NCBI GenBank assembly: GCA_024349765.1
Contig: AP026073.1
Span: 4,898,001 to 4,962,000, forward strand
DNA from: Streptomyces nigrescens
GTDB taxonomy: Bacteria > Actinomycetota > Actinomycetes > Streptomycetales > Streptomycetaceae
Direction of reading: 5' to 3'
Length of the DNA: 64,000 bases
The notes under the pieces are model-generated. The model worked only from the letters and a program-made list of their open reading frames with translations. It searched no databases and was not told where the DNA came from. Below are positions 1 through 64,000 of the stretch, in pieces (positions within the stretch are counted from its first letter, which is position 1; the number at the start of each line of letters is the position of its first letter). The translations under genes were made by a program, and so were the position numbers.

Positions 1-1
1 G

Positions 2-235
2 CTGGTGCTGCAGGGGTCGCTGCTGGTCCGGCACAGCGATCCGGCGCTGGCCGACGCGTTCTGCGCGACGCGGCTCGGCGGCGAGTGGGGGCATGCGTAC
101 GGCACGCTGCCGGCCGGCGCCGGTCTGACGGCGATCCTCGAACGGGTCCGGCCGTGGACGCCGGACACGGCGACCAGGGGCGGGGCGGCCGAGCGCACGG
201 CGGCCGGGGTCGCGGCCGTCGGGGGCGCGGCCTGA
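2..235 (+). CDS. Acyl-CoA dehydrogenase family protein (AidB-like), C-terminal fragment
   Basis: Only the last 77 residues are present; the gene begins left of the window. The frame is open from base 2 to the TGA at 233-235. The tail, with SLLVRHSDPALADAFCATRL followed by a short GTLPAG segment, resembles the C-terminal helical end of acyl-CoA dehydrogenases of the AidB / DNA-alkylation-response group (flavoprotein fold). The stop codon overlaps the ATG of the next gene by one base (TGATG), so the two are translationally coupled. The exact substrate cannot be judged from this fragment, and assignment to AidB rather than another acyl-CoA dehydrogenase rests on resemblance of the tail only. Confidence 0.7.
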   Translation: MVLQGSLLVRHSDPALADAFCATRLGGEWGHAYGTLPAGAGLTAILERVRPWTPDTATRGGAAERTAAGVAAVGGAA

Positions 236-1050
236 TGTCCGTACGGGTGGAGCGCGCCGGGCCGGTGACGACGGTGGTGCTGTCGCGGCCGGACCGCCGC
301 AATGCCGTGGACGGCGCCACCGCACGCCAACTCGCCGACGCCTTCCGGGAGTTCGAGGCGGACGACGGGGCGCGGGCGGCGGTGCTGTGGGGCGCGGACG
401 GGACGTTCTGCTCGGGCGCCGACCTGAAGGAGGTGGGCGCCGAGCGGGGCAATCGCGTGGCGGCGGACGGCGACGGGCCGATGGGGCCGACCCGGCTGCG
501 GCTGAGCAAGCCGGTGATCGCGGCGGTGGCGGGCCATGCGGTGGCCGGCGGGCTGGAGCTGGCGCTCTGGTGTGATCTGCGGGTGGCCGAGGAGGACGCG
601 GTCTTCGGGGTGCTCTGCCGGCGGTGGGGCGTGCCGCTGATCGACGGCGGTACGGTGCGGCTGCCCCGGCTGATCGGGGCGAGCCGGGCCATGGACCTGG
701 TCCTGACCGGCCGGCCGGTGCCGGCCGCGGAGGCGTTGGCGATCGGGCTGGCCAACCGCGTGGTGCCGACCGGCACGGCGCGCGCGGAGGCGGAGGCACT
801 GGCCGCGGAGCTCGCCCGCTTCCCGCAGGCGTGTCTGCGCAGCGACCGGGCGTCCCTGCTGGACCAGGAGGGCCGGGACGAGGCGGCCGCGATGGCCGCC
901 GAACTCCGTTACGGGCAGGCGGTGCTGGCCGAGGGGCTGGAGGGCGCGGCGCGGTTCGCCGCGGGCGCAGGACGGCACGGCGTACCGGCCGCGGAGACGG
1001 GAGACGAGGCGGGACCGGGCGCCCTCGGGGAGACGGGCGGGTCCGGGTGA
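235..1050 (+). CDS. Enoyl-CoA hydratase/isomerase (crotonase) family protein
   Basis: A 271-residue crotonase-fold protein. The N-terminal motif RPDRRNAVDG, the first oxyanion-hole segment GTFCSGADLKEVG (about residues 57-69) and the second oxyanion loop AGHAVAGGLELAL (about 98-110) are all present. The fold binds acyl-CoA thioesters and stabilises an enolate; hydratase, isomerase or hydrolase activity cannot be separated here. The start is the ATG overlapping the stop of the acyl-CoA dehydrogenase fragment, which removes an upstream out-of-context extension of the same frame. Pairing with an acyl-CoA dehydrogenase suggests cytoplasmic acyl-CoA breakdown. The tail after about residue 245 is low-complexity and probably disordered. 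Confidence 0.92.
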   Translation: MSVRVERAGPVTTVVLSRPDRRNAVDGATARQLADAFREFEADDGARAAVLWGADGTFCSGADLKEVGAERGNRVAADGDGPMGPTRLRLSKPVIAAVAGHAVAGGLELALWCDLRVAEEDAVFGVLCRRWGVPLIDGGTVRLPRLIGASRAMDLVLTGRPVPAAEALAIGLANRVVPTGTARAEAEALAAELARFPQACLRSDRASLLDQEGRDEAAAMAAELRYGQAVLAEGLEGAARFAAGAGRHGVPAAETGDEAGPGALGETGGSG

Positions 1051-1085
1051 CCGGAAGGGCCCGGCGGCTCCGGTCCGTAACTCCC

Positions 1086-1115
1086 TTGTCGTGATCGTTC
1101 CATGGCCGCGAGGAT
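1086..1115 (+). promoter_or_regulatory. Predicted promoter, near-leaderless start of the alpha/beta hydrolase gene
   Basis: TTGTCG at 1086-1091, an 18-bp spacer, then GAGGAT at 1110-1115, six bases before the ATG at 1122. The -10 fits the loose xAxxxT pattern. Transcription would begin at or just before the start codon. GAGG could alternatively act as a ribosome binding site on a longer transcript. Confidence 0.4.
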
Positions 1116-1121
1116 GACGGC

Positions 1122-2000
1122 ATGCCTGCCGCCACCTTCACCGCGCCCGACGGGACCGAGCTCGCCTACCACGTACGGGGTACCGGAGAGCCTCTGCTCT
1201 GCCTGCCCGGTGGCCCGATGCGGGCCTCCGCCTACCTCGGTGACCTGGGTGGGCTGTCGGCGCACCGGCAACTGGTGCTGCTCGACCTGCGCGGCACCGG
1301 CGACTCCGGCGTCCCGGCCGACCCGGCCGGCTACCGCTGCGACCGGCTGGTCGACGACGTCGAGGCGTGGCGCCGGCACCTCGGCCTGGAACGGGTGGAT
1401 CTGCTGGCGCACTCGGCCGCCGGCGACCTGGCCCACTCGTACGCGGCGCGGTATCCCGAGCGGATCGGTGCGCTGGTACTGGTCCACGCACGGGGCCGGG
1501 CGCTCGGCGTCGACTTCACCACCGAGCACCGCCTGGAGGCCGCCGCGCTGCGGAAGGCCGAACCGTGGTACGAGTCCGCGCGCGACGCCTTCGAGGCCAT
1601 CTGGGCCGGTACGGCGACCGACGCGCAGTGGGACGCCGCCACGCCGTTCTTCTACGGCCGGTGGGACGCGGCCGCGCAGGCGCATGCGGCGGGCGAGGTG
1701 GCGCAGACCAACGACGAGGCGGCGGAGCGCTATGCGGCGGCCGGCGCCTTCGAGCCGGCGGCCACCCGTGCCGCCCTCGCCGCGCTGCGGGCGCCGGTGC
1801 TGTTCCTGGCCGGCGAGCTGGACGGCGCCCCGCTGCCCCGGGTCGCCGCCGACATCGCCGGGTTGCTCCCCACCGCCGAGCTGACCGTCCAGCCGGGCGC
1901 CGGCCACTTCCCCTGGCTCGACGACCCGGACTTCTTCGTCCGGACCGTGGCGGCGTTCCTCCGCCGGGCGGGACGGGCCCACCTCCCGGCTGCCGGCTGA
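1122..2000 (+). CDS. Alpha/beta hydrolase (proline iminopeptidase-like)
   Basis: A 292-residue single-domain alpha/beta hydrolase with no signal peptide, hence cytoplasmic. The oxyanion segment LPGGPMRAS lies near residue 29. The nucleophile elbow is AHSAAGD (Ser about residue 97), a variant of GxSxG with Ala in the first position. The acidic residue is probably in FLAGELDG (about 228) and the catalytic His is in GAGHFPW (about 265). The DLRGTGDSG motif and the lid region from about 140 to 210 resemble prolyl aminopeptidases and related hydrolases (S33 group). The substrate is not determinable. A leaderless promoter is predicted directly upstream. Confidence 0.9.
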   Translation: MPAATFTAPDGTELAYHVRGTGEPLLCLPGGPMRASAYLGDLGGLSAHRQLVLLDLRGTGDSGVPADPAGYRCDRLVDDVEAWRRHLGLERVDLLAHSAAGDLAHSYAARYPERIGALVLVHARGRALGVDFTTEHRLEAAALRKAEPWYESARDAFEAIWAGTATDAQWDAATPFFYGRWDAAAQAHAAGEVAQTNDEAAERYAAAGAFEPAATRAALAALRAPVLFLAGELDGAPLPRVAADIAGLLPTAELTVQPGAGHFPWLDDPDFFVRTVAAFLRRAGRAHLPAAG

Positions 2001-2023
2001 TCGACCTGTGCGTTCATGAGCGA

Positions 2024-2047
2024 ACGATCGCCGAAGCCTTCGATCGT
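2024..2047 (+). terminator. Stem-loop after the alpha/beta hydrolase
   Basis: ACGATCG at 2024-2030 pairs with CGATCGT at 2041-2047 around a 10-base loop that contains a nested CGAA/TTCG pairing. It lies 24 bp past the stop codon. There is no T tract, so terminator function is inferred. Confidence 0.35.
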
Positions 2048-2128
2048 CTCGTCAGCGGCCTGACCGGCACCGGAGGCGCCACCCGGAAGACCCCGGTGCG
2101 CCTGCACCATGAGGTTCACCGAGCGTTG

Positions 2129-2157
2129 TTGATCACCTGCGGCGCTCCGCGTAGCGT
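2129..2157 (+). promoter_or_regulatory. Predicted leaderless promoter of the DUF1990 gene
   Basis: TTGATC at 2129-2134, a 17-bp spacer, TAGCGT at 2152-2157 and eight bases to the ATG at 2166. Both elements match the streptomycete housekeeping consensus (TTGACN, TANNNT). No ribosome binding site precedes the ATG, which supports a leaderless transcript. Confidence 0.55.
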
Positions 2158-2165
2158 CGCCGTTC

Positions 2166-2681
2166 ATGACCGATCTGACCGACCTCACCTATCCCGAGGT
2201 GGGCGCCACCGCCCGCTCGCCGCTGCCGCCCGGCTACGACCACCTCCACCAGGAGCTGCCGATCGGCCGGGGCCGCGCGGTGCTCACCGCGGCGGGCGAG
2301 GCCCTCACCACCTTCCGGATGCACCGGGCGGCGGGCACCGGCATCCGGTCCGACGCCCCGCGGGCCGCCCCGGGCGTGGCCGTGGAGGTCTCCCTGGGCG
2401 TCGGCCCGCTGCGGCTGCGGGCGCCCTGCCGGGTGGTGTGGACGGCGGACGAGGCGGACCGGATCGGCTTCGCGTACGGCACCCGGGAGGGGCACCCCGA
2501 GTGCGGCGAGGAGGCGTTCCTGGCCGAGCTGCGCGCCGACGGCACGGTGTGGTTCACGGTGACCGCGTTCAGCCGCCCCGCGCAGCCCCTCACCCGGCTC
2601 GCCGGCCCGCTCGTCCCGGTGTTCCAGCGGGCCTACCTCCGCCGCCTCGGCCGCACCCTGCGCCGGCTCGCGGGCGCCTGA
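2166..2681 (+). CDS. DUF1990 family protein
   Basis: A 171-residue protein matching the DUF1990 family (SRPBCC-like fold): an N-terminal TYPEVGATARSPLPPGYDH segment, a central GPLRLRAPCRVVW strand near residue 78, and FAYGTREGHPECGEEAFL near residue 98, the most conserved part of the family. No signal peptide or membrane span is evident. The family has no established biochemical function, so none is assigned. The gene stands alone between two unrelated genes and has its own predicted leaderless promoter. Confidence 0.85.
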   Translation: MTDLTDLTYPEVGATARSPLPPGYDHLHQELPIGRGRAVLTAAGEALTTFRMHRAAGTGIRSDAPRAAPGVAVEVSLGVGPLRLRAPCRVVWTADEADRIGFAYGTREGHPECGEEAFLAELRADGTVWFTVTAFSRPAQPLTRLAGPLVPVFQRAYLRRLGRTLRRLAGA

Positions 2682-2835
2682 CGGGGGTCACCGCGTCCGC
2701 TTTTCTCACCGCCTGATGCCGTACGGGAACGGGTAGTTACCGACGCGTAGCAAAAGCGCTGCCGATCGCCATACGTCCACCTCCGCTTCATCTTTTCGCC
2801 ACCATCACCCCTGCCGGCCGTGAGAAAAACCAGGC

Positions 2836-4062
2836 ATGTGTGAAGACGAACTGATCCCGCCGCAGGCGGACATGACCGAGCGGGAGTGGCTGCGGGCCGG
2901 CGCGGGGGCGGCGGGCGCGGGGGCGGCGCCGGTGCCGACGACGGGCCGGGTGCCGCAGTGGGTGAACCGGCGGACGCTGCTGGGCGGCGCGATGGCCGGT
3001 GCCGCGCTGGCGGTGCTGCCCTCGCCGGCCCAGTCCCCCGCCTCGGCCGCGCCCCGCCTCGGTGCGCCGGGAGCCTTTCCGTTCCCCGAACGACCGAACG
3101 GAAAGGGCGAGTTCGCGATCCTGGTGACCGGTGACGCCGGGACCGGGGACGAGGCGCAGTACGCGGTGGCGGCCGCCGCGCGCGACATCTGCCGCGGTGC
3201 GGGGGTCGGCCTGGCGGTCGGGCTCGGCGACAACATCTACGAGAACGGGCCGGAGTCCGACCACGACTCCGAGTTCCAGGACAAGTTCGAGAAGCCGAAC
3301 AGCGGCATCGACGTGCCCTGGCTGATGGTGCTGGGCAACCACGACTGCTCGGGGCTGATACCCGGCAGCGGCGGCGACCCCTCGCGCGGGGACCGCGAGG
3401 TCTCCTACGCCAGGACGTCCAAGCGCTGGTACATGCCCTCCCGTTACTACCGCGTGCCGCTGCCCGCCGCCGACCCGCTGGTGGAGTTCTTCGCCCTGGA
3501 CACCATCCCCTGGTCGTCGTACGTCGCCCAGCTCGACCCGTACTACCGCTGGGACGGCCCGTACATGCGCGCCCAGCGCAGCTGGCTGGACGAGGCGCTG
3601 CGGACCTCCCGGGCACGCTGGAAGGTGGTGATCGGCCACCACCCGTACCTCAACAACGGCAAGCACGGCAGCGCCGGTTCGTACGACGGCTTCGAGATCG
3701 GGAACTACACCAGCGGCGTCCACCTCAAGGACATGTACGAGAAGGTGGTGTGCGGCCGGGCCGATCTGATCCTGTCCGGGCACGACCACACCTTGCAGAT
3801 CCTGGAGCCGACCGCGCGCACCGGCGGCACCCGCCAGGTGGTGTGCGGGGCGTCCGCCAAGACGGAGGACGGCAAGGCCCACTTCGCCAACCCGGCGGCC
3901 TGGCAGAACTTCTCCGACCACGGCTTCATGCTGCTGAAGGTGTCCGGCGCGCGGCTGACGATCGACGCGTACACCGTCGACGTGGCGACCCGCAAGGCCA
4001 CCCTGGCGCACCGCACCCACCACACCCGCCCGGTCGCCGCCCCGGCGGCGGCGCACGCCTGA
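2836..4062 (+). CDS. Tat-exported metallophosphoesterase (purple acid phosphatase-like)
   Basis: A 408-residue secreted phosphoesterase. A twin-arginine-type signal lies near residues 50-70 (NRRTLLGGAMAGAALAVL) and ends in an Ala-rich cleavage region. The metallophosphoesterase metal ligands are visible in order: VTGDAGTG (about 96), GLGDNIYENG (about 131), LGNHDCSG (about 168), GHHPYLNNGKHG (about 268) and SGHDHTLQ (about 314). This order and spacing resemble the ACP5/purple acid phosphatase branch, predicting a dinuclear metal centre hydrolysing phosphomonoesters outside the membrane. The start is uncertain: an ATG at 2872 with AGGCGG upstream would shorten the protein by 12 residues and still keep the Tat signal. 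Confidence 0.9.
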   Translation: MCEDELIPPQADMTEREWLRAGAGAAGAGAAPVPTTGRVPQWVNRRTLLGGAMAGAALAVLPSPAQSPASAAPRLGAPGAFPFPERPNGKGEFAILVTGDAGTGDEAQYAVAAAARDICRGAGVGLAVGLGDNIYENGPESDHDSEFQDKFEKPNSGIDVPWLMVLGNHDCSGLIPGSGGDPSRGDREVSYARTSKRWYMPSRYYRVPLPAADPLVEFFALDTIPWSSYVAQLDPYYRWDGPYMRAQRSWLDEALRTSRARWKVVIGHHPYLNNGKHGSAGSYDGFEIGNYTSGVHLKDMYEKVVCGRADLILSGHDHTLQILEPTARTGGTRQVVCGASAKTEDGKAHFANPAAWQNFSDHGFMLLKVSGARLTIDAYTVDVATRKATLAHRTHHTRPVAAPAAAHA

Positions 4063-4106
4063 CCGCGGGCTCCGGTACCGCGGACGGCTGAAGCCCTCCC
4101 GGCCCT

Positions 4107-5594
4107 CTACCAGGTGAAGGTGGCCGAGGCGCCGGGAGGGAGGACGTAACGGGTGTGCCGGTGCGCCCAGTTGATGCCGGCGGGCCGGGCGGTGGGGGTG
4201 TCGTTGTAGGCGATCAGGACGGTGGAGCCGTCGGGGTTGCGCCAGGCGACGTTGGGGAGGGCCGACGGGCCGGTGGAGGCGATGCGGCGGGCGCCGGGTT
4301 TCACGAACTTGGTGAGGTGGCCCATCGTGTAGTACTCGACGGTGTAGTCGACCCGGCCGCTGCGGTCGTCGCCGTGGTGGACGGTGACCAGCCCGCTGCA
4401 GTCGGAGCAACCGCCCTGATGGGGACCGTGGTTCTGGTCCACGGCGAGCGACCACTTCGTCCAGCTGCTGCCCCAGTTGCGGGTGTAGTCGATGAGGTCG
4501 TGCATGTCCTGCTTCTGCTGGTCGGCGATCCACCGGCCGCCGGAGTGCTCGGTGTCGTGGACGGCCAGGCCCGGGTAGCGGTCGTGCACCCGGGTCTGCC
4601 GGGTGACCGCGCCGGCGTAGCCGTGCCAGGCCAGCCCGCCGAAGTTGGGGTGGCGGCGGACGGCCGGATCGTCGACGGTGGGCCGGGCGAAGGCGTCGTA
4701 GCGGTCCCAGTTCCAGTCCAGGGCGAGGACCTTGGTGGGCAGTCCGGCCCGGCGCAGCGCGGGCAGCAGGTCGTGCTTGGTGAAGCGGGCGAGGTCGGTG
4801 CCGGTCCACCGCATGGACGGGTAACCGGCGCAGCAGGTGGGCTCGTTCTGGACGGAGACGTAGTCGACCGGCACCCCGTGGTCGCGGTAGGCCCGGAGGT
4901 ACTTCACGAAGTAGCGGGCGTAGCCGGCGTAGTACTCCGGCCGCAGCCGGCCCTGGTCGAGCCGGCCGTTGTCCTTCATCCAGGCGGGCGCGGTCCAGGG
5001 CGTGGCCATCACCTTCAGCGCCGGGTTGAGCCGGCGGGCCCGGGCGGTCAGTGGCAGGACGTCGGCGAGGTCGTGGGCGACGGAGAAGTGCCGGAGGTCC
5101 GGGTCGGTCCGGCCGGCCGGCAGGTCGTCGTAGGTGTAGCCGGAGCGGGCGAGGTCCGATGCGCCCATCGGATTGCGGAGGAAGCCCAGGCCGATGCCGT
5201 CGTCCGGGTCGAAGAGCTTGCGCAGGACCGTCGCGCGGGCCGCGTCGCTGAGCGCGCCACTGCTGTTCATCAGCCAGGCGGCGGTGTCGGTGAACGAGGC
5301 GCCGCCGCCCTCGAACCGCTGGTAGGTCCGGGACGGGTCGACGGTGAGGGTGCCGCCGCGGCCCGGCCGGAAGGTGAGCGGTGCCTGCCGCCGCAGGCCC
5401 TGGACGACGTGCCGGCCGCCGGGGTCGGAGGTGGTGGTGAGGTAGACCTGCATCCGGTGCGGCGCCGGGCCGGCGGGGCCCCGGGGCGTCGGTGCCCCGC
5501 CGGCCACCCACAGCACCACGAGGCTGGCCACCCCGGCCGCGGACGTGGCCAGGACGCGCCGGAGGCGTCGCGCTCGTACGGCTCGCGCTCTCAT
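4107..5594 (-). CDS. Secreted glycoside hydrolase family 30 protein
   Basis: A 495-residue secreted GH30-type enzyme with an Arg-rich N terminus and hydrophobic signal sequence (about residues 10-32). The GH30 hallmark YQRFEGGGASFTDTAAW lies near residue 90. The catalytic acid/base is the Glu in YVSVQNEPTCC (about 250) and the nucleophile is the Glu in HDTEHSGG (about 350). A C-terminal beta domain ending in PPGASATFTW follows the barrel, as in other GH30 enzymes. Family members act on glucosylceramide, beta-1,6-glucans or related polymers; the substrate is not deducible. It is convergent with the phosphoesterase gene 44 bp away. Confidence 0.92.
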   Translation of the reverse strand: MRARAVRARRLRRVLATSAAGVASLVVLWVAGGAPTPRGPAGPAPHRMQVYLTTTSDPGGRHVVQGLRRQAPLTFRPGRGGTLTVDPSRTYQRFEGGGASFTDTAAWLMNSSGALSDAARATVLRKLFDPDDGIGLGFLRNPMGASDLARSGYTYDDLPAGRTDPDLRHFSVAHDLADVLPLTARARRLNPALKVMATPWTAPAWMKDNGRLDQGRLRPEYYAGYARYFVKYLRAYRDHGVPVDYVSVQNEPTCCAGYPSMRWTGTDLARFTKHDLLPALRRAGLPTKVLALDWNWDRYDAFARPTVDDPAVRRHPNFGGLAWHGYAGAVTRQTRVHDRYPGLAVHDTEHSGGRWIADQQKQDMHDLIDYTRNWGSSWTKWSLAVDQNHGPHQGGCSDCSGLVTVHHGDDRSGRVDYTVEYYTMGHLTKFVKPGARRIASTGPSALPNVAWRNPDGSTVLIAYNDTPTARPAGINWAHRHTRYVLPPGASATFTW

Positions 5595-5848
5595 GGCGGG
5601 GCCTTCCTGTGCCGCGGGCAGTCAGGCGTACGCCCGACGGCTGCCCGGTCCCATGGTTCGGGAGGTGAACGTCCTGCGTCAAGGACGGTGGGGACGAGGG
5701 GAGTTGCCCGGGGCGCGTGGTGCGCTCGCCTTCGCTTCCCGAAACGTGGGGAACCGGCCGGAAATGCGGGGTGCGCGGGCCCCGCCTAAGGTGTTCGCAT
5801 GGTGAGCCCACACGTCGCGCGCCCCCGGGCCACGAGGTGGGGCACCCG

Positions 5849-7987
5849 ATGACGGCCCGACCGGCCGGACCGTCCGACGGGGGCTACGACCCCCGGACCG
5901 ACCGGGACTGGCGCCAGGTCGAGGAGGAGGCTCCCGGCGTCTCGCGGCACGAGCCGATCGAGCTGCGCGAGCGGCTCTCGCTCAACCGGATGGGCACCTT
6001 CGACTGGGACCTGGACCGCGGGTTCATGGACCTGGACCCCGGCGCCCTGGACGTCTTCGACCTGCGCCCGGAGGAATACGACGGCGCCCCGCTGTCCCTG
6101 GTGGTGCGGGTACCGCCGGAGGAGGGGCTGCGGCTGGACGAGGCGCTCTCGCAGGCGCTCCAGGACGGCCACTCGTCGTACGGCGCGTACTTCCGGGTCC
6201 GGTGCCGGGACGGGACGCGGCGCTGGACGCACTCGCAGGGGCGGATCCTGCACGACCCGGAGGGCACGCCGTACCGGGTCGTCGGCATCGTCCGGGAGGC
6301 GACCGGCGAGCTGGCGGACTCCGCGCTGCTGCGCTCGCTGCAGCAGGAGCGGCAGCGGCAGACCGTGATGGTGCAGCAGACCACCGCCGCGCTGTCCCGG
6401 GCGCTGTCCGTACGGGACGTGACGCGGGTGCTGACCGGTACCGGCGGCGCGCGGCGGTTCGGGGCGGACGGGCTGGTGCTCGGCCTGGTCGCGAACGAGC
6501 GGTTCGAGGTCATCGCGACCGCCGGGATGCCGGGCGAGGTCCCCGACGACATGATGACCACGCGGCTGGACGACACCCTGCCGCTGTCCGACGCGGCGCG
6601 CGTGCGGCGGCCCGTCTTCCTCGGCACCCGCGGCGAGCTGATCGCCCGCTACCCGCGGCTGCGCCCGTACACGGACCTGCTGCCGGCGGGCAGCTCGGCC
6701 TTCCTGCCGCTGGTCGCCCAGAACACCGTGATCGGGGCGCTGGGACTGTTCAACGCCGAGCCGACGGTGCAGTCGCCGGAGGCCCGGAACCTGGCGCTGG
6801 CGCTGGCCGGCGTGGTGGCGCAGTCGGTGCAGCGGGCGACCCTGTTCGACCAGGAGCGGGAGCTCGCGACCGGGCTGCAGGCGACGATGCTGCCGCGCCG
6901 GCTGCCGCCCCTCGCGGGCGGCGCGGTCACCGTCCGCTACCACCCGGCCAGCGTCGGCCGGGACGTCGGCGGCGACTGGTACGACGTCATCGCGCTGCCG
7001 CAGGGCCGCACCGGGCTCGTCGTCGGCGACGTCCAGGGACACGACACGCACGCCGCCGCCGTGATGGGCCAGCTGCGGATCGCGCTGCGCGCCTACGCCA
7101 GCGAGGGGCACGCCCCGGAGACCGTGCTCGTGCGGGCCTCGCGCTTCCTGGCCGAGCTGGACACCGAACGGTTCGCCACCTGCACGTACGTGCAGGCCGA
7201 CCTGGAGTCGGGGGCGCTGCACGTGGCGCGGGCCGGCCATCTCGGCCCGCTGATCAGCAACGCCTCCCGGCACATCGACTGGCCGGAGGTCCGCGGCGGG
7301 CTGCCGCTGGGGCCGGCCACTCACTTCGGGCCGGACCACTTCCCGGAGACCCAGCTCTTCCTGGAGCCCGGGTCGACGCTGCTGCTGTGCACCGACGGCC
7401 TGGTCGAGCGGCCCGGCCGGGGCATCTCGACCGGCATCGAGGCACTGTCCGAGGCGGTCCGCACCGGGCCCGCGGACCTGGAGGAGCTGGCCGACCACCT
7501 GTCGGCCCAGCTGTGGGCCGACCCCGGCTCGGAGGACGACATGGCCCTCCTGCTGCTGCGCCGGGAGCCGGGCCCGGGGGCCGCGACCACGCCTCGGCTG
7601 CGGCTCCACGTCCACCAGGCCGATCCGTCGGGCACCGGCGGGGTCCGCTCGGCGCTGCGCCGCGCGCTCGACCAGTGGCGGGCGGGCGCCGTCCTGCACG
7701 ACGTCGAGGTGGCGGCCTCGGAGCTGATCGCCAACGCGCTGACCCACACCGAGAGCGGCGCGCTGGTCACCGTGGAGCTCCTGCCCGGTGCCCCGCGCCG
7801 GATCCGGCTGGAGGTCGAGGACCGCTCCAGCCAGTGGCCGCGCCGCCGCAGCCCCGGCGAGACCGCGACCTCGGGCCGGGGCCTGCTGCTGGTCGAGGCG
7901 CTGGCGGAGCGCTGGGGCGCGGAGCCACGGGGCAACGGCAAGGCGCTGTGGTGCGAGTTCCTGGTGCCGGCGGGCCCGGGGCGGTGA
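5849..7987 (+). CDS. PAS-GAF-SpoIIE phosphatase-HATPase regulator (first copy)
   Basis: A 712-residue cytoplasmic signalling protein. Domains in order: a PAS fold (about 43-150, with GTFDWDLD and YGAYFRVR), a GAF domain (about 180-330), a PP2C/SpoIIE phosphatase core (about 365-560, with GGDWYDVIALPQG, VGDVQGHD, LCTDGLVE and SEDDMALLLLR) and a C-terminal HATPase_c kinase-like domain (about 580-705, with ASELIANALTHT and GRGLLLVEAL). Such proteins act in partner-switching control of anti-anti-sigma proteins. The start is ATG 5849, preceded by GAGGTGG; an upstream extension of the frame lacks family similarity. A paralogue with the same architecture lies at 24129-26192, and a SigB-like sigma factor near 50 kb is a possible target of the pathway. 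Confidence 0.92.
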   Translation: MTARPAGPSDGGYDPRTDRDWRQVEEEAPGVSRHEPIELRERLSLNRMGTFDWDLDRGFMDLDPGALDVFDLRPEEYDGAPLSLVVRVPPEEGLRLDEALSQALQDGHSSYGAYFRVRCRDGTRRWTHSQGRILHDPEGTPYRVVGIVREATGELADSALLRSLQQERQRQTVMVQQTTAALSRALSVRDVTRVLTGTGGARRFGADGLVLGLVANERFEVIATAGMPGEVPDDMMTTRLDDTLPLSDAARVRRPVFLGTRGELIARYPRLRPYTDLLPAGSSAFLPLVAQNTVIGALGLFNAEPTVQSPEARNLALALAGVVAQSVQRATLFDQERELATGLQATMLPRRLPPLAGGAVTVRYHPASVGRDVGGDWYDVIALPQGRTGLVVGDVQGHDTHAAAVMGQLRIALRAYASEGHAPETVLVRASRFLAELDTERFATCTYVQADLESGALHVARAGHLGPLISNASRHIDWPEVRGGLPLGPATHFGPDHFPETQLFLEPGSTLLLCTDGLVERPGRGISTGIEALSEAVRTGPADLEELADHLSAQLWADPGSEDDMALLLLRREPGPGAATTPRLRLHVHQADPSGTGGVRSALRRALDQWRAGAVLHDVEVAASELIANALTHTESGALVTVELLPGAPRRIRLEVEDRSSQWPRRRSPGETATSGRGLLLVEALAERWGAEPRGNGKALWCEFLVPAGPGR

Positions 7988-7988
7988 C

Positions 7989-8030
7989 GCGGCCCCGGCC
8001 GGCACCGACGTGCGCCCCGGCCGGAGCCGC
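7989..8030. terminator. Bidirectional terminator between convergent genes
   Basis: GCGGCCCCGGCCGG (7989-8002) pairs with CCGGCCGGAGCCGC (8017-8030) with one mismatch, and the 14-base loop holds a further CAC/GTG pairing. It fills most of the 66-bp gap between the SpoIIE gene and the converging dehydrogenase gene. Confidence 0.55.
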
Positions 8031-8053
8031 GTCTCACTCCCCCTCCGGGTCGC

Positions 8054-9451
8054 TCACTCCTCGGGGCCGTACCAGAGCGTCGTCATGTTGCAGAACTCCT
8101 TGATGCCGTGGCCGGACAGTTCCCGCCCGTAGCCGGACCGCTTGGCGCCGCCGAACGGGAGGCCGGGGTGGGAGGCGGTCATGCCGTTGAAGTAGAGACC
8201 GCCGGCCTGGATGTCCCGGGCCAGCCGGGCCTGTTCGTCGGGGTCGCGGGTCCAGGCGTTGGAACTCAGCCCGAACGGGGTGTCGTTGGCGAGCTCGATC
8301 GCCTCGTCGAGGTCGGCGACCCGGTAGAGCGTGGCGACCGGGCCGAACGCCTCCTCGTGGTGGATGCGCATGGTCGGGGTGATGCCCGCCAGCACCGTGG
8401 GCTCGTAGAACCAGCCGGCCCGGTGCTCGGGCGGCCGCCGCCCGCCGCACAGCGCGGTCGCACCCTGGTGGACCGCGTCATCGACGAGTTCCTCCAGGTC
8501 GGAGCGGCCCTGCTCGCTGGAGAGCGGTCCGACGTCGGTGTTCTCGTCCATCGGGTCGCCGACGGTCAGCGCCGCCATCCGCTCGGTGAACCGCTCGCTG
8601 AAGGCGTCGTAGACGTCGTTGTGCACGATGAACCGCTTGGCCGCGATGCAGGACTGCCCGTTGTTCTGCACCCGGGCGGTCACCGCGACCTTGGCCGCCT
8701 TGTCGAGGTCGGCGGAGGGCAGCACCACGAACGGGTCGCTGCCGCCGAGCTCCAGCACGGTCTTCTTGACCTCGTCACCGGCGATGGACGCCACCGAACG
8801 CCCGGCCGGCTCACTGCCGGTCAGCGTCGCGGCGGCCACCCGCGGGTCACGCAGGATCTCCTCGACGGCGCCGGAGCCGACCAGCAGGGTCTCGAAACAG
8901 CCCTCGGGATAGCCGGCCCGGCGGAACAGCTCCTCGAGGTAGAGGGCGGTCTGCGGCACGTTCGAGGCGTGCTTGAGCAGCCCGGTGTTGCCGGCCATCA
9001 GCGCCGGGGCGGCGAACCGTACGACCTGCCAGAGCGGGAAGTTCCACGGCATCACCGCGAGGACCGGGCCGAGGGGCCGGTAGCGGACCACGGCGCGCAT
9101 CGCCCCGGAGTCGCCGACGTCCGCCGGGTCGGGGTGCTCGTCGGCCAGCAGCCCCTCGGCGTTGCGGGCGTACCAGCGCATGGTCTTGACGCACTTCGCG
9201 GCCTCGGCACGGGCCTGGACCAGCGGCTTTCCCATCTCGGTGGTCATCGTGCGGGCGATGCCGTCCTGATCGGCCTCCAGCAGGTCGGCGGCCTTGAGCA
9301 GCAGTTCCGTACGGCGGGCGAAGCTGGTGGTGCGGTGGATCTGGAACGCCTGCTCCGCCCTGACCAGGCGGTCCTCGATCTCGCCCGCGTTGAGCGCGTC
9401 GAAGGTCTTCAGGGTCTCTCCGGTGGCCGGGTTGACCGTGGCGATGGCCAT
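8054..9451 (-). CDS. gabD: NAD(P)-dependent succinate-semialdehyde-type aldehyde dehydrogenase
   Basis: A 465-residue aldehyde dehydrogenase. Visible landmarks are PWNFPLWQV (cofactor-binding region, about 134), [11 protein letters not shown] (about 209), the general-base Glu in [10 protein letters not shown] (about 233), the catalytic Cys in [12 protein letters not shown] (about 266) and EEAFGPVA (about 363). The GQSCIAAKR form is typical of the succinate-semialdehyde dehydrogenase branch, which oxidises the semialdehyde from GABA to succinate in the cytoplasm; other short aldehydes are possible. The start is ATG 9451, eight bases after AGGAGG; the GTG nine bases earlier lies inside that ribosome binding site. 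The same site contains the TAG stop of the upstream proline-rich ORF, so the two are coupled. The gene symbol is inferred from family resemblance. Confidence 0.9.
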
Positions 9452-9463
9452 GGTCAGCACCTC

Positions 9464-9697
9464 CTAGGAAAGCGGTGAGGGAGCGGGGGACGGGTCCGGG
9501 ACCGGGTCGGGTCCGGGCGGACGCGGTATCGGCGACGGTTCCGGAGGGATGGGATCCGGTGGCCCGGGCGGGGTAGGCGGTCCGGGAAGCGGGTCCGGGG
9601 TGGGATTCGGCGGCGGGCCTCCCGGATCCGGCGGCCGCGTGGGCTCCGGATCGCGGTCGAGCGTGCGCTCACGGCGCAGATGCGGTTGCCGCTGCAC
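9464..9697 (-). CDS. 77-residue proline-rich protein, coupled to the dehydrogenase gene
   Basis: A small ORF starting at GTG 9697, six bases after a clear TTGGAGG site, and ending with a TAG that sits inside the AGGAGG of the aldehyde dehydrogenase gene (12 bp between this stop and that start). After a basic N terminus of about 15 residues, the rest is almost only Pro, Asp, Gly, Ser and Glu in PxP periods such as PGPPDPIPPEPSPIP, predicting an extended polyproline helix. There is no signal peptide, membrane span or known domain. The strong ribosome binding site and coupling argue for real translation; low-complexity composition is the main reason for doubt. It could be a leader peptide or a protein-binding adaptor. 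Confidence 0.65.
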   Translation of the reverse strand: MQRQPHLRRERTLDRDPEPTRPPDPGGPPPNPTPDPLPGPPTPPGPPDPIPPEPSPIPRPPGPDPVPDPSPAPSPLS

Positions 9698-9801
9698 GGC
9701 GGGCCTCCAATGAGAGGTTTTGTGACCACATGGCCCCCGTACCCGAGTCTGGCGTCTCTATGGCCCCGCCGCACGGTGGGTTGGCCCTCCCACGTACCTG
9801 G

Positions 9802-9900
9802 CTGTCCCGCCGCGGGGCGTCTCGCCGTTGCGCTTTGCGGCGCCCCGCACGTAGCCGTCTGTCCCGCCGCGGGTGTTGTTCGCCGTTGCGCCTGGCGGCG
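9802..9900. repeat. 57-bp-period direct repeat, two divergent copies
   Basis: CTGTCCCGCCGCGGG followed by a CGCCGTTGCGC core starts at 9802 and again at 9859, a period of 57 bp. The second copy is also the left arm of the large inverted repeat at 9863-10204. Confidence 0.6.
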
Positions 9901-10204
9901 GGCGTTGGTTTGTCGGGTGCGGTGCCGGCCCTCCAGACTTCGTCCTCCGGTCCAGCCCCTCCCGTGAGTGGGAGGTAAGAGGCCGGTGGGGGCGGGCGTT
10001 GTCTGTTGCCTGCGCGCTGGTGGGCGTTACGTGCACCCCCACCAGCCTTAACTTTCCCTCTCACGGGAGGGGACGGGCCGGAGGGGCCGGTTGTGGGGAC
10101 GTAAAGCGTCAGCAGTCCCCACAACCGGCCCCGGAGGCCCGTCACCGCACCCACAAACCACCCAGCCCGCCGCAGGCGCAACGGCGAACAACACCCGCGG
10201 CGGG
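9863..10204. repeat. Compound inverted-repeat element (about 340 bp)
   Basis: The outer arms are a perfect 32-bp inverted repeat (9863-9894 and 10173-10204). Inside, GGTTTGT-GGGTGCGGTG segments and the CCCCTCCCGTGAG segments also face each other. A central hairpin GCTGGTGGG/CCCACCAGC lies at 10016-10024 and 10038-10046. The right half carries its own 18-bp perfect stem (10083-10100 with 10115-10132), extended by 8 bp beyond a symmetric 3x3 bulge. It accounts for most of the 526-bp gap between the proline-rich ORF and the ABC ATPase gene; no gene is seen there. It may end transcription of the ABC operon. The layout suggests a dispersed palindromic element. Confidence 0.75.
10072..10143. terminator. 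Strong stem-loop, 29-base arms
   Basis: Arms 10072-10100 and 10115-10143 pair over 8 + 18 bp with one symmetric three-base internal loop and a 14-base terminal loop. It lies about 80 bp past the ABC ATPase stop codon, the right place for a terminator of the importer operon. There is no T tract. Confidence 0.5.
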
Positions 10205-10223
10205 AAAGCCAAAAACGTGGGGA

Positions 10224-12248
10224 TCAGCCGCGAAGCGGAAAGTGGCAGGAGGCGACGTGCCCCGCCCCCCTCCCCACGAGTGGCGGCTCCGCCGCACATC
10301 GCTCCGTCGCGAAGGCGCACCGCGTGCGGAACCGGCACCCCGACGGCGGGGCCGCGGCCGACGGGGTCTCGCCGCCGAGGGGGCGGGAGGCGGGGTCGGG
10401 CGGACGGACCGTGTCCAGCAGCCCGCGCGTGTAGGGGTGGAGCGGGCGGTCGAAGACCGCCTCCGCGGGGCCGGTCTCGACGAGTTTGCCGAGGTACATC
10501 ACGCCGACCCGGTCCGCGACGTGCCGCACCACCGCCAGGTCGTGCGAGATGAAGAGGTAGCTGAGGCCCTTCTCCCGTTGCAGCGCGCGCATCAGGTTGA
10601 GGATCTGGGCCTGGACGGAGACGTCGAGCGCGGAGACCGGTTCGTCGGCGACCACGAGGGAGGGGGCGAGCGCGAGGGCGCGGGCCAGCCCGAGGCGCTG
10701 GCGCTGGCCGCCGGAGAATTCGTGCGGGTAGCGGTCGACGGCGCCGCGCGGCAGCCCGACGTCGTCCAGGAGTCCGGCGATCCGCCGCTGCCGGGCGGCC
10801 CGGTCGCCGATGCCCTGGATGACCAGGGGTTCGGTCAATACGGCGCCGACCCGCATCCGGGGGTCCATGGCCGCGGCGGAGTCCTGGAACATCAGCTGGA
10901 CCTCGCGCCGGTGGGCGCGCAGCTCGCCGCCCCGGAGCGTGGCCAGGTCGCGCCCGGCGACCTCGACGGTGCCGGTGGTGGGCGCCTCCAGGCCGACCGC
11001 CAGCCGGCCGAGGGTGGATTTGCCGCAGCCGGACTCGCCGACGATGCCGAAGGTCTCGCCGCGCCGGACGGTGAGCGAGATCCCGGCCACCGCGCTGATC
11101 CCGGCGGCGCCCCGGCGGCGGGCGAACGGGCCGCCGTGCAGCGGGTAGCTCTTGGCCAGGTCGGTGAGGCGGAGCAGCGGTGCGTCGGCGCGGGGCGGGG
11201 CCGTGGCGGGGGCGGGCGGACGTATCTCGGCGACCGGGTCGGCGCCGGGGGCCGGGCCGGCCGGGTGGAAGCAGGCGAAGGTGTGCGCGGTGCGGTCGGC
11301 CGGCCGGCCGCCGTCGGGGCCGTCGGTGAGTTCCGGTTCGGCGGTGCGGCAGAGGTCGGTGGCGAAGCCGCAGCGGGGCGCGAAGCGGCAGCCGGTGGGG
11401 CGGGTGGTGAGGACCGGCGGGCGGCCGGGGACGGTGGCGAGCGGGCGCGCGGGGTCGGGGGCTCGTTCCGGGAGGGCGGCGAAGAGGGCCTGGGTGTAGC
11501 GGTGCCGCGGGGCGGCGAACAGCGGCCGTACGGGGGCGTGTTCGGCGATCCGGCCGCCGTACATCACCGCGACCCGGTCGACCCGGCGGGCGATCACCCC
11601 GAGGTCGTGGGTGACGAGGATCAGTGCCATGCCGAGCCGGGCGCGCAGTGCGTCGACGAGTTCCAGGATCTGGTGCTGGGTGGTGACGTCGAGGGCGGTG
11701 GTGGGCTCGTCGGCGATCAGCAGGTCCGGTTCGCAGACCAGGGCCATGGCGATCGCGACGCGCTGCCGCATGCCGCCGCTGAGCTGGTGCGGATAGTGGG
11801 TCATCCGCTCGGCGGGGCGGGGCAGGCCGACCAGGCCGAGCATCTCCTCGGCCTTGGCGCGGGCCTCGGCCCTGGTCAGCCGGGTGTGCAGGCGGAGCGG
11901 TTCGGCGACCTGGGCGCCGATGGTCATGGTGGGGTTGAGGGAGGTCAGCGGGTCCTGGAAGACCATGCCGACGGTGTGGCCGCGGACGCCGCGCAGGACG
12001 GGTTCGGGGGCGGCGGCCAGGTCCGTGCCGTGGAAGAGGATGCGTCCGCGGGTGATCCGGCCGCCCGCGGGGAGCAGCCCGAGGACGGAGAGGGCGGTGA
12101 GGGTCTTGCCGCAGCCGGACTCGCCGACCAGGCCGAGCGCTTCGCCGGGGGCGAGGTCGAGGTCGATGCCGTCGAGGGCGTGCACGGTCCGGTCGCGGGT
12201 GGTGATGTCCACGTGCAGGTCGTCGATGCGCAGCAGGGGTTCGGTCAT
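10224..12248 (-). CDS. Dipeptide/oligopeptide ABC transporter, fused double ATPase (DppD-DppF type)
   Basis: A 674-residue cytoplasmic protein joining two ATPase domains. The first (about 5-260) has Walker A GESGCGKT, signature LSGGMRQRV and Walker [14 protein letters not shown], ending in the oligopeptide-transporter Cys motif [17 protein letters not shown]. The second (about 360-660) has [24 protein letters not shown] and [13 protein letters not shown], ending in [17 protein letters not shown]. DppD and DppF are usually separate genes, and fusions also occur. The ATG at 12248 overlaps the permease stop by four bases (ATGA), confirming the start and the operon. It energises import of peptides or peptide-like substrates through the two permeases upstream. 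Confidence 0.93.
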
Positions 12249-13150
12249 CGGTGGCTGCCCCGTCCGGTGTCGAGCCGTACGTCGAAGGCGTCCCGCAGCC
12301 CGTCGCCGAGGAAGTTGAAGGCCGCCACGACCAGCACGATCGCGATGCCCGGCGGGAAGATCAGCCACCAGTGGCCGACCTGCGTGTAGGTGATGCCGGC
12401 GGAGAGCAGCGAGCCCCAGTCGGCGGCGGGCGGCGGCAGGGAGAGGCCGAGGAAGGAGAGGTAGGCGACGTAGAGGATGGCGTCGGCGATCTGGAAGGTG
12501 GCGTTGACGACGACGGTGCCCAGGGCGTTGGGCAGGATGTGCCGGAACACCGCCCGGGTCCCGCCGCCGCCCATCAGCCGCATCGCGTGGACGTAGTCCC
12601 GGCTGCGCAGCGCCAGCGCCTCGCCGCGCAGCAGCCGGGCCGGGGAGAGCCAGGCGACGGAGGCGATGACCAGGATGAGGACGGGCTTGCTGGGGGTGAC
12701 GAGGGTGGCGACCACGACGAGGAGGAAGAGCGCCGGGATGGCGAGCGCGGCGTCGGTGACCCGCATCATCACGGCGTCCGGCCAGCCGCCGAAGTAGCCC
12801 GCGACCGCACCGTAGACGGTGCCGACGAGGGTGGCGAGCAGCCCGGCCGCCAGTCCGACCTCCAGGGAGGTGCGGCCGCCGTACATCAGCCGGCCGAGCA
12901 GGTCGTAGCCGAGGTCGGTGGTGCCGAGCGGGTGGCCGGCGCCGGGGGCGCGGTTGGCCTGGGTGAGGTCGGTGTGGATCTGGTCGGTGGGGTGCAGCAG
13001 CGGGCCGAGGAAGCAGAAGGCGAGCAGGGCCAGCAGGATCAGGGCGCCGGTCAGGGCGAGCTTGTTGCGGCGGAAGCCGGTCAGGACGCGGCGGACCGGC
13101 CCGGGGACGGCGGGCGCGGCGTCCTGCGGTGCGGGGGCGGTGGTGGTCAC
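12245..13150 (-). CDS. dppC: ABC transporter permease, DppC type
   Basis: A 301-residue inner-membrane permease with an N-terminal cytoplasmic segment, a first span near 32-52 (LALTGALILLALLAFCFLG), and the BPD_transp_1 core from about 95 onward. The GxxG-like EAA loop (ALRSRDYVHAMRLMGGGG) near residue 180 contacts the ATPase. It forms the channel with DppB. The start is GTG 13150, with AGGAG supplied by the preceding 41-bp duplicated unit. The stop overlaps the ATPase gene by four bases. Confidence 0.93.
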   Translation of the reverse strand: MTTTAPAPQDAAPAVPGPVRRVLTGFRRNKLALTGALILLALLAFCFLGPLLHPTDQIHTDLTQANRAPGAGHPLGTTDLGYDLLGRLMYGGRTSLEVGLAAGLLATLVGTVYGAVAGYFGGWPDAVMMRVTDAALAIPALFLLVVVATLVTPSKPVLILVIASVAWLSPARLLRGEALALRSRDYVHAMRLMGGGGTRAVFRHILPNALGTVVVNATFQIADAILYVAYLSFLGLSLPPPAADWGSLLSAGITYTQVGHWWLIFPPGIAIVLVVAAFNFLGDGLRDAFDVRLDTGRGSHR

Positions 13151-13230
13151 GGCACGCTCCTGATGCGCGGGGCGGGGGCGGTGGGCGTCACGGCACGCTC
13201 CTGATGCGCGGGTCGAGGACGGCGTAGGCG
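13147..13230. repeat. 41-bp tandem duplication at the dppB/dppC junction
   Basis: On the minus strand two copies of a 41-bp unit that starts ATCAGGAGCGTGCCGTGAC lie back to back, matching at 36 of 41 positions. The first copy carries the dppB stop (TGA 13190-13188). The second carries the dppC ribosome binding site and GTG start (13150), so the ancestral GTGA stop/start overlap appears to have been split by duplication. Confidence 0.8.
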
Positions 13231-14138
13231 ACGTCGGCGAGCAGGGAGCCGAGGACGGTGGCGACGCCCACGACGAGGGTCACGCCGAGCAGCACGGGGA
13301 AGTCCGAGCCCTGGGCCGCGTTCCAGAACAGCAGCCCCATGCCCGGGTAGTTGAACATCGACTCGACGACGAGGGTGCCGCTGAAGAGGGTCGGCAGGTA
13401 GAGGCCGAGGAGGGTGACCAGCGGGAGGAGCGCGTTGCGCAGCACGTGCCGGACCAGCACCCGGGTGCCGGACTGGCCCTTGGCGCGCGCGGTGCGGACG
13501 TAGTCCTCGCCGAGGTTGTCGAGGACCGCGGAGCGCAGATAGCGGCTGAACGCGGCGACGATTCCCAGGGCGGTGGTCACGACCGGGAGGACCAGGCCGG
13601 CCGGCTCGGCGAGGATCCCGCCGACCGTGTCGGCCTGCGGCGCCTCGGCGGGCAGCAGGGGCAACTGCTGGCTGAAGACCAGGACGAGGACCAGCCCGAG
13701 GAAGAAGACCGGGGTGGCGTAGGCGAGGAAGGCCAGGCCGGTGAGGACGTGGTCGGCGGCGCGGCCGCGGCGCACCGCCTGCAGGATGCCGAGCGGTACG
13801 GCCAGGACGGCGGCCAGCGCCAGCGACAGCCCGGCCAGCAGGGCGGTCCTGGGCAGCCGTTCGGCGAGCAGCGAGCCGACGCTCTGGTTGAGCCTGTAGG
13901 ACTCCCCCAGGTCGCCGGTGAGCAGCCGGCCGAGGTACATCAGGTACTGCTGGGGCAGTGAACGGTCGTATCCCTGCTGGTGGTTGAAGTGCGCGACGGC
14001 CTGCGGTGTGGCCTGCACGCCGAGGATGGCGCGGGCCGGGCCGCCGGGGAGCAGGTGCAGCAGCACGAAGACGATCACGGAGACCAGCAGCAGGACGACC
14101 AGGGCCTGGGCGAGGCGCTTGGCCAGGAAGCCGATCAC
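13188..14138 (-). CDS. dppB: ABC transporter permease, DppB type
   Basis: A 316-residue inner-membrane permease. It begins with the typical DppB/OppB first span (LAQALVVLLLVSVIVFVLLHLLPG) and the G-D-x3 segment GYDRSLPQQYLMYL, has about six spans, and carries the EAA loop DYVRTARAKGQSG near residue 215. The start is GTG 14138, chosen because GTGA overlaps the binding-protein stop by four bases; a longer upstream frame lacks similarity. With DppC it forms the translocation pathway for peptides delivered by the lipoprotein upstream. Confidence 0.93.
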   Translation of the reverse strand: MIGFLAKRLAQALVVLLLVSVIVFVLLHLLPGGPARAILGVQATPQAVAHFNHQQGYDRSLPQQYLMYLGRLLTGDLGESYRLNQSVGSLLAERLPRTALLAGLSLALAAVLAVPLGILQAVRRGRAADHVLTGLAFLAYATPVFFLGLVLVLVFSQQLPLLPAEAPQADTVGGILAEPAGLVLPVVTTALGIVAAFSRYLRSAVLDNLGEDYVRTARAKGQSGTRVLVRHVLRNALLPLVTLLGLYLPTLFSGTLVVESMFNYPGMGLLFWNAAQGSDFPVLLGVTLVVGVATVLGSLLADVAYAVLDPRIRSVP

Positions 14139-15979
14139 CGGCCGGCACCGCCCTTCTTGACGTAGTACCAGTCCTGCGGGGTCAGCGACAGCGTGGGGTT
14201 CTGCTCGACGCCGCGCAGGTCGTTGCGGAGGGCGGAGACCTGGTAGGCGGGGTTGGGGGTCCACAGGACCGGGAGGCGGCGGGCGACCTCGCGTCCGTAG
14301 GCGCGCAGCGCGGCGGGATCGTCGGAGTACTCGGTGGCCCGGATCAGTGCGTCGGTCCGCGGGTCGGCCCAACTGCCCATGTTGGACGGAGCGTTGCTGG
14401 CGAAGATCTTCTCCCCGCTGGGGTCGGGCGGGAAGTACCAGCTGCCCTGGGTACCGAAGAAGCCGAGCTGCCAGGCGGAGCAGACCGGGTCGCCGGTCTT
14501 GCAGGGGACGGTGGTACCCAGGACCGTGTTCAGCGGCTGCTGCCGGACGTCGAGGGCGACGCCCGCCTTACCGAACTCCGACTTGAGGACCTGCATGGTG
14601 TTGGAGGTCTCGGTCGAGCCGGACTGGGAGAGCAGCGAGAGCCGCAGCTCGCGCCCGTCCTCGATGCCCGCGCCGCACGTGCCGGCGCCGCGCCCGGGCC
14701 GTACGCAGCGCAGCACGCCGCCCCGGGCGGCCCAGCCGTGGCCCGCCAGCAGCGCCTTCGCCCGCTTCGGGTCGTACGGATACGGGTCGGTGTCGAGCAG
14801 ACCGGCCGGCACGGGGCCGAGGGTGGGCGCGGCGCTGCCGTGCCAGATCACCCGGGAGATCGCCTTCTGGTCGATGAGGTGCTGGAGCGCCTGGCGCAGA
14901 TAGGTCTGCCGCAGCAGGGGCCCGGCGGTGGGGTGGTGGTAATTGAGCACGATATAGGTGATCGCCCAGCCCTCCCAGGGGTCGATGCGATAGCCCATCT
15001 CCCGGAATTTCGCCGACTGGGCCATGACGGAGGGCGGCAGGTAGCCGTAATCGACGCCGCCGGCGCGCAGTACGTTGAATTCGGAGTCGGCGGTGGTGAA
15101 GGGCTTGAGCACGACCCGGTCGAGATGGGGTTTGTCCGGCCCGCTGTAGTGGGTGTTGGGGATCAGCTCCACCTGCCCGGAGGTGGTCCACTTCGCGATC
15201 CGCCAGGGCCCGTCGACGGTTTTCCAGAGCGGGTCGGTGGCGAACGTGGAGAACTGCCGGGCGTGCCGCATCAGCCGGGCGAAGGCCCGCCGGGGGTCCT
15301 CGTGGTGCGGGTTCCAGGCGTGTGCGGGGAGGGCCACGAAGTCCTGGAGTTCGTTGGCGGTGAACCACACCGGGTTGTAGGCGCGGTCCAGCCGGAGCCG
15401 GAAGGTGTGGTCGTCGAGGACCTTGAATTCCTTGACGTCGTCCGGCATCAGCTTCGGTGAATATCCCGCCCATTCCTGTTTGTTAGCCTTGATGAGATCG
15501 AACCAGAATTTCACGTCGCGGGTGGTGACGGGGCGCCCGTCGGACCAGCGGTAGCCCTTTTTCAGGGTGATGGTGACGGTGCGGTTGCCCTCGCCGTAGC
15601 GGGGTTTTTCGGCGAGGCCGCGGGGTGAGTCCAGGGTCAGCGCGGCGCCCTTCTTCTCGGGGAGATAGAGCCGCAGGAACAGCAGGTCCTGGATGGCGCT
15701 GTTGTAGGAGGCCAGATAGCCGGGGGCGCCGATGGGGAAGATCCAGTTGGGGGTGGAGGCGGGCGGCAGCGCCATGGTGGCGGTCCCGCCCTCGACGGGC
15801 ACGCCACCGGTGGCACCCAGCTCTGTGACAACGTTGCCAGGCGGCCCGCAGCCGACCAGTGCGGCGGCACCGATCAGGGCCGCGGCGATCACTCGGCCGC
15901 CGCGGCCGACGGGGTCAACTCGGCCCACGCGGACAACTCGCCTCAGGGGCCCGGGAGTTCGAGTCCTGTACAGGCCCAT
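14135..15979 (-). CDS. Peptide ABC transporter substrate-binding lipoprotein (SBP family 5)
   Basis: A 614-residue extracellular lipoprotein and the first gene of the importer operon. A basic N terminus is followed by a hydrophobic stretch and a lipobox with the lipidated Cys at residue 44 (AALVGC). SBP_bac_5 features include VTITLKKGYRWSDGRPVTTRDVKFW split by a linker near 140-165, and repeated substrate-cleft segments. The C-terminal part has several Cys residues (LRCVRPGRG, CGAG, CKTGDPVC) that could form disulphides. The start is ATG 15979 with GGAGG four bases upstream; the longer frame is rejected. The region upstream is shared with the divergent ROK regulator. Confidence 0.92.
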   Translation of the reverse strand: MGLYRTRTPGPLRRVVRVGRVDPVGRGGRVIAAALIGAAALVGCGPPGNVVTELGATGGVPVEGGTATMALPPASTPNWIFPIGAPGYLASYNSAIQDLLFLRLYLPEKKGAALTLDSPRGLAEKPRYGEGNRTVTITLKKGYRWSDGRPVTTRDVKFWFDLIKANKQEWAGYSPKLMPDDVKEFKVLDDHTFRLRLDRAYNPVWFTANELQDFVALPAHAWNPHHEDPRRAFARLMRHARQFSTFATDPLWKTVDGPWRIAKWTTSGQVELIPNTHYSGPDKPHLDRVVLKPFTTADSEFNVLRAGGVDYGYLPPSVMAQSAKFREMGYRIDPWEGWAITYIVLNYHHPTAGPLLRQTYLRQALQHLIDQKAISRVIWHGSAAPTLGPVPAGLLDTDPYPYDPKRAKALLAGHGWAARGGVLRCVRPGRGAGTCGAGIEDGRELRLSLLSQSGSTETSNTMQVLKSEFGKAGVALDVRQQPLNTVLGTTVPCKTGDPVCSAWQLGFFGTQGSWYFPPDPSGEKIFASNAPSNMGSWADPRTDALIRATEYSDDPAALRAYGREVARRLPVLWTPNPAYQVSALRNDLRGVEQNPTLSLTPQDWYYVKKGGAGR

Positions 15980-16102
15980 GCTGCCTCCGGGAAGGTCGGG
16001 CCGGTGGAAGAGTGCGAGCAACGTACGGACGGCCGCGAAAAGAAGTCAAGACCCTGGCGAAACCGGCCCGACTCCGGTCTACTGGAAGCGAGTTGAGACG
16101 GA

Positions 16103-16170
16103 GACTTCCTTCGACACCGAAAGAACTGAGCCGAAGGAACCGAGCCGAAGGAACCGAGCCGAAGGAAGTC
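16103..16170. promoter_or_regulatory. Repeat-bearing divergent control region (binding protein / ROK regulator)
   Basis: Between the divergent genes, GACTTCCTTCG (16103-16113) and CGAAGGAAGTC (16160-16170) form a perfect 11-bp inverted repeat. The interval holds three near-identical 14-bp direct repeats of the form GAACCGAGCCGAAG (ends at about 16136, 16150 and 16164). This resembles a multi-site operator for the ROK regulator; binding is inferred. Confidence 0.5.
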
Positions 16171-16252
16171 CGGAGCCCGTTCCGTACGAAACCCGCGCTC
16201 CGACCGCCGGCCACTCCCCTTGCCTCGACCGCCCGGCGAAAGGCGCGTGCCC

Positions 16253-17464
16253 ATGACCAGCCCCGACGAGCCGCCCGGTTCCGCCGCTCACGTCCTCGCC
16301 CTCGTCGCGAACGGCTCCGCCACCTCCCGCGCGGACCTCGTCCGTGAGCTCGGGCTCGCCGCGTCCACCGTGTCCGCCCGGGTCCAGGAACTGGTCGAGG
16401 CCGGGCTGCTGACCGAATCCGGTGAAGGCGCCTCGCGCGGCGGCCGGCGGCCACGGCTGTTGCGGGTCGCCGGGCAGGGCGCGGTGGCGCTCGCCGCCGA
16501 CCTGGGCAGCCACCACATCCGCACCGGCGCGGTGGGCCTGACCGGCGACGTCCTCGACGCCGAGGACCACGCGACCGATCTGACCACCGGGCCCGGGCCC
16601 GCCCTGGACGTCCTTGCCGAGCGGCTGGGCGCGCTGGCCGAACGGCAGCGGGCGGCCGGGCGGACGGTCCGCGGCGTGGGCATCGGATTCCCCGGCCCGG
16701 TCGACGCCGACGGCGCCCGGGTCGTCGCCCCGTCCCGGATGCCCGGCTGGCACCTGTTCCCGCTCCGCGACCGGCTGGCCGACCGCCTCGGGCTGCCGGT
16801 GCTGCTCGACAACGACGCCAACATGATGGCGCTCGGCGAACACCGCGCCGCCCACCCCGCCCGGCGCCATCTCGTCGTCGTCAAGGCCGGCCGCGGCATC
16901 GGCTCCGGCGTCATCAGCGACGGCCGGCTGCACCGCGGGGCGCACGGTGCGGCCGGCGACATCAGCCACGTCCGGGTGGACGAATCCGCCCGACTCCCCT
17001 GCTCCTGCGGCAACATCGGCTGCCTGGAAACGGTGGCGAGCGGCGCCGCGATCGCCGCCGCGCTGCGCGAACGGGGCATCGACGCCGAGTCCGCGGCCGA
17101 CATCCTGCGGCTGGTCGAACACGGCGACGCGCGGGCCACCACCCTGGTGCGGCAGGCCGGCCGGGACATCGGTGCGGTGCTCGCCGTCGTCGTGAACTTC
17201 TTCAACCCCGAGGCGGTGGTCCTCGGCGGCGCGCTGGCCGGCGCCCAGCCGCTGGTCGCCGCGGTGCGCGGGATGCTCTACGAACGCTGCCTGCCGATGG
17301 CCACCAGCGAACTCACCATCGACACCGCGGTCTGCGGCCCGGACGCGGGACTGCTGGGCGCCGGCCACGCCGTACTGAGCACGACAGCACCCACCCCGCC
17401 CCGCTCCCCGGGAGGCCCCGCCACTCGGGGAGCACCCACACCCCGGAGAACCCCCACGTCATAG
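16253..17464 (+). CDS. ROK family transcriptional regulator
   Basis: A 403-residue regulator with an N-terminal winged helix (about 15-75, TSRADLVRELGLAASTVSAR) and a ROK sugar-kinase-like domain (about 80-385). The ROK zinc motif CSCGNIGCLE lies near residue 247, and the sugar-binding region includes GIGFPGPVD and LLDNDANMMALGE. A DNA-binding helix plus the ROK fold indicates a repressor or activator released by a sugar or sugar-containing ligand. The start is ATG 16253 with GAAAGG ten bases upstream. It is divergent from the peptide importer and co-directional with the M81 peptidase, so it probably controls both. The tail after about 385 is Pro/Thr-rich. Confidence 0.9.
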   Translation: MTSPDEPPGSAAHVLALVANGSATSRADLVRELGLAASTVSARVQELVEAGLLTESGEGASRGGRRPRLLRVAGQGAVALAADLGSHHIRTGAVGLTGDVLDAEDHATDLTTGPGPALDVLAERLGALAERQRAAGRTVRGVGIGFPGPVDADGARVVAPSRMPGWHLFPLRDRLADRLGLPVLLDNDANMMALGEHRAAHPARRHLVVVKAGRGIGSGVISDGRLHRGAHGAAGDISHVRVDESARLPCSCGNIGCLETVASGAAIAAALRERGIDAESAADILRLVEHGDARATTLVRQAGRDIGAVLAVVVNFFNPEAVVLGGALAGAQPLVAAVRGMLYERCLPMATSELTIDTAVCGPDAGLLGAGHAVLSTTAPTPPRSPGGPATRGAPTPRRTPTS

Positions 17465-17591
17465 AACGCCCACCCCAGAGGAACGCCCACCTCACAGGAA
17501 CCCCAACCCCATAGGAACGCCCACCTCACAGGAACCCCAACCCCATAGGAACGCCCACCTCATAGGAACGCCCACCTCATAGGAACGCTCC
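17462..17591. repeat. 17-bp tandem repeat array (seven copies plus partial)
   Basis: Units of AGGAACGCCCACCTCAT, with the variant AGGAACCCCAACCCCAT, run head to tail: 17462-17478 (diverged), 17479, 17496, 17513, 17530, 17547 and 17564-17580, plus a partial copy to 17591. The first unit overlaps the TAG stop of the ROK gene, and the array fills most of the gap before the peptidase gene. Since 17 is not a multiple of 3 the array is unlikely to be coding. Confidence 0.9.
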
Positions 17592-17654
17592 CGGAAACGA
17601 AACCCCTCCAGGGATCCCCGACCCCCTCCCCCTCCACCAGGGAAGTGAGCCCGC

Positions 17655-19178
17655 ATGCTCCCAGCGACGACCGGTCGCCCGCTGCGCATCGGCATCGGCG
17701 GGATGGCCATCGAGTCCAGCCAGTTCTGCCCGCACCGCTCGACGTACGACGACTTCCGCGTCACCCGGGGGCGCGAACTGCTCGACCGCTACACCTGGAC
17801 CCGGTCGGACGGGGACCTCTCCGGGACGGTCGAGTGGGTCCCGCTGGTGCATGCCGTCGCGGTGCCCGGCGGCCCGGTCGAGCGCGCCACCTACGACCGC
17901 ATCCGCTCCGAACTCACCGACCGCATAAGGGAATCCGGCCCGCTGGACGGTCTGGTCCACGACATCCACGGCGCGATGAGCGTCGTCGGGCTGGACGACG
18001 CCGAGGCGGACCTGACCGGAGCCGTCCGCGCGGCGACCGGCCCCGCGACCCTGATCTCGGCCGCCATGGACCTGCACGGCAATGTCTCGCGCCGCTTCGC
18101 CGAGCACCTCGATCTGCTGACCGCGCACCGGATGGCGCCGCACGAGGACGCCTGGGAAACCCGGGAGCGGGCCGCCCGCAACCTCGTCGCGCGGCTGATC
18201 TCCGGGAAGGGCCGCCCGCACCGCGCCTGGGTGCAGATCCCGGTGCTCCTCCCGGGCGAGAAGACCAGCACCCGCCTCGAACCGGCCGCGTCGCTCTACG
18301 GCCGGCTGGCGGCCGTGGAGGCACTCGACGGGATCGTCGACGCGGCGCTCTGGGTCGGGTACGCCTGGGCCGACGAGGAACGCTGCCGGGCCGCGGTGGT
18401 GGTCACCGGGGACGATCCCGGGCTCGCCCTCGACCAGGCCGGCGCGCTGGCCCGCGCGTACTGGGACGCCCGCCGGGACTTCACCTTCGTGGGCCCGACC
18501 GGCGACGCCGACGACTGCATCGCCCGCGCGGTGGCCTCGCCCGCCCGGCCGTTCCTGATCAGCGATTCCGGCGACAACCCCACCGCGGGCGGAGCCGGCG
18601 ATCTCGCGTACATGCTCGGCCGGCTCCTGGCCCACGAGGACCTGGCGAGCGGCCGGCGCACCGCGCTGCACCCGGGGCTCACCGATCCGGCGGCGGTCGC
18701 CGCGTGCTTCGCCGCCGGGCCGGGCGCCGAGGTGACCCTGCACGTCGGCGGCTGCTTCAGCGCGGGCACCGGCCCGCACACCGCGCCGTACGAACTGACC
18801 GGCACGGTCACGGCGTTGGAGGAACCGGGGACCGCCCCGGGCGCGCGGCGCGGCAATCCGGCGTACGACGGGGGCGGCCGGCGCGCGGCGGTCACCCGTG
18901 GCGGGGTGACGGTGATCCTGACCGAGCGGCGCACCCCGTTCCACACCCGCGCCGACTTCGGTTCGCTGGACCCGCTCGACTACGACCTGGTGGTCGTCAA
19001 GATCGGCTACCTGGAACCGGAGTTGTACGCCATGGCCGCCGACTGGCTCCTCGCCCTCACCCCCGGCGGCGTCGACCAGGACCTCCTCCGCCTCGGCCAC
19101 CACAGGATCCGCCGCCCCCTGTACCCGTTCGACGACGAGGACTTCGACGCCCCGGACCTGACGCCCCAATTGCTGTGA
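17655..19178 (+). CDS. M81 family metallopeptidase (MlrC/DUF1485 type)
   Basis: A 507-residue protein matching MlrC-type peptidases. The N-terminal DUF1485 part has IGGMAIESSQFCPHRSTYDD, DLHGNVS (about 142) and TAHRMAPHEDAWETRERAAR (about 156), with His/Asp/Glu candidates for zinc binding. The C-terminal part (about 310-470) has SDSGDNPTAGGAGD. MlrC hydrolyses the linear tetrapeptide product of microcystin in sphingomonads; actinomycete homologues have unknown substrates. No signal peptide, so cytoplasmic. Placement behind the ROK regulator and opposite a peptide importer suggests it processes the imported compound. The start is ATG 17655 with GGAAG upstream. Confidence 0.88.
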   Translation: MLPATTGRPLRIGIGGMAIESSQFCPHRSTYDDFRVTRGRELLDRYTWTRSDGDLSGTVEWVPLVHAVAVPGGPVERATYDRIRSELTDRIRESGPLDGLVHDIHGAMSVVGLDDAEADLTGAVRAATGPATLISAAMDLHGNVSRRFAEHLDLLTAHRMAPHEDAWETRERAARNLVARLISGKGRPHRAWVQIPVLLPGEKTSTRLEPAASLYGRLAAVEALDGIVDAALWVGYAWADEERCRAAVVVTGDDPGLALDQAGALARAYWDARRDFTFVGPTGDADDCIARAVASPARPFLISDSGDNPTAGGAGDLAYMLGRLLAHEDLASGRRTALHPGLTDPAAVAACFAAGPGAEVTLHVGGCFSAGTGPHTAPYELTGTVTALEEPGTAPGARRGNPAYDGGGRRAAVTRGGVTVILTERRTPFHTRADFGSLDPLDYDLVVVKIGYLEPELYAMAADWLLALTPGGVDQDLLRLGHHRIRRPLYPFDDEDFDAPDLTPQLL

Positions 19179-19209
19179 CCCGGCACGGGAGTAGGGCCCC
19201 TAGCCCGGC

Positions 19210-19341
19210 GAATGTCGCGGGCATACGGGCCCTACCCCGGTGGAACGTCGCGGGCATGCCGGCCCCAACCCGGCGGAACGTCGCGAGCATACGGGCCCCA
19301 CCCCGGCGGAACGTCACCGACATACGGGCCCCACCCCGGCG
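19210..19341. repeat. 33-bp tandem repeat, four copies
   Basis: Four head-to-tail units beginning GAACGTCGCGGGCATACGGG run from 19210 to 19341. Diverged descendants of 23 and 33-34 bp (GAATACGGCCCC, GAATACCGCCCCC) continue to about 19490. The unit is a multiple of three, which explains long spurious frames. Confidence 0.85.
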
Positions 19342-19453
19342 GAACACGGCTCCCTGCTCCGGCGGAATACGGCCCCGTGCCCCAACGGAATTCGGCCCCG
19401 TGCCCCGGCGTTCCGGCACGGAATACCGCCCCCGTATCCCAGCGTTGTGGCAC

Positions 19454-19535
19454 GGAATACCGCCCCCGTACCCCGGCGTTGTGGCCCAGCAGGGGGCGCA
19501 GGCATCCCCTACGGGAACTGTTCGCCTGCCCCCTA
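19454..19535 (+). repeat. Dispersed intergenic repeat, copy A
   Basis: A segment of about 82 bp containing GCGTTGTGGCCC, GCAGGGGGCGC and TCCCCTACGGGA matches, on the opposite strand, the segment at 49555-49638. Both copies lie in gene-free DNA 30 kb apart. Confidence 0.7.
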
Positions 19536-19607
19536 CGGGTCTGGATCGCCCCAGACCGTTCCCTACCCCCTCGCCGCTACGGGCTACCGTTGCGGACCTT
19601 CGGACGA

Positions 19608-19737
19608 GCCACCGGTTGCGGGCTTTCGGGCGGACCACCGATTACGGGCACTCACACGGACCACCGGTTGCGGGCTTTCGTACGGGCCACCGATTACGGG
19701 CACTCACACGGACCACCAGCCGCAGGCACTCGCACGG
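19608..19737. repeat. 26-bp tandem repeat, five copies
   Basis: Five exact-length 26-bp units (19608, 19634, 19660, 19686 and 19712 to 19737) alternate between ACCACCGGTTGCGGGC and ACCACCGATTACGGGC forms, with partial copies on each side. It lies immediately downstream of the MFS gene. Confidence 0.88.
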
Positions 19738-19767
19738 ACCACCGCCACAGACCGCCGCTCCCCGCTG

Positions 19768-21126
19768 CTACGGCTGAGGATCGCGTGCGTCGTACCTCGC
19801 GAAGGCGCGGCGGCCGAGGCCGAGGGCTGTGACGGTCAGGATGCAGGCCAGGCCGCCGCCGATGATCGCGGTGGCGGGGGAGGTCAGGTCGGAGACCGAG
19901 CCGGCGAGGAAGTCGCCGAGGCGGGGGCCGCCGGCGACGACGACGATGAAGACGCCCTGGAGACGGCCGCGCATCGCGTCCGGGGTGGCGGCCTGGAGCA
20001 TGGTGCTGCGGAAGACCATCGAGACGGTGTCGGCGCAGCCGGCCACGGCGAGGAAGAACAGGCCGAGCCACAGGTTCCGGGCGAGCCCGAAGCAGGCGAT
20101 GGCCGCACCCCAGGAGGCGACCGCGAGCAGGATGGCCAGGCCGTGCAGGCGGATGCCGCCGAGCCAGCCGGAGAACAGTCCGCCGAGGACGGCGCCGACC
20201 GCGGGCGCGGCGACGAGCAGGCCGACGGTCTTGGCGTCGCCGCCGAACCAGAGCGCCGCGACCGCGGGGAACAGCGCGCGCGGCTGGGCCAGCACCATGG
20301 CCGCCAGGTCGGAGAAGAACGTCATCCGCAGGTTGGGGCGGGTGGCGAGGAAGCGCAGGCCGTCGAGGACGGAGGCACGGCGCCGCGGGCCCTCGCCCTG
20401 GTCGGGGCGCATGGACGGCAGGCGCCACATCGCGTAGAGCGAGCCGCTGAAGGCCACGACGTCGATCAGGTACGCGGCCTGGTAGCCCCACAGGCCGACG
20501 ATGACGCCGCCCAGCATCGGGCCGCCCATCAGACCGAGGTTGCTGGTCAGGGAGTTGAGGGCGTTGGCGGCCGGCAGCTGTTCGGTGGGCAGCAGCCGGG
20601 GGATCATCGACGTGCGGGCCGGGGAGTTCATCGCGAAGCAGACGGCATGGAGCGCGACGACGGTGTAGAGCAGCCAGACCCGGTGGTATCCGGCGAGCGC
20701 GGCGCCGGCCAGCGTGACGGACATGGCGGTGGCCCCGGCGGCGCTGTAGAGGCCGAGTTTGCGGCGGTCGACGGTGTCGGCGATGGCGCCGCCGTACAGG
20801 CCGAAGACGACCAGCGGGACGAGCGAGCACAGGCCCACCAGTCCGACCGAGAAGGTGGACCGGGTGATGGCGTAGACCTGCAGCGAGACCGCGAGGGCGG
20901 TCATCTGCTGGCCCATCCAGGAGATGGTGTTGCCGCACCACAGGCGGCGGTAGTCGGGCGAGGTGCGCAGGGGTGTCAGGTCGGCGAATATGCGGGAATG
21001 CCAGGGCGTTCCGCTCTTGTCCGGACGGGCGCCGGTGGTCCGCCCGGTGGGCTGCCCGGGCGTCTCGCCGGAGGTCTCGCCGGAGGTCTCGTCGGACGTC
21101 TCGCCCGAGGTCGTTGTAGGGGCCAC
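19768..21126 (-). CDS. MFS exporter (EntS/MFS_3 type)
   Basis: A 452-residue membrane protein with about 12 predicted spans, starting near residue 65 (RRLWCGNTISWMGQQMTALA), the MFS loop motif GGAIADTVDRRKLG (about 115) and a central cytoplasmic loop with RPDQGEGPRRR (about 250). The NSLTSNLGLMGGPMLGG segment is typical of the enterobactin-exporter-like branch. Substrate unknown. The first 40 residues form a repetitive acidic/hydroxyl tail of SGET-type units, encoded by a short in-frame tandem repeat. The start (GTG 21126) has no convincing ribosome binding site, so the true start may lie inside the tail. Confidence 0.88.
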   Translation of the reverse strand: MAPTTTSGETSDETSGETSGETPGQPTGRTTGARPDKSGTPWHSRIFADLTPLRTSPDYRRLWCGNTISWMGQQMTALAVSLQVYAITRSTFSVGLVGLCSLVPLVVFGLYGGAIADTVDRRKLGLYSAAGATAMSVTLAGAALAGYHRVWLLYTVVALHAVCFAMNSPARTSMIPRLLPTEQLPAANALNSLTSNLGLMGGPMLGGVIVGLWGYQAAYLIDVVAFSGSLYAMWRLPSMRPDQGEGPRRRASVLDGLRFLATRPNLRMTFFSDLAAMVLAQPRALFPAVAALWFGGDAKTVGLLVAAPAVGAVLGGLFSGWLGGIRLHGLAILLAVASWGAAIACFGLARNLWLGLFFLAVAGCADTVSMVFRSTMLQAATPDAMRGRLQGVFIVVVAGGPRLGDFLAGSVSDLTSPATAIIGGGLACILTVTALGLGRRAFARYDARDPQP

Positions 21127-21230
21127 GCGGCGCAGTAAAGCATGAGCATGACGGGCGGCCGACGGCGGGGCGGGAACAGGCGCCCGGGCCGTACACCCCT
21201 TACCCGGCGCCCCGGGCCGTGCGCCCCCTT

Positions 21231-21354
21231 ACCCGTCCCGCCCCCGCGCGTCCGGGGACAGCCACGCCCTTACCCGTCCCGCCCCCGCGCGTCCGGGCAC
21301 AGCCGCGCCCTTGTCCGGCCTGCCGCACGTGTCCGGCGACAGCCGCGCCCCTCA
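21231..21354. repeat. 41-bp tandem repeat, three copies
   Basis: Units starting ACCCGTCCCGCCCCCGCGCG lie at 21231-21271 and 21272-21312, with a diverged third copy to about 21354. The array fills the gap between the MFS gene start and the amidohydrolase stop. Confidence 0.75.
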
Positions 21355-21407
21355 CCCCGTCCCGCCCTGCCCGTCCCGGGAGCCCCGTCCCGGGAGCGGT
21401 GCGCCCG

Positions 21408-22619
21408 TTACCGGCTCCGTGGACACCGCTCCCGTTCCCGCTTCCGCCCCGCCGCTCCCAGGCCGTACACCCGGCGGGCGTTCTCCGCGGCGAGCAGGGC
21501 GCCCACCCGGTGGGCGTCGTCCGCCGACCATGCGCCGCTCGCCGTCCAGCCGCCGAGCACCTCGGTCAGTGCGGTGCGGAACAGTGCGCTGCCCACGACG
21601 TAGAGCTCGGGCAGGCCGTAGGCGTCGGTGGAGAAGAGCAGTTTGCCGAAGGGGGCGAGTTCGAGGAATTCGGCGAGGACGGTGGTGGCGCGGGGGCCGG
21701 TGTGGGTGAGGGTGAGGCCGACGTCGGCGTAGACGTGGGGGAATACGCTCGCCAGGTAGGCGGCCTGCCGGTGGTACGGGTAGCAGTGCAGGAGGACGAG
21801 GTCGGTGCCGGTGCCGGCGGTGGCGCGGACGAGGTCGGTGAGCAGAGCCGGGTCGGCGTGGTCGAGCCGGAGGTCGGGGTCGCCGAAGCCGGTGTGGATC
21901 TGCAGCGGGCGGCCGGTGGCGACGGCCAGGGCGACGAGGTGGCGGAGCAGGACCGGGTCGGTGAGGCGGCCGGCGCCGGCGGCCAGCCAGGCGCGGGCGG
22001 CGGTGTGCACCGCGCCGGCCGCGGGCGGTTCGGGGGCGAGCGCGAGTCCGTGGCGGTAGGCGGCGACGGTCTTGAAGGCGACGGCGGTACGGGCCGCCTC
22101 CTGGACGGCGCGGGCCAGGGCGTCGGTGAACTCCTCGGGGTCGGCGCCCGCGCCCCCGTCACCGCCCCCCTCGGCGGCCGCGGCGGCGGTGCGTTCGGCG
22201 AGGGTTTCCAGCCGTACGACCTCGTGGCCGGTGCCGCCGCCGGCCGCGGCCGTCTCGTCCGGGCCGGTGAGGTCGCCGGGCAGTCCGGTGTCGACGAGGT
22301 AGGCGCCGATGCCGGTGGCGCCGAGCAGCCGCCGACGGGTTTCGTCGGGGCCCAGTTCGCGGCGCCGGGCGAGGTAGCGCTCGGGCGGGCAGTGGGCGGG
22401 CAGGTCGAGCAACGGCGGGCACCAGCGGCGGACCGCGAAGCCGGTCTGGGTGTCGAAGTGAGTGGTGCCCGCCGCTGGCGACCGGTCCGATTCGGTGAGG
22501 TACGAGGCGAACGTCGCGGCGTCGGGTTCGTGGCGGAGCACGCCGTGGCAGTGGTGGTCCACCAGCGGCGGCAGGACGTCGTCGAAGCGGGGGCCGTTCC
22601 CCGGGGCGGGCGCGGGCAT
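21408..22619 (-). CDS. Amidohydrolase family protein coupled to a glutamine-synthetase-like gene
   Basis: A 403-residue TIM-barrel amidohydrolase (amidohydrolase_2 type). The N-terminal metal motif is VDHHCHG (about 22-28). Other probable metal or acid residues lie in LQIHTGFGD (about 262), LLHCYPYH (about 296) and LFSTDAYG (about 350). The start is ATG 22619, overlapping the stop of the synthetase-like gene by one base (TGATG). The same two modules form one polypeptide in fungal FluG, so this pair looks like a split FluG: the synthetase would make a gamma-glutamyl compound and the hydrolase act on it or on a related amide. The substrate is inferred, not shown. Confidence 0.88.
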   Translation of the reverse strand: MPAPAPGNGPRFDDVLPPLVDHHCHGVLRHEPDAATFASYLTESDRSPAAGTTHFDTQTGFAVRRWCPPLLDLPAHCPPERYLARRRELGPDETRRRLLGATGIGAYLVDTGLPGDLTGPDETAAAGGGTGHEVVRLETLAERTAAAAAEGGGDGGAGADPEEFTDALARAVQEAARTAVAFKTVAAYRHGLALAPEPPAAGAVHTAARAWLAAGAGRLTDPVLLRHLVALAVATGRPLQIHTGFGDPDLRLDHADPALLTDLVRATAGTGTDLVLLHCYPYHRQAAYLASVFPHVYADVGLTLTHTGPRATTVLAEFLELAPFGKLLFSTDAYGLPELYVVGSALFRTALTEVLGGWTASGAWSADDAHRVGALLAAENARRVYGLGAAGRKRERERCPRSR

Positions 22620-24019
22620 CACCAGCGCCAGCGGGTGGCGGCGGCGATCTCTTCGTCGGTGCTCTCGGCGAACTGCGCCTCCTCGGCGCGCCGGACGGCG
22701 AGGACGGCGCCGTGCAGGACCTTGCCCAGCGCCTCGTGGAGCGGTGCGGACTTCTCCAGCCGGTCGGTGGCCTCGGTGAGGGTGGCGGGGAGGCGGACGA
22801 TGCCGCGCCGGGCGCGTTCGCGGACGCCGAGGACGCCGGGGTCGCCGCTCTGCGGTTCCGGGAGGCCGGCCCGGGAGTCGATGCCGTGCAGTCCGGCGGC
22901 GATCACCGCGCCGACCGCGAGGTAGGGGTTGGCCGCGGCGTCGAAGGTCTTGACCTCGGCGTGGCCGCCGTCGGGGTCGTCGGGCGCGCCGGTGATGAGC
23001 CGCACGGCGGCCTCGCGGTTCTCGACTCCCCAGCACTGGTAGATGCCGGCCCAGCGGGAGGGCTGGAGCCGGAGGTAGCTGGCGGGGGACGGGCAGCCGA
23101 TGGCGAGCAGGGCGGGCAGGGTGGCGAGGATGCCGGCGAGGAAGGCCTCGGCGTCCGGGGCGAGGCCGTGTGCGGCGTCGGGGGTGCGGTGCAGGCTGCG
23201 GCCGTCGCGGTAGAGGCCGAGGTGGAGGTGGCAGCCGTTGCCGACCTGGCCGGCGACGACCGCGGGGGCGAAGGAGGCGCGCAGGCCGTGCCGGGCGGAG
23301 ACCGCGCGGACGGTCTCGCGGACCAGGACGACGTCGTCGGCGGCGCGCACCGGGTCGGCGGGTGCGGTGGTGAGCTCGAACTGGCCGGGTGCGTATTCGG
23401 GGTGGAGCTGGAGGACGTCGACGCCCTGGACGGTCAGGGCCTCGGTGACGTCGCGGAGGTAGTCGGAGAGTTCGACGACGCGGGTCATGCCGTAGGCGGG
23501 GCCGGCGCAGGGGTAGTCGAGGGGGGCGAAGGTGTCGGTGGTGCCGGGGTGGTGGCTTTCGGGGGCGCGGGTGACCACCCATTCGGTTTCGAAGCCCATC
23601 CGCACCTCGAGGCCGGCGGCGGTGGCGCGTTCGGTCATCCGCCGGGCGAACTGCCGCTGGCAGGCCGGGTGCGGCCGGCCGAGCTGGTCGTAGCGGTCGG
23701 CCGGGGCCCAGGCCCAGCCGGGCTGGGCGGCGAGGACGGTGACGCGGTCCAGGTCGGGGAAGAGCCGGAGGTCGCCGTCGGGTCCGCCGAGGTCGTCGGA
23801 TTCGGTGATGGTGTCGTCGGAGGTGAAGACGTCGAAGACCGGTGACATGCCGACGCCGCGGGCGGCGGTGTCCGCGAGCCGCTGCGCCGGTACGGTCTTG
23901 ACGCGTGCGACGCCCGCGTTGTCCACCCAGGTCAGCGCGATGTTGCGGACGCCTTCGGTCTCCAGGCGCGCCGTCAACTGCCGGGCTTCCTCCTGCTGTT
24001 GTGCAGCCCGCGATGTCAT
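22619..24019 (-). CDS. Glutamine synthetase family protein (GlnA4/FluG-like)
   Basis: A 466-residue homologue of glutamine synthetase. The N-terminal beta-grasp region contains VRNIALTWVDNAGVARVK. Catalytic-domain motifs are MGFETEWVV (metal Glu, about 140), QLHPEYAPGQFEL (about 205), GNGCHLHLGL (about 258) and NREAAVRLI (about 335). The classic N-terminal GS sequence and the adenylylation-loop Tyr are not evident, as in GS-like enzymes that ligate glutamate to amines other than ammonia. The start is ATG 24019 with GAGGACGG upstream; the longer frame is rejected. It overlaps the amidohydrolase gene by one base. A role in gamma-glutamylation of an amine is inferred. Confidence 0.9.
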   Translation of the reverse strand: MTSRAAQQQEEARQLTARLETEGVRNIALTWVDNAGVARVKTVPAQRLADTAARGVGMSPVFDVFTSDDTITESDDLGGPDGDLRLFPDLDRVTVLAAQPGWAWAPADRYDQLGRPHPACQRQFARRMTERATAAGLEVRMGFETEWVVTRAPESHHPGTTDTFAPLDYPCAGPAYGMTRVVELSDYLRDVTEALTVQGVDVLQLHPEYAPGQFELTTAPADPVRAADDVVLVRETVRAVSARHGLRASFAPAVVAGQVGNGCHLHLGLYRDGRSLHRTPDAAHGLAPDAEAFLAGILATLPALLAIGCPSPASYLRLQPSRWAGIYQCWGVENREAAVRLITGAPDDPDGGHAEVKTFDAAANPYLAVGAVIAAGLHGIDSRAGLPEPQSGDPGVLGVRERARRGIVRLPATLTEATDRLEKSAPLHEALGKVLHGAVLAVRRAEEAQFAESTDEEIAAATRWRW

Positions 24020-24128
24020 AGAGCCGTCCTCACTCGACCGTGCCGATCGCTCGGCGACCGTTTCCCCGTCGGTTGACCGGGGCGGCCGGGCGCTCCCCCG
24101 GCTCACGCCGGGAGGGGCACCGTCCCGG

Positions 24129-26192
24129 TCAGGGGCAGTTGAACTCGCACCATACGCACTTTCCGCCGCCGCGCGGTTCCACACCCCAGACATCGGCCAG
24201 CCGGTCCACGAGGAGCAGGCCGCGGCCGGAGACGCCGGCCTCGCCCGGTTCGCGGCGTCGGGGCAGGCTGCTGGACCGGTCCTCGACCTCCAGGCGCAGC
24301 CGGCGTCCGACGCTGTGCGGCATCCGGATGTTGACGACGGCCTCGCCGTCGGTGTGCAGCAGGGCGTTGGTGATCAGTTCGTCGGCGACCAGCTCGATCT
24401 CCTCGGCGCGTTCGGCCGCTCCCCAGGCGCGGACCGCGGACCGGATCATGTGCCGGGCGGCGGACAGGCCGTCGGGGTCGGCGGGGGCGATGTGCTGCCG
24501 GAACCGTCCGACGGTGTCGTGTTCGGGGGCGCCGAGCCGGCGCAGCAGGAGCAGCGCCATGTCGTCCTCGTTGGTCCGTTCGCCGGCCGATTCGCAGAGG
24601 CGGTCGGCGAGTTGCTGGACGTCCTGCGGGCCGTCGCGGATCTCCCGGGCGAGGTGGCGCATGCCGTCGTCGAGGTCGGTGCCGGGCTGTTCGACGATGC
24701 CGTCGGTGCACAGGACGAGGGTGTCGCCGGCGGCGAGCTGGACGGTGGTGACGGGGTAGTCCAGGCGCCGGAATTCGGAGGAGATGCCGAGCGGCAGTCC
24801 GCCGGGCACCGGCAGCAGGCGGCACATGCCCTCGGCGTGCCGCAGCAGGGGGTCGATGTGGCCGGCGCGGACGATCCTGGCGACGCCGGTGCTGAGGTCG
24901 GCGTCGACGTAGGTGCAGGTGGCGAAGCGGTCGGTGTCGAGTTCGTTGAGGAAGGCGGAGGCGCGGCCCATGACGGTGGCGGGGGTGTGCCCTTCGGCGG
25001 CGTAGGCGCGCAGCACGATCCGCAGCTGGCCCATGAGGGCGGCGGCCTGGGTGTCGTGGCCCTGGACGTCGCCGATGACGGCGGCGACCCGGCCGTTGGG
25101 CAGCGGGATCACGTCGTACCAGTCGCCGCCGATGTCCCGGCCCATCCGGGCGGAGCGGTAGCGGACGGCGATCTGGGCGTCGGGCACGCCGGGGATCCGG
25201 CGCGGCAGCATGGCCTGCTGGAGGCCGGCGGCGAGGTCGTGTTCCTGGTCGTAGAGCATGGCGCGGGCCAGGCTCTGCGCGATGCTGCTGCCGAGGGCGA
25301 CCAGGACGTTGCGTTCCTGGTCGCGGAAGTCGCTCTCGCGCTCGAAGAACAGGCCGATGACGCCGATGGGGCGGCCCTGGGCGATCAGCGGGAGGTAGGC
25401 GGCGGAGTTGACGTTGAGGGGTTCGATGGCGGGCCAGAGCCGGGGGTAGCCGCGTTTGAACTCGTCGCGGCTGCGGACGTAGCGCGGGTTGAGGGTGCGT
25501 ACGACCTCGCTCATCGGGAATTCGTCGCCGACCCGGGTGTATTCGAGGTCGGGGACGTAGCTGCCCGCCTTGCCCTCGGAGACCAGCCGGATCCGGCCGG
25601 CCTCGACGAGGCCGAGGATGATGTTCTCCGCGCCGAGCCGGCTGAGTCCCTCTTCGCCGGCGAGGGCGGCGATGACCTCGCCGACGGTCCGGGCGTGGGC
25701 CAGGGCGGCGGTGGTGCGTTCGACGACGCTGGTGTGCCGGCGGTGCTCCTCGTCGACGGCGAGCCGCTCGGCCGCATGGGTGTATTCGTGGGTGGCGTCG
25801 CGGACCACGCCGATGATGCGGCGGGGGCGGCCGGTGTCGTCCCGGCGGATGCTGCCCTGGCTGTGTGTCCAGCGCAGTTCGCCGTTGCGGAGGCGGACCC
25901 GGAAGTAGGCGCCGTAGGAGTGGCTGCCGTCCTTGAGTGCCCGGGCGACCAGGGCGTCGAGGCGGGCGGCCTCGTGGGCGGGGACGCGGGCGTTGAGCGT
26001 CTCCGGGCGGTCGTCGTACTCGGACGGGCGCATGTCGAAGACCTCAAGGGCGGGCGGGTCCATGTGCATCAGCCCGCTGTCGAGGTCCCAGTCGAAGCCG
26101 CCCATGCCGTTGAGGGCCAGGGTCAGGTCCGGGTGGGCGGGCCAGTCGTCCGGCACCGACACGGTGGGGCGCTTCGCTCCCCGGTCAGCCAT
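24129..26192 (-). CDS. PAS-GAF-SpoIIE phosphatase-HATPase regulator (second copy)
   Basis: A 687-residue paralogue of the protein at 5849-7987 with the same domain order: PAS (about 25-135, GGFDWDLDSGLMHMDPPALE), GAF (about 155-310), PP2C/SpoIIE (about 345-535, with GGDWYDVIPLPNGR, IGDVQGHD, LCTDGIVEQ and NEDDMALLLLR) and HATPase_c (about 560-680, ADELITNALLHT, GRGLLLVDRL). The N-terminal tail differs in sequence and length, so the two probably sense different inputs. The ATG at 26192 is preferred; another ATG six codons upstream is possible, and neither has a strong ribosome binding site. Confidence 0.91.
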   Translation of the reverse strand: MADRGAKRPTVSVPDDWPAHPDLTLALNGMGGFDWDLDSGLMHMDPPALEVFDMRPSEYDDRPETLNARVPAHEAARLDALVARALKDGSHSYGAYFRVRLRNGELRWTHSQGSIRRDDTGRPRRIIGVVRDATHEYTHAAERLAVDEEHRRHTSVVERTTAALAHARTVGEVIAALAGEEGLSRLGAENIILGLVEAGRIRLVSEGKAGSYVPDLEYTRVGDEFPMSEVVRTLNPRYVRSRDEFKRGYPRLWPAIEPLNVNSAAYLPLIAQGRPIGVIGLFFERESDFRDQERNVLVALGSSIAQSLARAMLYDQEHDLAAGLQQAMLPRRIPGVPDAQIAVRYRSARMGRDIGGDWYDVIPLPNGRVAAVIGDVQGHDTQAAALMGQLRIVLRAYAAEGHTPATVMGRASAFLNELDTDRFATCTYVDADLSTGVARIVRAGHIDPLLRHAEGMCRLLPVPGGLPLGISSEFRRLDYPVTTVQLAAGDTLVLCTDGIVEQPGTDLDDGMRHLAREIRDGPQDVQQLADRLCESAGERTNEDDMALLLLRRLGAPEHDTVGRFRQHIAPADPDGLSAARHMIRSAVRAWGAAERAEEIELVADELITNALLHTDGEAVVNIRMPHSVGRRLRLEVEDRSSSLPRRREPGEAGVSGRGLLLVDRLADVWGVEPRGGGKCVWCEFNCP

Positions 26193-26362
26193 GTCGTCAC
26201 TTTGCCACATTCACCCGGTTTACGGCGCGTCCAGCCCTTTTTCCCGCCCTCCGGCCGGCATCATCCGCCCCACCACTGACTCACTCATCAGTTGTCTCAT
26301 CACTTCACCCGCGAAAGCGGCTGCGAACTGTGCATTTCCACTTCCCGCCGCCTTCCTGGGCA

Positions 26363-26392
26363 TTGCGATGTTCTCAACACGCCTGTTACGGT
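26363..26392 (+). promoter_or_regulatory. Predicted leaderless promoter of the carnitine operon regulator
   Basis: TTGCGA at 26363-26368, an 18-bp spacer, TACGGT at 26387-26392, then eight bases to the ATG at 26401. No ribosome binding site is present. Confidence 0.5.
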
Positions 26393-26400
26393 CCCGGACC

Positions 26401-27324
26401 ATGGACGACGCCCGCGGGGGCCCGGACCCCGATGACGCCGCGGACCGGATCACCGATGCCGCCGGCGCGGTCACCGACCGTGTCCGCGAGGTGATCGGCC
26501 GGCTCGGTGTCAGCCACCGGGAGTTCGCCCGCCGGATCGTGATGGACCCGTCGAAGCTGTCCCGGTCGCTGGGCGGCACCCGGCGCTTCACGCTCGCCGA
26601 GATCGTGCGGATCGCCGACATCGGCGGGGTCGACACCGGCTGGCTGCTCGGCGCCCCGGAGCGGCCCGCCGCCGCGGCGGAGCGTGCGCCGGCGGCCGTC
26701 CCCGAGGGCGGCCGGCCGCTGCAGATCGTCCGGGAGACCGTCCGGCTGATCGCCGAGCACGGCTTCCACGGCGTACGGGTCGCCGACATCGCCGCCGCCT
26801 GCGGCACCAGCCCGGCCGCCGTGCACTACCACTTCCCGGGCCGTGACGAGCTGCTGGAGGCGGCCGTGCGGTGGTGCATGGACGAGGACACCGAGCGCCG
26901 GGCCGCGGGCCTGGCGGCGGCCCCGGACGCCCGCGCGGAGCTGCTGCACCTGATCGCTCTGCAGACCCCGCGCACCGAGCAGCAGCGCCGCCAGTGGCTG
27001 GTCTGGCTCGACCTGTGGGCGCAGGCGGCCCGCTCGACCGCCGTGGGGCGGCTGCACGAGCACTACTACCGGCAGTGGCGCACCACCGTCGCCGACGTGC
27101 TGCGGCGCGGCGTCGCACAGGGCGTCTTCCGTCCGGTCGATCCGGAGTTCACCGCGCTGCGGCTGACCGCGCTGATCGACGGGCTGGCCACGCAGGTGCT
27201 GGCCACCGCGCCGGACAGCACCGGCCCGGACACCATGCACGCCGCTCTCCTGGCCTTCGTGGAGAGCGAACTCACCGTCCCCAAAAGCCCCGGCCGCCTC
27301 GGACATCCGAAGGGATCCCCGTGA
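26401..27324 (+). CDS. Double-HTH regulator: XRE domain fused to TetR (carnitine operon)
   Basis: A 307-residue regulator with two DNA-binding domains. An N-terminal Cro/CI-type HTH (about 20-80) includes [20 protein letters not shown] and ends in DTGWLLG. A TetR domain starts near residue 102, with [19 protein letters not shown] as its HTH, followed by an all-helical ligand domain (about 150-290). It is the first gene of the operon, and its TGA overlaps the GTG of the next gene (GTGA). By analogy with regulators of carnitine and betaine genes it probably responds to carnitine or a catabolic intermediate; this is inference. The start is ATG 26401 because a promoter -10 lies eight bases upstream. 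Confidence 0.9.
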
Positions 27325-28208
27325 ACCACGAGGTCATCATCACCTGTGCGCTGACCGGCGCCGGTGACACCGTCCGCCGCTCCCCGCACGTCCCCGTGAC
27401 GCCCGAGCAGATCGCCGCCTCGGCCGTCGAGGCGGCCGCCGCGGGCGCCGCGGTGGTGCACGTCCACGTCCGCGACCCCGAGACCGGCGACCCGTCCCGC
27501 GATCCGCGGCTGTACGCCGAGGTCGTCGACCGCATCAAGCAGACCGGTACCGACGTCGTCATCAACCTCACCGCCGGGATGGGCGGCGACCTGGTGATCG
27601 ACCCGGACGAGCCACTGCGGCAGCTGCCCGGCACGGACCTGGTCGGCGGCCTGGAGCGGCTGCCGCACGTCGAGGAACTCCTCCCCGACATCTGCACCCT
27701 GGACTGCGGCTCGCTCAACTTCGGCGACGGCTCCAACCTGTACGTCTCCACGCCCGACATGCTGCGCGCCGGGGCGAAGCGCATCCAGGAGCTGGGCGTG
27801 CGGCCCGAGCTGGAGATCTTCGACACCGGTCAGCTGTGGTTCGCCAAGCAGCTGCTGGCCGAGGGCCTGCTGGACGACCCGACCGTCTTCCAGCTGTGCA
27901 TGGGCATCCCCTGGGGCGCCCCGGCCGATCCCGGCGTGCTGCAGTCGATGGTGAACCTGCTGCCCGAGGGCGCCCAATGGGCGAGCTTCGCGCTCGGCCG
28001 GATGCAGATGCCGTGGGTCGCCCAGTCCATCCTGCTCGGCGGCAACATCCGCGTCGGCCTGGAGGACAACCTCTATCTGAGCCGGGGCGTGCAGGCCACC
28101 AACGGCCAGCTGGTGGAGCGTGCGGTGCAGATCACCGAGCTCCTCGGCGCCACGGTCGCCACCCCGGACCGGGCGCGGGCCCGGCTGGGCCTCACGCCGC
28201 GCCCCTGA
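27321..28208 (+). CDS. cdhC: Beta-keto acid cleavage enzyme, probable 3-dehydrocarnitine cleavage protein
   Basis: A 295-residue BKACE (3-keto-5-aminohexanoate cleavage) family protein. Family landmarks are the N-terminal [14 protein letters not shown], the zinc-binding [12 protein letters not shown] (about 48-59), NLTAGMGG (about 82) and EIFDTGQLW (about 168). BKACE enzymes transfer the acetyl part of a beta-keto acid to acetyl-CoA using zinc. Because a carnitine-dehydrogenase-like gene and a thioesterase follow, the likely reaction is 3-dehydrocarnitine + acetyl-CoA to acetoacetyl-CoA + glycine betaine, as known for CdhC of Pseudomonas. The start is GTG 27321, overlapping the regulator stop by four bases. 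Confidence 0.88.
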
Positions 28209-28277
28209 CCGCCCGGCCGTCCCTTCCGGACGGCCCCTCCCCGACCACCGTCCCCCTCCCCCGGGAGCCGCCCCGCC

Positions 28278-29255
28278 ATGCCCTCCACCACCCCCGCGCC
28301 CTGTGCCCCCGACGACGTACGCCGCATCGCCTGCATCGGTGCGGGCGTCATCGGCGGCGGCTGGGCCGCGCACTTCCTCGCCCGTGGTTACGACGTCACC
28401 GCCTGGGACCCGGCGCCCGACGCCGAGCCGAAACTGCGCCGCCTGGTGGCCGCCGCCTGGCCCGCACTGGAGCGGATAGGCCTGGCGGCGGGCGCCTCCC
28501 CGGACCGGCTGACCGTCGCCCCCACCCTCGCCGAGGCCGTCGCGGACGCCGACTTCGTGCAGGAAAGTGCCCCGGAGAAGCTGGAGTTGAAGCGTTCGCT
28601 GCTCGCGCGGCTCGCCGCGGCGACCCGTCCCGGCGTGGTGATCGCCTCCTCGACGTCCGGCTACCCGATGACCGACATGCAGACCGAGGCGGCCGGCCCG
28701 GACGACGCCGGCCGCCTGGTCGTCGGCCACCCCTTCAACCCGCCGTACCTCATCCCGCTGGTCGAGGTCGTCGGCGGCGAGCGGACCGACCGCGCCGCCG
28801 TCGAGTGGGCCGCCCGCTTCTACGACCTCGCCGGCAAATCCGTCATCACCATGGACCGCGAACTGCCCGGCTTCATCGCCAACCGCCTCCAGGAAGCCCT
28901 GTGGCGGGAGGCCCTGCACATGGTCGCGGCCGGCGAGGCCACCGTCGAGGACATCGACGCCTCGATCACCGAAGGGCCGGGCCTGCGCTGGGCGTTCATG
29001 GGCCCCTGCCTGACCTTCGCGCTGGCCGGCGGCGAGGGCGGGATGGCCCATATGCTCGACCACTTCGGCCCGTCCCTGAAATCGCCGTGGACCCGGCTGG
29101 CGGCGCCCGAGCTGGACCCGGCGCTGCGCGACGCGATGGTCGACGGCTGCGCGGCGGCCGCGGGCGGGCGGACGTACGCGGACCTGGTGGCCGAACGCGA
29201 CCAGGGCGTCATCGACGTGCTGCGGGCCACCGGCCGTCTGGGAGGCCCTCGTTGA
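28278..29255 (+). CDS. cdhA: Probable L-carnitine dehydrogenase (3-hydroxyacyl-CoA dehydrogenase superfamily)
   Basis: A 325-residue NAD-dependent dehydrogenase. The Rossmann motif ACIGAGVIGGGWAAH lies at about 18-32, the catalytic-region VGHPFNPPYLIPLVEVV at about 148, and the C-terminal helical domain has LPGFIANRLQEALWREALH (about 196). The HPFNPPY-LIPLVEVV form and single short C-terminal domain fit carnitine dehydrogenases, which oxidise L-carnitine to 3-dehydrocarnitine, rather than long fatty-acid enzymes. It lies between the BKACE gene (69-bp gap) and a thioesterase gene that overlaps it by four bases. Confidence 0.88.
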   Translation: MPSTTPAPCAPDDVRRIACIGAGVIGGGWAAHFLARGYDVTAWDPAPDAEPKLRRLVAAAWPALERIGLAAGASPDRLTVAPTLAEAVADADFVQESAPEKLELKRSLLARLAAATRPGVVIASSTSGYPMTDMQTEAAGPDDAGRLVVGHPFNPPYLIPLVEVVGGERTDRAAVEWAARFYDLAGKSVITMDRELPGFIANRLQEALWREALHMVAAGEATVEDIDASITEGPGLRWAFMGPCLTFALAGGEGGMAHMLDHFGPSLKSPWTRLAAPELDPALRDAMVDGCAAAAGGRTYADLVAERDQGVIDVLRATGRLGGPR

Positions 29256-29707
29256 CCGCGCCGCTCCTCTTCCGGCAGACCGTCCGGGACGACTGGATCG
29301 ACTACAACGGCCACCTCAGCGAGGCCTACTACGTCCTGGTCTTCGGATTCGCCACGGACGCCCTGATGGACGCGTCCGGTCTCGACGCGGCCTACCGGGA
29401 GCGCACCGGCTGCTCCCTGTACACGGTCGAGGCCCATGTGCGCTACCTCCGGGAGGTCGCCCGCGGCAGTGAACTCACCGTCCGGACAGCGGTGTTGGGC
29501 GTGGACGGCAGGAAGCTGCGGCTGCTGCACGAGATGTTCGTGGGCGAGCCGGCCGGCGACCCGGTGGCGACGGAGGAGCTGTTCGTGCTGCACGTCGACC
29601 GGTCCGGCGGGCGGGCGGCGCCGCTGCCCGACGCGACCCGCGAGCGGCTGGCCGGACTCGCCGTGCCGGAGCCGGAGTGGGCGGGGCGCGGGATCCGGCA
29701 GGTGTAG
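29252..29707 (+). CDS. cdhB: Acyl-CoA thioesterase, hot-dog fold (carnitine operon)
   Basis: A 151-residue 4-hydroxybenzoyl-CoA-type thioesterase with DWIDYNGHLSEAYYVLVFG (about 12-30, containing the usual DxNxH-like start of the fold) and VEAHVRYLREVARGSEL (about 54). In Pseudomonas the carnitine operon contains an equivalent thioesterase, thought to remove trapped betainyl-CoA. The start is TTG 29252: GGAGG lies at 29241-29245, six bases upstream, and TTGA overlaps the dehydrogenase stop. No ATG or GTG with a ribosome binding site is available nearby. Confidence 0.88.
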   Translation: MTAPLLFRQTVRDDWIDYNGHLSEAYYVLVFGFATDALMDASGLDAAYRERTGCSLYTVEAHVRYLREVARGSELTVRTAVLGVDGRKLRLLHEMFVGEPAGDPVATEELFVLHVDRSGGRAAPLPDATRERLAGLAVPEPEWAGRGIRQV

Positions 29708-29825
29708 CGGGGCGCGCCGGGGTCCGGCCGCGCGGCCGCGGTGCGATCCTGGACGGCAGGGGAGCCCACACCCGTGCGGGCACCCGTACCACTCCCGTGC
29801 AGGCCCCTACGAAGGAGAGCCGGTC

Positions 29826-30158
29826 ATGAGCGCCACCCACGGCCACCGCATCGACGTCACCCAGGGCACCGACCACGTCCGCGTGGAGATCGACGGCCGG
29901 CTGGTCGCCGAGAGCCACCGGCCGCTGCGGCTCGCGGAGACGGGGTACCCGGTGCGGTACTACCTCCCGCCCGAGGACGTCCGGATGGACCTGCTCACCC
30001 CGTCCGGGACGCACACGGTCTGCCCCTTCAAGGGCACCGCCTCCTACTGGTCGCTCGCCGACGGCCCCGAGGACATCGCCTGGGCCTACCCGGAGCCGCA
30101 CGACGAGGTGGCGCAGATCAAGGACCACCTGTGCTTCTACGAGGCCGAGGTGGTCTGA
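29826..30158 (+). CDS. DUF427 domain protein
   Basis: A 110-residue single-domain protein of the DUF427 family, with the conserved HVRVEIDGRLVAES start, YPVRYYLPPEDVRMDLL in the middle and CPFKGTASYWS (about 61-71), the family signature, then IAWAYPEP. Members are small cytoplasmic beta proteins of unknown function. The start is ATG 29826 with GAAGGAGA about eight bases upstream. It lies 118 bp after the carnitine operon and is probably transcribed separately. Confidence 0.9.
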   Translation: MSATHGHRIDVTQGTDHVRVEIDGRLVAESHRPLRLAETGYPVRYYLPPEDVRMDLLTPSGTHTVCPFKGTASYWSLADGPEDIAWAYPEPHDEVAQIKDHLCFYEAEVV

Positions 30159-30223
30159 CGCGTGCGGGCGGGGTCCCGGCGCGCGGCCCGTACCCCGCCA
30201 CGACGCGCCGGGTCCGCCCGGCG

Positions 30224-30229
30224 CACAAT
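30224..30229 (+). promoter_or_regulatory. -10-like element before the DUF309 gene
   Basis: CACAAT six bases before the GTG at 30236, without a ribosome binding site. The -35 is unclear, so this is offered only as part of the window-wide leaderless pattern. Confidence 0.3.
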
Positions 30230-30235
30230 CGAAGC

Positions 30236-30928
30236 GTGAACGACACCCATGACGAGGGCGGCGACCCGGCGTGCTGGCTGGACCGGGTGTGCGACGCCTG
30301 CGGCCGGATCCGCGAACGGGCCGGCAGTGACGTGTGCGAGCACTGCGGCGCCGGTGCGGACGGGCCCGACGAGGAGAGCCGGGCGGATCCGCCTGCCGCT
30401 TCCGGGGCCGGGGAGGCCCGCCACCGGGACCGGGACGGGGAGGGCCGGGCCCGGAACGCCCGGCCGCGGGACGGTCTGGGCCGGCCGCTGCCGTACGGGA
30501 CGCCGGGCGTGGCCCGCCAGCCCGAGGGGGTGTCGCGGACGCCCGCGGAGACCCTGACCGAGGCGCAGCGGCTGCTGGACGGCGGGATGCCGTTCCACGC
30601 CCACGAGGTCCTGGAGGACGCCTGGAAGGCGGCGCCGGAGACGGAACGCGAACTGTGGCGCGGGCTCGCCCAGCTGGCGGTGGGCCTCACCCACGCGGCG
30701 CGCGGCAACGCCGTCGGCGGGACCGCCCTGCTGGACCGGGGAGCGGCGGCCCTCACGCCGTACGCGGCGGCCGCCCCCTACGGGATCGACGTCGCGGGGC
30801 TGCTGGCCTGGGCGGCCGAGCTGACCGGCCGGCTGGCCGGTGGGCCGGCCGCCGGGGACGGGGCGGCCGGTCCGGGGCCCGTACCGGCGGCGGAGACCGC
30901 ACCCCGGCTGCGGACCGGCAGAGGCTAG
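30236..30928 (+). CDS. DUF309 domain protein with an N-terminal Cys4 zinc-ribbon-like motif
   Basis: A 230-residue protein. Residues about 17-43 carry CDACG and CEHCG pairs spaced like a small zinc ribbon. A charged linker follows, then a DUF309 helical domain (about 105-190) with the family motif GMPFHAHEVLEDAWK and LWRGLAQLAVGLTHAARG. DUF309 proteins have no established function. The Cys4 head is an addition not usually found on compact DUF309 proteins. The GTG at 30236 is the earliest start that includes it; the C-terminal 35 residues are low-complexity. Confidence 0.8.
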   Translation: MNDTHDEGGDPACWLDRVCDACGRIRERAGSDVCEHCGAGADGPDEESRADPPAASGAGEARHRDRDGEGRARNARPRDGLGRPLPYGTPGVARQPEGVSRTPAETLTEAQRLLDGGMPFHAHEVLEDAWKAAPETERELWRGLAQLAVGLTHAARGNAVGGTALLDRGAAALTPYAAAAPYGIDVAGLLAWAAELTGRLAGGPAAGDGAAGPGPVPAAETAPRLRTGRG

Positions 30929-30940
30929 GCCGGGACCGCC

Positions 30941-30960
30941 GGGACCGGCTAGCCGGTCCC
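30941..30960. terminator. Perfect 20-bp palindrome between convergent genes
   Basis: GGGACCGGCTAGCCGGTCCC is perfectly self-complementary. It overlaps the TAG stop of the carboxypeptidase gene and lies 12 bp past the DUF309 stop, fitting a compact bidirectional terminator. Confidence 0.5.
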
Positions 30961-32130
30961 TTCGCCCCTCCGGCGGCGACCGCCGCCGGGGACCGGCACC
31001 CGCCGCCACCGGGCGAGCAGCGCGCTCAGCCCGAAGGACGCGAGGCCGGCGCCGCCCGCCCCGAGGACGAGGGCGGCGGGCGCCGGGGATCCGCCGCGGC
31101 CTTCGGGGCCGGTGACCTGGGCGGCCACCGGACGGAGCGGGGCGGGGCCGTCGTAGGCGGCGCGGACGGCGTGCAGGGTGCCCACCGGGTGGGCGCCGCC
31201 CTCCGCGCGGAAACCCCAGTCCAGCAGCGAACCGGCTTCCTTGTAGACGCCGTTGGCCACCTGGGACTGCGGGTTGAGGACGGTGACCAGCACGGTGCGG
31301 CCGTTCCTGCGGGCGGCGGCGATCAGGGTGTTGCCGGCCTTGCTGGTGTAGCCGTTCTTGACGCCGATGATGCCCGGGTAGCGGGTCACGCCGTGCGAGC
31401 CGGACAGCAGGCGGTTGGTGTTCTCGATCGGGACGGTGCCGCCGGTGCCGGGGAACGTGGCGCGGGCGGTGCCGCAGTAGCGGGCGAAGTCGTCGTTGGC
31501 CAGTCCGGCGCGGGCGAAGACGGTCAGGTCGTACGCGGAGGACACCTGGCCGGGCGTGTCGTAGCCGTCGGGGGACTTGACGGTGGTGTCGTGCGCGCCG
31601 AGCTTCCGGGCGGTCTGCTGCATCTCGTGGGCGGTGGCCTGCCAGCCGCCGTTCATCGCGGCCAGGACGTGCACCGCGTCGTTGCCGGAGCGCAGGAAGA
31701 CGCCGCGCCACAGGTCGGCCACGGTGTAACTGCGGCCCTGCTGGACGCCGACGACGCTGCTGCCGGCGCCGACGCCGGCGAGGTCGGCGGAGCTGACCCG
31801 GCGGACCGCGCCGGACCGGAACTTCGGCAGCACGGTGACCGCGAACAGCGTCTTGAGGGTGCTGGCCGGGGCGAGTTTGCGGTGCGGGTCCTTGGCCGCC
31901 AGGACGGCGCCGGTCTCCGCGTCGGCCACCATCCACGACAGCGCGGACAGCCCGCCGGGCAGCTGCGGTGTGCCGGGGGCGGAGACGGCCCGCACCCCGG
32001 TCGCGGCCCCGGCGGGCTGACGGTACGTCGGCCCCTTCGCCGCGGCCGGTATGCAGGTCAGCGCGACACCGGCGGCGGCGAGCAGCGCCAGCGCGGCTGC
32101 CTTCTTCGGTACATGTGCGTCACATGCCAT
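30949..32130 (-). CDS. D-alanyl-D-alanine carboxypeptidase (S11, PBP5-like)
   Basis: A 393-residue exported serine peptidase. A signal sequence covers about 10-31. The active-site motifs are the SxxK nucleophile in ASTLK (about 89-93), SxN in LRSGNDAV (about 147) and KNG in GVKNGYTSKAGN (about 250), where the usual KTG has Asn for Thr. A hydrophobic segment (about 350-375) and a basic tail anchor it in the membrane. It trims the terminal D-Ala of peptidoglycan stem peptides. A -10-like TAGCGT lies six bases before the ATG and no ribosome binding site is seen. Confidence 0.92.
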   Translation of the reverse strand: MACDAHVPKKAAALALLAAAGVALTCIPAAAKGPTYRQPAGAATGVRAVSAPGTPQLPGGLSALSWMVADAETGAVLAAKDPHRKLAPASTLKTLFAVTVLPKFRSGAVRRVSSADLAGVGAGSSVVGVQQGRSYTVADLWRGVFLRSGNDAVHVLAAMNGGWQATAHEMQQTARKLGAHDTTVKSPDGYDTPGQVSSAYDLTVFARAGLANDDFARYCGTARATFPGTGGTVPIENTNRLLSGSHGVTRYPGIIGVKNGYTSKAGNTLIAAARRNGRTVLVTVLNPQSQVANGVYKEAGSLLDWGFRAEGGAHPVGTLHAVRAAYDGPAPLRPVAAQVTGPEGRGGSPAPAALVLGAGGAGLASFGLSALLARWRRVPVPGGGRRRRGEGTG

Positions 32131-32136
32131 GCCGTC

Positions 32137-32142
32137 ACGCTA
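32137..32142 (-). promoter_or_regulatory. -10-like element, leaderless start of the carboxypeptidase gene
   Basis: On the minus strand TAGCGT is followed by six bases (GACGGC) and the ATG at 32130. No convincing -35 was found. Confidence 0.4.
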
Positions 32143-32240
32143 CGGAGGGCGGCGGCGGTGCGCAGCGTAGTTGCGCCAGTCGGGCCATCCCGGCGTGGCG
32201 CGGGCCGGTCGGGTCGCATCTGCAACAGCTGCAAAGGAAG

Positions 32241-32278
32241 GCCCGCCCGGTGCGACGGGGGATGCACACCGGGCGGGC
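32241..32278 (-). terminator. Terminator of the P450 gene
   Basis: GCCCGCCCGGTG (32241-32252) pairs perfectly with CACCGGGCGGGC (32267-32278) around a 14-base loop. On the minus strand the stem is followed by CTTCCTTT. It lies 62 bp past the P450 stop. Confidence 0.65.
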
Positions 32279-32339
32279 TCAAGAACCTTTCTACCGCATC
32301 AGCGAACGGTTACGCCTCAAAAAGGTGTTCGTTTCTCGA

Positions 32340-33575
32340 TTACCAGGCGACGGGCAGCGAAATCAGGCCACGCGAACGCAGGGCCGGACGGTGCCGCAGA
32401 TCCCCTCGCGGGACGGCCAGCCGCAGCTCGGGGAAGCGGGCGAGCAGCGCCTCCAGCGCGGTGACGGTCTCCATCCGGGCGAGCGGCGCGCCGAGGCAGT
32501 AGTGGATGCCGTGCCCCAGCGCGAGGTGCCCGGAGAGCTCCCGGCCCCGGTCCAGCCGGTCCGGGTCGGGGAAGCGGGCCGGGTCGCGGTTCGCGGACGC
32601 GATCGCCAGCAGCACACTCTCGCCCGCCGGGATCCGCACCCCGCCGATCTCCACGTCCTCCTTGGGGAACCGGCGGATGGCGATCGGGGACGGTCCGTCG
32701 TAGCGGAGGAACTCCTCGACGGCCGCCGGCAGTTCGGCCGGATTCCGCTGCAACTCCTGAAGCTGTTCGGGGTGGTCGAGCAGGGTGAGCACGGCGTTGC
32801 CGATGAGGTGGACGGTGTTCTCGTACCCGGCGAAGAGGATGAGGAAGGCGAGCGAGGTCAGCTCGTCCTCGGTGAGCCGGTCGCCGCCCCCTCCGCCGCC
32901 GCTGCCGTCCGTGTCGTCCCGGACCGCGACCAGGTCGGAGAGCAAATCGTCGCCCGGCTCGGCGCGCTTCGCCGCGATCAGCGCGGTGTAGAACTCCAGC
33001 ATCGCGCCGATCGCCTGCCGCATCAGCTCCGGCCGGGTCGGGTCCGGGGTGATCAGCGCGTCGGACCAGGCCAGGAAGTCCCGGCGGTCCTGGTGAGGGA
33101 CGCCGAGCAGATCGCAGATCACGGTGATGGGCAGCGGTCCCGCGTAGTCGGCGATCAGGTCCGCCGGGCCGCCGCGCCGCTCCATCGCGTCCAGCAGCTC
33201 CTCCGCGACCTGCCGTACGGGCGTCCGCAGCGCGTCCACCCGGCCGGGGGTGAACGCCTTGCCCACCAGGCGGCGGATGCGGGTGTGGTCCGGCGGGTCC
33301 ATGTTGAGGAGGTTGGCGTCGAGGGCGGGCGGCAGGGCGAAGCCGCGGAAGCCGCCGGGCGCCGCGTGCCGCTTGTCCAGGGAGAGCCGCGGATCGGCGA
33401 GGGCCCGGCGGACGTCGTCGTAGCGGGTGACCAGCCAGGCGGGCTGCCCGTCGGCACCGGTGATCCGGTGCGCCGGTCCCGCCTCGCGCAGTGCGGCGTA
33501 GGCGGCGTGCGGGTCGTCGAGCAGGAGCGTGACGTCGATGGGCGCGTCGGGGGCGGTCTCGGCGGTGTTCTGCAT
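32340..33575 (-). CDS. Cytochrome P450 (CYP105/107-like class I)
   Basis: A 411-residue soluble bacterial P450. The I-helix oxygen-activation motif is LFAGYENTVH (about 243-252), the K-helix ExxR lies in EEFLRYDG (about 288) and the heme loop is LGHGIHYCLGAPLAR (about 345-360), with Leu replacing the usual first Phe. NMDPPDHTRIRRLVGKAF (about 89) is the typical C-helix region. It needs ferredoxin and ferredoxin reductase, and none is encoded nearby. The substrate is unknown, and no biosynthetic cluster surrounds it. The start is ATG 33575; TACAGT six bases upstream and no ribosome binding site predict a leaderless mRNA. Confidence 0.92.
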   Translation of the reverse strand: MQNTAETAPDAPIDVTLLLDDPHAAYAALREAGPAHRITGADGQPAWLVTRYDDVRRALADPRLSLDKRHAAPGGFRGFALPPALDANLLNMDPPDHTRIRRLVGKAFTPGRVDALRTPVRQVAEELLDAMERRGGPADLIADYAGPLPITVICDLLGVPHQDRRDFLAWSDALITPDPTRPELMRQAIGAMLEFYTALIAAKRAEPGDDLLSDLVAVRDDTDGSGGGGGGDRLTEDELTSLAFLILFAGYENTVHLIGNAVLTLLDHPEQLQELQRNPAELPAAVEEFLRYDGPSPIAIRRFPKEDVEIGGVRIPAGESVLLAIASANRDPARFPDPDRLDRGRELSGHLALGHGIHYCLGAPLARMETVTALEALLARFPELRLAVPRGDLRHRPALRSRGLISLPVAW

Positions 33576-33581
33576 GATCCG

Positions 33582-33587
33582 ACTGTA
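33582..33587 (-). promoter_or_regulatory. -10 element, leaderless start of the P450 gene
   Basis: TACAGT on the minus strand ends six bases before the ATG at 33575. The -35 region is weak. Confidence 0.4.
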
Positions 33588-33724
33588 GGGCGCTGCGGGC
33601 GGGCCACCCGCTGCTGTGCGCCATCCGGCGGCACCGGCGTACGCACGGGACCCGGTGCGCGAGCGGTCCCGCACGCGAAGGGCCCGCGAAGGGCGCCGCA
33701 TCCGTGCGCGTGGGCGAACGGACA

Positions 33725-33754
33725 GCGGCACCGGTCCGCACGGACCGGTGCCGC
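33725..33754 (-). terminator. Terminator of the XRE-zincin-membrane cassette
   Basis: GCGGCACCGGTCC (33725-33737) pairs perfectly with GGACCGGTGCCGC (33742-33754) around a four-base loop, 67 bp past the stop of the membrane protein gene. It separates this cassette from the P450 gene. Confidence 0.6.
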
Positions 33755-33820
33755 CTCCTTCGTGCCGGGCGGCCCGGACCCCCGTGCCGGGCCACCCCGT
33801 CTCTGTGCCGCCGCGCCGCC

Positions 33821-35041
33821 TCAGCCGCGCGCCGCCGCGCTGCGCTGCCGGAGCTCGGTCAGCACGGTCTCGATGAGCGGTGAGTGGTAGACGTCCGCGA
33901 CCAGCGCCAAGTGCTCGTATTCGGCGCCGAGTTCGGCCGGTTCGCTGCTGCTCGCGACCACCACGCTGTCGGCGCCGTGTACCGGGACGTGGCCCACCGC
34001 GCGGTTCTCCAGGCCCCGGCGGAGCGCGGCGGCCTCGGCGACGGCGGCCAGTTGCCGGTCGTCGAGGGCGACCGCGCGGGCGCGTTCCCGGGCGATGTCG
34101 ACCGCGTCGGACTCCACATGGCGGCGGATCCCGCGCTGGACGTCCCGTATCTCCGCCATCTGCCGGTTGGCCCGCCACTCCAGATCGGCGAACGGCCAGC
34201 GCACGGACCACGCCGAGTTCTCCATCGTGACCTCGGGGGTCTCGGCCGTGACGGTCCGCCAGAGCGGGGACAGCCGGCGCAGCCGCCGCCAGGCGGCGAC
34301 CCGGGGCCCGGCGGCCGGCAGCGCGAACCCGGCCAGCACCAGGATCGCCGCGACCGAGGCGCTCAGCGGTGCCACCCCGTTGGAGAGCCAGAGGGCGGGG
34401 TGGCCGGCCCAGGAGAGGACGAAGCCGATGACTTTGCAGCCGCAGTAGACCAGGCCGAGCCAGCAGCCGGCGGCCAGCACCCGCAGCCCGCGCGCGAGAT
34501 GCGTACCGCCGAGCCGGGCGGCGTAGCGGGGACAGAGCGTCCCCAGGCCGGCCAGGCTCGATCCGAAGATGGCCAGATACAGCACCAGGAAGAGCATGAC
34601 GCCCGGCGAGTCGGTGTAGGCCGTGCTGAAGTCGCGGGGGTGCTCGACGGCGTCCGGCCGGCCGACCGCGAACCCGGCGATCGCCACCGCCCACAGCGCC
34701 GCGACTCCGCCGACCGCGGCCCGTGCCCTGGCCCGGGCGCGGGCCCTGGCCGCCGGGCCCTCGCCCGCCGTCCAGCGCAGCAGCAGGACCAGCGCGCCCG
34801 CCGCGAAGACCACCACGGAGGAGTACAGGAAGACCATGGCCAGGTTGGCCACGCCGACCAGCCGGTCGAAGGCGCGGTAGAGGCTGGGCGCGGAGAACAG
34901 GAAGACCGTCGCCACCCCGCCGGTCATCAGACAGGCCAGCCCGAGGTCGGTGTTGCTGCGGTCGCGGAACCAGGCGACGGACTTGTAGCCGACGATCACC
35001 CAGGCGGCCAGCCCGAACGACAGGTAGATGACGTCAAACAC
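33821..35041 (-). CDS. MAB_1171c-type integral membrane protein (putative transporter)
   Basis: A 406-residue protein. The first half has about seven hydrophobic spans (about 5-27, 33-53, 65-90, 107-127, 148-170, 187-210 and 220-245). The cytoplasmic C-terminal half (about 250-400) is rich in charged helices, for example RWPFADLEWRANRQMAEIRD, and ends with AEYEHLALVADVYHSPLIET. This matches the MAB_1171c/DUF6545 family, annotated as putative transporters without experimental proof. The GTG at 35041 overlaps the zincin stop by eight bases, so it is translated with the XRE and zincin genes. It may be the membrane receptor or effector of that cassette. Confidence 0.85.
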   Translation of the reverse strand: MFDVIYLSFGLAAWVIVGYKSVAWFRDRSNTDLGLACLMTGGVATVFLFSAPSLYRAFDRLVGVANLAMVFLYSSVVVFAAGALVLLLRWTAGEGPAARARARARARAAVGGVAALWAVAIAGFAVGRPDAVEHPRDFSTAYTDSPGVMLFLVLYLAIFGSSLAGLGTLCPRYAARLGGTHLARGLRVLAAGCWLGLVYCGCKVIGFVLSWAGHPALWLSNGVAPLSASVAAILVLAGFALPAAGPRVAAWRRLRRLSPLWRTVTAETPEVTMENSAWSVRWPFADLEWRANRQMAEIRDVQRGIRRHVESDAVDIARERARAVALDDRQLAAVAEAAALRRGLENRAVGHVPVHGADSVVVASSSEPAELGAEYEHLALVADVYHSPLIETVLTELRQRSAAARG

Positions 35042-35753
35042 GCGGTCCCCCGTCCTCGCCCCCGGCCGGCACCGCGCCGTCGCCGTCGGCCCGCTCGCCC
35101 CGGTCTGCCGTACCCTCGCGCTCCCGGCGTACGTGCTGCAGCGCGGGCCCGAGCGCCGCCGCGAGCTCGGCGGCCTGTCCCGCCAGCGGGAGTTCGCCCT
35201 CCGCGGCCGAGGGCGCGACCCGTTCCATCAGCAGCGTGCCGAGCACCTCGGTCTCCCGCTCGGCGAGGTTGTCGTAGCCGTGGTGCCGGGCGAAGCCCAT
35301 GGTCAGGCCCATCCGGCGCATGGCGGTGGCGACGTCGACCGAGGGGGTCCAGATCTTCAGCGCGTCCTCGGTGACGGCCGGGTCCTGACCGTGCCCCAGC
35401 AGGAGGTGGCTCAGCTCGTGCAGCACGATGTGCGCCTGGTGCCAGGGCGAGGTGCGCAGCTCGTAGAAGACCCAGTAGCCGTCGTCGGTGACGGCCGTCA
35501 TGCCCGAGACCACGCCGCCCAGGCTCATCGGCACCAGATGCACGGGCCGCTCCACCCGGGCCGCGACGACATCGCACATCCCGCGCAGATCGGTGACGGC
35601 GGGCAGTGCGAGCTCCTTGATGAGCCGCTTGCACCGCCTGCGTATCTGCCCCACTCGCATGCTCGTCCCGTCCTCGTGTCCGGCCTGCCGCCAGGTGGCG
35701 AAGAGCTGGCCGCGTTCAACGGTGCCCACCGTGTCACTCACCGCGCCGGTCAC
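35034..35753 (-). CDS. HExxH zinc peptidase-like protein (ImmA/IrrE-related) of the XRE cassette
   Basis: A 239-residue protein with a zincin motif HELSHLLLGH (about 132-141), in which two His and Glu are placed for zinc binding and catalysis. Preceding residues (VVSGMTAVTDDGYWVFYEL) form a beta-rich edge as in ImmA/IrrE peptidases, which cleave XRE-type repressors. The N-terminal part has a basic helix (RVGQIRRRCKRLIKELALP), and the tail after about 205 is disordered. It overlaps both neighbours (20 bp with the XRE gene, 8 bp with the membrane gene). Cleavage of the adjacent regulator is a reasonable but untested idea. Confidence 0.85.
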   Translation of the reverse strand: MTGAVSDTVGTVERGQLFATWRQAGHEDGTSMRVGQIRRRCKRLIKELALPAVTDLRGMCDVVAARVERPVHLVPMSLGGVVSGMTAVTDDGYWVFYELRTSPWHQAHIVLHELSHLLLGHGQDPAVTEDALKIWTPSVDVATAMRRMGLTMGFARHHGYDNLAERETEVLGTLLMERVAPSAAEGELPLAGQAAELAAALGPALQHVRREREGTADRGERADGDGAVPAGGEDGGPRV

Positions 35754-36222
35754 CGCCCTGCTCCGGCGGGTCGGCCGGCAGGTTCATCTGCTGCCGGAAC
35801 TGCGAGATGATCGTGGTCAGGCTGTCCTGCACCTCCGGCGGCAGCCCGACGGAGCGCAGCGCGATGGCCCGCACCCGCTGGTCCCGCATCGCGGCGAGGA
35901 ACCGGACCTCCTCCTCCACCCGCGCGGCCTGCGGCTGGGAGAGGTCACCGAGGAGGTAACCCACCGGTACCGCAAAGAACTTGGCCAGCGCGCGCAGCAG
36001 CTCCGGACTCGGATTCGTCCGCTTGCCGTTGCGCAGCATCGATAAGTACTGCTCGGTGACCCGGACCCCGCCGTACTCCTTCGTCCCGGCGCTGATCTCC
36101 TCGGCGACGAAGGCGTTGGTGTACGGGGCGCCGGGCGGATGCATGTTGGCGAAGAGGTGGTTGAGCCGCTCCGCGAGCGTGTTGCCCGCCCCCTTGGACC
36201 GGCCGTCGCCCCCCATGGCCAT
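35734..36222 (-). CDS. XRE family HTH regulator with a TTA codon
   Basis: A 162-residue regulator with a Cro/CI-type HTH (about 15-95; VTEQYLSMLRNGKRTNPSPE is the recognition part, PVGYLLGD the end of the domain). A C-terminal helical extension (about 100-150) includes VRAIALRSVGLPPEVQDSL. Codon 60 (36043-36045) is TTA, rare in this genome and read by the bldA tRNA, so translation of the cassette may depend on developmental stage. The start is ATG 36222 with GGGGGGA upstream. A palindrome CCAACGGTTGG about 40 bp upstream could be its own operator. Confidence 0.9.
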   Translation of the reverse strand: MAMGGDGRSKGAGNTLAERLNHLFANMHPPGAPYTNAFVAEEISAGTKEYGGVRVTEQYLSMLRNGKRTNPSPELLRALAKFFAVPVGYLLGDLSQPQAARVEEEVRFLAAMRDQRVRAIALRSVGLPPEVQDSLTTIISQFRQQMNLPADPPEQGGDRRGE

Positions 36223-36259
36223 GCCTACCGTCCCCCCATCGACAGCACCGACGAACGTC

Positions 36260-36270
36260 CCAACGGTTGG
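36260..36270. promoter_or_regulatory. Candidate operator of the XRE cassette
   Basis: CCAACGGTTGG, a perfect palindrome with a single central base, lies 38 bp upstream of the XRE start codon. Autoregulatory binding is inferred from position. Confidence 0.4.
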
Positions 36271-36440
36271 TTAAGCCGCCGGGCTCGCAGCACTTATCCT
36301 GTCATGCGAAGAACGCGCCGCACCAGTCCCCTTACGGACAGTGAGGACGCTCGGGCTTAACCGGGAGTTGAGTGACGGATCAAGCGTCCGGAGGACAGGA
36401 CGACGGAACCGCCCGGCCCCGCCCTGTTCCCGGGCAACGC

Positions 36441-36472
36441 AAAAGCCGCCTCCTCCGAAGAGAAGACGGCTT
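36441..36472 (-). terminator. Rho-independent terminator of tRNA-Pro
   Basis: On the minus strand AAGCCG and CGGCTT arms (36467-36472 and 36443-36448) are followed by TTTTGC. It lies 20 bp past the tRNA 3' end. Confidence 0.65.
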
Positions 36473-36491
36473 CCGACCTACGAGAATTCGC

Positions 36492-36568
<77 letters not shown>

Positions 36569-36682
36569 GTGCCCGTTCCGGCCGGGATGTCCCGGCTGAC
36601 CGCGCACGAGAACAATACCGCATGTCAGAGGGTCGCTGCTGCCACTTCGCGGCGGAACGCCGCGGGCGGCGGGCCGGACCGG

Positions 36683-36700
36683 ATGAGTACCCGTACTCAT
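36683..36700. promoter_or_regulatory. Palindromic operator-like site before the YiaA gene
   Basis: ATGAGTAC-CC-GTACTCAT is a perfect inverted repeat of 8-bp arms, 33 bp upstream of the ATG at 36734 and over the expected -35 region for the -10-like CACGCT at 36722-36727. A dimeric repressor or activator is implied; its identity is unknown. Confidence 0.5.
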
Positions 36701-36721
36701 GCGCCGGTGTCACCGCGCCGC

Positions 36722-36727
36722 CACGCT
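36722..36727 (+). promoter_or_regulatory. -10-like element of the YiaA gene
   Basis: CACGCT six bases before the ATG at 36734, the same hexamer as in the transketolase promoter 380 bp downstream. No ribosome binding site is present. Confidence 0.35.
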
Positions 36728-36733
36728 ACGCGC

Positions 36734-37027
36734 ATGACTACTCCATCGATTCAGCGGCCGACCACGACGGCCTTCTTCGTGCAGGCCGCGATCTCCTTCG
36801 GGCTGTCGCTGGCGGCGCTGGTGATCGGGATCCTCAAGCTGCCGGTGGGGCCCTGGGAGCGCGGGTTCCTCGCGCTGGGGCTGATCTTCGTGGTGTCCTC
36901 GGCGTTCACGCTGGCCAAGTGCGTGCGCGACCGGCAGGAGGTGGCCGAGGTGACGAACCGGGTGGACAAGGCCCGGATCGACAAGCTCCTCATCGAGCAG
37001 GACGTGTTCAAGCCGGGGCAGGTCTGA
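36734..37027 (+). CDS. YiaA/YiaB-type small inner membrane protein
   Basis: A 97-residue protein with two hydrophobic spans (about 13-35, FFVQAAISFGLSLAALVIGIL, and about 43-65, GFLALGLIFVVSSAFTLAKC) and a cytoplasmic charged tail beginning RDRQEV. The two-span layout fits the YiaA/YiaB domain, whose function is unknown. The start is ATG 36734; no ribosome binding site precedes it and a leaderless start is suggested. Confidence 0.85.
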   Translation: MTTPSIQRPTTTAFFVQAAISFGLSLAALVIGILKLPVGPWERGFLALGLIFVVSSAFTLAKCVRDRQEVAEVTNRVDKARIDKLLIEQDVFKPGQV

Positions 37028-37074
37028 TTCCACCCGCGCCGGCCCCACCCCGGCCCCGGGTGGCGGTCCGGCGC

Positions 37075-37105
37075 TTGACCTCAAGCGCGCTTGAGGTTGC
37101 ACGCT
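37075..37105 (+). promoter_or_regulatory. MerR/SoxR-type promoter with operator before the split transketolase
   Basis: TTGACC (37075-37080) and CACGCT (37100-37105) are separated by 19 bp, the overlong spacer typical of MerR-family activated promoters. The spacer overlaps a perfect 20-bp palindrome ACCTCAAGCGCGCTTGAGGT (37078-37097), close to the known SoxR-type sequence CCTCAAG-N4-CTTGAGG. The -10 ends seven bases before the ATG at 37113, so the mRNA is probably leaderless. Confidence 0.7.
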
Positions 37106-37112
37106 CGGTGGC

Positions 37113-37865
37113 ATGACGCAGACGACGCACGACAAGCCGCCGCGGACGACGCCTGCGGCCGGCACGGACACGACGACAACAACAGGTGCGGGCTTCGCCC
37201 AACTGCCGGGCCTGATGAGCCTGATGACGGGGGATGAGAAGCACGGGCCGGCCGCGACCTCGACGCTGGACGCGCTGTGGGTGCTCTACGACCGGGTGCT
37301 GCGGGTCTCCCCCGAGCGCGCCGCCGACCCCGAGCGCGACCGCTTCCTCCTCTCCAAGGGCCACGGCCCGATGGCCTACTACGCGGTGCTGGCCGCCAAG
37401 GGCTTCTTCCCCGTCGACTGGCTGCCGGGCTTCGGCTCGTACGACTCGCCGCTCGGCCACCACCCGGACCGGTTGCTGGTGCCGGGTGCCGAGATCGGCA
37501 GCGGATCGCTGGGGCACGGGCTGCCGCTGGCCGTCGGCACCGCGCTCGGGCTGCGGGCGCAGGGCCGGACCGATCCGGCCGTATGGGTGCTGATCGGGGA
37601 CGCCGAGCTGGACGAGGGCAGCAACCACGAGGCACTGGCCTACGCGGGCGCCGCGGGGCTGGACCGGCTGCACACGCTGGTCATCGACAACTCCTCGGCC
37701 ACGCACGGCTGGCGCGGCGGGATCGCCGCCCGGTTCGAGACCGCCGGCTGGTCCGTGGCCACCGTGGACGGCCGCGACCACCGGGCCCTGTACGAGGCGT
37801 TCACCGCACCGCACCCGGGCCGTCCGCACGCCGTGGTCGCCCGGGTCGAGCCCAAGGGCGCCTGA
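37113..37865 (+). CDS. Transketolase, N-terminal (thiamine-diphosphate) subunit
   Basis: A 250-residue protein equal to the N-terminal third of transketolase. The substrate loop FLLSKGHGPMAYYA lies near residue 71, GSGSLGHGLPLAVGTALGL at about 130, and the thiamine-diphosphate motif GDAELDEGSNHEAL with its closing Asn in VIDN at about 160-192. Residues 1-28 are a Thr-rich unstructured head. It must pair with the next gene product to make an active enzyme moving two-carbon ketol units between sugar phosphates. Two-gene transketolases occur in archaea and in many secondary-metabolic and accessory loci. It is expressed from a MerR/SoxR-like promoter. Confidence 0.92.
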   Translation: MTQTTHDKPPRTTPAAGTDTTTTTGAGFAQLPGLMSLMTGDEKHGPAATSTLDALWVLYDRVLRVSPERAADPERDRFLLSKGHGPMAYYAVLAAKGFFPVDWLPGFGSYDSPLGHHPDRLLVPGAEIGSGSLGHGLPLAVGTALGLRAQGRTDPAVWVLIGDAELDEGSNHEALAYAGAAGLDRLHTLVIDNSSATHGWRGGIAARFETAGWSVATVDGRDHRALYEAFTAPHPGRPHAVVARVEPKGA

Positions 37866-37914
37866 CCGGGCGGTCCCCTCCTCCTCCCCACCAGAGCTTC
37901 GAGAAAGGCTTTCC

Positions 37915-38826
37915 GTGATGGACACCATGCGTGAGCGCTTCGCCTCGGTCACCTCGCACCTGCTGGACGACGACCCCCGGCTGGCGGTCGTCCTCGCCGA
38001 CATCGGCGTGGACGGTTTCACCGGGGCGGCGCGACGGCACCCGGACCGGGTGGTGAACGTCGGCATCCGGGAGCAGCTGCTGATCGGCGTGGGCAGCGGG
38101 CTGGCGCTCACCGGGCTGCGGCCGATCATGCACACCTTCGCCAGTTTCCTCGTGGAGCGCCCCTTCGAGCAGGTGAAGCTGGACTTCGGCCACCAGGGCG
38201 TGGGCGGGGTGCTGGTGAGCGCCGGCGGCTCGTACGACTGGCCCAGCGGGGGCTACACCCACATGTCGCCCGGTGACATCGCGCTGCTCGACACGCTCGA
38301 CGGCTGGACCGTGCACGTCCCGGGGCATCCGGACGAGGCCGAGACGCTGCTGCGGCAGGCCGCCGCGGCCGGCGACGACAAGGTGTACGTGCGACTGTCG
38401 GTGCAGGTCAACCAGGCACCGCGGGCGGTGGACGGGGTCCGGTTCCAGCGACTGCGGGAGGGCCGCCGGGGCGTGGTCGTGGCGGTCGGCCCGATGCTGG
38501 ACAACGTGCTCGCCGCGACCGAGGGCCTGGACGTCGGGGTGCTCTACGCGACGACCGTGCGGCCCTTCGACGGCGCGGCGCTGCGTGCCGCGACCGGGGC
38601 CGCGGACGCCGCGGACGTGGTGATCGTGGAGCCCTGTCTGGCGGGGACGTCGACCCGGTTCGCCAACGACGCGCTGGCCGACCGGCCGCACCGGGTGCTG
38701 GGGCTCGGCGTCGGCCGCCGGGAGCTGCGCCGGTACGGACAGCTCGACGAGCACCTGGCGGCGCACGGCCTGGACCCGCACGGGCTGCGGGAGCGGATCG
38801 TGGGGTTCCTGCCGTCCGGCTCCTGA
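37915..38826 (+). CDS. Transketolase, C-terminal subunit
   Basis: A 303-residue protein covering the pyrimidine-binding and C-terminal domains of transketolase. NVGIREQLLIGVGSGLALTG (about 47) carries the essential Glu contacting thiamine, followed by MHTFASFLVERPFEQVK (about 70) and a C-terminal Rossmann-like domain (about 180-300). The gap to the N-terminal subunit is 49 bp with AAAGG before adjacent GTG (37915) and ATG (37918) codons, either of which may start translation. The catalytic pair is complete, so this is not a frameshifted single gene. Confidence 0.92.
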   Translation: MMDTMRERFASVTSHLLDDDPRLAVVLADIGVDGFTGAARRHPDRVVNVGIREQLLIGVGSGLALTGLRPIMHTFASFLVERPFEQVKLDFGHQGVGGVLVSAGGSYDWPSGGYTHMSPGDIALLDTLDGWTVHVPGHPDEAETLLRQAAAAGDDKVYVRLSVQVNQAPRAVDGVRFQRLREGRRGVVVAVGPMLDNVLAATEGLDVGVLYATTVRPFDGAALRAATGAADAADVVIVEPCLAGTSTRFANDALADRPHRVLGLGVGRRELRRYGQLDEHLAAHGLDPHGLRERIVGFLPSGS

Positions 38827-38831
38827 CCGGT

Positions 38832-39746
38832 TCAGATGTGTTTGTCGAGCCAGGCCAGCAGGTCGTGCTGGACCTCGTCGCGGTTGGTCTCGTTGAGGAT
38901 CTCGTGCCGGGCGTGCGGGTAGGCCTTCCAGGTCAGGTCGCGGGTGCCGAGATAGCGGAAGTCCTCCAGGAGTTCGTGCACCAGGGTCATGCCCGCGTGG
39001 CAGGGGTCCTGCTCGCCGACGGCGAGGTGGACGGGCAGCCCGCGGGGGATCCGGGCCAGGTGCGCCGGGTCGTTGATCTTGCGGATGGCGCGCACCCAGT
39101 CGCGCGCGAGGCCGGCGCAGAACGGGAATCCGCAGTTCTCGTCGGCGACGTAGGCGTCCACCTCGGCCGGGTCGCGGGAGAGCCATTCGTAGCCGGTGCG
39201 GTGCTCGAAGGCGTCGTTGAACGAGCGGAAGGTGCGGGGGATGAAGGACGAGAGCGCGGTCCGGCCGTGCCGGGCGATCTCCTCGTCGAGTTCGGCGGTG
39301 GCGGCCTCGATGTCCAGGCCGGGGAGGGTGCGGAAGGTGCCGCTGAGGATGAGGCCGGCGAGGTCGGCGCCGTACTCCTGGGCGTAGTCGCGGGCCAGCA
39401 TCGAGCCCAGGCTGTGGCCGAGCAGGACCAGCGGGATGCCGGGATGGCCGGCGGCCGCGTGGTCGCCGAGGGCCTTGAGGTCGGCGACGATCGCGCGCCA
39501 GGAGTCCTCGCCGACCACGCCGCGGCCGCCGGTGGAGGCGGCGGTGGCGCCGTGGCCGCGGTGGTCGGAGGCGAGGACGCCGTAGCCATGGCCGGTCAGG
39601 AAACGGGCGAAGCGGTCATAGCGCCGGCCGTGTTCCGCGGCGCCGTGCGCGATCTGGACCAGGGCCCGGGGCCGGCCGGACTCCGGCAGCCAGGTGTAGG
39701 TGGCGATGCGGGCGCCGTCCGGGGCCTGGTGGAAGTCCTGCTGCAT
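38832..39746 (-). CDS. Alpha/beta hydrolase (monoacylglycerol lipase / lysophospholipase-like)
   Basis: A 304-residue serine hydrolase of the Hydrolase_4 type: IAHGAAEHGRRYDRFARFL (oxyanion region, about 34), SDHRGHGAT (about 66), nucleophile elbow LLGHSLGSMLARDYA (Ser about 105), VGEQDPCHAG (acid, about 247) and HARHEILNE (catalytic His, about 282). No signal peptide, so intracellular or surface-associated without export. The start is ATG 39746, eight bases after AGGAG. It converges on the transketolase pair with a 5-bp gap. Confidence 0.92.
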   Translation of the reverse strand: MQQDFHQAPDGARIATYTWLPESGRPRALVQIAHGAAEHGRRYDRFARFLTGHGYGVLASDHRGHGATAASTGGRGVVGEDSWRAIVADLKALGDHAAAGHPGIPLVLLGHSLGSMLARDYAQEYGADLAGLILSGTFRTLPGLDIEAATAELDEEIARHGRTALSSFIPRTFRSFNDAFEHRTGYEWLSRDPAEVDAYVADENCGFPFCAGLARDWVRAIRKINDPAHLARIPRGLPVHLAVGEQDPCHAGMTLVHELLEDFRYLGTRDLTWKAYPHARHEILNETNRDEVQHDLLAWLDKHI

Positions 39747-39927
39747 GGCGTCGTCTCCTGACTGCCGGGGCGGGGCTGACGAGTCGTCGGCGTCCACTCT
39801 CGCGTCCGGGCCGCCGAGCGCCAAGGGGGCGCGCGTGGCGGGGTTGGCCGGGCGGGTGCGGGCCATGGCACGATCAGCCGGTTCTTTCCTGGCGCCAGTG
39901 CCGCAACTCCCGTTCACAGGAGGATCG

Positions 39928-42900
39928 TTGGACACCACGGACGGATTCGGGAACACCCCCGACGCGCCCACCCCCGCGCCCCCTCGGGCCGCACCGCTCT
40001 CCCGCCGCAGGTTCCTGCAGGGCACGGCCTCGGCCGCGGCCACGGCGGGCCTGGCCGGGGTCACCGTCGGCGCCCCGGCCGCCGCGGCCGCCGCGGCCCA
40101 GGACGCCGGCGCGTCCGGCGGCGCGCTCTCCTTCACGGCCGCCACCAACGGCGCGGCCTCGCTCGCCCCGGCCGGCGACCGGCTCGTCGCCGAGGTGCAG
40201 AACGTCCTGTGGTCGCTGCCCCGGGCCGGCGGCGAGGCGGTGGCGCTGACCCCGCCCGATCTGGAGCCGACCCGTCCGGTGCACTCCCCCGACGGCCGCC
40301 GGATCGCGGTCTGCGCCTACCGGGGCGGCAACTTCCACCTGTGGACGCTGGCCACCGACGGCTCGGACCTCCGGCAGCTCACCGACGGGCCCTGGGACGA
40401 CCGCGGCCCCGCCTGGTCGCCGGACGGGACCCGGATCGCGTTCGCCTCCGAGCGCGGCGGGGACCCGGTGGCCGGCAGCCCGTACCGGTTATGGGTGCTG
40501 GAGCCGCGGACCGGGCGGCTGACCCGGGTGACCGGGCTGCCCGGCCAGGACGGGCCGCATCAGGACGGCGCCTGGGAGGACTTCGACCCCTGCTGGTCGC
40601 CGGACGGCACGCGGCTCTTCTTCGTACGGGGCACGGTGTCCGGCACCGCGCTGGTCTCGCGCACGGTGGCCTCGGTGGCGGCCGACGGCAGCGGCGCGGT
40701 ACGCACCGAGCACACCGAGACGGCGGCCGCCCAGGTACTGGTGCCGGCGCTCTCCCCCGCGGGCCGGCTGGCCTATCTGCGAACCACGGACTACCCGGGG
40801 CCGACCTGTGCGCTGGTCGTCGACGGCCGGGCGGTCGCGGTGGACGGGGACGTGGAGCCGGTGCCGCCGCGCTGGATCTCCCGGGACGAGCTGCTGCTGA
40901 CGGCCGGCGGGCAGTTCCGGATCGTCCGGCCGGACGAACCGCAGCACACCGAGACCGTGCCGTTCAGCGCACGGCTGCCGCTGGACCGCCCCGACTACCG
41001 CGTCAAGGACTACGGTTTCGAGCGGACCGCCGCCGGCCCGCTGCGCGGGGTGCATCTCCCGGCGCTCTCCCCCGACGGCCGCACGGTGGCCTTCGCCGCG
41101 CTCAACTCCCTGTGGCTGGCGCCCACTTCGGGCGGTGGCGCACCGCGCCGGATCGTCCGGGCCGGGGCCACCCGGTACGTGTCCGCGCCGAGCTGGTCGC
41201 GCGACGGCCGGGCACTGCTCTACGCGGACGACCGGGACGGGCTGTTCGCGGTGCGCCGGCGCGAGGTCGCCACCGGCGAGGAGACTGTGCTGGCCACCGG
41301 CGGCCGGGTGCAGCCGGCGCTGTCCCCGGACGGCGGGCGGCTGGCCGCGCTCGACATGTCAGGAAATCTCGTGGTACGGACGCTGGCCGACGGCACGGAG
41401 ACCGTGCTGGCCGCGCCGATGGGCGCCGGCGGGCTGCCCGGCCGTCCCAGCTGGTCGCCGGACGGCCGCTATCTGGCGTACTGCGACCGCAACCGCCTCA
41501 ACCGCCGCTTCCGCGAGGGCTACAACGTCATCCGGGTCCTCGACACCGGGACCGGCCGGGGCCGGGTGTTCACGGTCGCCGCACATGTCTCGATCGCCGA
41601 CCGCTACGACTCGGGGCCGGTGTGGTCGCCCGACGGCCGCTGGATGGCGGTGATCGCCGAGTCCGCGCTCTGGGTGCTGCCGGTGCGGCCCGACGGCACG
41701 CCGGACGGTCCGCCGCGGCAGCTGACCGACGAGAGCGCCGACCATCCGTCGTGGTCCGGGGACTCCGGCACGCTCCTCTACCTCTCGGCGGGGCGGCTGC
41801 GGCTGATCCCGGTGTCCGGCGGCCCGGCACGGACGGTCCCGCTGTCCCTCACCCACCGGCCGGCCCGCGCCCGGGACACCGTCGTGCACGCGGGGACGTT
41901 CTGGGACGGCACCGGCGAGACGGTGCGGGAGGACGTCGACGTGGTGGTGCGCGACGGGCGGATCACGGAGGTGCGCCCGCACCGCACCGCCCGGTCCGGT
42001 GCCGCGCGGCGGGTGGACGCCTCGGAGCGGACCGTGCTGCCGGGCCTGTGGGACGCGCACACCCACCCCTGGCAGATCACGTACGGCGGCCGGCAGACCG
42101 CGCTGCAGCTGGCGTACGGGATCACCACCGCGGTCTCCTGCGGCGGCTTCTCCTACGAACAGGCCCGGATCCGCGAGGCGGTGGCGGCCGGGGTGCTGAC
42201 CGGGCCACGGCTGCTGACCTGCGGGGAGCTGCTGGACGGCGGCCGGGTCGCGTACAGCATGGGGCGGGCGCACCGCACCCGGGAGGGGCTGCGGCGCTCG
42301 CTGGAGCGCGGTGCGGCCCTGGACTGGGATTTCGTCAAGACCTATGTGCGGGCGTCGGGTTGGGTGATGGCGGAGGCGGCGCGCTTCGCGCAACGGCGGC
42401 TCGGGGTGCGGGCCGGCAGCCATCTGCTCACCCCGGGCGTCCAGCTCGGCCAGGACCTGACGACCCATCTGCAGGCCACCCAGCGCATGGAGTTCGGGCA
42501 CGCGGTGTCCGGCTCCGGGCACGCCTACCAGGACGTCGAGGAGATCTACACCGGCAGCGACTTCCATCTGATCGCGACCCCGTTCTCGTCGGCGGCGCTG
42601 CTCGGCGAGGACCCGGCGCTGGCGGAGGACGTACGGGTGACCCGGCTGATGCCGCCCTGGGACACCGCGGTGGTACGGGAGAACGCCGGTCACCGGCCGA
42701 CGCCGGCCCAGCTGTCCGACATCGCGACCGAGACCGGGTTCTACCGGCGGGTGCTGGACGGCGGCGGGCTGGTCGCGCTGGGCACCGACCAGCCGCTGGT
42801 GCCGGTCGGACTGGGGCTGCACCTGTCGCTGCGGGCACTGCACCGCGGTGGCCTCGGTGCGGCCCGGGCGCTGCGCACCGCGACCGCGCTGCCCGCCCGG

Positions 42901-43167
42901 GTGTTCGGCGCGGAGCGGGACCTCGGGACGCTGGAGGTCGGCAAGCTCGGTGACATGACGGTGGTGGACGGCAATCCGTTCGAGGACTTCGACACGCTGG
43001 TGCGGACCTCGGCGGTGCTGCGCGGCGGACGGGTGGTCACCCAGCGGGAGTTGACCGAATCCTTCCCCGCACCGGCCGGCCGGACTTCGCTGCGGTCGGC
43101 CGGGACGGACTGGCTGGAGGTGGGCCGGCAGCAGCGCCGGGAGTCCTGCTGCGATCCGGCGCACTGA
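39928..43167 (+). CDS. Tat-exported TolB-like propeller/amidohydrolase fusion, with a TTA codon
   Basis: A 1079-residue secreted protein. The Tat signal SRRRFLQGTASAAATAG lies at about 25-41. A six- to eight-bladed propeller (about 70-650) has at least six WSPDGR/LSPDGR-type blade motifs. An amidohydrolase domain (about 665-1050) follows, with DAHTHPW at about 709 supplying the metal His pair, further His in GSHLLTPG and FGHAVSG, and Asp in ALGTDQPLV. Such propeller-amidohydrolases are thought to act on extracellular peptides or amides; the substrate is unknown. The start is TTG 39928, four bases after AGGAGG. Codon 188 (40489-40491) is TTA, suggesting bldA-dependent expression. Confidence 0.92.
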   Translation: MDTTDGFGNTPDAPTPAPPRAAPLSRRRFLQGTASAAATAGLAGVTVGAPAAAAAAAQDAGASGGALSFTAATNGAASLAPAGDRLVAEVQNVLWSLPRAGGEAVALTPPDLEPTRPVHSPDGRRIAVCAYRGGNFHLWTLATDGSDLRQLTDGPWDDRGPAWSPDGTRIAFASERGGDPVAGSPYRLWVLEPRTGRLTRVTGLPGQDGPHQDGAWEDFDPCWSPDGTRLFFVRGTVSGTALVSRTVASVAADGSGAVRTEHTETAAAQVLVPALSPAGRLAYLRTTDYPGPTCALVVDGRAVAVDGDVEPVPPRWISRDELLLTAGGQFRIVRPDEPQHTETVPFSARLPLDRPDYRVKDYGFERTAAGPLRGVHLPALSPDGRTVAFAALNSLWLAPTSGGGAPRRIVRAGATRYVSAPSWSRDGRALLYADDRDGLFAVRRREVATGEETVLATGGRVQPALSPDGGRLAALDMSGNLVVRTLADGTETVLAAPMGAGGLPGRPSWSPDGRYLAYCDRNRLNRRFREGYNVIRVLDTGTGRGRVFTVAAHVSIADRYDSGPVWSPDGRWMAVIAESALWVLPVRPDGTPDGPPRQLTDESADHPSWSGDSGTLLYLSAGRLRLIPVSGGPARTVPLSLTHRPARARDTVVHAGTFWDGTGETVREDVDVVVRDGRITEVRPHRTARSGAARRVDASERTVLPGLWDAHTHPWQITYGGRQTALQLAYGITTAVSCGGFSYEQARIREAVAAGVLTGPRLLTCGELLDGGRVAYSMGRAHRTREGLRRSLERGAALDWDFVKTYVRASGWVMAEAARFAQRRLGVRAGSHLLTPGVQLGQDLTTHLQATQRMEFGHAVSGSGHAYQDVEEIYTGSDFHLIATPFSSAALLGEDPALAEDVRVTRLMPPWDTAVVRENAGHRPTPAQLSDIATETGFYRRVLDGGGLVALGTDQPLVPVGLGLHLSLRALHRGGLGAARALRTATALPARVFGAERDLGTLEVGKLGDMTVVDGNPFEDFDTLVRTSAVLRGGRVVTQRELTESFPAPAGRTSLRSAGTDWLEVGRQQRRESCCDPAH

Positions 43168-43200
43168 CCCGTCGACGACCGCCGCACAGCGGGGTGGTGT

Positions 43201-43244
43201 GGGGTGGCGTGGTGTCCCGGGGCCCCGGGACACCACGCCACCCC
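43201..43244. terminator. Perfect 44-bp palindrome (22-bp arms)
   Basis: Arms 43201-43222 and 43223-43244 are exact reverse complements with no spacer, 33 bp after the fusion gene stop. It is the strongest short hairpin in the window and probably ends that transcript. The surrounding 298-bp gap otherwise holds only GGGGTGG-type repeats and the start region of the next gene. Confidence 0.65.
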
Positions 43245-43465
43245 TTCGCCGCCCAAGGGGTTGTGCGCCGGCGCTCTGCACTCCAACTCCTCCGGCAATA
43301 CCGGCCAGTTGATGTTTTGGGGGGGCCGGAGTAGGTATGCCAACGGGTATTGCACGCGGTAAGCGACGGATCACGTTCCGGAACGACCACTGCAGACGGT
43401 GCCGCCGGCGCCGTCCCGAGGCGGGGTGCGATCAGCACGGGGAAGATCGCGGAGGAGGGCTTGTC

Positions 43466-44779
43466 TTGCATCGCCATTTCACGGACCAGCGACACGAAGC
43501 GCTCCGGCTCCGGGTACGGGACTTCGCCGAGAGGGAGGTCCGTCCCCGGATTGCGGAGATGGAGGCGAGCCGTACCGTCTGCCACGACCTTTCGCGGCTG
43601 ATCGCCCGGCAGGGGTGGATCGGCGTGACCGTACACCGGGCGTACGGCGGGATGGGTGCCGGGCACGTCGCCAAGACCCTCATCATCGAGGAGCTGTCGC
43701 GGGTCAGTGCGGCGATGGGCGCCATGGCGCAGGCGTCCCAGCTGGGCGTCGCCAAGATCGTCCACTTCGGCAACGAGGAGCAGAAGAAGACCTGGCTGCC
43801 GGCCATCGCGTCGGGCGACTGCCTGCCGACCATCGCCGTGACCGAACCGGACTCCGGCGGTCATGTGCTCGGCATGACGTCCACCGCGGTCCGGGACGGC
43901 GACGACTACGTCCTCAACGGCCGCAAGATCTACGTCGGCAACAGCCACGTCGGCGATCTGCACGGCGTCGTGGTCCGCACCGGCGAGGGCTCCAAGGGCC
44001 TGTCCGCGTTCCTCGTCGAGTCCGACCGCCCCGGGTTCCGCCTCGGGCCGCAGCAGCCCACGATGGGGCTGCACGGCTTCAGCTTCGGCGAGCTGTTCTT
44101 CGACAACTGCCGGGTCCCGGCGGCCAATCTGCTGGGCCGGGAGGGCGACGGGCTGCCCGTGGCGTACTCCTCCAGCGTGCTGTACGGGCGCCCCAACCTC
44201 ACCGCCGTCTCACTCGGCATCCACCAGGCGGTGCTGGACGAGACCACGAAGTTCTGCGCGCAGCGGCAGCGTTACGGCAGACCGCTGGCCGACCTCGGCA
44301 ACATCAAGCTCAAGCTCGGCCGCATCCAGTCGCGGCTGCTGCTGGCCCGGCTCGCCGCGTACCACGCCGTGCACCTGCTGGACCAGGGGCTGCCGTGCGA
44401 TGCGGAGCTGATGAACGCCAAGCTGGTCAACGTGGAGTCGGCGCTGGAGTCCGCGCGGGACGCGATGGACATCCACGCCGCGTGCGGGCTGTTCACCGAC
44501 CGGCCGATCGAGCGCTTCCTGCGGGACGCCCACCACATCTTCGCGCCGGCCGGTACCACCGACATCCAGTTGCTGCGCCTGGGCGAACTGGCCCTGGGCC
44601 GGGCGAAGGGCGAATGGTCCAGCCGGCTCGCCGAGCAGCTACGGCTGGCGCCTTCGGAGTGGCCGGACGAAGAGGAGGCTGCCGAAGCCGTCGACTCCGG
44701 TGAGGGCGCGCCGCCCACCGTGCCGGGCCAGCGCACCGGCTCCTCCCGCCAGCGCTCCTGGTTCGCCCGGCCGCGCTGA
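43466..44779 (+). CDS. Acyl-CoA dehydrogenase family protein
   Basis: A 437-residue flavoenzyme. N-terminal helices are followed by VTVHRAYGGMGAGH (about 55), the FAD/acyl contact region LPTIAVTEPDSGGHVLGM (about 121), the central beta domain LNGRKIYVGNSHVGDLHGVV (about 151) and the C-terminal helical bundle with CAQRQRYGRPLADLGNIK (about 263). The usual catalytic Glu region reads DIHAACGLFTDRPIERFLRD (about 334). It oxidises an acyl-CoA, or related carrier-bound substrate, between alpha and beta carbons. The start is TTG 43466: GGAGGAGG ends seven bases upstream. The last 35 residues are low-complexity. No partner gene is adjacent. Confidence 0.9.
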   Translation: MHRHFTDQRHEALRLRVRDFAEREVRPRIAEMEASRTVCHDLSRLIARQGWIGVTVHRAYGGMGAGHVAKTLIIEELSRVSAAMGAMAQASQLGVAKIVHFGNEEQKKTWLPAIASGDCLPTIAVTEPDSGGHVLGMTSTAVRDGDDYVLNGRKIYVGNSHVGDLHGVVVRTGEGSKGLSAFLVESDRPGFRLGPQQPTMGLHGFSFGELFFDNCRVPAANLLGREGDGLPVAYSSSVLYGRPNLTAVSLGIHQAVLDETTKFCAQRQRYGRPLADLGNIKLKLGRIQSRLLLARLAAYHAVHLLDQGLPCDAELMNAKLVNVESALESARDAMDIHAACGLFTDRPIERFLRDAHHIFAPAGTTDIQLLRLGELALGRAKGEWSSRLAEQLRLAPSEWPDEEEAAEAVDSGEGAPPTVPGQRTGSSRQRSWFARPR

Positions 44780-44888
44780 GCGCGGGTCGCCGGGGCCGGG
44801 TCGCCGAAGCCCGGCCGACGGGGGCGGGGCCCGGAGACGGCGCCGCGGCCACCGGCAGGACGCCGGGGCCGCGGCACGGGGAAATCCG

Positions 44889-44957
44889 GAAAAGATCAGG
44901 GCACGGATCGGGAAAAGATCAGGACGCGGATCGGGGAAAGTTCAGGAAAGGGATCAG
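44889..44957. repeat. 23-bp tandem repeat, three copies
   Basis: Units starting GAAAAGATCAGG or GGAAAGTTCAGG lie at 44889, 44912 and 44935, with further GGAACGGTCAGGG half-units to about 45000, where the array runs into the stop of the GAF gene. Confidence 0.75.
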
Positions 44958-44992
44958 GGAACGGTCAGGGCTTTTCCTGTATCAAGGAACGG

Positions 44993-45598
44993 TCAGGGGT
45001 TCTCCTGCTGCCGCTGTTCCATCCGGTGGATCTGCTCGACGAGTTCGGCGGCCATCGACTTGATGGTCTCCAATCCCTCCCGCCCCCAGGGACGCGGTTC
45101 CAGGTCCACCACACACACGGTGCCCAGCGCCATCCCCGTACGGTCGATCAGCGGCGCGCCGAGGTAGGAGCGGATGCCGATCTCGTCGACCACGGGGTTG
45201 CCGGCGAACCGCGGGTAATCGCAGACGTCCTCCAGGACCAGGGCCTTGCGGCGGACGATGACATGCGGGCAGTAGCCGTGGTCACGGTCCATCACCCGGC
45301 CCGGCTGGGCGCTGGCCGGCGCCGGCCCCAGCTCGACGGCCTGGTCCTGGGCAGGGGTGTAGAGGCCGGCGAAGTACTGCCGGTGCTCGTCGATGAAATT
45401 GACCATCGAATACGGCGCCCGGGTGGTGCGGGCGAGCTTGCGCGCGAACTCGTCGAAGGCGGGCAGCGGGGCGGTGCCGATCCCCAGGGCGCGCAGCCGG
45501 GCCACGCGCGCCGGGGCCTCGTCGTCCTGCGGGGTCAGCAGGAGATGGCGGGTCGGGTCGTAGGAGACGTACGGGACACGGGAGGCGGGGTGGTTCAT
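44993..45598 (-). CDS. GAF domain protein, fifth gene of the conservon
   Basis: A 201-residue single GAF domain protein (about 40-190) with SMVNFIDEHRQYFAGLY (about 72), HGYCPHVIVRRKALVLEDV (about 114), YLGAPLIDRTGMALGTVCVV (about 153) and a coiled C-terminal helix ending in MEQRQQENP. GAF domains bind small ligands or report redox or cyclic-nucleotide state. Its ATG overlaps the cvnD stop by four bases, so it is part of the conservon operon. In many conservons this position is occupied by a P450 or other effector gene, so a GAF protein is a plausible sensor or effector of the CvnD GTPase. Confidence 0.9.
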   Translation of the reverse strand: MNHPASRVPYVSYDPTRHLLLTPQDDEAPARVARLRALGIGTAPLPAFDEFARKLARTTRAPYSMVNFIDEHRQYFAGLYTPAQDQAVELGPAPASAQPGRVMDRDHGYCPHVIVRRKALVLEDVCDYPRFAGNPVVDEIGIRSYLGAPLIDRTGMALGTVCVVDLEPRPWGREGLETIKSMAAELVEQIHRMEQRQQENP

Positions 45599-46215
45599 GG
45601 CAGCTCCGGGGTCGCGGCGAGGACGGGGGTGAGCAGATGCTCGACGAGCGAAACCAGGACGTGGGTGGCCGAGCTGCACTGTCGGGCGTCGCAGAGCACG
45701 ACGGGGGTCTGGGGGGAGAGGTCTATGGCGGCGCGGACCTCGTCCGGCTCGTAGTGGAAGGAGCCGTCGAACTCGTTGACCGCGACGATGAACTGGATGC
45801 CCCGCCGCTCGAAGAAGTCGACGGCGGCGAAGCACTGGTCCAGGCGCCGGGTGTCGGCGAGGATCACCGCGCCGAGCGCACCGTTGGACAGCTCGTCCCA
45901 CATGAACCAGAAACGCTGCTGGCCCGGCGTCCCGAAGAGGTACAGCACGTGTTCGGGGCTGAGCGTGATCCGCCCGAAGTCCATGGCGACGGTGGTGGTG
46001 TTCTTGTCCTCGACGCCCGCCAGATCGTCGGTGCCGACGCTGATCTGGGTGAGCAGCTCTTCCGTGCTGAGCGGCTCGATCTCGCTCACCGCTCCGACGA
46101 AGGTCGTCTTGCCGACCCCGAAGCCGCCCGCGACCAGGATCTTGAGCGCGGTCGGGAAGCGGCCGGGCGCGTCGTCCCCCTGGGCGTGGGGGTCACAGTC
46201 GTTTGCGAAGTCCAT
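45595..46215 (-). CDS. cvnD: Conservon GTPase CvnD
   Basis: A 206-residue small GTPase-like protein. Walker A AGGFGVGKTT lies at about 29-38 and TTTVAMDFGRITL (switch I region) at about 72. FGTPGQQRFWFMWDEL (about 93) replaces the usual DxxG with GTPG, as in other CvnD proteins. The base-recognition region is FIVAVNEFDG. It is recruited to the membrane-associated CvnA complex. It overlaps cvnC by 23 bases and the GAF gene by four. Confidence 0.93.
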   Translation of the reverse strand: MDFANDCDPHAQGDDAPGRFPTALKILVAGGFGVGKTTFVGAVSEIEPLSTEELLTQISVGTDDLAGVEDKNTTTVAMDFGRITLSPEHVLYLFGTPGQQRFWFMWDELSNGALGAVILADTRRLDQCFAAVDFFERRGIQFIVAVNEFDGSFHYEPDEVRAAIDLSPQTPVVLCDARQCSSATHVLVSLVEHLLTPVLAATPELP

Positions 46216-46591
46216 TCAGCACCGCCTCCAGCAGGGCTCGGTCGGTACGGGACGCGGGCCCGGCCGAAACGGCCGCGGGGGCCCGCGCGGTGAGCGCCCC
46301 GCAGTCGACGAGGTCGGCGAGGAGCACTTTGGTGACCACGGCGGGCAACCGTATGTGGGCGGCGATCTCGGCGACCGAGACCGGCCCGCAGCACAGCCCG
46401 AGCACCTGGGCGTAGTCGGGGCCCTGGCACGCGACGGGTTTCCGGCCGGTGGCCATCACCATGGTCAGCAGGTCGAAGTGCGCCGTGGGACGGGTCCGGC
46501 CGTTGCTGACGGTGTACGGGCGGACCAGCCGGCCCGCCGCGTCGTCGTACCACGGGTCCCCGCCCTGCCGCTGCCGGCGACGCACGGTCAT
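46193..46591 (-). CDS. cvnC: Conservon DUF742 protein CvnC
   Basis: A 132-residue DUF742 protein with RLVRPYTVSNGRTRP (about 22), DLLTMVMATG, and a winged-helix-like C-terminal half (VSVAEIAAHIRLPAVVTKVL). DUF742 proteins have an HTH-like fold but act in the conservon complex. A TTG at 46597 overlapping the cvnB stop (TTGA) is an alternative start two codons upstream. No strong ribosome binding site is visible, consistent with coupled translation. Confidence 0.92.
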   Translation of the reverse strand: MTVRRRQRQGGDPWYDDAAGRLVRPYTVSNGRTRPTAHFDLLTMVMATGRKPVACQGPDYAQVLGLCCGPVSVAEIAAHIRLPAVVTKVLLADLVDCGALTARAPAAVSAGPASRTDRALLEAVLNGLRKRL

Positions 46592-46593
46592 GG

Positions 46594-47043
46594 TCAACGA
46601 CCGCCCGCGGACGCCTGGTGGCGCGCGGGGGTGGACAGATACGGCCGGACGCTCTTGACCAGCATCGACATCTCGTAGCCCAGCACCGCCACATCGGCCT
46701 CGCGCCCGGCGAGCACCGCCAGGCAGGCGCCCGATCCGGCGGTGGAGACGAACAGGAAGCTGGCTTCCAGCTCGACGACGACCTGCAGGACGTTGTCGCC
46801 GTCGCCGAAGCGCACCCCGGCGCTGCGGGCGAGGGAGTAGAGGCCGGAGGCCAGGGCCGCCATGTGGTCGGCGCTGTCCGGTTCGAAGCCGTGGGCGGCC
46901 TTGACCAGGCCGTCCGAGGACAGCAGCAGCGCGCTGCGGGCGTGCGGTACGCGCTGTACCAGCCCGGTCAGCAGCCAGGACAGATCGGTCTGCTGGCCGG
47001 CCTGCCGCTGCAAATGCGCCTGCGTACGCACATCACTCACCAT
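46594..47043 (-). CDS. cvnB: Conservon roadblock/LC7 protein CvnB
   Basis: A 149-residue roadblock/LC7-type protein with LSWLLTGLVQRVPHARSALLLSSDG (beginning near residue 20), KAAHGFEPDSADHMAALASGL, and LFVSTAGSGACLAVLA in the core sheet. Roadblock proteins modulate small GTPases; here it should act on CvnD. The start is ATG 47043, inside the last 11 bases of cvnA; a longer frame is rejected. Confidence 0.92.
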   Translation of the reverse strand: MVSDVRTQAHLQRQAGQQTDLSWLLTGLVQRVPHARSALLLSSDGLVKAAHGFEPDSADHMAALASGLYSLARSAGVRFGDGDNVLQVVVELEASFLFVSTAGSGACLAVLAGREADVAVLGYEMSMLVKSVRPYLSTPARHQASAGGR

Positions 47044-49075
47044 GGTTGTGGTCGTCTCCTCGGGGGCGCGCCATCGGGGCGTCGTGGTCACGGTCGTGGT
47101 GTTGCAGGTCGTTGCCGCCCGGGGTGCCGAGGGCGTCAGGCAGATCCAGGGCGGTGCCGTTGGTGTCGGCGTAGCTGTCGTCGGCGAGGCTGAACCCGCG
47201 CCGGAAGGCGGCCATCAGACCCGGGTCGTGCTCGGGTTCGGGGCCGTCGCGGCGGGCGGCGGACGGCAGGATCGGGTCGCCGCGCAGCTCGGGCACGAGA
47301 TGGGTCTGCTTGCGCCGGCGGGGCAGCCGGGGGCGGGCGCTGTTGTCCACGGGGGCCGGTGCGGGCGGGAGGACCACCGGGCCGGGGGCGGCGGGCCGTT
47401 CGGCGGGGCCGCTCTCGACGGAGGGGGTGGCGGTGTGCCGTTCGGCGGCGGTCGCCTCGGGGTGGGGGAGGTCGGGGGTGGGGACGTCCGCGGCGCGCAC
47501 CAGCCGGCGGCGGGCGGCGGGCGAGTCCGGGTCGGGCGTGGGGGCGGGGATGGTCACGGTCCGGGGGGCGGCGTCGACCGGGTTCGGGCGGGCGTGCGGT
47601 TCGTGGCGGTCGTACCGGTCGTATCCGCGGTCCCGGCCGCCGTCCGCCGCGTCCGCCGCGCCCTCGTCGGGGTGGTAGCTGTCGTAGATGTCGTAGTCCC
47701 CGTGGTCGCGGGCGGGGTCACTGTCCGGTGAGACGGCGGCGCGCGGGCCGGCGGCGGCGTCCGCTTCCTCGGCGGATTCCGCGCCGAGCAGGGCCTGCGG
47801 GACGATCAGCACGGCCTGGACGCCGCCGTAGATGTTGCTCTGCAGACGGACGACGATGCCGTGCCGCCGGGCCAGCGAGGAGACGACGAAGAGCCCGATC
47901 CGGCCGTCGCTGAGCAGCTCGGCCACGTCGATGTGGTCGGGGTCGGCGAGGAGGGCGTTCATCCGGGTCTGCTCGTCCGCCGACATGCCGAGGCCCCGGT
48001 CCTCGACCTCGACCGCGAGGCCGGCGGTGACGAGCTGGGCGCGCAGCAGGACGGGGGTCTGCGGGGCGGAGTAGATGGTGGCGTTCTCGACGAGTTCGGC
48101 GAGCAGGTGGATGACGTCGGCGACGGCGTGGCCGCGCAGGGTGCCCTCGATCGGCGGCACGAGCTTGATCCGGGGGTACTGCTCGACCTCGGCGATCGAG
48201 GAGCGGAGCACCTCGGTCATGGAGACCGGGCGGCTCCACTGGCGGCGGGAGATGGCGCCGCCGAGGACGGCGAGGTTCTCGGCGTGCCGGCGGATGCGGG
48301 TGGCGAGGTGGTCGACGTGGAAGAGGCCCTTGAGCAGGTCGGGGTCCTCGACCTGGTTCTCCAGTTCGTCGAGCAGCTCGATCTCGCGGTGTACCAGGGA
48401 CTGCAGCCGGCGGGCGAGGTTGACGAAGACCTCGACCTTCTGCTCGCTGCCGCTGGCGTTGCTGCGGGCGATGGCGACCGCGTCGATGACGGCGGACTCG
48501 GCGGCCCGGCCGGCGGCGGCGACTTCGTGGGCGAGCAGGTCGAGGGTGTCGCCGGTGGGCTCGGGGCCGTTCTCGGGTTCCCGGCGCGGGAGCCATTCGC
48601 CCTGGCGGACCCGGTCCAGCAGGTCGTAGAGGTCGGACTGGCTGCGGGCGCAGACCTGGCGCAGCCGGGCGTAGCGGGCGACGGCGGCGCGGGCCTCGGA
48701 GTTGGCGGCGGCGCCCGCGGTGAGCACGATGACGCAGACCACGACGAGGCCGCCGGAGAGGACCACCCATTCGCGTCCGGTGAGCCGCGCTCCGCCGGCC
48801 TGGACGACGAAGGCGGCGACGGCGGTACAGATGACGGCGACGAGGAGGCAGGGTACGGCGGCGAGCCGGACCAGGCGGGACCGTATCGCCGAGTCGGCGG
48901 CCGACTCCGGGAAGGAGGCCCGGCCGTGCCGTCCGCCCTCACGCTCGCGGCGCCGGGCGGCGACGGGCGCCGTAGCGGCCACGGGTACGGGGGCGGGCCC
49001 TGAGGAGCCCTGGGTCCCTGCGGATGTTGGAGCCTCCTGGGACGTCTGGGTCCCCTGGGGGAATGCAGTAGGCAT
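47033..49075 (-). CDS. cvnA: Conservon sensor kinase-like protein CvnA
   Basis: A 680-residue membrane sensor. After a disordered head, two transmembrane spans (about 72-92 and 102-122) bracket only a short loop. A helical region (about 130-260) leads to a HATPase_c domain (about 300-430) with HLLAELVENATIYSAPQTP, VEVEDRGLGMSADEQ and GRIGLFVVSSLARRHG. The phospho-acceptor His region is degenerate, as in other CvnA proteins. The last 230 residues are a long acidic/Pro-rich tail. The start is ATG 49075, five bases after GGAGGG. It heads the five-gene overlapping operon. Confidence 0.93.
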   Translation of the reverse strand: MPTAFPQGTQTSQEAPTSAGTQGSSGPAPVPVAATAPVAARRREREGGRHGRASFPESAADSAIRSRLVRLAAVPCLLVAVICTAVAAFVVQAGGARLTGREWVVLSGGLVVVCVIVLTAGAAANSEARAAVARYARLRQVCARSQSDLYDLLDRVRQGEWLPRREPENGPEPTGDTLDLLAHEVAAAGRAAESAVIDAVAIARSNASGSEQKVEVFVNLARRLQSLVHREIELLDELENQVEDPDLLKGLFHVDHLATRIRRHAENLAVLGGAISRRQWSRPVSMTEVLRSSIAEVEQYPRIKLVPPIEGTLRGHAVADVIHLLAELVENATIYSAPQTPVLLRAQLVTAGLAVEVEDRGLGMSADEQTRMNALLADPDHIDVAELLSDGRIGLFVVSSLARRHGIVVRLQSNIYGGVQAVLIVPQALLGAESAEEADAAAGPRAAVSPDSDPARDHGDYDIYDSYHPDEGAADAADGGRDRGYDRYDRHEPHARPNPVDAAPRTVTIPAPTPDPDSPAARRRLVRAADVPTPDLPHPEATAAERHTATPSVESGPAERPAAPGPVVLPPAPAPVDNSARPRLPRRRKQTHLVPELRGDPILPSAARRDGPEPEHDPGLMAAFRRGFSLADDSYADTNGTALDLPDALGTPGGNDLQHHDRDHDAPMARPRGDDHNHGE

Positions 49076-49554
49076 CGGCGCCCTCCGGATCGGCCGTTGG
49101 CAGTCGCGGAGCACGCACGCTAGTTGTTGCGGGGGTGGGGTTCGGACCCACTTCGAGGTTTCGCTACCCCGCGCCACCTCCTTGAGTGGACGTCGCACGC
49201 ACGCCAGTGCGAACCAATCCGAACTACCGTCCAGAAAAGGCGAGTTGACCCCTCTCAGGCGCCCCCACCGAGGCTCACGACCAGCGCGCACCGACCTTCC
49301 GCGCGCCGGTGGCCGACCCGGCGTGTCGCCACACGGAGACCCCGCTCCTCAGCCTGCCCCGTTGCGCGGGACGCCAGTTGCCCGGAGGACGGCGAATCGG
49401 TTTCTCACCCTCGCGGGTGACAGCGGGTGGCAGCGGGTGGCAGCGGAGGGGCGCCAGCGGGTGGGGTGGGAGCGCGTGGGGTGGCGGCGGGCGACAGGTG
49501 GATCGGGGCTCGCCCGGGGGGCGCAAGGGGATGGGCGCTCCTAGGGGGTGGGCG

Positions 49555-49638
49555 CTCCTAGGGGTGGCCGAACAGATCCCGTAGGGGACACGGGCGCCCC
49601 CTGCGGGGCCACAACGCGGAGGCGGGGGGCGGTATTCC
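49555..49638 (-). repeat. Dispersed intergenic repeat, copy B
   Basis: On the minus strand this segment shares GGAATACCGCCCCC, GCGTTGTGGCCC, GCAGGGGGCGC, TCCCCTACGGGA and CTGTTCG in the same order and spacing with 19454-19535. Confidence 0.7.
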
Positions 49639-49639
49639 C

Positions 49640-49675
49640 CGCCGCGCCCGCCGCGCCCGCCGCGCCCGCCGCCCC
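49640..49675. repeat. 9-bp tandem repeat
   Basis: Three perfect CGCCGCGCC units and a diverged fourth follow directly after the dispersed repeat. Confidence 0.7.
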
Positions 49676-49852
49676 GCACGGCTGGGGGCCCTGGGTGATC
49701 CGGCCGGCCTCCGAAGCTCCGCAAGACTCCTCCGAAGCTCCCGTGCCGTCGGCGCATGACATGCCGCCAGATCGGAAAGGACGCATGACTTCTGTACGTC
49801 GGGGTAGGCGGCCGCTGCGGCGCCCGAGCGTGTCGGGCCGCAGGAAGGCGTG

Positions 49853-50710
49853 ATGACCACCGTCGTGAATGACACCGCGACCGAGCAGCACACCGAACTG
49901 AGCGCTGATCTGCCGGAGGTGCCGTGCCCGAGCGCGGTGGCCCCCCGTGACGCGCGCGAATTCTCCAAACTGTTCTTCGCGCGTCTCCAGGAATACGAAG
50001 AGGGCACGCACGAGTACCAATACGTGCGCAACACGCTCATCGAGATGAACATGTCGATGGTGCGCTATGTGGCCCGCCGTTACCGCAGCCGTGGTGACGA
50101 CATGGAAGACATCATCCAGGTCGGCACCATCGGTCTGATCAAGGCGATCGACCGTTTCGACCTCGTCCGTGGGGTGGAATTCTCCACCTTCGCCGTCCCC
50201 TACATCCTCGGCGAGATCAAGCGCTTCTTCCGCGACACCGGTTGGGCGGTGCACGTCCCCCGCCGCCTCCAGGAGCTGCGCAGCGAACTGGCCAAGGCCA
50301 AGGAACAGCTGCACAACGCGCTCGACCGGGAGCCCACCGTCCGTGAACTCGCCGCGCATCTGAAGCTTTCGGAGGAGGAGGTCATCGAGGGCCTGGTGGC
50401 CGCCAACGGCTACACCGCCGGCTCGCTCGACACCCCCACCGATCCCGATCCCGCCGACCAGCGCCGCCCGCTGGCCGACGTCCTCGGGGAGGAGGACCCG
50501 GGCCTGGAGACGGTCGAGGACCTGCACACCCTGGCGCCTCTGCTGCAGACGCTCGACGAGCGTGAACGCCGGCTGATCGAGCTGCGATTCGGGCAGGAGA
50601 TGACCCAGTCGGAGATCGGTGCGGAACTCGGCGTCTCCCAGATGCACGTCTCGCGACTGCTGTCCCGCATTCTTTCCCGGCTGCGCACCGGCATGCTCAC
50701 CGAGCGCTGA
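49853..50710 (+). CDS. SigB/SigF/SigG-type RNA polymerase sigma factor
   Basis: A 285-residue alternative sigma factor. Region 2 lies at about 55-125 (EMNMSMVRYVARRYRSRGDD, then VGTIGLIKAIDRFD and FSTFAVPYILGEIKRF). Region 3 spans about 130-190, and region 4 (about 215-283) contains the HTH EMTQSEIGAELGVSQMHVSR. This is the stress and differentiation group controlled by anti-sigma factors and SpoIIE phosphatases; two such phosphatases occur elsewhere in the window, but no anti-sigma gene is adjacent. ATG 49853 follows AGGAAGG; the preceding GTG (49850) is too close to it. Confidence 0.93.
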   Translation: MTTVVNDTATEQHTELSADLPEVPCPSAVAPRDAREFSKLFFARLQEYEEGTHEYQYVRNTLIEMNMSMVRYVARRYRSRGDDMEDIIQVGTIGLIKAIDRFDLVRGVEFSTFAVPYILGEIKRFFRDTGWAVHVPRRLQELRSELAKAKEQLHNALDREPTVRELAAHLKLSEEEVIEGLVAANGYTAGSLDTPTDPDPADQRRPLADVLGEEDPGLETVEDLHTLAPLLQTLDERERRLIELRFGQEMTQSEIGAELGVSQMHVSRLLSRILSRLRTGMLTER

Positions 50711-50812
50711 CTCCGGCGGCGATTCCGTCCTCCGCGCCTCTCGCCGTCCTCACACTTCTCACGCTCCTCCTCGCAATCCTCGGGGCCTCGAAACCCTCAA
50801 GATCCGCGAGAT

Positions 50813-50843
50813 CCTCCACCGCCATGGATACCGGCGGTGGAGG
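50813..50843 (+). terminator. Stem-loop after the sigma factor gene
   Basis: CCTCCACCGCC (50813-50823) pairs perfectly with GGCGGTGGAGG (50833-50843) around a nine-base loop, 103 bp after the sigma gene stop and 85 bp before the next start codon. Confidence 0.55.
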
Positions 50844-50928
50844 CGGGTACCCGGTGGAGCGCCGGCCCGCCGCGGATCACGCGCACCGGGTCGCGAGCAG
50901 GAATGGCAACCACTGAGGAGGAGTGGAC

Positions 50929-51405
50929 ATGAGCACGGTGAAGGAGACGGTAGACGTCGAGGTCCCGGTCCGCACCGTCTACAACCAGTGGACGCAGTTC
51001 GAGGAGTTCCCGCAATTCATGGAGGGCGTCGAGGAGATCAGGCAACTCGATGACCGGCACAACCACTGGACCACCGAGATCGGTGGCATCCGGCGGGAAT
51101 TCGACACCGAGATCATCGATCAGCTTCCGGACGAGCGGATCGCCTGGCGGACCACCGGCGGCGACACCCGCCAGAGGGGTGTGGTCAGTTTTCAGCGCCT
51201 GGACGACAGCCACACCCGGGTGCAGCTGGTGATGGAGGTCGAGCCGACCGGGGCCGCGGAGAAGACCGCGGACATGGTCGGGCTGATCGACCGTCGCACC
51301 AGGGGCGATCTGCGGCGCTTCAAGGCCTACATCGAGCAGCGTGAGAGGGAGACCGGCGCCTGGCGCGGCCGTATCCGGCCGGGCGGCTCGGGACCCGTCA
51401 CCTGA
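50929..51405 (+). CDS. SRPBCC (cyclase/dehydrase-like) family protein
   Basis: A 158-residue START/SRPBCC fold protein with VEVPVRTVYNQWTQFEEFPQ (about 8-27), FMEGVEEIRQLDDRHNHW, RIAWRTTGG (about 75) and a long C-terminal helix (RRTRGDLRRFKAYIEQRER). Members bind hydrophobic ligands in a deep cavity; polyketide cyclases are relatives, but this stress-linked single gene is more like the general Streptomyces SRPBCC proteins of unknown ligand. The start is ATG 50929 with GAGGAGGAG just upstream. Confidence 0.9.
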   Translation: MSTVKETVDVEVPVRTVYNQWTQFEEFPQFMEGVEEIRQLDDRHNHWTTEIGGIRREFDTEIIDQLPDERIAWRTTGGDTRQRGVVSFQRLDDSHTRVQLVMEVEPTGAAEKTADMVGLIDRRTRGDLRRFKAYIEQRERETGAWRGRIRPGGSGPVT

Positions 51406-51413
51406 CGCGGTAC

Positions 51414-51504
51414 GGACTGACACGACACGAGCTGCTGCGACACGAACTGACGCGACACGAGCTGCCGCGGCACGAACCTGACACTGCACGAACTGACGCG
51501 ACAC
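51414..51504. repeat. 15-bp tandem repeat, six copies
   Basis: Units such as GAACTGACGCGACAC and GAGCTGCTGCGACAC start at 51414, 51429, 51444, 51459, 51474 (16 bp) and 51490. It begins eight bases after the SRPBCC stop. Confidence 0.85.
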
Positions 51505-51518
51505 GAAACGAACATCTC

Positions 51519-51548
51519 CCGGAGGGGCGGCAGCGGCCGCCCCTCCGG
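51519..51548 (+). terminator. Terminator of the SRPBCC gene
   Basis: CCGGAGGGGCGG (51519-51530) pairs perfectly with CCGCCCCTCCGG (51537-51548) around a six-base loop, followed by CGTTT. Confidence 0.65.
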
Positions 51549-51799
51549 CGTTTCGGCACTCCGCCACTCCACCGCGCTCCGAAAAGTGCCCGGATATCGG
51601 GCATCGCCTGCTGTTTTCCGACAAACACTGCTCCGCCGCGGGACATCCGTTGACGTCAGGGCGTCGGCGGTGTGATGGTACGGCCGCCATGCAGGGCATG
51701 GACATGCCCATCCCCCACTGGGCAACCCGCCGCCCGACCGGGCCCGGCGCACTCCCATGCCTCCGGCCGACCCCTCACCAACCCCCTCAAGGAGCCCTG

Positions 51800-53596
51800 G
51801 TGTTACGAAGATTCGCGGTGACCGGCGCGTCGCTCGCCGTCACCCTCGCCGCCGCGCTGCTCACCACAGCCCCCGCATCCGCCGCCCCCGTCGCGGCAGC
51901 ACACGTCACGGCAACCCCCGCCACCGCCACCTCCCCCGGCCCCGCCCGGCACGCCCTCGCCGCCGACGACGCCCCCGACGTCGACGTCACCAAGGTCCAG
52001 GCGCATCTGACCGAGCTCAACGCCATCGCGAACCGCAACGGCGGCACCCGTAAATCCAGCGGTCAGGGTTACCGGGACTCCATCGCCTACGTCAAAGGCC
52101 GTCTGCAGGCGGCCGGTTACACCGTCACCGAGCAGCCCTGCACCTCCGGCTGCGCCAGTGGGGCCGGGCCCAACCTGATCGCCGAGTGGCCCCAGGGGGA
52201 CACCTCGTCGGTGTACATGTTCGGCTCGCACCTCGACAGCGTGGGGGCCGGGCCCGGCATCAACGACAACGGCTCCGGCTCGGCGGCCCTCCTGGAGACC
52301 GCCCTCACCCTCGCAGAGCGCCACCCCGCGATGGCCGCGCGGGCCCGGTTCGCCTGGTGGACGGACGAGGAGCAGGGCCTCAACGGCTCGGACTTCTACG
52401 TCGGTTCGCTCTCCTCCACCGAGCGGTCCCGGATCAAGGCGTACTACAACTTCGACATGATCGCCTCACCCAACGGCGGCTACTTCATCAACCACCTCAC
52501 CTCCGCCGCCGCCCAGCCGATGAAGGCGTACTGGGACTCGCTCGGTCTCCAGCCGGAGGAGAACACCGAGGGCGCCGGCCGGTCCGACGACTACTCCTTC
52601 GAGCAGGCCGGCATCCCGACCTCCGGGTACGCGATGGGCGCGAGCGCCCGGAAGACCTCGGCGCAGGCGGCGAAGTGGGGCGGCACCGCCAACCGCGCCT
52701 ATGACTCCTGCTACCACCAGTCCTGTGACACCACCGCCAACATCAACGTCACCGGACTCGACCGCAGTGTCGACGGCATCGCGTCCACGCTCTGGAAGCT
52801 CGCCGTGGCCCGCTCCACCCCGGCGAACGACTTCTCGCTGACCGCCACGCCCGCTTCCGGCGGCGTCGCCCCGGGCGAGTCCCTCACCACGACGATCGCC
52901 ACCCAGACCACCAGCGGCTCCGCCCAGACGGTGGCGCTGTCGGCATCGGGCGCTCCGGCGGGCGTGACCGTCTCGTTCAGCCCCGGCTCGGTGACCAGCG
53001 GCGCGAACGCCACGATGACCGTCGCCACCGCGGCGTCCACCGCCCCCGGCACGTATCCGCTCACGGTCACCGGCACCGGCTCCGGGCCCGGGGCGGTCAC
53101 CCACACCACGTCCTTCTCGCTGACGGTCAAGGGCGCCGGCGGATGCGCCGCCGGGCAGCTGCTCGCCAACGGCGGCTTCGAGAACGGGACATCGCCCTGG
53201 ACCGGCGACACCGGCACGATCGGCGCGCACACGGGGCAGTCCGCCCACGGCGGCAGCCGGTTCGCCTGGCTCGGCGGCTACGGCTCCACCGCCACCGACA
53301 CGCTCAGCCAGTCGCTGACCGTGCCCGCCGGATGCGCCAAGGCGACGCTGGCGTACTGGCTGCACATCGACACCGCGGAGTCCGGCGGCACCGCCTATGA
53401 CACCTTCCGGGTCAAGGTCGGCAACACCACCCTGACCACCTTGTCCAACACCGACGCGGCACCCGGCTACGCCCAGCACACCCTGGACCTCAGTCCCTAC
53501 GTCGGTCAGCGGATCACGCTCACCTTCACCGCCACCGAGGACAGCAGCCTGCAGACCAGCTTCGTCCTCGACGACACGTCCCTCCAGGTCTCCTGA
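51800..53596 (+). CDS. Secreted M28 family aminopeptidase with a TTA second codon
   Basis: A 598-residue exported zinc aminopeptidase. The signal sequence is about 1-30 ([20 protein letters not shown]), followed by a propeptide-like segment. The M28 domain (about 60-340) has metal and catalytic motifs [19 protein letters not shown] (His and Asp), [12 protein letters not shown] (paired Glu), [10 protein letters not shown] (Asp) and DSCYHQSCD (His, flanked by probable disulphide Cys). An Ig-like domain (about 350-445) and a carbohydrate-binding-like beta domain (about 455-598) follow. It releases N-terminal residues from extracellular peptides. The start is GTG 51800, five bases after AAGGAG; codon 2 is TTA, so translation should need the bldA tRNA. 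Confidence 0.92.
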
Positions 53597-53633
53597 AGGA
53601 CTGCGCGTCTCCTGAAGGACTCCACCTGAAGGC

Positions 53634-53663
53634 GCCCGCCCGCTGCGGTGTCAGCGGGCGGGC
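53634..53663. terminator. Bidirectional terminator between convergent genes
   Basis: GCCCGCCCGCTG (53634-53645) pairs perfectly with CAGCGGGCGGGC (53652-53663) around a six-base loop; the right arm lies in the end of the Lrp gene. Confidence 0.65.
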
Positions 53664-54655
53664 CGGGGAAGCAGCGCGCCGGCCCGCTTCACGGTGCGGA
53701 TGACCGGCGCCGTCTCGATCGAGCGGATCGCGTCCAGTGCCGCGATCCGCTCGGTCAGATAGCGCGCGAGGTCCACGGAGTCCCGGCAGTTCACGGCCGC
53801 GAGCAGATTGGTCGGCCCGGTGGTCAGCGCCACCAGGGACACCTCGGGGTGTTCGGCCATCGCCGAGGCCACCGCGGCGAGCCGGGACGGCCGTACGGAC
53901 ATCCACAGGCGCGCTTCGGCGCGGAAGCCGAGGGCGGCGGGCGGGACGTCGACGAGGAAGGTGAGCACACCGGCCCGGCGCAGCGCGGCGACCCGCCGGC
54001 GCACGGTCGACTCGGACCATCCCGTGGCGGCCGCGAGTTCGGGGTGGCCGGCCCGCCCGTCCTGCGCCAGGGCGTCGAACAGCGGCCGGTCGTCCGGCCC
54101 GACGGAGACGCCGGCCTCGCCGGCCGGGTCCCCGGTGCCGTCCGCGGTGGGCCCGGGCGGGGCCAGCGGCGCCGTCTGCTCGGGGGTGAGGCGGGCGGGG
54201 CCGGTCCAGTCGTTGGGCAACGCGTAGTGGTCCAGCAGGAGATGGGCGGAGACGGAGGTGACCCGGGCGGTCCTGGGCAGCTTGTGCAGGAGCAGGGCCT
54301 CGCTCTCGTCGGCGGTGGGCGTCCGGGCGCTGCACGAGATCTCGGTTCCGCCGGAGAGCAGGTAGACGTACGAGGTGTCGGCGCGGGCGGCGAGTGCCGT
54401 GGCGATGGGTCCGGCCGCGTCCGGTGTGCACTGCAGCCGGATCGTCCAGGCGTGGTGCCCGAGCCGGGCGCCGTTGAGCGTGCCGACCACGCGGAGGGTG
54501 CCGGCGGAGCGCAGCCGGCGGTAGCGACGGGCGACGGTGCTCTCGGACACCCCGAGCACCTCCCCGATGAGCCGGAACGGCGCCCGCCCGTCGATCCGCA
54601 GCGCGTGCACCAGCCGGTGGTCCACCTCGTCCAGGATGCCGGTTCCCGTCTTCAT
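53651..54655 (-). CDS. Lrp/AsnC family regulator with two HTH-ligand modules
   Basis: A 334-residue tandem Lrp. The first winged helix is about 8-60 (FRLIGEVLGVSESTVARRYR) with a ligand-binding RAM-like domain to about 145. A disordered Pro/Gly linker (about 155-190) leads to a second HTH (about 195-240, HPELAAATGWSESTVRRRVA) and a second RAM-like domain (about 245-325). Classical Lrp has one such unit of about 150 residues. It probably senses an amino acid; the target may include the divergent PadR gene. Confidence 0.9.
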   Translation of the reverse strand: MKTGTGILDEVDHRLVHALRIDGRAPFRLIGEVLGVSESTVARRYRRLRSAGTLRVVGTLNGARLGHHAWTIRLQCTPDAAGPIATALAARADTSYVYLLSGGTEISCSARTPTADESEALLLHKLPRTARVTSVSAHLLLDHYALPNDWTGPARLTPEQTAPLAPPGPTADGTGDPAGEAGVSVGPDDRPLFDALAQDGRAGHPELAAATGWSESTVRRRVAALRRAGVLTFLVDVPPAALGFRAEARLWMSVRPSRLAAVASAMAEHPEVSLVALTTGPTNLLAAVNCRDSVDLARYLTERIAALDAIRSIETAPVIRTVKRAGALLPRPAR

Positions 54656-54729
54656 GGAGGAGGAGTGTGCCAGCTTCCGCCGGCAGGGCGGCCGTGGTGA
54701 CCCGTCACCGTCCTCCCGCCCCGAACCGG

Positions 54730-54735
54730 TACGGT
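54730..54735 (+). promoter_or_regulatory. -10 element, leaderless start of the PadR gene
   Basis: TACGGT ends six bases before the ATG at 54742, with no ribosome binding site. The -35 is not clear. Confidence 0.4.
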
Positions 54736-54741
54736 CGCGGC

Positions 54742-55257
54742 ATGGATGTCGCCCGGTTGACCACGCCCTCGTTCCTCGTGCTCGGCATCATCGACAAGCT
54801 GGGTGAGGCGAGTCCGTACGACGTGAAGGTCGAGGCCGCGCGCACGGTGGCGCCGTTCTGGTCGATGCCGCATGCGCAGGTGTACGCGCAGTGCGACCGG
54901 CTGGTGGAGGCGGGGCTGCTGTCGGAGGTGCGGCAGTCGGGCGGGCGGAACCGGCGGCTGATGCGGCTGACCGAGGCGGGCCGGAAGGCGCTGGCGGACT
55001 GGCTCGCCGACCCGGCGTTCGTGCCGGTCGAGGCGCGCGAACGCGGCATTCTGAAGCTGTGGTTCGGGGCGCGGCCGGAGGTGCTCGCCCCGGTGCAGCT
55101 CACCGAGCACCACCGCACGCTCGCGGGCTACGAGGAACTCGCCGAGGGCGTGGGTGAGTTGCTGACCCGCGGGCAGCGCGAGGCGCTGGAGTTCGGTATC
55201 CGCTATGAGCGGATGATGGTGGATTTCTGGCAGTGGGTGGAGCGGCGCGGGGAGTGA
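54742..55257 (+). CDS. PadR family transcriptional regulator
   Basis: A 171-residue PadR protein with the winged helix at about 8-85 (LVLGIIDKLGEASPYDVKVE, MPHAQVYAQCDRLVEAGLL, RRLMRLTEAGRKAL) and a C-terminal dimerisation helix region (about 100-168) ending in EFGIRYERMMVDFWQWVERR. PadR proteins repress adjacent genes and are released by phenolic or drug ligands. The downstream membrane protein gene has an operator-like site over its promoter and is a possible target. Confidence 0.9.
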   Translation: MDVARLTTPSFLVLGIIDKLGEASPYDVKVEAARTVAPFWSMPHAQVYAQCDRLVEAGLLSEVRQSGGRNRRLMRLTEAGRKALADWLADPAFVPVEARERGILKLWFGARPEVLAPVQLTEHHRTLAGYEELAEGVGELLTRGQREALEFGIRYERMMVDFWQWVERRGE

Positions 55258-55273
55258 GGCCGCCGCGCGACCG

Positions 55274-55303
55274 TTGACCACGGCGACGGATCGCCCTTAC
55301 CTT
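55274..55303 (+). promoter_or_regulatory. Predicted promoter of the DUF2306-like gene
   Basis: TTGACC at 55274-55279, an 18-bp spacer and TACCTT at 55298-55303; transcription would start near 55310, inside the palindrome described next. Confidence 0.55.
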
Positions 55304-55307
55304 CTCG

Positions 55308-55326
55308 ATAGTCCAGACGGGACTAT
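55308..55326. promoter_or_regulatory. Operator-like palindrome over the transcription start
   Basis: ATAGTCC-agacg-GGACTAT has perfect 7-bp arms. It covers the predicted start site, so a bound dimer would repress. The PadR product encoded 50 bp upstream is the nearest candidate. Confidence 0.5.
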
Positions 55327-55383
55327 TGGCGCCGTGGGCCGCGGGGTAGCGGGGTGGCGGCGGGCCGGAGCGAGGGAGTCGCC

Positions 55384-56559
55384 GTGAACCGTCCGAGGAG
55401 GGTCGCCTGGCGCCGCGTGGCCACCATCGCCGTCGTGGCCGTCTGCGTCAGCTACGCCCCGATCGCGATGACCGAGCTGTGGCCGTACGCGCAGCGCGGG
55501 GCACCGGCGCTCGGCGAATGGGTGCTGGCGCGTGCGGTGTCACCGCGCTATGTCGCCGAGGCCGTCGCGGACCGGCTCGGGCCGTACGGGCGCAGCCTGG
55601 TGGCGCTGATCGTGCACTCGGTGCTGGGCGGTGCGCTGATGCTGCTCGGCCCGGTCCAGCTGCTCTCGGCGGTGCGGCGGCGGATCCGGCTGCACCGGGT
55701 GGTGGGCGTGGTGTTCGCCCTGACCGTGTATGCGTCGATGGCGGGCGCCGCGGCCTATCTGGTGCGCACCGCGCCCCAGGACGCGTTCAGCGGGGCGGCG
55801 TTCTGGATCGCGCTCACCACGATCCTGGTGGGCACGGTGCTCAGCGTGACGTTCGGCATCTTCGCCGCCGTGGGACGCTTCCCCGATCTGCACCAGCGGT
55901 GGCTGCTGCTGTGTTACGGCTTCCTGATGACCGCGCCGCTGCTGCGCCTGGAGTGGGGTGCGCTGCCGTGGCTGCTTCCCGGGCTGTCGATGGCGGACAT
56001 CAACCGGGTCGCGGTCATGCACCTCGGGTCCGTGGTGGCGTTCGGCGCGCTGCTCGCCTCGCGGGCGATGGACCGGCGGGGGTCGGTTTCCGGGGTGCGG
56101 GGGACGTGGGTGCCGATGCCGGTGCTCGCCGTGGCGCATCTCGCCGGCGCGGCCGCGCTGGCCTGGATCGTCCGGTCGTACCTGGGCCGGGGCACCGAAG
56201 GGCTGCGCCTGCTGGTCGCGTACCTGGTCCCGTACGCCGTGAGCTATGCCGTGCTGCTCGTCCGCCAGCGGCGGGCGGGGCGGGACGGGCGGAGCTGGGC
56301 GCGCGAGGAGTGGCGCCTGCATCTGGCCGCCCTGTGCCTGGCGCCGGTGCTCTCGGCGGGCGCGGCGCTGCTGTTCGAGCGCTACACGGGGCTGGATCGG
56401 GGCACGGCGCTGTCCGCGGGGGTGGCCATCGGCTGCGGTGTGCTGGCGTTCGCGGCGACCACGGTGGTCAGTCTGCGGATCATGTTCGCGCGGGAGCTGG
56501 TCAAGCGGGAGGGGCTTGCCGCGCCCCGCCGCCCGCACCGGACGCCGTCACCGGCGTAG
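55384..56559 (+). CDS. DUF2306-type polytopic membrane protein
   Basis: A 391-residue integral membrane protein with about eight to ten hydrophobic spans, the first at about 10-30 (VATIAVVAVCVSYAPIAMTEL). GPVQLLSAVRRRIRLHRVVGVV (about 87) and FPDLHQRWLLLCYGFL (about 165) contain the conserved His/Arg motifs of the DUF2306 group, related to heme-binding cytochrome-like membrane proteins. Function is unknown. The start is GTG 55384, five bases after AGGGAG; a GTG ten codons upstream is less well placed. Confidence 0.85.
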   Translation: MNRPRRVAWRRVATIAVVAVCVSYAPIAMTELWPYAQRGAPALGEWVLARAVSPRYVAEAVADRLGPYGRSLVALIVHSVLGGALMLLGPVQLLSAVRRRIRLHRVVGVVFALTVYASMAGAAAYLVRTAPQDAFSGAAFWIALTTILVGTVLSVTFGIFAAVGRFPDLHQRWLLLCYGFLMTAPLLRLEWGALPWLLPGLSMADINRVAVMHLGSVVAFGALLASRAMDRRGSVSGVRGTWVPMPVLAVAHLAGAAALAWIVRSYLGRGTEGLRLLVAYLVPYAVSYAVLLVRQRRAGRDGRSWAREEWRLHLAALCLAPVLSAGAALLFERYTGLDRGTALSAGVAIGCGVLAFAATTVVSLRIMFARELVKREGLAAPRRPHRTPSPA

Positions 56560-56620
56560 TCAATGCCCTTACGTACCAGGCCAGTTGAGGGATCGAGCCG
56601 GAGAGGGAGGCGGAGCGCGG

Positions 56621-57550
56621 ATGCCTGAGGAAGCGGAGGTGCCCGGTACGGCCGAAGCGGCCGGGGCCGGGGAGGCGGGGCAGGCCGGTGACGGCCCGTC
56701 GGCCGTGGCGGACGGAGGCCGTGCGCTGACCGTGGGCGTGACGGTGCTCGCGTACACCGTCGGCGTGATCAGCGTCCTGGTCGGGGCGCTGCTCGCGATG
56801 GCCGGCCTCACCGGGCAGGTGTTCAGCGCCTGGAAGTCGGCCGGGCCGCTGAGCCCCGCGCTGGTCGGCGCGGCGATGCTCGGTGTGGCGCCCGGGTTGT
56901 TCACCGTCGGCCGGGCGCGGGTCTGGGAGGAGGTCCGCACGCTGGTCCTGCCGCTCGCCGTGGTGCTCGTCGGGCTGTTCGCCGTGAGCCTGCTCAACGC
57001 GGGCCGGCTGCAGGCGGCCGCGGGCGGTGCGGTGGTCCTGGTGCTGTTCAGTCTCGGCTGGGTCGCCGTGCTCGGTGTGCTGGCCGTGTGCGCGCTCACC
57101 GCGCTGGTGCGGCAGTACCTGAAGCCCGTCCGGCCGCCGGCGGCCCGGCTCGCCCCGCTGCCGGGGTGGTCGAAGCCGTTCCTGGCCGTGCTCGGCTCGG
57201 CGTGGTTCGGCATCGGTACGGGCCTGCTGGTCAGCCCGCGGTTCTGGGCCGACTTCGTGCCATGGGCGGTGAACCGGCCGGACGCCCAGGCGCTCGGTGT
57301 CTGGGCGATCGCCCTCGGCGTCGGCGTCCTCGGCGCACTGGCCGAGGACGATCTGACCCGGACCCGCCCGGCGTTGCTCGCCCTCCCCGGTATCGCGCTC
57401 GCCCTGGCCGTCGTCCTGGGGGTGCGCGCCGCGGAGGTCGACTGGTCGTCGGGTCCCGCGCTGTCCCTGGTCACCATGGTCGCCGGGCTGCTGCTGGCGG
57501 GCACCATCGGCCACCGTCTGCTGGCCCGCGGCCCGGCGCCCCAGGCCTGA
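56621..57550 (+). CDS. Polytopic membrane protein of unknown function
   Basis: A 309-residue protein with an acidic, Ala/Gly-rich head of about 35 residues and then about eight hydrophobic spans (for example LTVGVTVLAYTVGVISVLVG and LALPGIALALAVVLGVRAAE). A central cytoplasmic loop is basic (LVRQYLKPVRPPAAR). No family motif was recognised. It follows the DUF2306-like gene by 61 bp with GGAGG upstream of the ATG and is probably in the same transcript. Confidence 0.8.
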   Translation: MPEEAEVPGTAEAAGAGEAGQAGDGPSAVADGGRALTVGVTVLAYTVGVISVLVGALLAMAGLTGQVFSAWKSAGPLSPALVGAAMLGVAPGLFTVGRARVWEEVRTLVLPLAVVLVGLFAVSLLNAGRLQAAAGGAVVLVLFSLGWVAVLGVLAVCALTALVRQYLKPVRPPAARLAPLPGWSKPFLAVLGSAWFGIGTGLLVSPRFWADFVPWAVNRPDAQALGVWAIALGVGVLGALAEDDLTRTRPALLALPGIALALAVVLGVRAAEVDWSSGPALSLVTMVAGLLLAGTIGHRLLARGPAPQA

Positions 57551-57606
57551 GCGGGACCGCAGGTGAGGCGCCACCAGGTCGCCGCGGCCCCCTGGCCGGC
57601 GGCACC

Positions 57607-57612
57607 TACACT
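57607..57612 (+). promoter_or_regulatory. -10 element of the ArsR-MgtA operon
   Basis: TACACT matches TANNNT, 49 bp before the GTG at 57662. The -35 (near 57584-57590) is poorly matched. Confidence 0.35.
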
Positions 57613-57661
57613 GACCCGGTCGGGACGGGAACGGCGTCCCACCAGGGGGACGGAGACGGCA

Positions 57662-58039
57662 GTGGTCGGACGCGGCAAGGGTGACGGCGGCGCGGCGGAC
57701 GACCCGTCCGCCGAGGTGCTGGGCGAGGCGGCCGCGGTGTTCGGACTGCTGGCCGCTCCCCCGCGGCTGCACATCGTGTGGCTGCTGACGCAGGGCGAAC
57801 GCGATGTGAGCGGGCTCGCGGAGCGGATCGGCGGGGCGCTGCCGGCGGTCAGCCAGCATCTGACGAAGCTGAAGCTCGCCGGTCTGGTGCGTTCGCGCCG
57901 GGAGGGCCGCCGGGTGGTGTACTTCGTCGACGACCCCGATGTCGTGGCGGTGGTGCGCCTGTTGTTCGACCGGCTGGACGCCCGCCGCGGCGGACGGTCC
58001 GCGGCCGCGCCGGCGGACCTCCGTTCCTACGGCGCCTGA
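57662..58039 (+). CDS. ArsR family regulator, first gene of a P-type ATPase operon
   Basis: A 125-residue ArsR/SmtB winged-helix protein (VFGLLAAPPRLHIVWLLTQGE, ISOLATED HTH LPAVSQHLTKLKLAGLV, wing SRREGRRVVYFVDD). No Cys pair and few His residues are present, so the usual alpha-3 and alpha-5 metal sites are not obvious; sensing may be of another ligand or use non-canonical residues. The start is GTG 57662 after GGAG. It lies 6 bp before the Mg2+-type ATPase gene, which it probably controls. Confidence 0.88.
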   Translation: MVGRGKGDGGAADDPSAEVLGEAAAVFGLLAAPPRLHIVWLLTQGERDVSGLAERIGGALPAVSQHLTKLKLAGLVRSRREGRRVVYFVDDPDVVAVVRLLFDRLDARRGGRSAAAPADLRSYGA

Positions 58040-58045
58040 GACCAC

Positions 58046-60712
58046 GTGCCCGAGACCACCGCGACACCGGGCGGCGGCGCCACTCCCTCGCGGGCGGCGG
58101 CCGTACGCTCCCACGGTGATCCGCGCGCCGGGCACGGCGGCGCGGATCCGGCCCGGCTGACGACGCTGGAGCTGCTGCGCCGGCTGGCTGCCGGGCCGCG
58201 CGGACTGACCGCGGAGCAGGCCGAGGAGCGCCTGGTCCGGTACGGCGAGAACGTCGCCCCCGCCTGGCGGCCGGTCTCCTGGCCGCGGCGCTTCCTCGGC
58301 AGTCTGCGGGATCCGTTCACCGCGGTGCTGCTCTGTCTCGGGCTGGTGTCGGCGGCCATCGCGTCCTGGGGCACCGCCTGCGTGATCATGGTGCTGGTCG
58401 TGGTGAGCTGTCTGCTGCGGTCGGGCGGCGAGCACCAGGCCGGCCGGGCGATGGCCGGCCTGCGCGAACTGGTCGCCACCACCGCGTCCGTACAGCGCCG
58501 CGCGGACGACGGCGCCGCGCCGGTGGTCCGCGAGCTCCCCGTCGACCAGCTCGTCGTCGGGGACGTGATCCGGCTCGGGCCCGGCGACCTGGTACCCGCG
58601 GATGTCCGGCTGCTGCGCGCCACTGGGCTGACCGTGCACCAGGCCGCGCTGACCGGCGAGTCCGCGCCGGTGGCGAAGTACGCCCTCGACGCACCGCCCG
58701 CTGCGGACGACGGGGCCGCCGAACCGCCCCACCTCTGCTTCCAGGGCAGCAGCGTGGCGTCCGGGAGCGCAACGGCCCTGGTCGTCGCCACCGGCGCGGA
58801 CACCCGCTTCGCCGCGGCGCACCCCGGACCGGCCCGGCGGCGGACGGAGAGCGCCTTCGACCGCTCGGTCCACGGCATCGCCTGGACGCTCATCCGCTTC
58901 ATGCTGCTCACCCCGCCGCTGGTGCTGCTGGCGAACGCCGCGCTGCGCGGACGGGGGCTGACGACGCTGCCGTTCGCGATCGCGGTGGCGGTGGGCCTCA
59001 CCCCGGAGATGCTGCCGGTGATCGTGACGGCGACGCTGGCGCGCGGTGCCTCGGCGCTCGCCCGCACCGGCGGCGTGATCGTCAAACGGCTCCCGGCGCT
59101 GCACGACCTCGGGGCGATCGACGTGCTGTGCCTGGACAAGACCGGCACCCTGACGCAGGACCGGCCGGTCGTGGCGCGGTCGGTCGACGCCCGCGGGGCC
59201 GACGATCCGGACGTGCTCAACTGGGCGTCGGTGGGCAGCTTCTGGACCCTGGAGCTCGCCGAACTGCCCGCCCCGGACTCCCTCGACGAGGCGGTCCTCG
59301 ACGCCTCGGCGGCGTACGGCGCGGATCCGCTCGCCTACGACGGGATCGCGGCGCTGCCCTTCGACCCGGCCCACCGGCTCGCCACCGCCGTGGTCCGCCG
59401 CCCGGGGAGGTACGGCCGGCACACGCTCGTCGTCAAGGGCGCCGTCGAGGACGTCCTCGGCCGCTGCGGGCGCGTCCGGCTGGACGGTGCGGAGGCCGAA
59501 CTGACCGAGGGGGAACGCCGGCGGCTGCTCGACCTCGCGGCCACGGAGGCGGCCGGCGGTCTGCGGCTGCTCGCCGTCGCGCACGCCGAACGCCCCGCCC
59601 GTGGTGGCCCGTACGGCGAACGGGACGTCCGGGGGCTCACCTTCCTCGGCTGGGTCGCCCTCCGCGACGCGCTCGCCCCCACCGCCGGTGCCGCGCTCGC
59701 CGGTCTCGCCCGGCGCGGGGTGACGGTGAAGGTGCTCACCGGCGACCACCCCGGCACCGCCGCCCGGGCCTGCCGCGATCTCGGCCTGGAGCCCGGCGAG
59801 GTACTGACGGCCGATCAGCTCGGTTCGCTCGACGGGCCGCCGCTCGCCGCGGCCGTCGAGCGGGCCACCGTCGTGGCGCGCTGCACCGCCCAGGACAAGG
59901 CCCGGATCGTGGCCGCGCTGCGTGCGAGCGGCCGGACCACCGGGTTCCTCGGCGACGGCGTCAACGATCTGCCGGCGCTGCTCACCGCCGACGTGGGCGT
60001 CTGCCCCCGGGGAGCGGTGGCGGTGGCTCGCGAGGGCGCCGACGTCGTCCTGGCCGACAAGGACCTGACCGCCCTCGACCGGGCGCTCACCGCGGGCCGC
60101 CACAGCAGCGGCACCATCGCCGGCTACCTGCGGATCACGCTCTCCTCCAACCTGGGCAACGTCCTCGCGATGCTCGCCGCCGGCCTGCTGCTGCCGTTCC
60201 TGCCGATGCTCCCCGCCCAGGTCCTGGTGCAGAACCTCTGCTTCGACGCGGCCCAACTCGCCTACGCCTACGACCGGCCCGCGCCCGCCGCGGTCAGCGG
60301 CCCGGCCGTCCTGCGACCGCGCGCCGTGCTCCGCTACGTCACGGTCTTCGGCCTCCTCAACGCCGCCGCGGACCTGGCCACCTTCGGGGTGCTCGCGCTC
60401 GCCGTGCACCTCACGGACGGGCCCGGCGGCCCGGCGGTGTTCCACGCCGGCTGGTTCACCGAGAACCTGCTGACCCAGGCCATGATGATGCTGCTCCTGC
60501 GCACCGGCCGGTCCGCCCCCGGACGCCGCACGATCGGCCCGGTCCACCTCGCCGTCACCGCCCTCGCCGTCCTCGGCCTCCTGCTCCCCCTGTCCCCCCT
60601 GGCCCCGGCCCTGGACATGTCCGCCCCGCCGCCGCTCTACTACGCCCTCCTCGCCGCGGTCCTCGCCCTCTACGCCGTCACCCTCACCACGGCGGCACGG
60701 CGCTACGCGTGA
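58046..60712 (+). CDS. mgtA: Mg2+-type (P3B) P-type ATPase
   Basis: An 888-residue membrane ATPase. Cation-ATPase N domain (about 40-75), actuator domain with LTGESAPVAKY (about 209), membrane helix motif GLTPEMLPVIVTATLA (about 316) characteristic of MgtA/MgtB, phosphorylation motif DKTGTLTQ with Asp 364, nucleotide domain with VVKGAVEDVL, hinge GDGVNDLPALL (about 640), and C-terminal spans to the end. It should import Mg2+ (or a similar divalent ion) at the cost of ATP. The nucleotide-binding KGA motif is intact. The GTG start is six bases past the ArsR stop. It converges with the DHA2 exporter gene with a 10-bp overlap. Confidence 0.9.
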   Translation: MPETTATPGGGATPSRAAAVRSHGDPRAGHGGADPARLTTLELLRRLAAGPRGLTAEQAEERLVRYGENVAPAWRPVSWPRRFLGSLRDPFTAVLLCLGLVSAAIASWGTACVIMVLVVVSCLLRSGGEHQAGRAMAGLRELVATTASVQRRADDGAAPVVRELPVDQLVVGDVIRLGPGDLVPADVRLLRATGLTVHQAALTGESAPVAKYALDAPPAADDGAAEPPHLCFQGSSVASGSATALVVATGADTRFAAAHPGPARRRTESAFDRSVHGIAWTLIRFMLLTPPLVLLANAALRGRGLTTLPFAIAVAVGLTPEMLPVIVTATLARGASALARTGGVIVKRLPALHDLGAIDVLCLDKTGTLTQDRPVVARSVDARGADDPDVLNWASVGSFWTLELAELPAPDSLDEAVLDASAAYGADPLAYDGIAALPFDPAHRLATAVVRRPGRYGRHTLVVKGAVEDVLGRCGRVRLDGAEAELTEGERRRLLDLAATEAAGGLRLLAVAHAERPARGGPYGERDVRGLTFLGWVALRDALAPTAGAALAGLARRGVTVKVLTGDHPGTAARACRDLGLEPGEVLTADQLGSLDGPPLAAAVERATVVARCTAQDKARIVAALRASGRTTGFLGDGVNDLPALLTADVGVCPRGAVAVAREGADVVLADKDLTALDRALTAGRHSSGTIAGYLRITLSSNLGNVLAMLAAGLLLPFLPMLPAQVLVQNLCFDAAQLAYAYDRPAPAAVSGPAVLRPRAVLRYVTVFGLLNAAADLATFGVLALAVHLTDGPGGPAVFHAGWFTENLLTQAMMMLLLRTGRSAPGRRTIGPVHLAVTALAVLGLLLPLSPLAPALDMSAPPPLYYALLAAVLALYAVTLTTAARRYA

Positions 60713-62106
60713 CCCCCCTTGCGGGGGACGCAGAAGAGGGCGAGGGCGGCGGCCGTCAGGTACGCGGTCGCGCCGATGGCCATGCCGAGGCGCAGCCCGG
60801 TGGGGAAGGTGGCGGCGCCGGCCAGCAGGGAGCCGCCCAGCGCGACGCCTGCGGCGCTGCCGATCTGGCGGGTGGTGTTGAACAGGGCGGAGGCGGTGCC
60901 GGCGTACGTGTCCGGGGCGGCCGACATCACGGTGGCGGTCGATCCGGTGAGGGCGAAGGAGGTGCCGAAGCCCGCGGCCATCATCGGCGCCACCAGCAGG
61001 ACGTAGTCCGGGTCCTGCCCCGCGGCGGCCCAGCCGGCCAGACCCGCCGAGCCCAGGAGCATGCCCGTCACCACGAGCGGCCGGTGTCCGGTGCGGCGTG
61101 CCAGTCGCCCGGACAGGACGGAGGCGAACATCGTCATGGCCACGGCCGGGAAGAGGGCGAGCCCGGTGCGCAGTGCGGTCAGGCCGCGGTGGTGCTGGAA
61201 GTACAGGCTGGCGGTGAAGATCATGCCGTAGAAGGCGAAGTTGAACAGCAGGCCGATGGCCGCCGCCCCGCTCATCGAGCGGGAGCGCAGCAGTCGCAGG
61301 GGCAGCACGGGGGTACGGGCGAGGCGTTCGCGCAGGACGAATCCGGCGGCTGCCAGGAGGCACAGGCCGGCCCCGGTGAGGATCAGGGGGGCCGTCCAGC
61401 CGCGTCGTCCCGCTTCGTTGAGGACGGCGGTGAGCAGGGCCACCGCCGCGATCAGCGCGCACTGCGCCGGCCAGTCGAGGGGGCGGTCCGGCCGCCGGTC
61501 CGAGACCGCCACATGACGCAGCGTCAGCAGCAGGCAGACGCATCCGACGGGCAGGTTGATGAAGAACACCCAGCGCCAGCCCACGGTGGTCACCAGCAGA
61601 CCGCCGAGCAGCGGCCCCGCGGAGGCGGCGATGCCGGCCATGGAGCCCCACAGGCCGAAGGCCCGGGAGCGGGCGGCGGGTGAGGGGTACGCCTGCTGCA
61701 GGAGCGCGAGGGAGCCGGGCACGATCAGTGCCGCGCCGAGCCCTTCGCACAGCCGGGCGGCGACCAGGAACCCGGCGCTCCGGGCCAGTCCGCAGCCGGC
61801 CGAGGCGACGGTGAACACCACGACCCCGGTGCAGAAGATCCGGCGGTTGCCCAGCCGGTCCCCCAGCGCGCCGCCGGTGAGCAGCAGACCGGCGAAGACC
61901 AGGGTGTAGCCGTCCGTGATCCACTGGATGCCGGTGAGCGAGGCCGACAGCTCCCGCCCCACCACCGGCACCGCGACGTTGATCACGGTCACGTCCAGGA
62001 TGACCATGAAGTAGCCCGCACAGACCGCGAGAAGCGGGGCCGGGGACCGGCCCGGACCCGCGGACCGGTCCGGTCGGTCGGCCTGAGGACCACCGGCACG
62101 CACCAT
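60703..62106 (-). CDS. MFS exporter, DHA2 (EmrB/QacA) type, 14 spans
   Basis: A 467-residue drug:H+ antiporter. The first span carries LDVTVINVAVPVV (motif D1, about 38), the loop motif GALGDRLGNRRIF (about 79) and motif C-like LLGGLLVTTVGWRWVFFINLP (about 163), typical of DHA2. The substrate is unknown. Its 3' end overlaps the P-type ATPase gene by 10 bp. TAGCGT lies six bases before the ATG, and there is no ribosome binding site. Confidence 0.9.
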   Translation of the reverse strand: MVRAGGPQADRPDRSAGPGRSPAPLLAVCAGYFMVILDVTVINVAVPVVGRELSASLTGIQWITDGYTLVFAGLLLTGGALGDRLGNRRIFCTGVVVFTVASAGCGLARSAGFLVAARLCEGLGAALIVPGSLALLQQAYPSPAARSRAFGLWGSMAGIAASAGPLLGGLLVTTVGWRWVFFINLPVGCVCLLLTLRHVAVSDRRPDRPLDWPAQCALIAAVALLTAVLNEAGRRGWTAPLILTGAGLCLLAAAGFVLRERLARTPVLPLRLLRSRSMSGAAAIGLLFNFAFYGMIFTASLYFQHHRGLTALRTGLALFPAVAMTMFASVLSGRLARRTGHRPLVVTGMLLGSAGLAGWAAAGQDPDYVLLVAPMMAAGFGTSFALTGSTATVMSAAPDTYAGTASALFNTTRQIGSAAGVALGGSLLAGAATFPTGLRLGMAIGATAYLTAAALALFCVPRKGGHA

Positions 62107-62112
62107 GGCGAC

Positions 62113-62118
62113 ACGCTA
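62113..62118 (-). promoter_or_regulatory. -10 element, leaderless start of the DHA2 exporter gene
   Basis: On the minus strand TAGCGT is followed by GTCGCC and the ATG at 62106. Confidence 0.45.
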
Positions 62119-62237
62119 TTCCCGGGACGCACGGCTCCCGCGGCTTGCACGGTCGGGCGGCGCGCCTCCACGAGCACCGCGGTCCCAGGCAACCGACCGT
62201 GCGTCAAACCCCTCCTTACACGACAGGGAACGAATTC

Positions 62238-62795
62238 GTGAGGGATGGGGGAGCCGTGCGGCGGCGTTCACTTCTCGCGGCGACATCGGCCGCGCTCGTA
62301 CTGACCGTCTCCGCCGGTCTCGGCCTGACCGGCTGCGGTTCGCCGCGGATGGCGGCGTTGCACGCCAACTGCACCACCAAGGGCCTGCGGTGGAAGCTCA
62401 CCGTGCTCAAGAAGCCGGCGCACGGCACGCACCGTGACGCCCGTCTGACGATCGTCAACAAGACGGCCCGGCCGTGCGTCTTCGGCGGCTACCCGCTCTT
62501 CGAGGTGCACGTCGGCAAGGGGCCGATGGCCGGCGGCAAGGGGCGCGGCGCGGTCCCGACGCCCATCGACCTGCGCGCCGGCGGCACGGTGACGACGGCA
62601 CTGCGCTACCAGGACGCCTGGCCCGGCACCCCGTCCGACGAGTGCTTGGTCAGCAATGTGGAGGCGACGGTGGCCGCCCCGCACGACCGTGCCCTGCGGT
62701 CCATAACCGCCCGGGACGAGTCCGGCCGGCGCTCGCTGCTGAACGTCTGCGACGACACGGTGTGGATGAGCCCGCCCAAGGAAGCGGCCGAGTAA
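62238..62795 (+). CDS. DUF4232 lipoprotein
   Basis: A 185-residue exported lipoprotein with a basic N terminus, a hydrophobic stretch and lipobox LTGC (Cys about 34). The DUF4232 domain (about 45-180) has the conserved Cys pairs: CTTKGLRWKL, RPCVFGGYPLFEV, DECLVSNVEATV and LNVCDDTVW. Function unknown; members are common streptomycete cell-surface proteins. The start is GTG 62238, with AGGGAA upstream; a GTG at 62256 inside the signal is less well spaced from a ribosome binding site. Confidence 0.87.
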   Translation: MRDGGAVRRRSLLAATSAALVLTVSAGLGLTGCGSPRMAALHANCTTKGLRWKLTVLKKPAHGTHRDARLTIVNKTARPCVFGGYPLFEVHVGKGPMAGGKGRGAVPTPIDLRAGGTVTTALRYQDAWPGTPSDECLVSNVEATVAAPHDRALRSITARDESGRRSLLNVCDDTVWMSPPKEAAE

Positions 62796-62869
62796 CGCGG
62801 GGTCTTCGGGGCCCCCGGGCCTCGTGCGGGGCCGGTCCGGCTGGTTCAATGGCCGCCGAGGTGAGGGAT

Positions 62870-63514
62870 ATGGTGTCGGCCGACCGGCTGCTGGCGTTCG
62901 CGGTGATGTCGCTGTTGGTGATCGTGATTCCGGGGCCGAGCGTGCTCTTCGTGATCGGCCGGGCCCTGGCGCACGGCCGCCGTACCGCGCTGGCCACGGT
63001 CCTGGGCAATGTGGTCGGCTCGTACCTGCTGGTGGCCGCCGTGGCGTTCGGTCTCGGGTCGCTGGTCGAGCGGTCCGTCACGGTCTTCCTGGTCGTGAAG
63101 CTGGCCGGGGCGGCCTACCTCGTGTTCCTCGGCGTGCAGGCGTTCCGCCACCGCAAGGACATGAAGATCACCGCCGTGCGGCCGGCCGGGCGGCGGGCCC
63201 GCGGCGATCTGCGGACGGTCGCGGACGGCGTGCTCGTCGGCTGCACCAACCCCAAGGGGATCGTCTTCTTCGCGGCCGTACTCCCCCAGTTCGTGGACCA
63301 CGCGGCGGGCGGGCTGCCCGCCCAGATGCTCGTGCTGGGCCTGGTGCCGATCGGCATCGGTCTGATCACCGACACGGTGTGGGGGCTCACCGCCTCGGCG
63401 GCCCGCGGCTGGTTCGCCCGGTCCGAGCGCCGGCTGTCGCTGATCGGCGGCGCCGGGGGCTTCGCGATGATCGGCCTCGGGGTGACGGTGGCGGCGACCG
63501 GACGCGCGGACTGA
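62870..63514 (+). CDS. LysE family exporter
   Basis: A 214-residue membrane protein with six predicted spans. The LysE/RhtB N-terminal signature VIVIPGPSVLFVIGRAL is near residue 15, HGRRTALATVLGNVVGS follows, and GCTNPKGIVFFAAVLPQFV (about 122) is the second conserved block. Members export amino acids or related metabolites. The start is ATG 62870 with GAGGTG six bases upstream; an ATG 21 bases earlier is possible. Confidence 0.9.
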   Translation: MVSADRLLAFAVMSLLVIVIPGPSVLFVIGRALAHGRRTALATVLGNVVGSYLLVAAVAFGLGSLVERSVTVFLVVKLAGAAYLVFLGVQAFRHRKDMKITAVRPAGRRARGDLRTVADGVLVGCTNPKGIVFFAAVLPQFVDHAAGGLPAQMLVLGLVPIGIGLITDTVWGLTASAARGWFARSERRLSLIGGAGGFAMIGLGVTVAATGRAD

Positions 63515-63544
63515 CCGGCGCCCGGTGCCGTGGGACCGTCCCGC

Positions 63545-64000
63545 TCAGCGGTCCGCCGCGAGATCGGCCTCCACGGCCGGGGGCGCCACCGGCGGCCAGG
63601 CGGGCCAGCCGTGGACCGGCGGCACCGCGATCGCCCGCCACCAGGGATAGCCGGCCGGCGGATCGGCCGGCTCGAACGGCTCGCCCGGTCTGGGGTGGAC
63701 GGTGGCCACCCCGGCCTTCCGGCCGGCGCTCAGCGTCCATTCGGCCGGCTCGGCCCAGGGGTGCGGGGCGAGGTTGAAGGTGCCCCAGTGGATCGGCAGC
63801 ATGACGCCGGTCGGTGCGCCGCCCTGGAGGTCCAGATGGGACCGGACGCCCTGGGTGGGATCCATGTGGATGTCGGGCCAGAACTCGCTGTACGCGCCGA
63901 TCTGGATCATCGTCGCGTCGAACGGGCCGTGCGCCGCGCCGATCTCCGCGAAGCCGGGGAAGTATCCGGTGTCGCCGCTGTGGAAGATCCGGTGTGCGGG
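63545..64000 (-). CDS. MBL-fold metallohydrolase, C-terminal part
   Basis: The last 151 residues of a gene that begins right of the window. The frame is open to base 64000. HSGDTGYFPGF at the truncated end, MIQIGAYSEFWPDIHMDP and MLPIHWGTFNLAPHPW are metal-ligand and core motifs of the COG2220 (UlaG/NAPE-PLD-like) MBL group. The C terminus is Trp/Pro-rich (PPAGYPWWRAIAVPPVHG). Substrate unknown. Confidence 0.88.
   Translation of the reverse strand, partial: PAHRIFHSGDTGYFPGFAEIGAAHGPFDATMIQIGAYSEFWPDIHMDPTQGVRSHLDLQGGAPTGVMLPIHWGTFNLAPHPWAEPAEWTLSAGRKAGVATVHPRPGEPFEPADPPAGYPWWRAIAVPPVHGWPAWPPVAPPAVEADLAADR

What the first reader, a model, noticed from the sequence alone, without database searches (positions are those of the whole stretch)
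33725..36270. XRE regulator - zincin - MAB_1171c membrane protein cassette with a TTA codon: a candidate undescribed signalling system
Seen: three overlapping genes (20-bp and 8-bp overlaps), one operator-like palindrome, one terminator. The XRE gene has a TTA codon at position 60. Known: ImmA/IrrE-type HExxH proteases cleave XRE repressors; MAB_1171c/DUF6545 proteins are only putative transporters. Inference: membrane protein senses a signal, zincin removes or modifies the XRE protein, and the whole unit is gated by bldA. The exclusive co-translation of a repressor, a protease and a polytopic receptor-like protein suggests one system.
Basis: partly seen in the sequence, partly recalled or inferred. 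Interest (0 to 1): 0.7.

Follow-up and report, generated by a model that had tools for sequence, protein, structure and literature searches.

The report
EspR-type regulator with receptor and protease
In soil bacteria of the Streptomyces group, a gene switch related to the tuberculosis regulator EspR travels together with a zinc protease and a seven-helix membrane protein that looks like a receptor, often followed by an enzyme, which suggests an undescribed way for bacteria to pass an outside signal to their DNA.

Summary
The three genes are real, adjacent and intact, and not a chance grouping. In 90 of 90 MAB_1171c genes counted, a HExxH protease gene lies beside the MAB gene, and the three genes share their history. 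(1) The XRE protein is a nearly full-length relative of EspR, the M. tuberculosis ESX-1 regulator (E 3e-20). In a sampled genus that I infer to be Mycobacterium, protease and MAB_1171c genes lie beside espR in 33 of 59 genomes, never one alone. (2) The MAB_1171c protein is modelled as a seven-helix bundle of GPCR-like shape, so a receptor is likelier than a transporter. (3) A fourth gene often follows, here a cytochrome P450; its class follows the receptor's branch. (4) The TTA codon is not conserved, so bldA gating is not part of the system. Two operators 97 bp apart flank the XRE promoter; they are the only exact copies of that motif in the 9.33-Mb genome. Best reading: a receptor controls a protease that inactivates an EspR-type autorepressor. 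Sensing, proteolysis and looping are inferred, not shown.

The parts
35734..36222 (-). EspR-family XRE regulator gene
   Evidence: Pfam HTH_3; M. tuberculosis EspR chains in PDB, E 3.4e-20 over residues 11-145 of 162
36043..36045 (-). TTA codon (codon 60 of the XRE gene); not conserved
   Evidence: 0 of 14 other orthologs; codon 60 in 1 of 80 and any TTA in 6 of 80 named loci
35034..35753 (-). IrrE/CapP-like zincin gene; H112, E113, H116 and E165 are the likely active site
   Evidence: the four residues invariant in 71 of 71 aligned zincins; fold match to IrrE/PprI and CapP
33821..35041 (-). MAB_1171c family seven-helix membrane protein gene with C-terminal DUF6545 domain
   Evidence: NF042915 148.4 bits (cut-off 100); DUF6545 3.6e-22; model pLDDT 91.7
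32340..33575 (-). cytochrome P450 gene, usual fourth gene of this branch
   Evidence: Pfam p450 2.8e-27; follows zincin and MAB in 61 of 80 named orthologs
36259..36275 (-). proximal operator CTTAACCAACCGTTGGG
   Evidence: upstream alignment of 15 loci; exact match, genome-wide one of two
36356..36372 (+). distal operator CTTAACCGGGAGTTGAG, opposite orientation
   Evidence: upstream alignment of 15 loci; exact match, genome-wide the other of two
36296..36329 (-). conserved promoter-like block between the operators (GGACTGGTGC ... TGACAGGAT)
   Evidence: alignment columns; block pair found in 51 of 74 regions with two operators; promoter function inferred
33725..33754 (.). 14-bp hairpin between the MAB and P450 genes
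   Evidence: similar hairpin in 11 of 14 orthologs; no T-tract

Best explanation
The unit is a signalling cassette. A seven-helix membrane protein (MAB_1171c), amino end outside and carboxy end inside, senses a small molecule (inferred). Through its cytoplasmic DUF6545 domain it controls an IrrE-like zinc protease (inferred). The protease cuts or otherwise inactivates an EspR-family repressor (inferred) that, bound to two operators about 97 bp apart, holds the cassette's own promoter in a repression loop (operators shown by comparison; binding and looping inferred). When the repressor is removed, regulator, protease and receptor are expressed, and in many branches a co-directional enzyme, here a P450, that probably makes, alters or clears the signal (inferred). 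bldA is not part of it.
For: Protease gene beside 90 of 90 counted MAB genes; shared history, r 0.905 for MAB-zincin, 0.814 for MAB-XRE, 0.808 for zincin-XRE, 72 loci, largest of 200 permutations 0.121; partners kept through different gene orders; 52 of 53 MAB matches in the mycobacterium-like genus have an EspR-family gene within 3 kb; intact HExxH...E in 71 of 71; fold of IrrE/PprI and CapP, proteases known to act on XRE repressors (PMC10904395 passages); two phased operators around the promoter, the plan reported for espR, whose promoter lies between two EspR-binding regions (PMC3315491 passages); seven-helix GPCR-like model; nested losses: no counted MAB without zincin, zincin-XRE pair without MAB in 14 of 20 zincin-centred loci, XRE alone in 9 of 80.
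Against: 15 of 90 MAB-zincin loci have no EspR-type XRE gene within 3.5 kb, and in 11 none was found anywhere in the fetched stretch. XRE genes live alone in 9 of 80 named loci and espR without the pair in 26 of 59 genomes, so the regulator does not need the protease. The conserved XRE residues (Y89, R123) also occur in M. tuberculosis EspR, so no cleavage site can be named. L007 has an XRE gene and a short MAB-like gene but no called zincin. Foldseek alone is not significant for either model (E 0.17 and 0.009). The 14 MAB-less pairs look like one conserved locus, so they are not independent.
Confidence: 0.55

Rival explanations
1. Same parts, other target: the receptor controls the zincin, but the zincin cuts another protein (for example the receptor itself), and the XRE protein only autoregulates the operon.
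For: 11 of 90 MAB-zincin loci lack any found XRE gene; lone XRE genes keep an operator in 8 of 9 cases; no cleavage site visible.
Against: Zincin and XRE share history (r 0.808) and stay paired where MAB is gone (14 of 20 zincin-centred loci); the nearest relatives by fold act on XRE repressors (PMC10904395 passages).
Confidence: 0.2
2. MAB_1171c is a transporter or transport-linked protein, as its family name says, and XRE and zincin regulate it and the enzyme in response to the transported compound.
For: Family name 'putative transporter'; the M. abscessus mutant makes about half the biofilm and the authors infer export of matrix parts (PMC8707978 passages).
Against: Seven helices with a soluble helical tail; all 50 listed VIA-align rows are GPCRs or designed GPCR-like folds; no transporter domain among the Pfam matches up to E 0.1. 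A shared shape does not exclude transport.
Confidence: 0.12
3. Toxin-antitoxin-like module: the zincin is a toxin and the XRE protein its antitoxin.
For: Three plasmid records annotate the zincin as 'toxin'; XRE-COG2856 pairs were listed among toxin-antitoxin-like systems in 2009 (PMC2701414 passages).
Against: XRE is lost or distant in 15 of 90 loci with the zincin kept, not expected if it alone restrains a toxin; chromosomal, syntenic and kept in 71 of 80 orthologs; the membrane protein and enzyme have no place in it.
Confidence: 0.05

Closest known systems
EspR (Rv3849), ESX-1 regulator and nucleoid-associated protein of M. tuberculosis
   Same: Nearly full-length sequence similarity; autoregulation plan with the promoter between two binding regions (PMC3315491 passages)
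   Different: EspR binds hundreds of sites with a TTTGC-type motif (PMC3315491 passages); here the strict motif has two exact sites in the genome, and a protease and a membrane protein come with it. Both partners also lie beside espR in 33 of 59 genomes of a genus inferred to be Mycobacterium
XRE repressor plus IrrE/ImmA-type protease pairs: DdrO-PprI, ImmR-ImmA, CapH-CapP
   Same: XRE regulator next to a HExxH protease; fold of PprI/IrrE and CapP; weak profile matches to CapH (2.7e-7) and DdrO (0.003)
   Different: A dedicated seven-helix membrane protein and often an enzyme; the known triggers for PprI and CapP are DNA damage and single-stranded DNA (PMC10904395 passages)
BlaR1/MecR1-BlaI (recalled)
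   Same: Membrane sensor, zinc protease and repressor in one pathway
Streptomyces conservons (cvn operons; recalled)
   Same: Multi-copy signalling operons that often end in a P450 gene
   Different: They carry a histidine-kinase-like protein and a GTPase; I saw no such gene in the cassette

Membership tests
EspR family | Full-length sequence similarity including the C-terminal dimerisation part | tested here: met
   E 3.4e-20 over residues 11-145 of 162; profile E 4e-45
EspR family | Paired binding sites on both sides of its own promoter | tested here: met
   Two sites in 74 of 80 upstream regions with a loose pattern; by sequence comparison only, binding not tested
EspR family | Nucleoid-associated protein with hundreds of sites | tested here: inconclusive
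   Strict motif: 2 exact sites in the genome; with one mismatch 51 matches against 85 for the reversed control, so no sign of a wide regulon; real binding may be looser
IrrE/ImmA (M78, COG2856) proteases | HExxH and a downstream glutamate | tested here: met
   H112, E113, H116, E165 invariant in 71 of 71
IrrE/ImmA (M78, COG2856) proteases | Pfam Peptidase_M78 above its cut-off | tested here: not met
   13.5 bits, E 0.064, cut-off 22
IrrE/ImmA (M78, COG2856) proteases | Fold | tested here: met
IrrE/ImmA (M78, COG2856) proteases | Cleaves its cognate XRE protein | not testable with these tools
   Needs protein assay
MAB_1171c family (NF042915) with DUF6545 | Curated score cut-offs | tested here: met
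   148.4 bits, cut-off 100; DUF6545 79.7 bits, cut-off 24.4
GPCR-type seven-helix receptors | Seven-helix bundle, amino end out, carboxy end in | tested here: met
GPCR-type seven-helix receptors | Common descent | tested here: inconclusive
   Best Foldseek E 0.17; profile search of PDB sequences gave no GPCR, only one weak row, E 0.066; helical bundles reach high Z by arrangement alone. I do not file it as a GPCR
bldA-dependent gene | TTA codon kept in orthologs | tested here: not met
   0 of 14; codon 60 in 1 of 80
Toxin-antitoxin system | Toxicity of one gene, rescue by the other | not testable with these tools
   Only record names say 'toxin'

The most novel reading that the evidence does not exclude
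A new class of bacterial transmembrane signalling: a GPCR-shaped seven-helix receptor that works through a separate zinc protease on a DNA-looping EspR-type repressor, with an exchangeable enzyme matched to the receptor's ligand. EspR of the tuberculosis bacterium would then be a regulator whose line lost the receptor and protease and became a free nucleoid protein.
Probability: 0.35. Interest if true: 0.9.

Novelty: new variant of a known kind. Interest (0 to 1): 0.74.

Why it matters
It gives a testable function to a large family now named 'putative transporter' (125 of 150 sampled genomes of the genus, up to 11 copies). It also places EspR, studied as a stand-alone virulence regulator, in a family that often comes with a membrane receptor and a protease, which bears on how EspR arose and is controlled. 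If the fourth enzymes act on the receptors' ligands, the cassettes point to unknown bacterial signal molecules. The main steps can be tested in harmless Streptomyces.

Tried and rejected
bldA gating: rejected on conservation. Anti-phage defence: PADLOC gave weak HTH matches for the XRE protein only (best capH 3e-5) and none for the other two at E 0.1; no phage record matched the MAB protein at E 0.001. Intrinsic terminator: none by scan. A cleavage site read from conservation: tried, not usable, as the conserved residues also occur in EspR. An operator in front of the P450 gene: none by the CTYAAC-N5-GK pattern in 14 gaps. Zincin profile against PDB sequences: only weak M48-type matches, best E 0.02. 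MAB profile: one weak row. A wider regulon: one-mismatch matches in the genome (51) are fewer than for the reversed control (85).

Literature: MAB_1171c (1 paper), DUF6545 (0), XRE with metallopeptidase, PAP2 and P450 (0) and wider term sets. In the titles, abstract starts and passages that I saw, none describes this cassette or an EspR link to it. Only open-licence PMC papers were searched. I saw passages of PMC8707978, PMC2701414, PMC10904395, PMC3315491 and PMC11898584 (one reference-list hit), and listings of the others. BlaR1, ImmR-ImmA details and conservons are recalled.

Limits of the counts: the 90 MAB genes are those of at least 300 aa that my own gene finder called in 109 loci (window, L005-L007, L071-L170, L199-L203); short, broken or uncalled copies (L007, L122, L140, L143, one piece in L141) are not in it; L007 is a counter-example outside the count. 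The sample leans to high-scoring MAB matches because the list was cut. One search shows 60 loci of 59 genomes: G438 is there twice (L301, L343), and L342 is cut by a contig end and sits in 'neither'. The phylum search (22 of 296 genomes) scored at most 6 candidates a genome and may undercount. The 20 zincin-centred loci were chosen by me from the lower part of the list, one a genome.
Full report
What is there. The first three are packed head to tail; 245 bp with a perfect 14-bp hairpin separate MAB and P450. A tRNA-Pro gene lies upstream on the same strand (36568-36492). The genome has three further MAB_1171c matches: one in a second XRE-zincin-MAB-P450 row (L005), one in zincin-MAB-methyltransferase (L006), one short copy beside an XRE gene (L007).

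Is it a unit? In 150 sampled genomes of the genus, MAB_1171c was matched in 125, a zincin like this one in 115 and an XRE like this one in 79. I fetched 80 neighbourhoods from those lists, 20 centred on zincins and six plasmid loci, and called genes with a codon-based script. Of 90 MAB genes of at least 300 aa in 109 loci, 86 had a called zincin within 3.5 kb; a six-frame search found it in the other four, in one of them as a piece at a contig end. An EspR-type XRE gene was within 3.5 kb in 75 of 90. Protein distances go together: r 0.905 (MAB-zincin), 0.814 (MAB-XRE), 0.808 (zincin-XRE) over 72 loci, and 0.706, 0.486 and 0.509 for distant pairs only; the largest of 200 permutations was 0.121. 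The layout varies while the partners stay: XRE>zincin>MAB directly in 50 of 83, zincin>MAB>amidohydrolase with a convergent XRE gene, MAB>XRE>zincin in another branch. Company kept through rearrangement argues more strongly for a shared job than one frozen operon.

Close relatives of the window unit. Among the 150 genomes, 14 (own included) hold an XRE gene at least 79% identical; 13 have the whole row with P450 and one, L081, has the XRE gene alone. One scan of named genomes gave 80 loci with this XRE at 64-100% identity, nearly all Streptomyces. The zincin follows in 71, zincin and MAB in 69, zincin, MAB and P450 in 61; four of the shorter rows stop at contig ends; in 9 the XRE gene stands without them. 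A TTA codon occurs in 6 of 80 XRE genes, at codon 60 in one (S. chattanoogensis, L212), 0 of 14 other orthologs have one. So bldA control is a local accident.

The operators. The upstream alignment of 15 loci shows two copies of one dyad, CTYAAC-N5-GTTGRG in the window's clade, in opposite orientation around a conserved promoter-like block. With a looser pattern at least one site is found in 78 of 80 named orthologs and two in 74, spaced 96-100 bp in 62, 106-111 bp in 8, and 122, 138, 171 and 171 bp in four; the spacings keep one helical phase (vector length 0.80 at 10.5 bp, to which near-copies contribute). The strict pattern matches exactly twice in the 9.33-Mb genome, both here; with one mismatch there are 51 matches against 85 for the reversed control, so nothing points to a wider regulon. 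The motif was read off these very sites. In 12 relatives it gives two matches at the locus in G137, G064 and G090, one in G035 and G086, none at the locus in the other seven, whose proximal sites mostly read GTGAG; a few matches lie elsewhere (G090, G086, G058, G069).

The regulator is an EspR relative. The window protein alone matches the M. tuberculosis EspR chains at E 3.4e-20 over residues 11-145 of 162, and a profile of 38 relatives at 4e-45, far above CapH (2.7e-7) and DdrO (0.003). PMC3315491 (passages) reports that EspR acts as dimers of dimers that bridge distant sites, lowers its own expression, and has its promoter between two EspR-binding regions, for which the authors suggest a repression loop. 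The Streptomyces promoter has the same plan with another motif.

espR in mycobacteria. The phylum search brought in two genomes of another genus with a MAB gene beside an EspR-type gene. EspR is found in 59 of 60 genomes. In 33 of the 59, zincin and MAB genes lie beside espR, convergent to it; in 26 neither does, one of these cut by a contig end; never one alone. MAB was matched in 40 of 60 genomes, 53 matches in all; 52 of 53 have an EspR-family gene within 3 kb, the exception being a fragment, where chance would give about 0.002 per match. So the pair is a regular companion of EspR-type regulators, and part of the genus has EspR without it. Whether M. tuberculosis lost the pair was not tested by name; the paper puts rv3848 directly upstream of espR, which is compatible.

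The fourth gene. 68 of 90 cassettes have a co-directional gene within 400 bp, in 17 clusters: P450 24, amidohydrolase 11, an unnamed protein of about 198 aa 8, amidase 5, aldo-keto reductase 4, a 310-aa protein 3, FAD oxidoreductase 3 and 10 singles. Pfam names representatives of five of the seven larger clusters; seven singles scanned are methyltransferase, NUDIX, gamma-glutamyltranspeptidase, AMP-binding, acyl-CoA dehydrogenase, esterase-like and thiamine-binding. Plasmid annotation adds a PAP2 phosphatase in Amycolatopsis and a polysaccharide deacetylase. The class follows the MAB tree: 22 changes against a shuffled mean of 56.6, as low in 0 of 200 shuffles, although near-copies help. Overlaps of 4 bp with MAB are common. 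An enzyme class bound to a receptor branch suggests that it works on that receptor's ligand; this is inference. In the window's own branch the P450 gene is set off by the hairpin and may be expressed apart.

How it most likely works. Receptor, protease and looping autorepressor form a chain. The losses are nested as such a chain predicts: no MAB gene without zincin in the 90; zincin-XRE pairs without MAB in 14 of 20 zincin-centred loci, with MAB in 5, one cut off (the 14 look like one conserved locus); XRE alone in 9 of 80. Shown: association, intact active site, operators by conservation, EspR kinship. Inferred: ligand sensing, receptor-protease contact, cleavage, looping, role of the enzyme. 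Against it: 15 of 90 loci without an XRE gene in reach, 11 of them with none found in the fetched stretch; lone XRE genes; no cleavage site that conservation can point to; L007.

Prior knowledge. XRE-COG2856 pairs were noted in 2009 as a frequent unit in which the protease most likely cleaves an XRE repressor (PMC2701414 passages). The M. abscessus MAB_1171c mutant has a biofilm phenotype and the protein is called a transporter (PMC8707978 passages). The searches named under Tried and rejected found no account of the cassette or of the EspR link. I rate it a new variant of the repressor-protease kind and leave the bolder reading open.

Noticed in passing
L151-L170, e.g. L161:5326-6540: 14 of 20 zincin-centred loci hold an EspR-type XRE gene and a zincin without MAB, in one syntenic place near a phosphopantetheinyl-transferase-like and a metallophosphatase-like gene; L164, L165 and L169 still have MAB there, as if MAB had been lost from a core locus.
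   Followed up: partly
L265, L267, L268, L274, L279: XRE orthologs without zincin or MAB, followed by genes that look like a heme or iron ABC transporter; four of the five keep at least one operator.
   Followed up: no
L086, L088, L091, L095: Branch with a TetR-type gene in front of MAB and XRE-zincin behind it; in L086, L088 and L095 a large ketosynthase-like gene lies next door.
   Followed up: no
L177:257-2577, L194:291-2688: Two MAB_1171c genes in tandem.
   Followed up: no
L007:5509-6835: Short MAB-like gene with an XRE gene but no called zincin, near a site-specific integrase gene in the window's own genome.
   Followed up: no
L203 (plasmid of Streptomyces sp. NBC_01431): A cassette with a polysaccharide deacetylase as fourth gene lies near a class II lanthipeptide cluster.
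   Followed up: no
L341 (G453): The espR match is in two pieces about 1.4 kb apart, as if the gene were interrupted, while zincin and MAB are present.
   Followed up: no
window 36492-36568: tRNA-Pro (ggg) gene directly upstream of the XRE promoter region, same strand.
   Followed up: no
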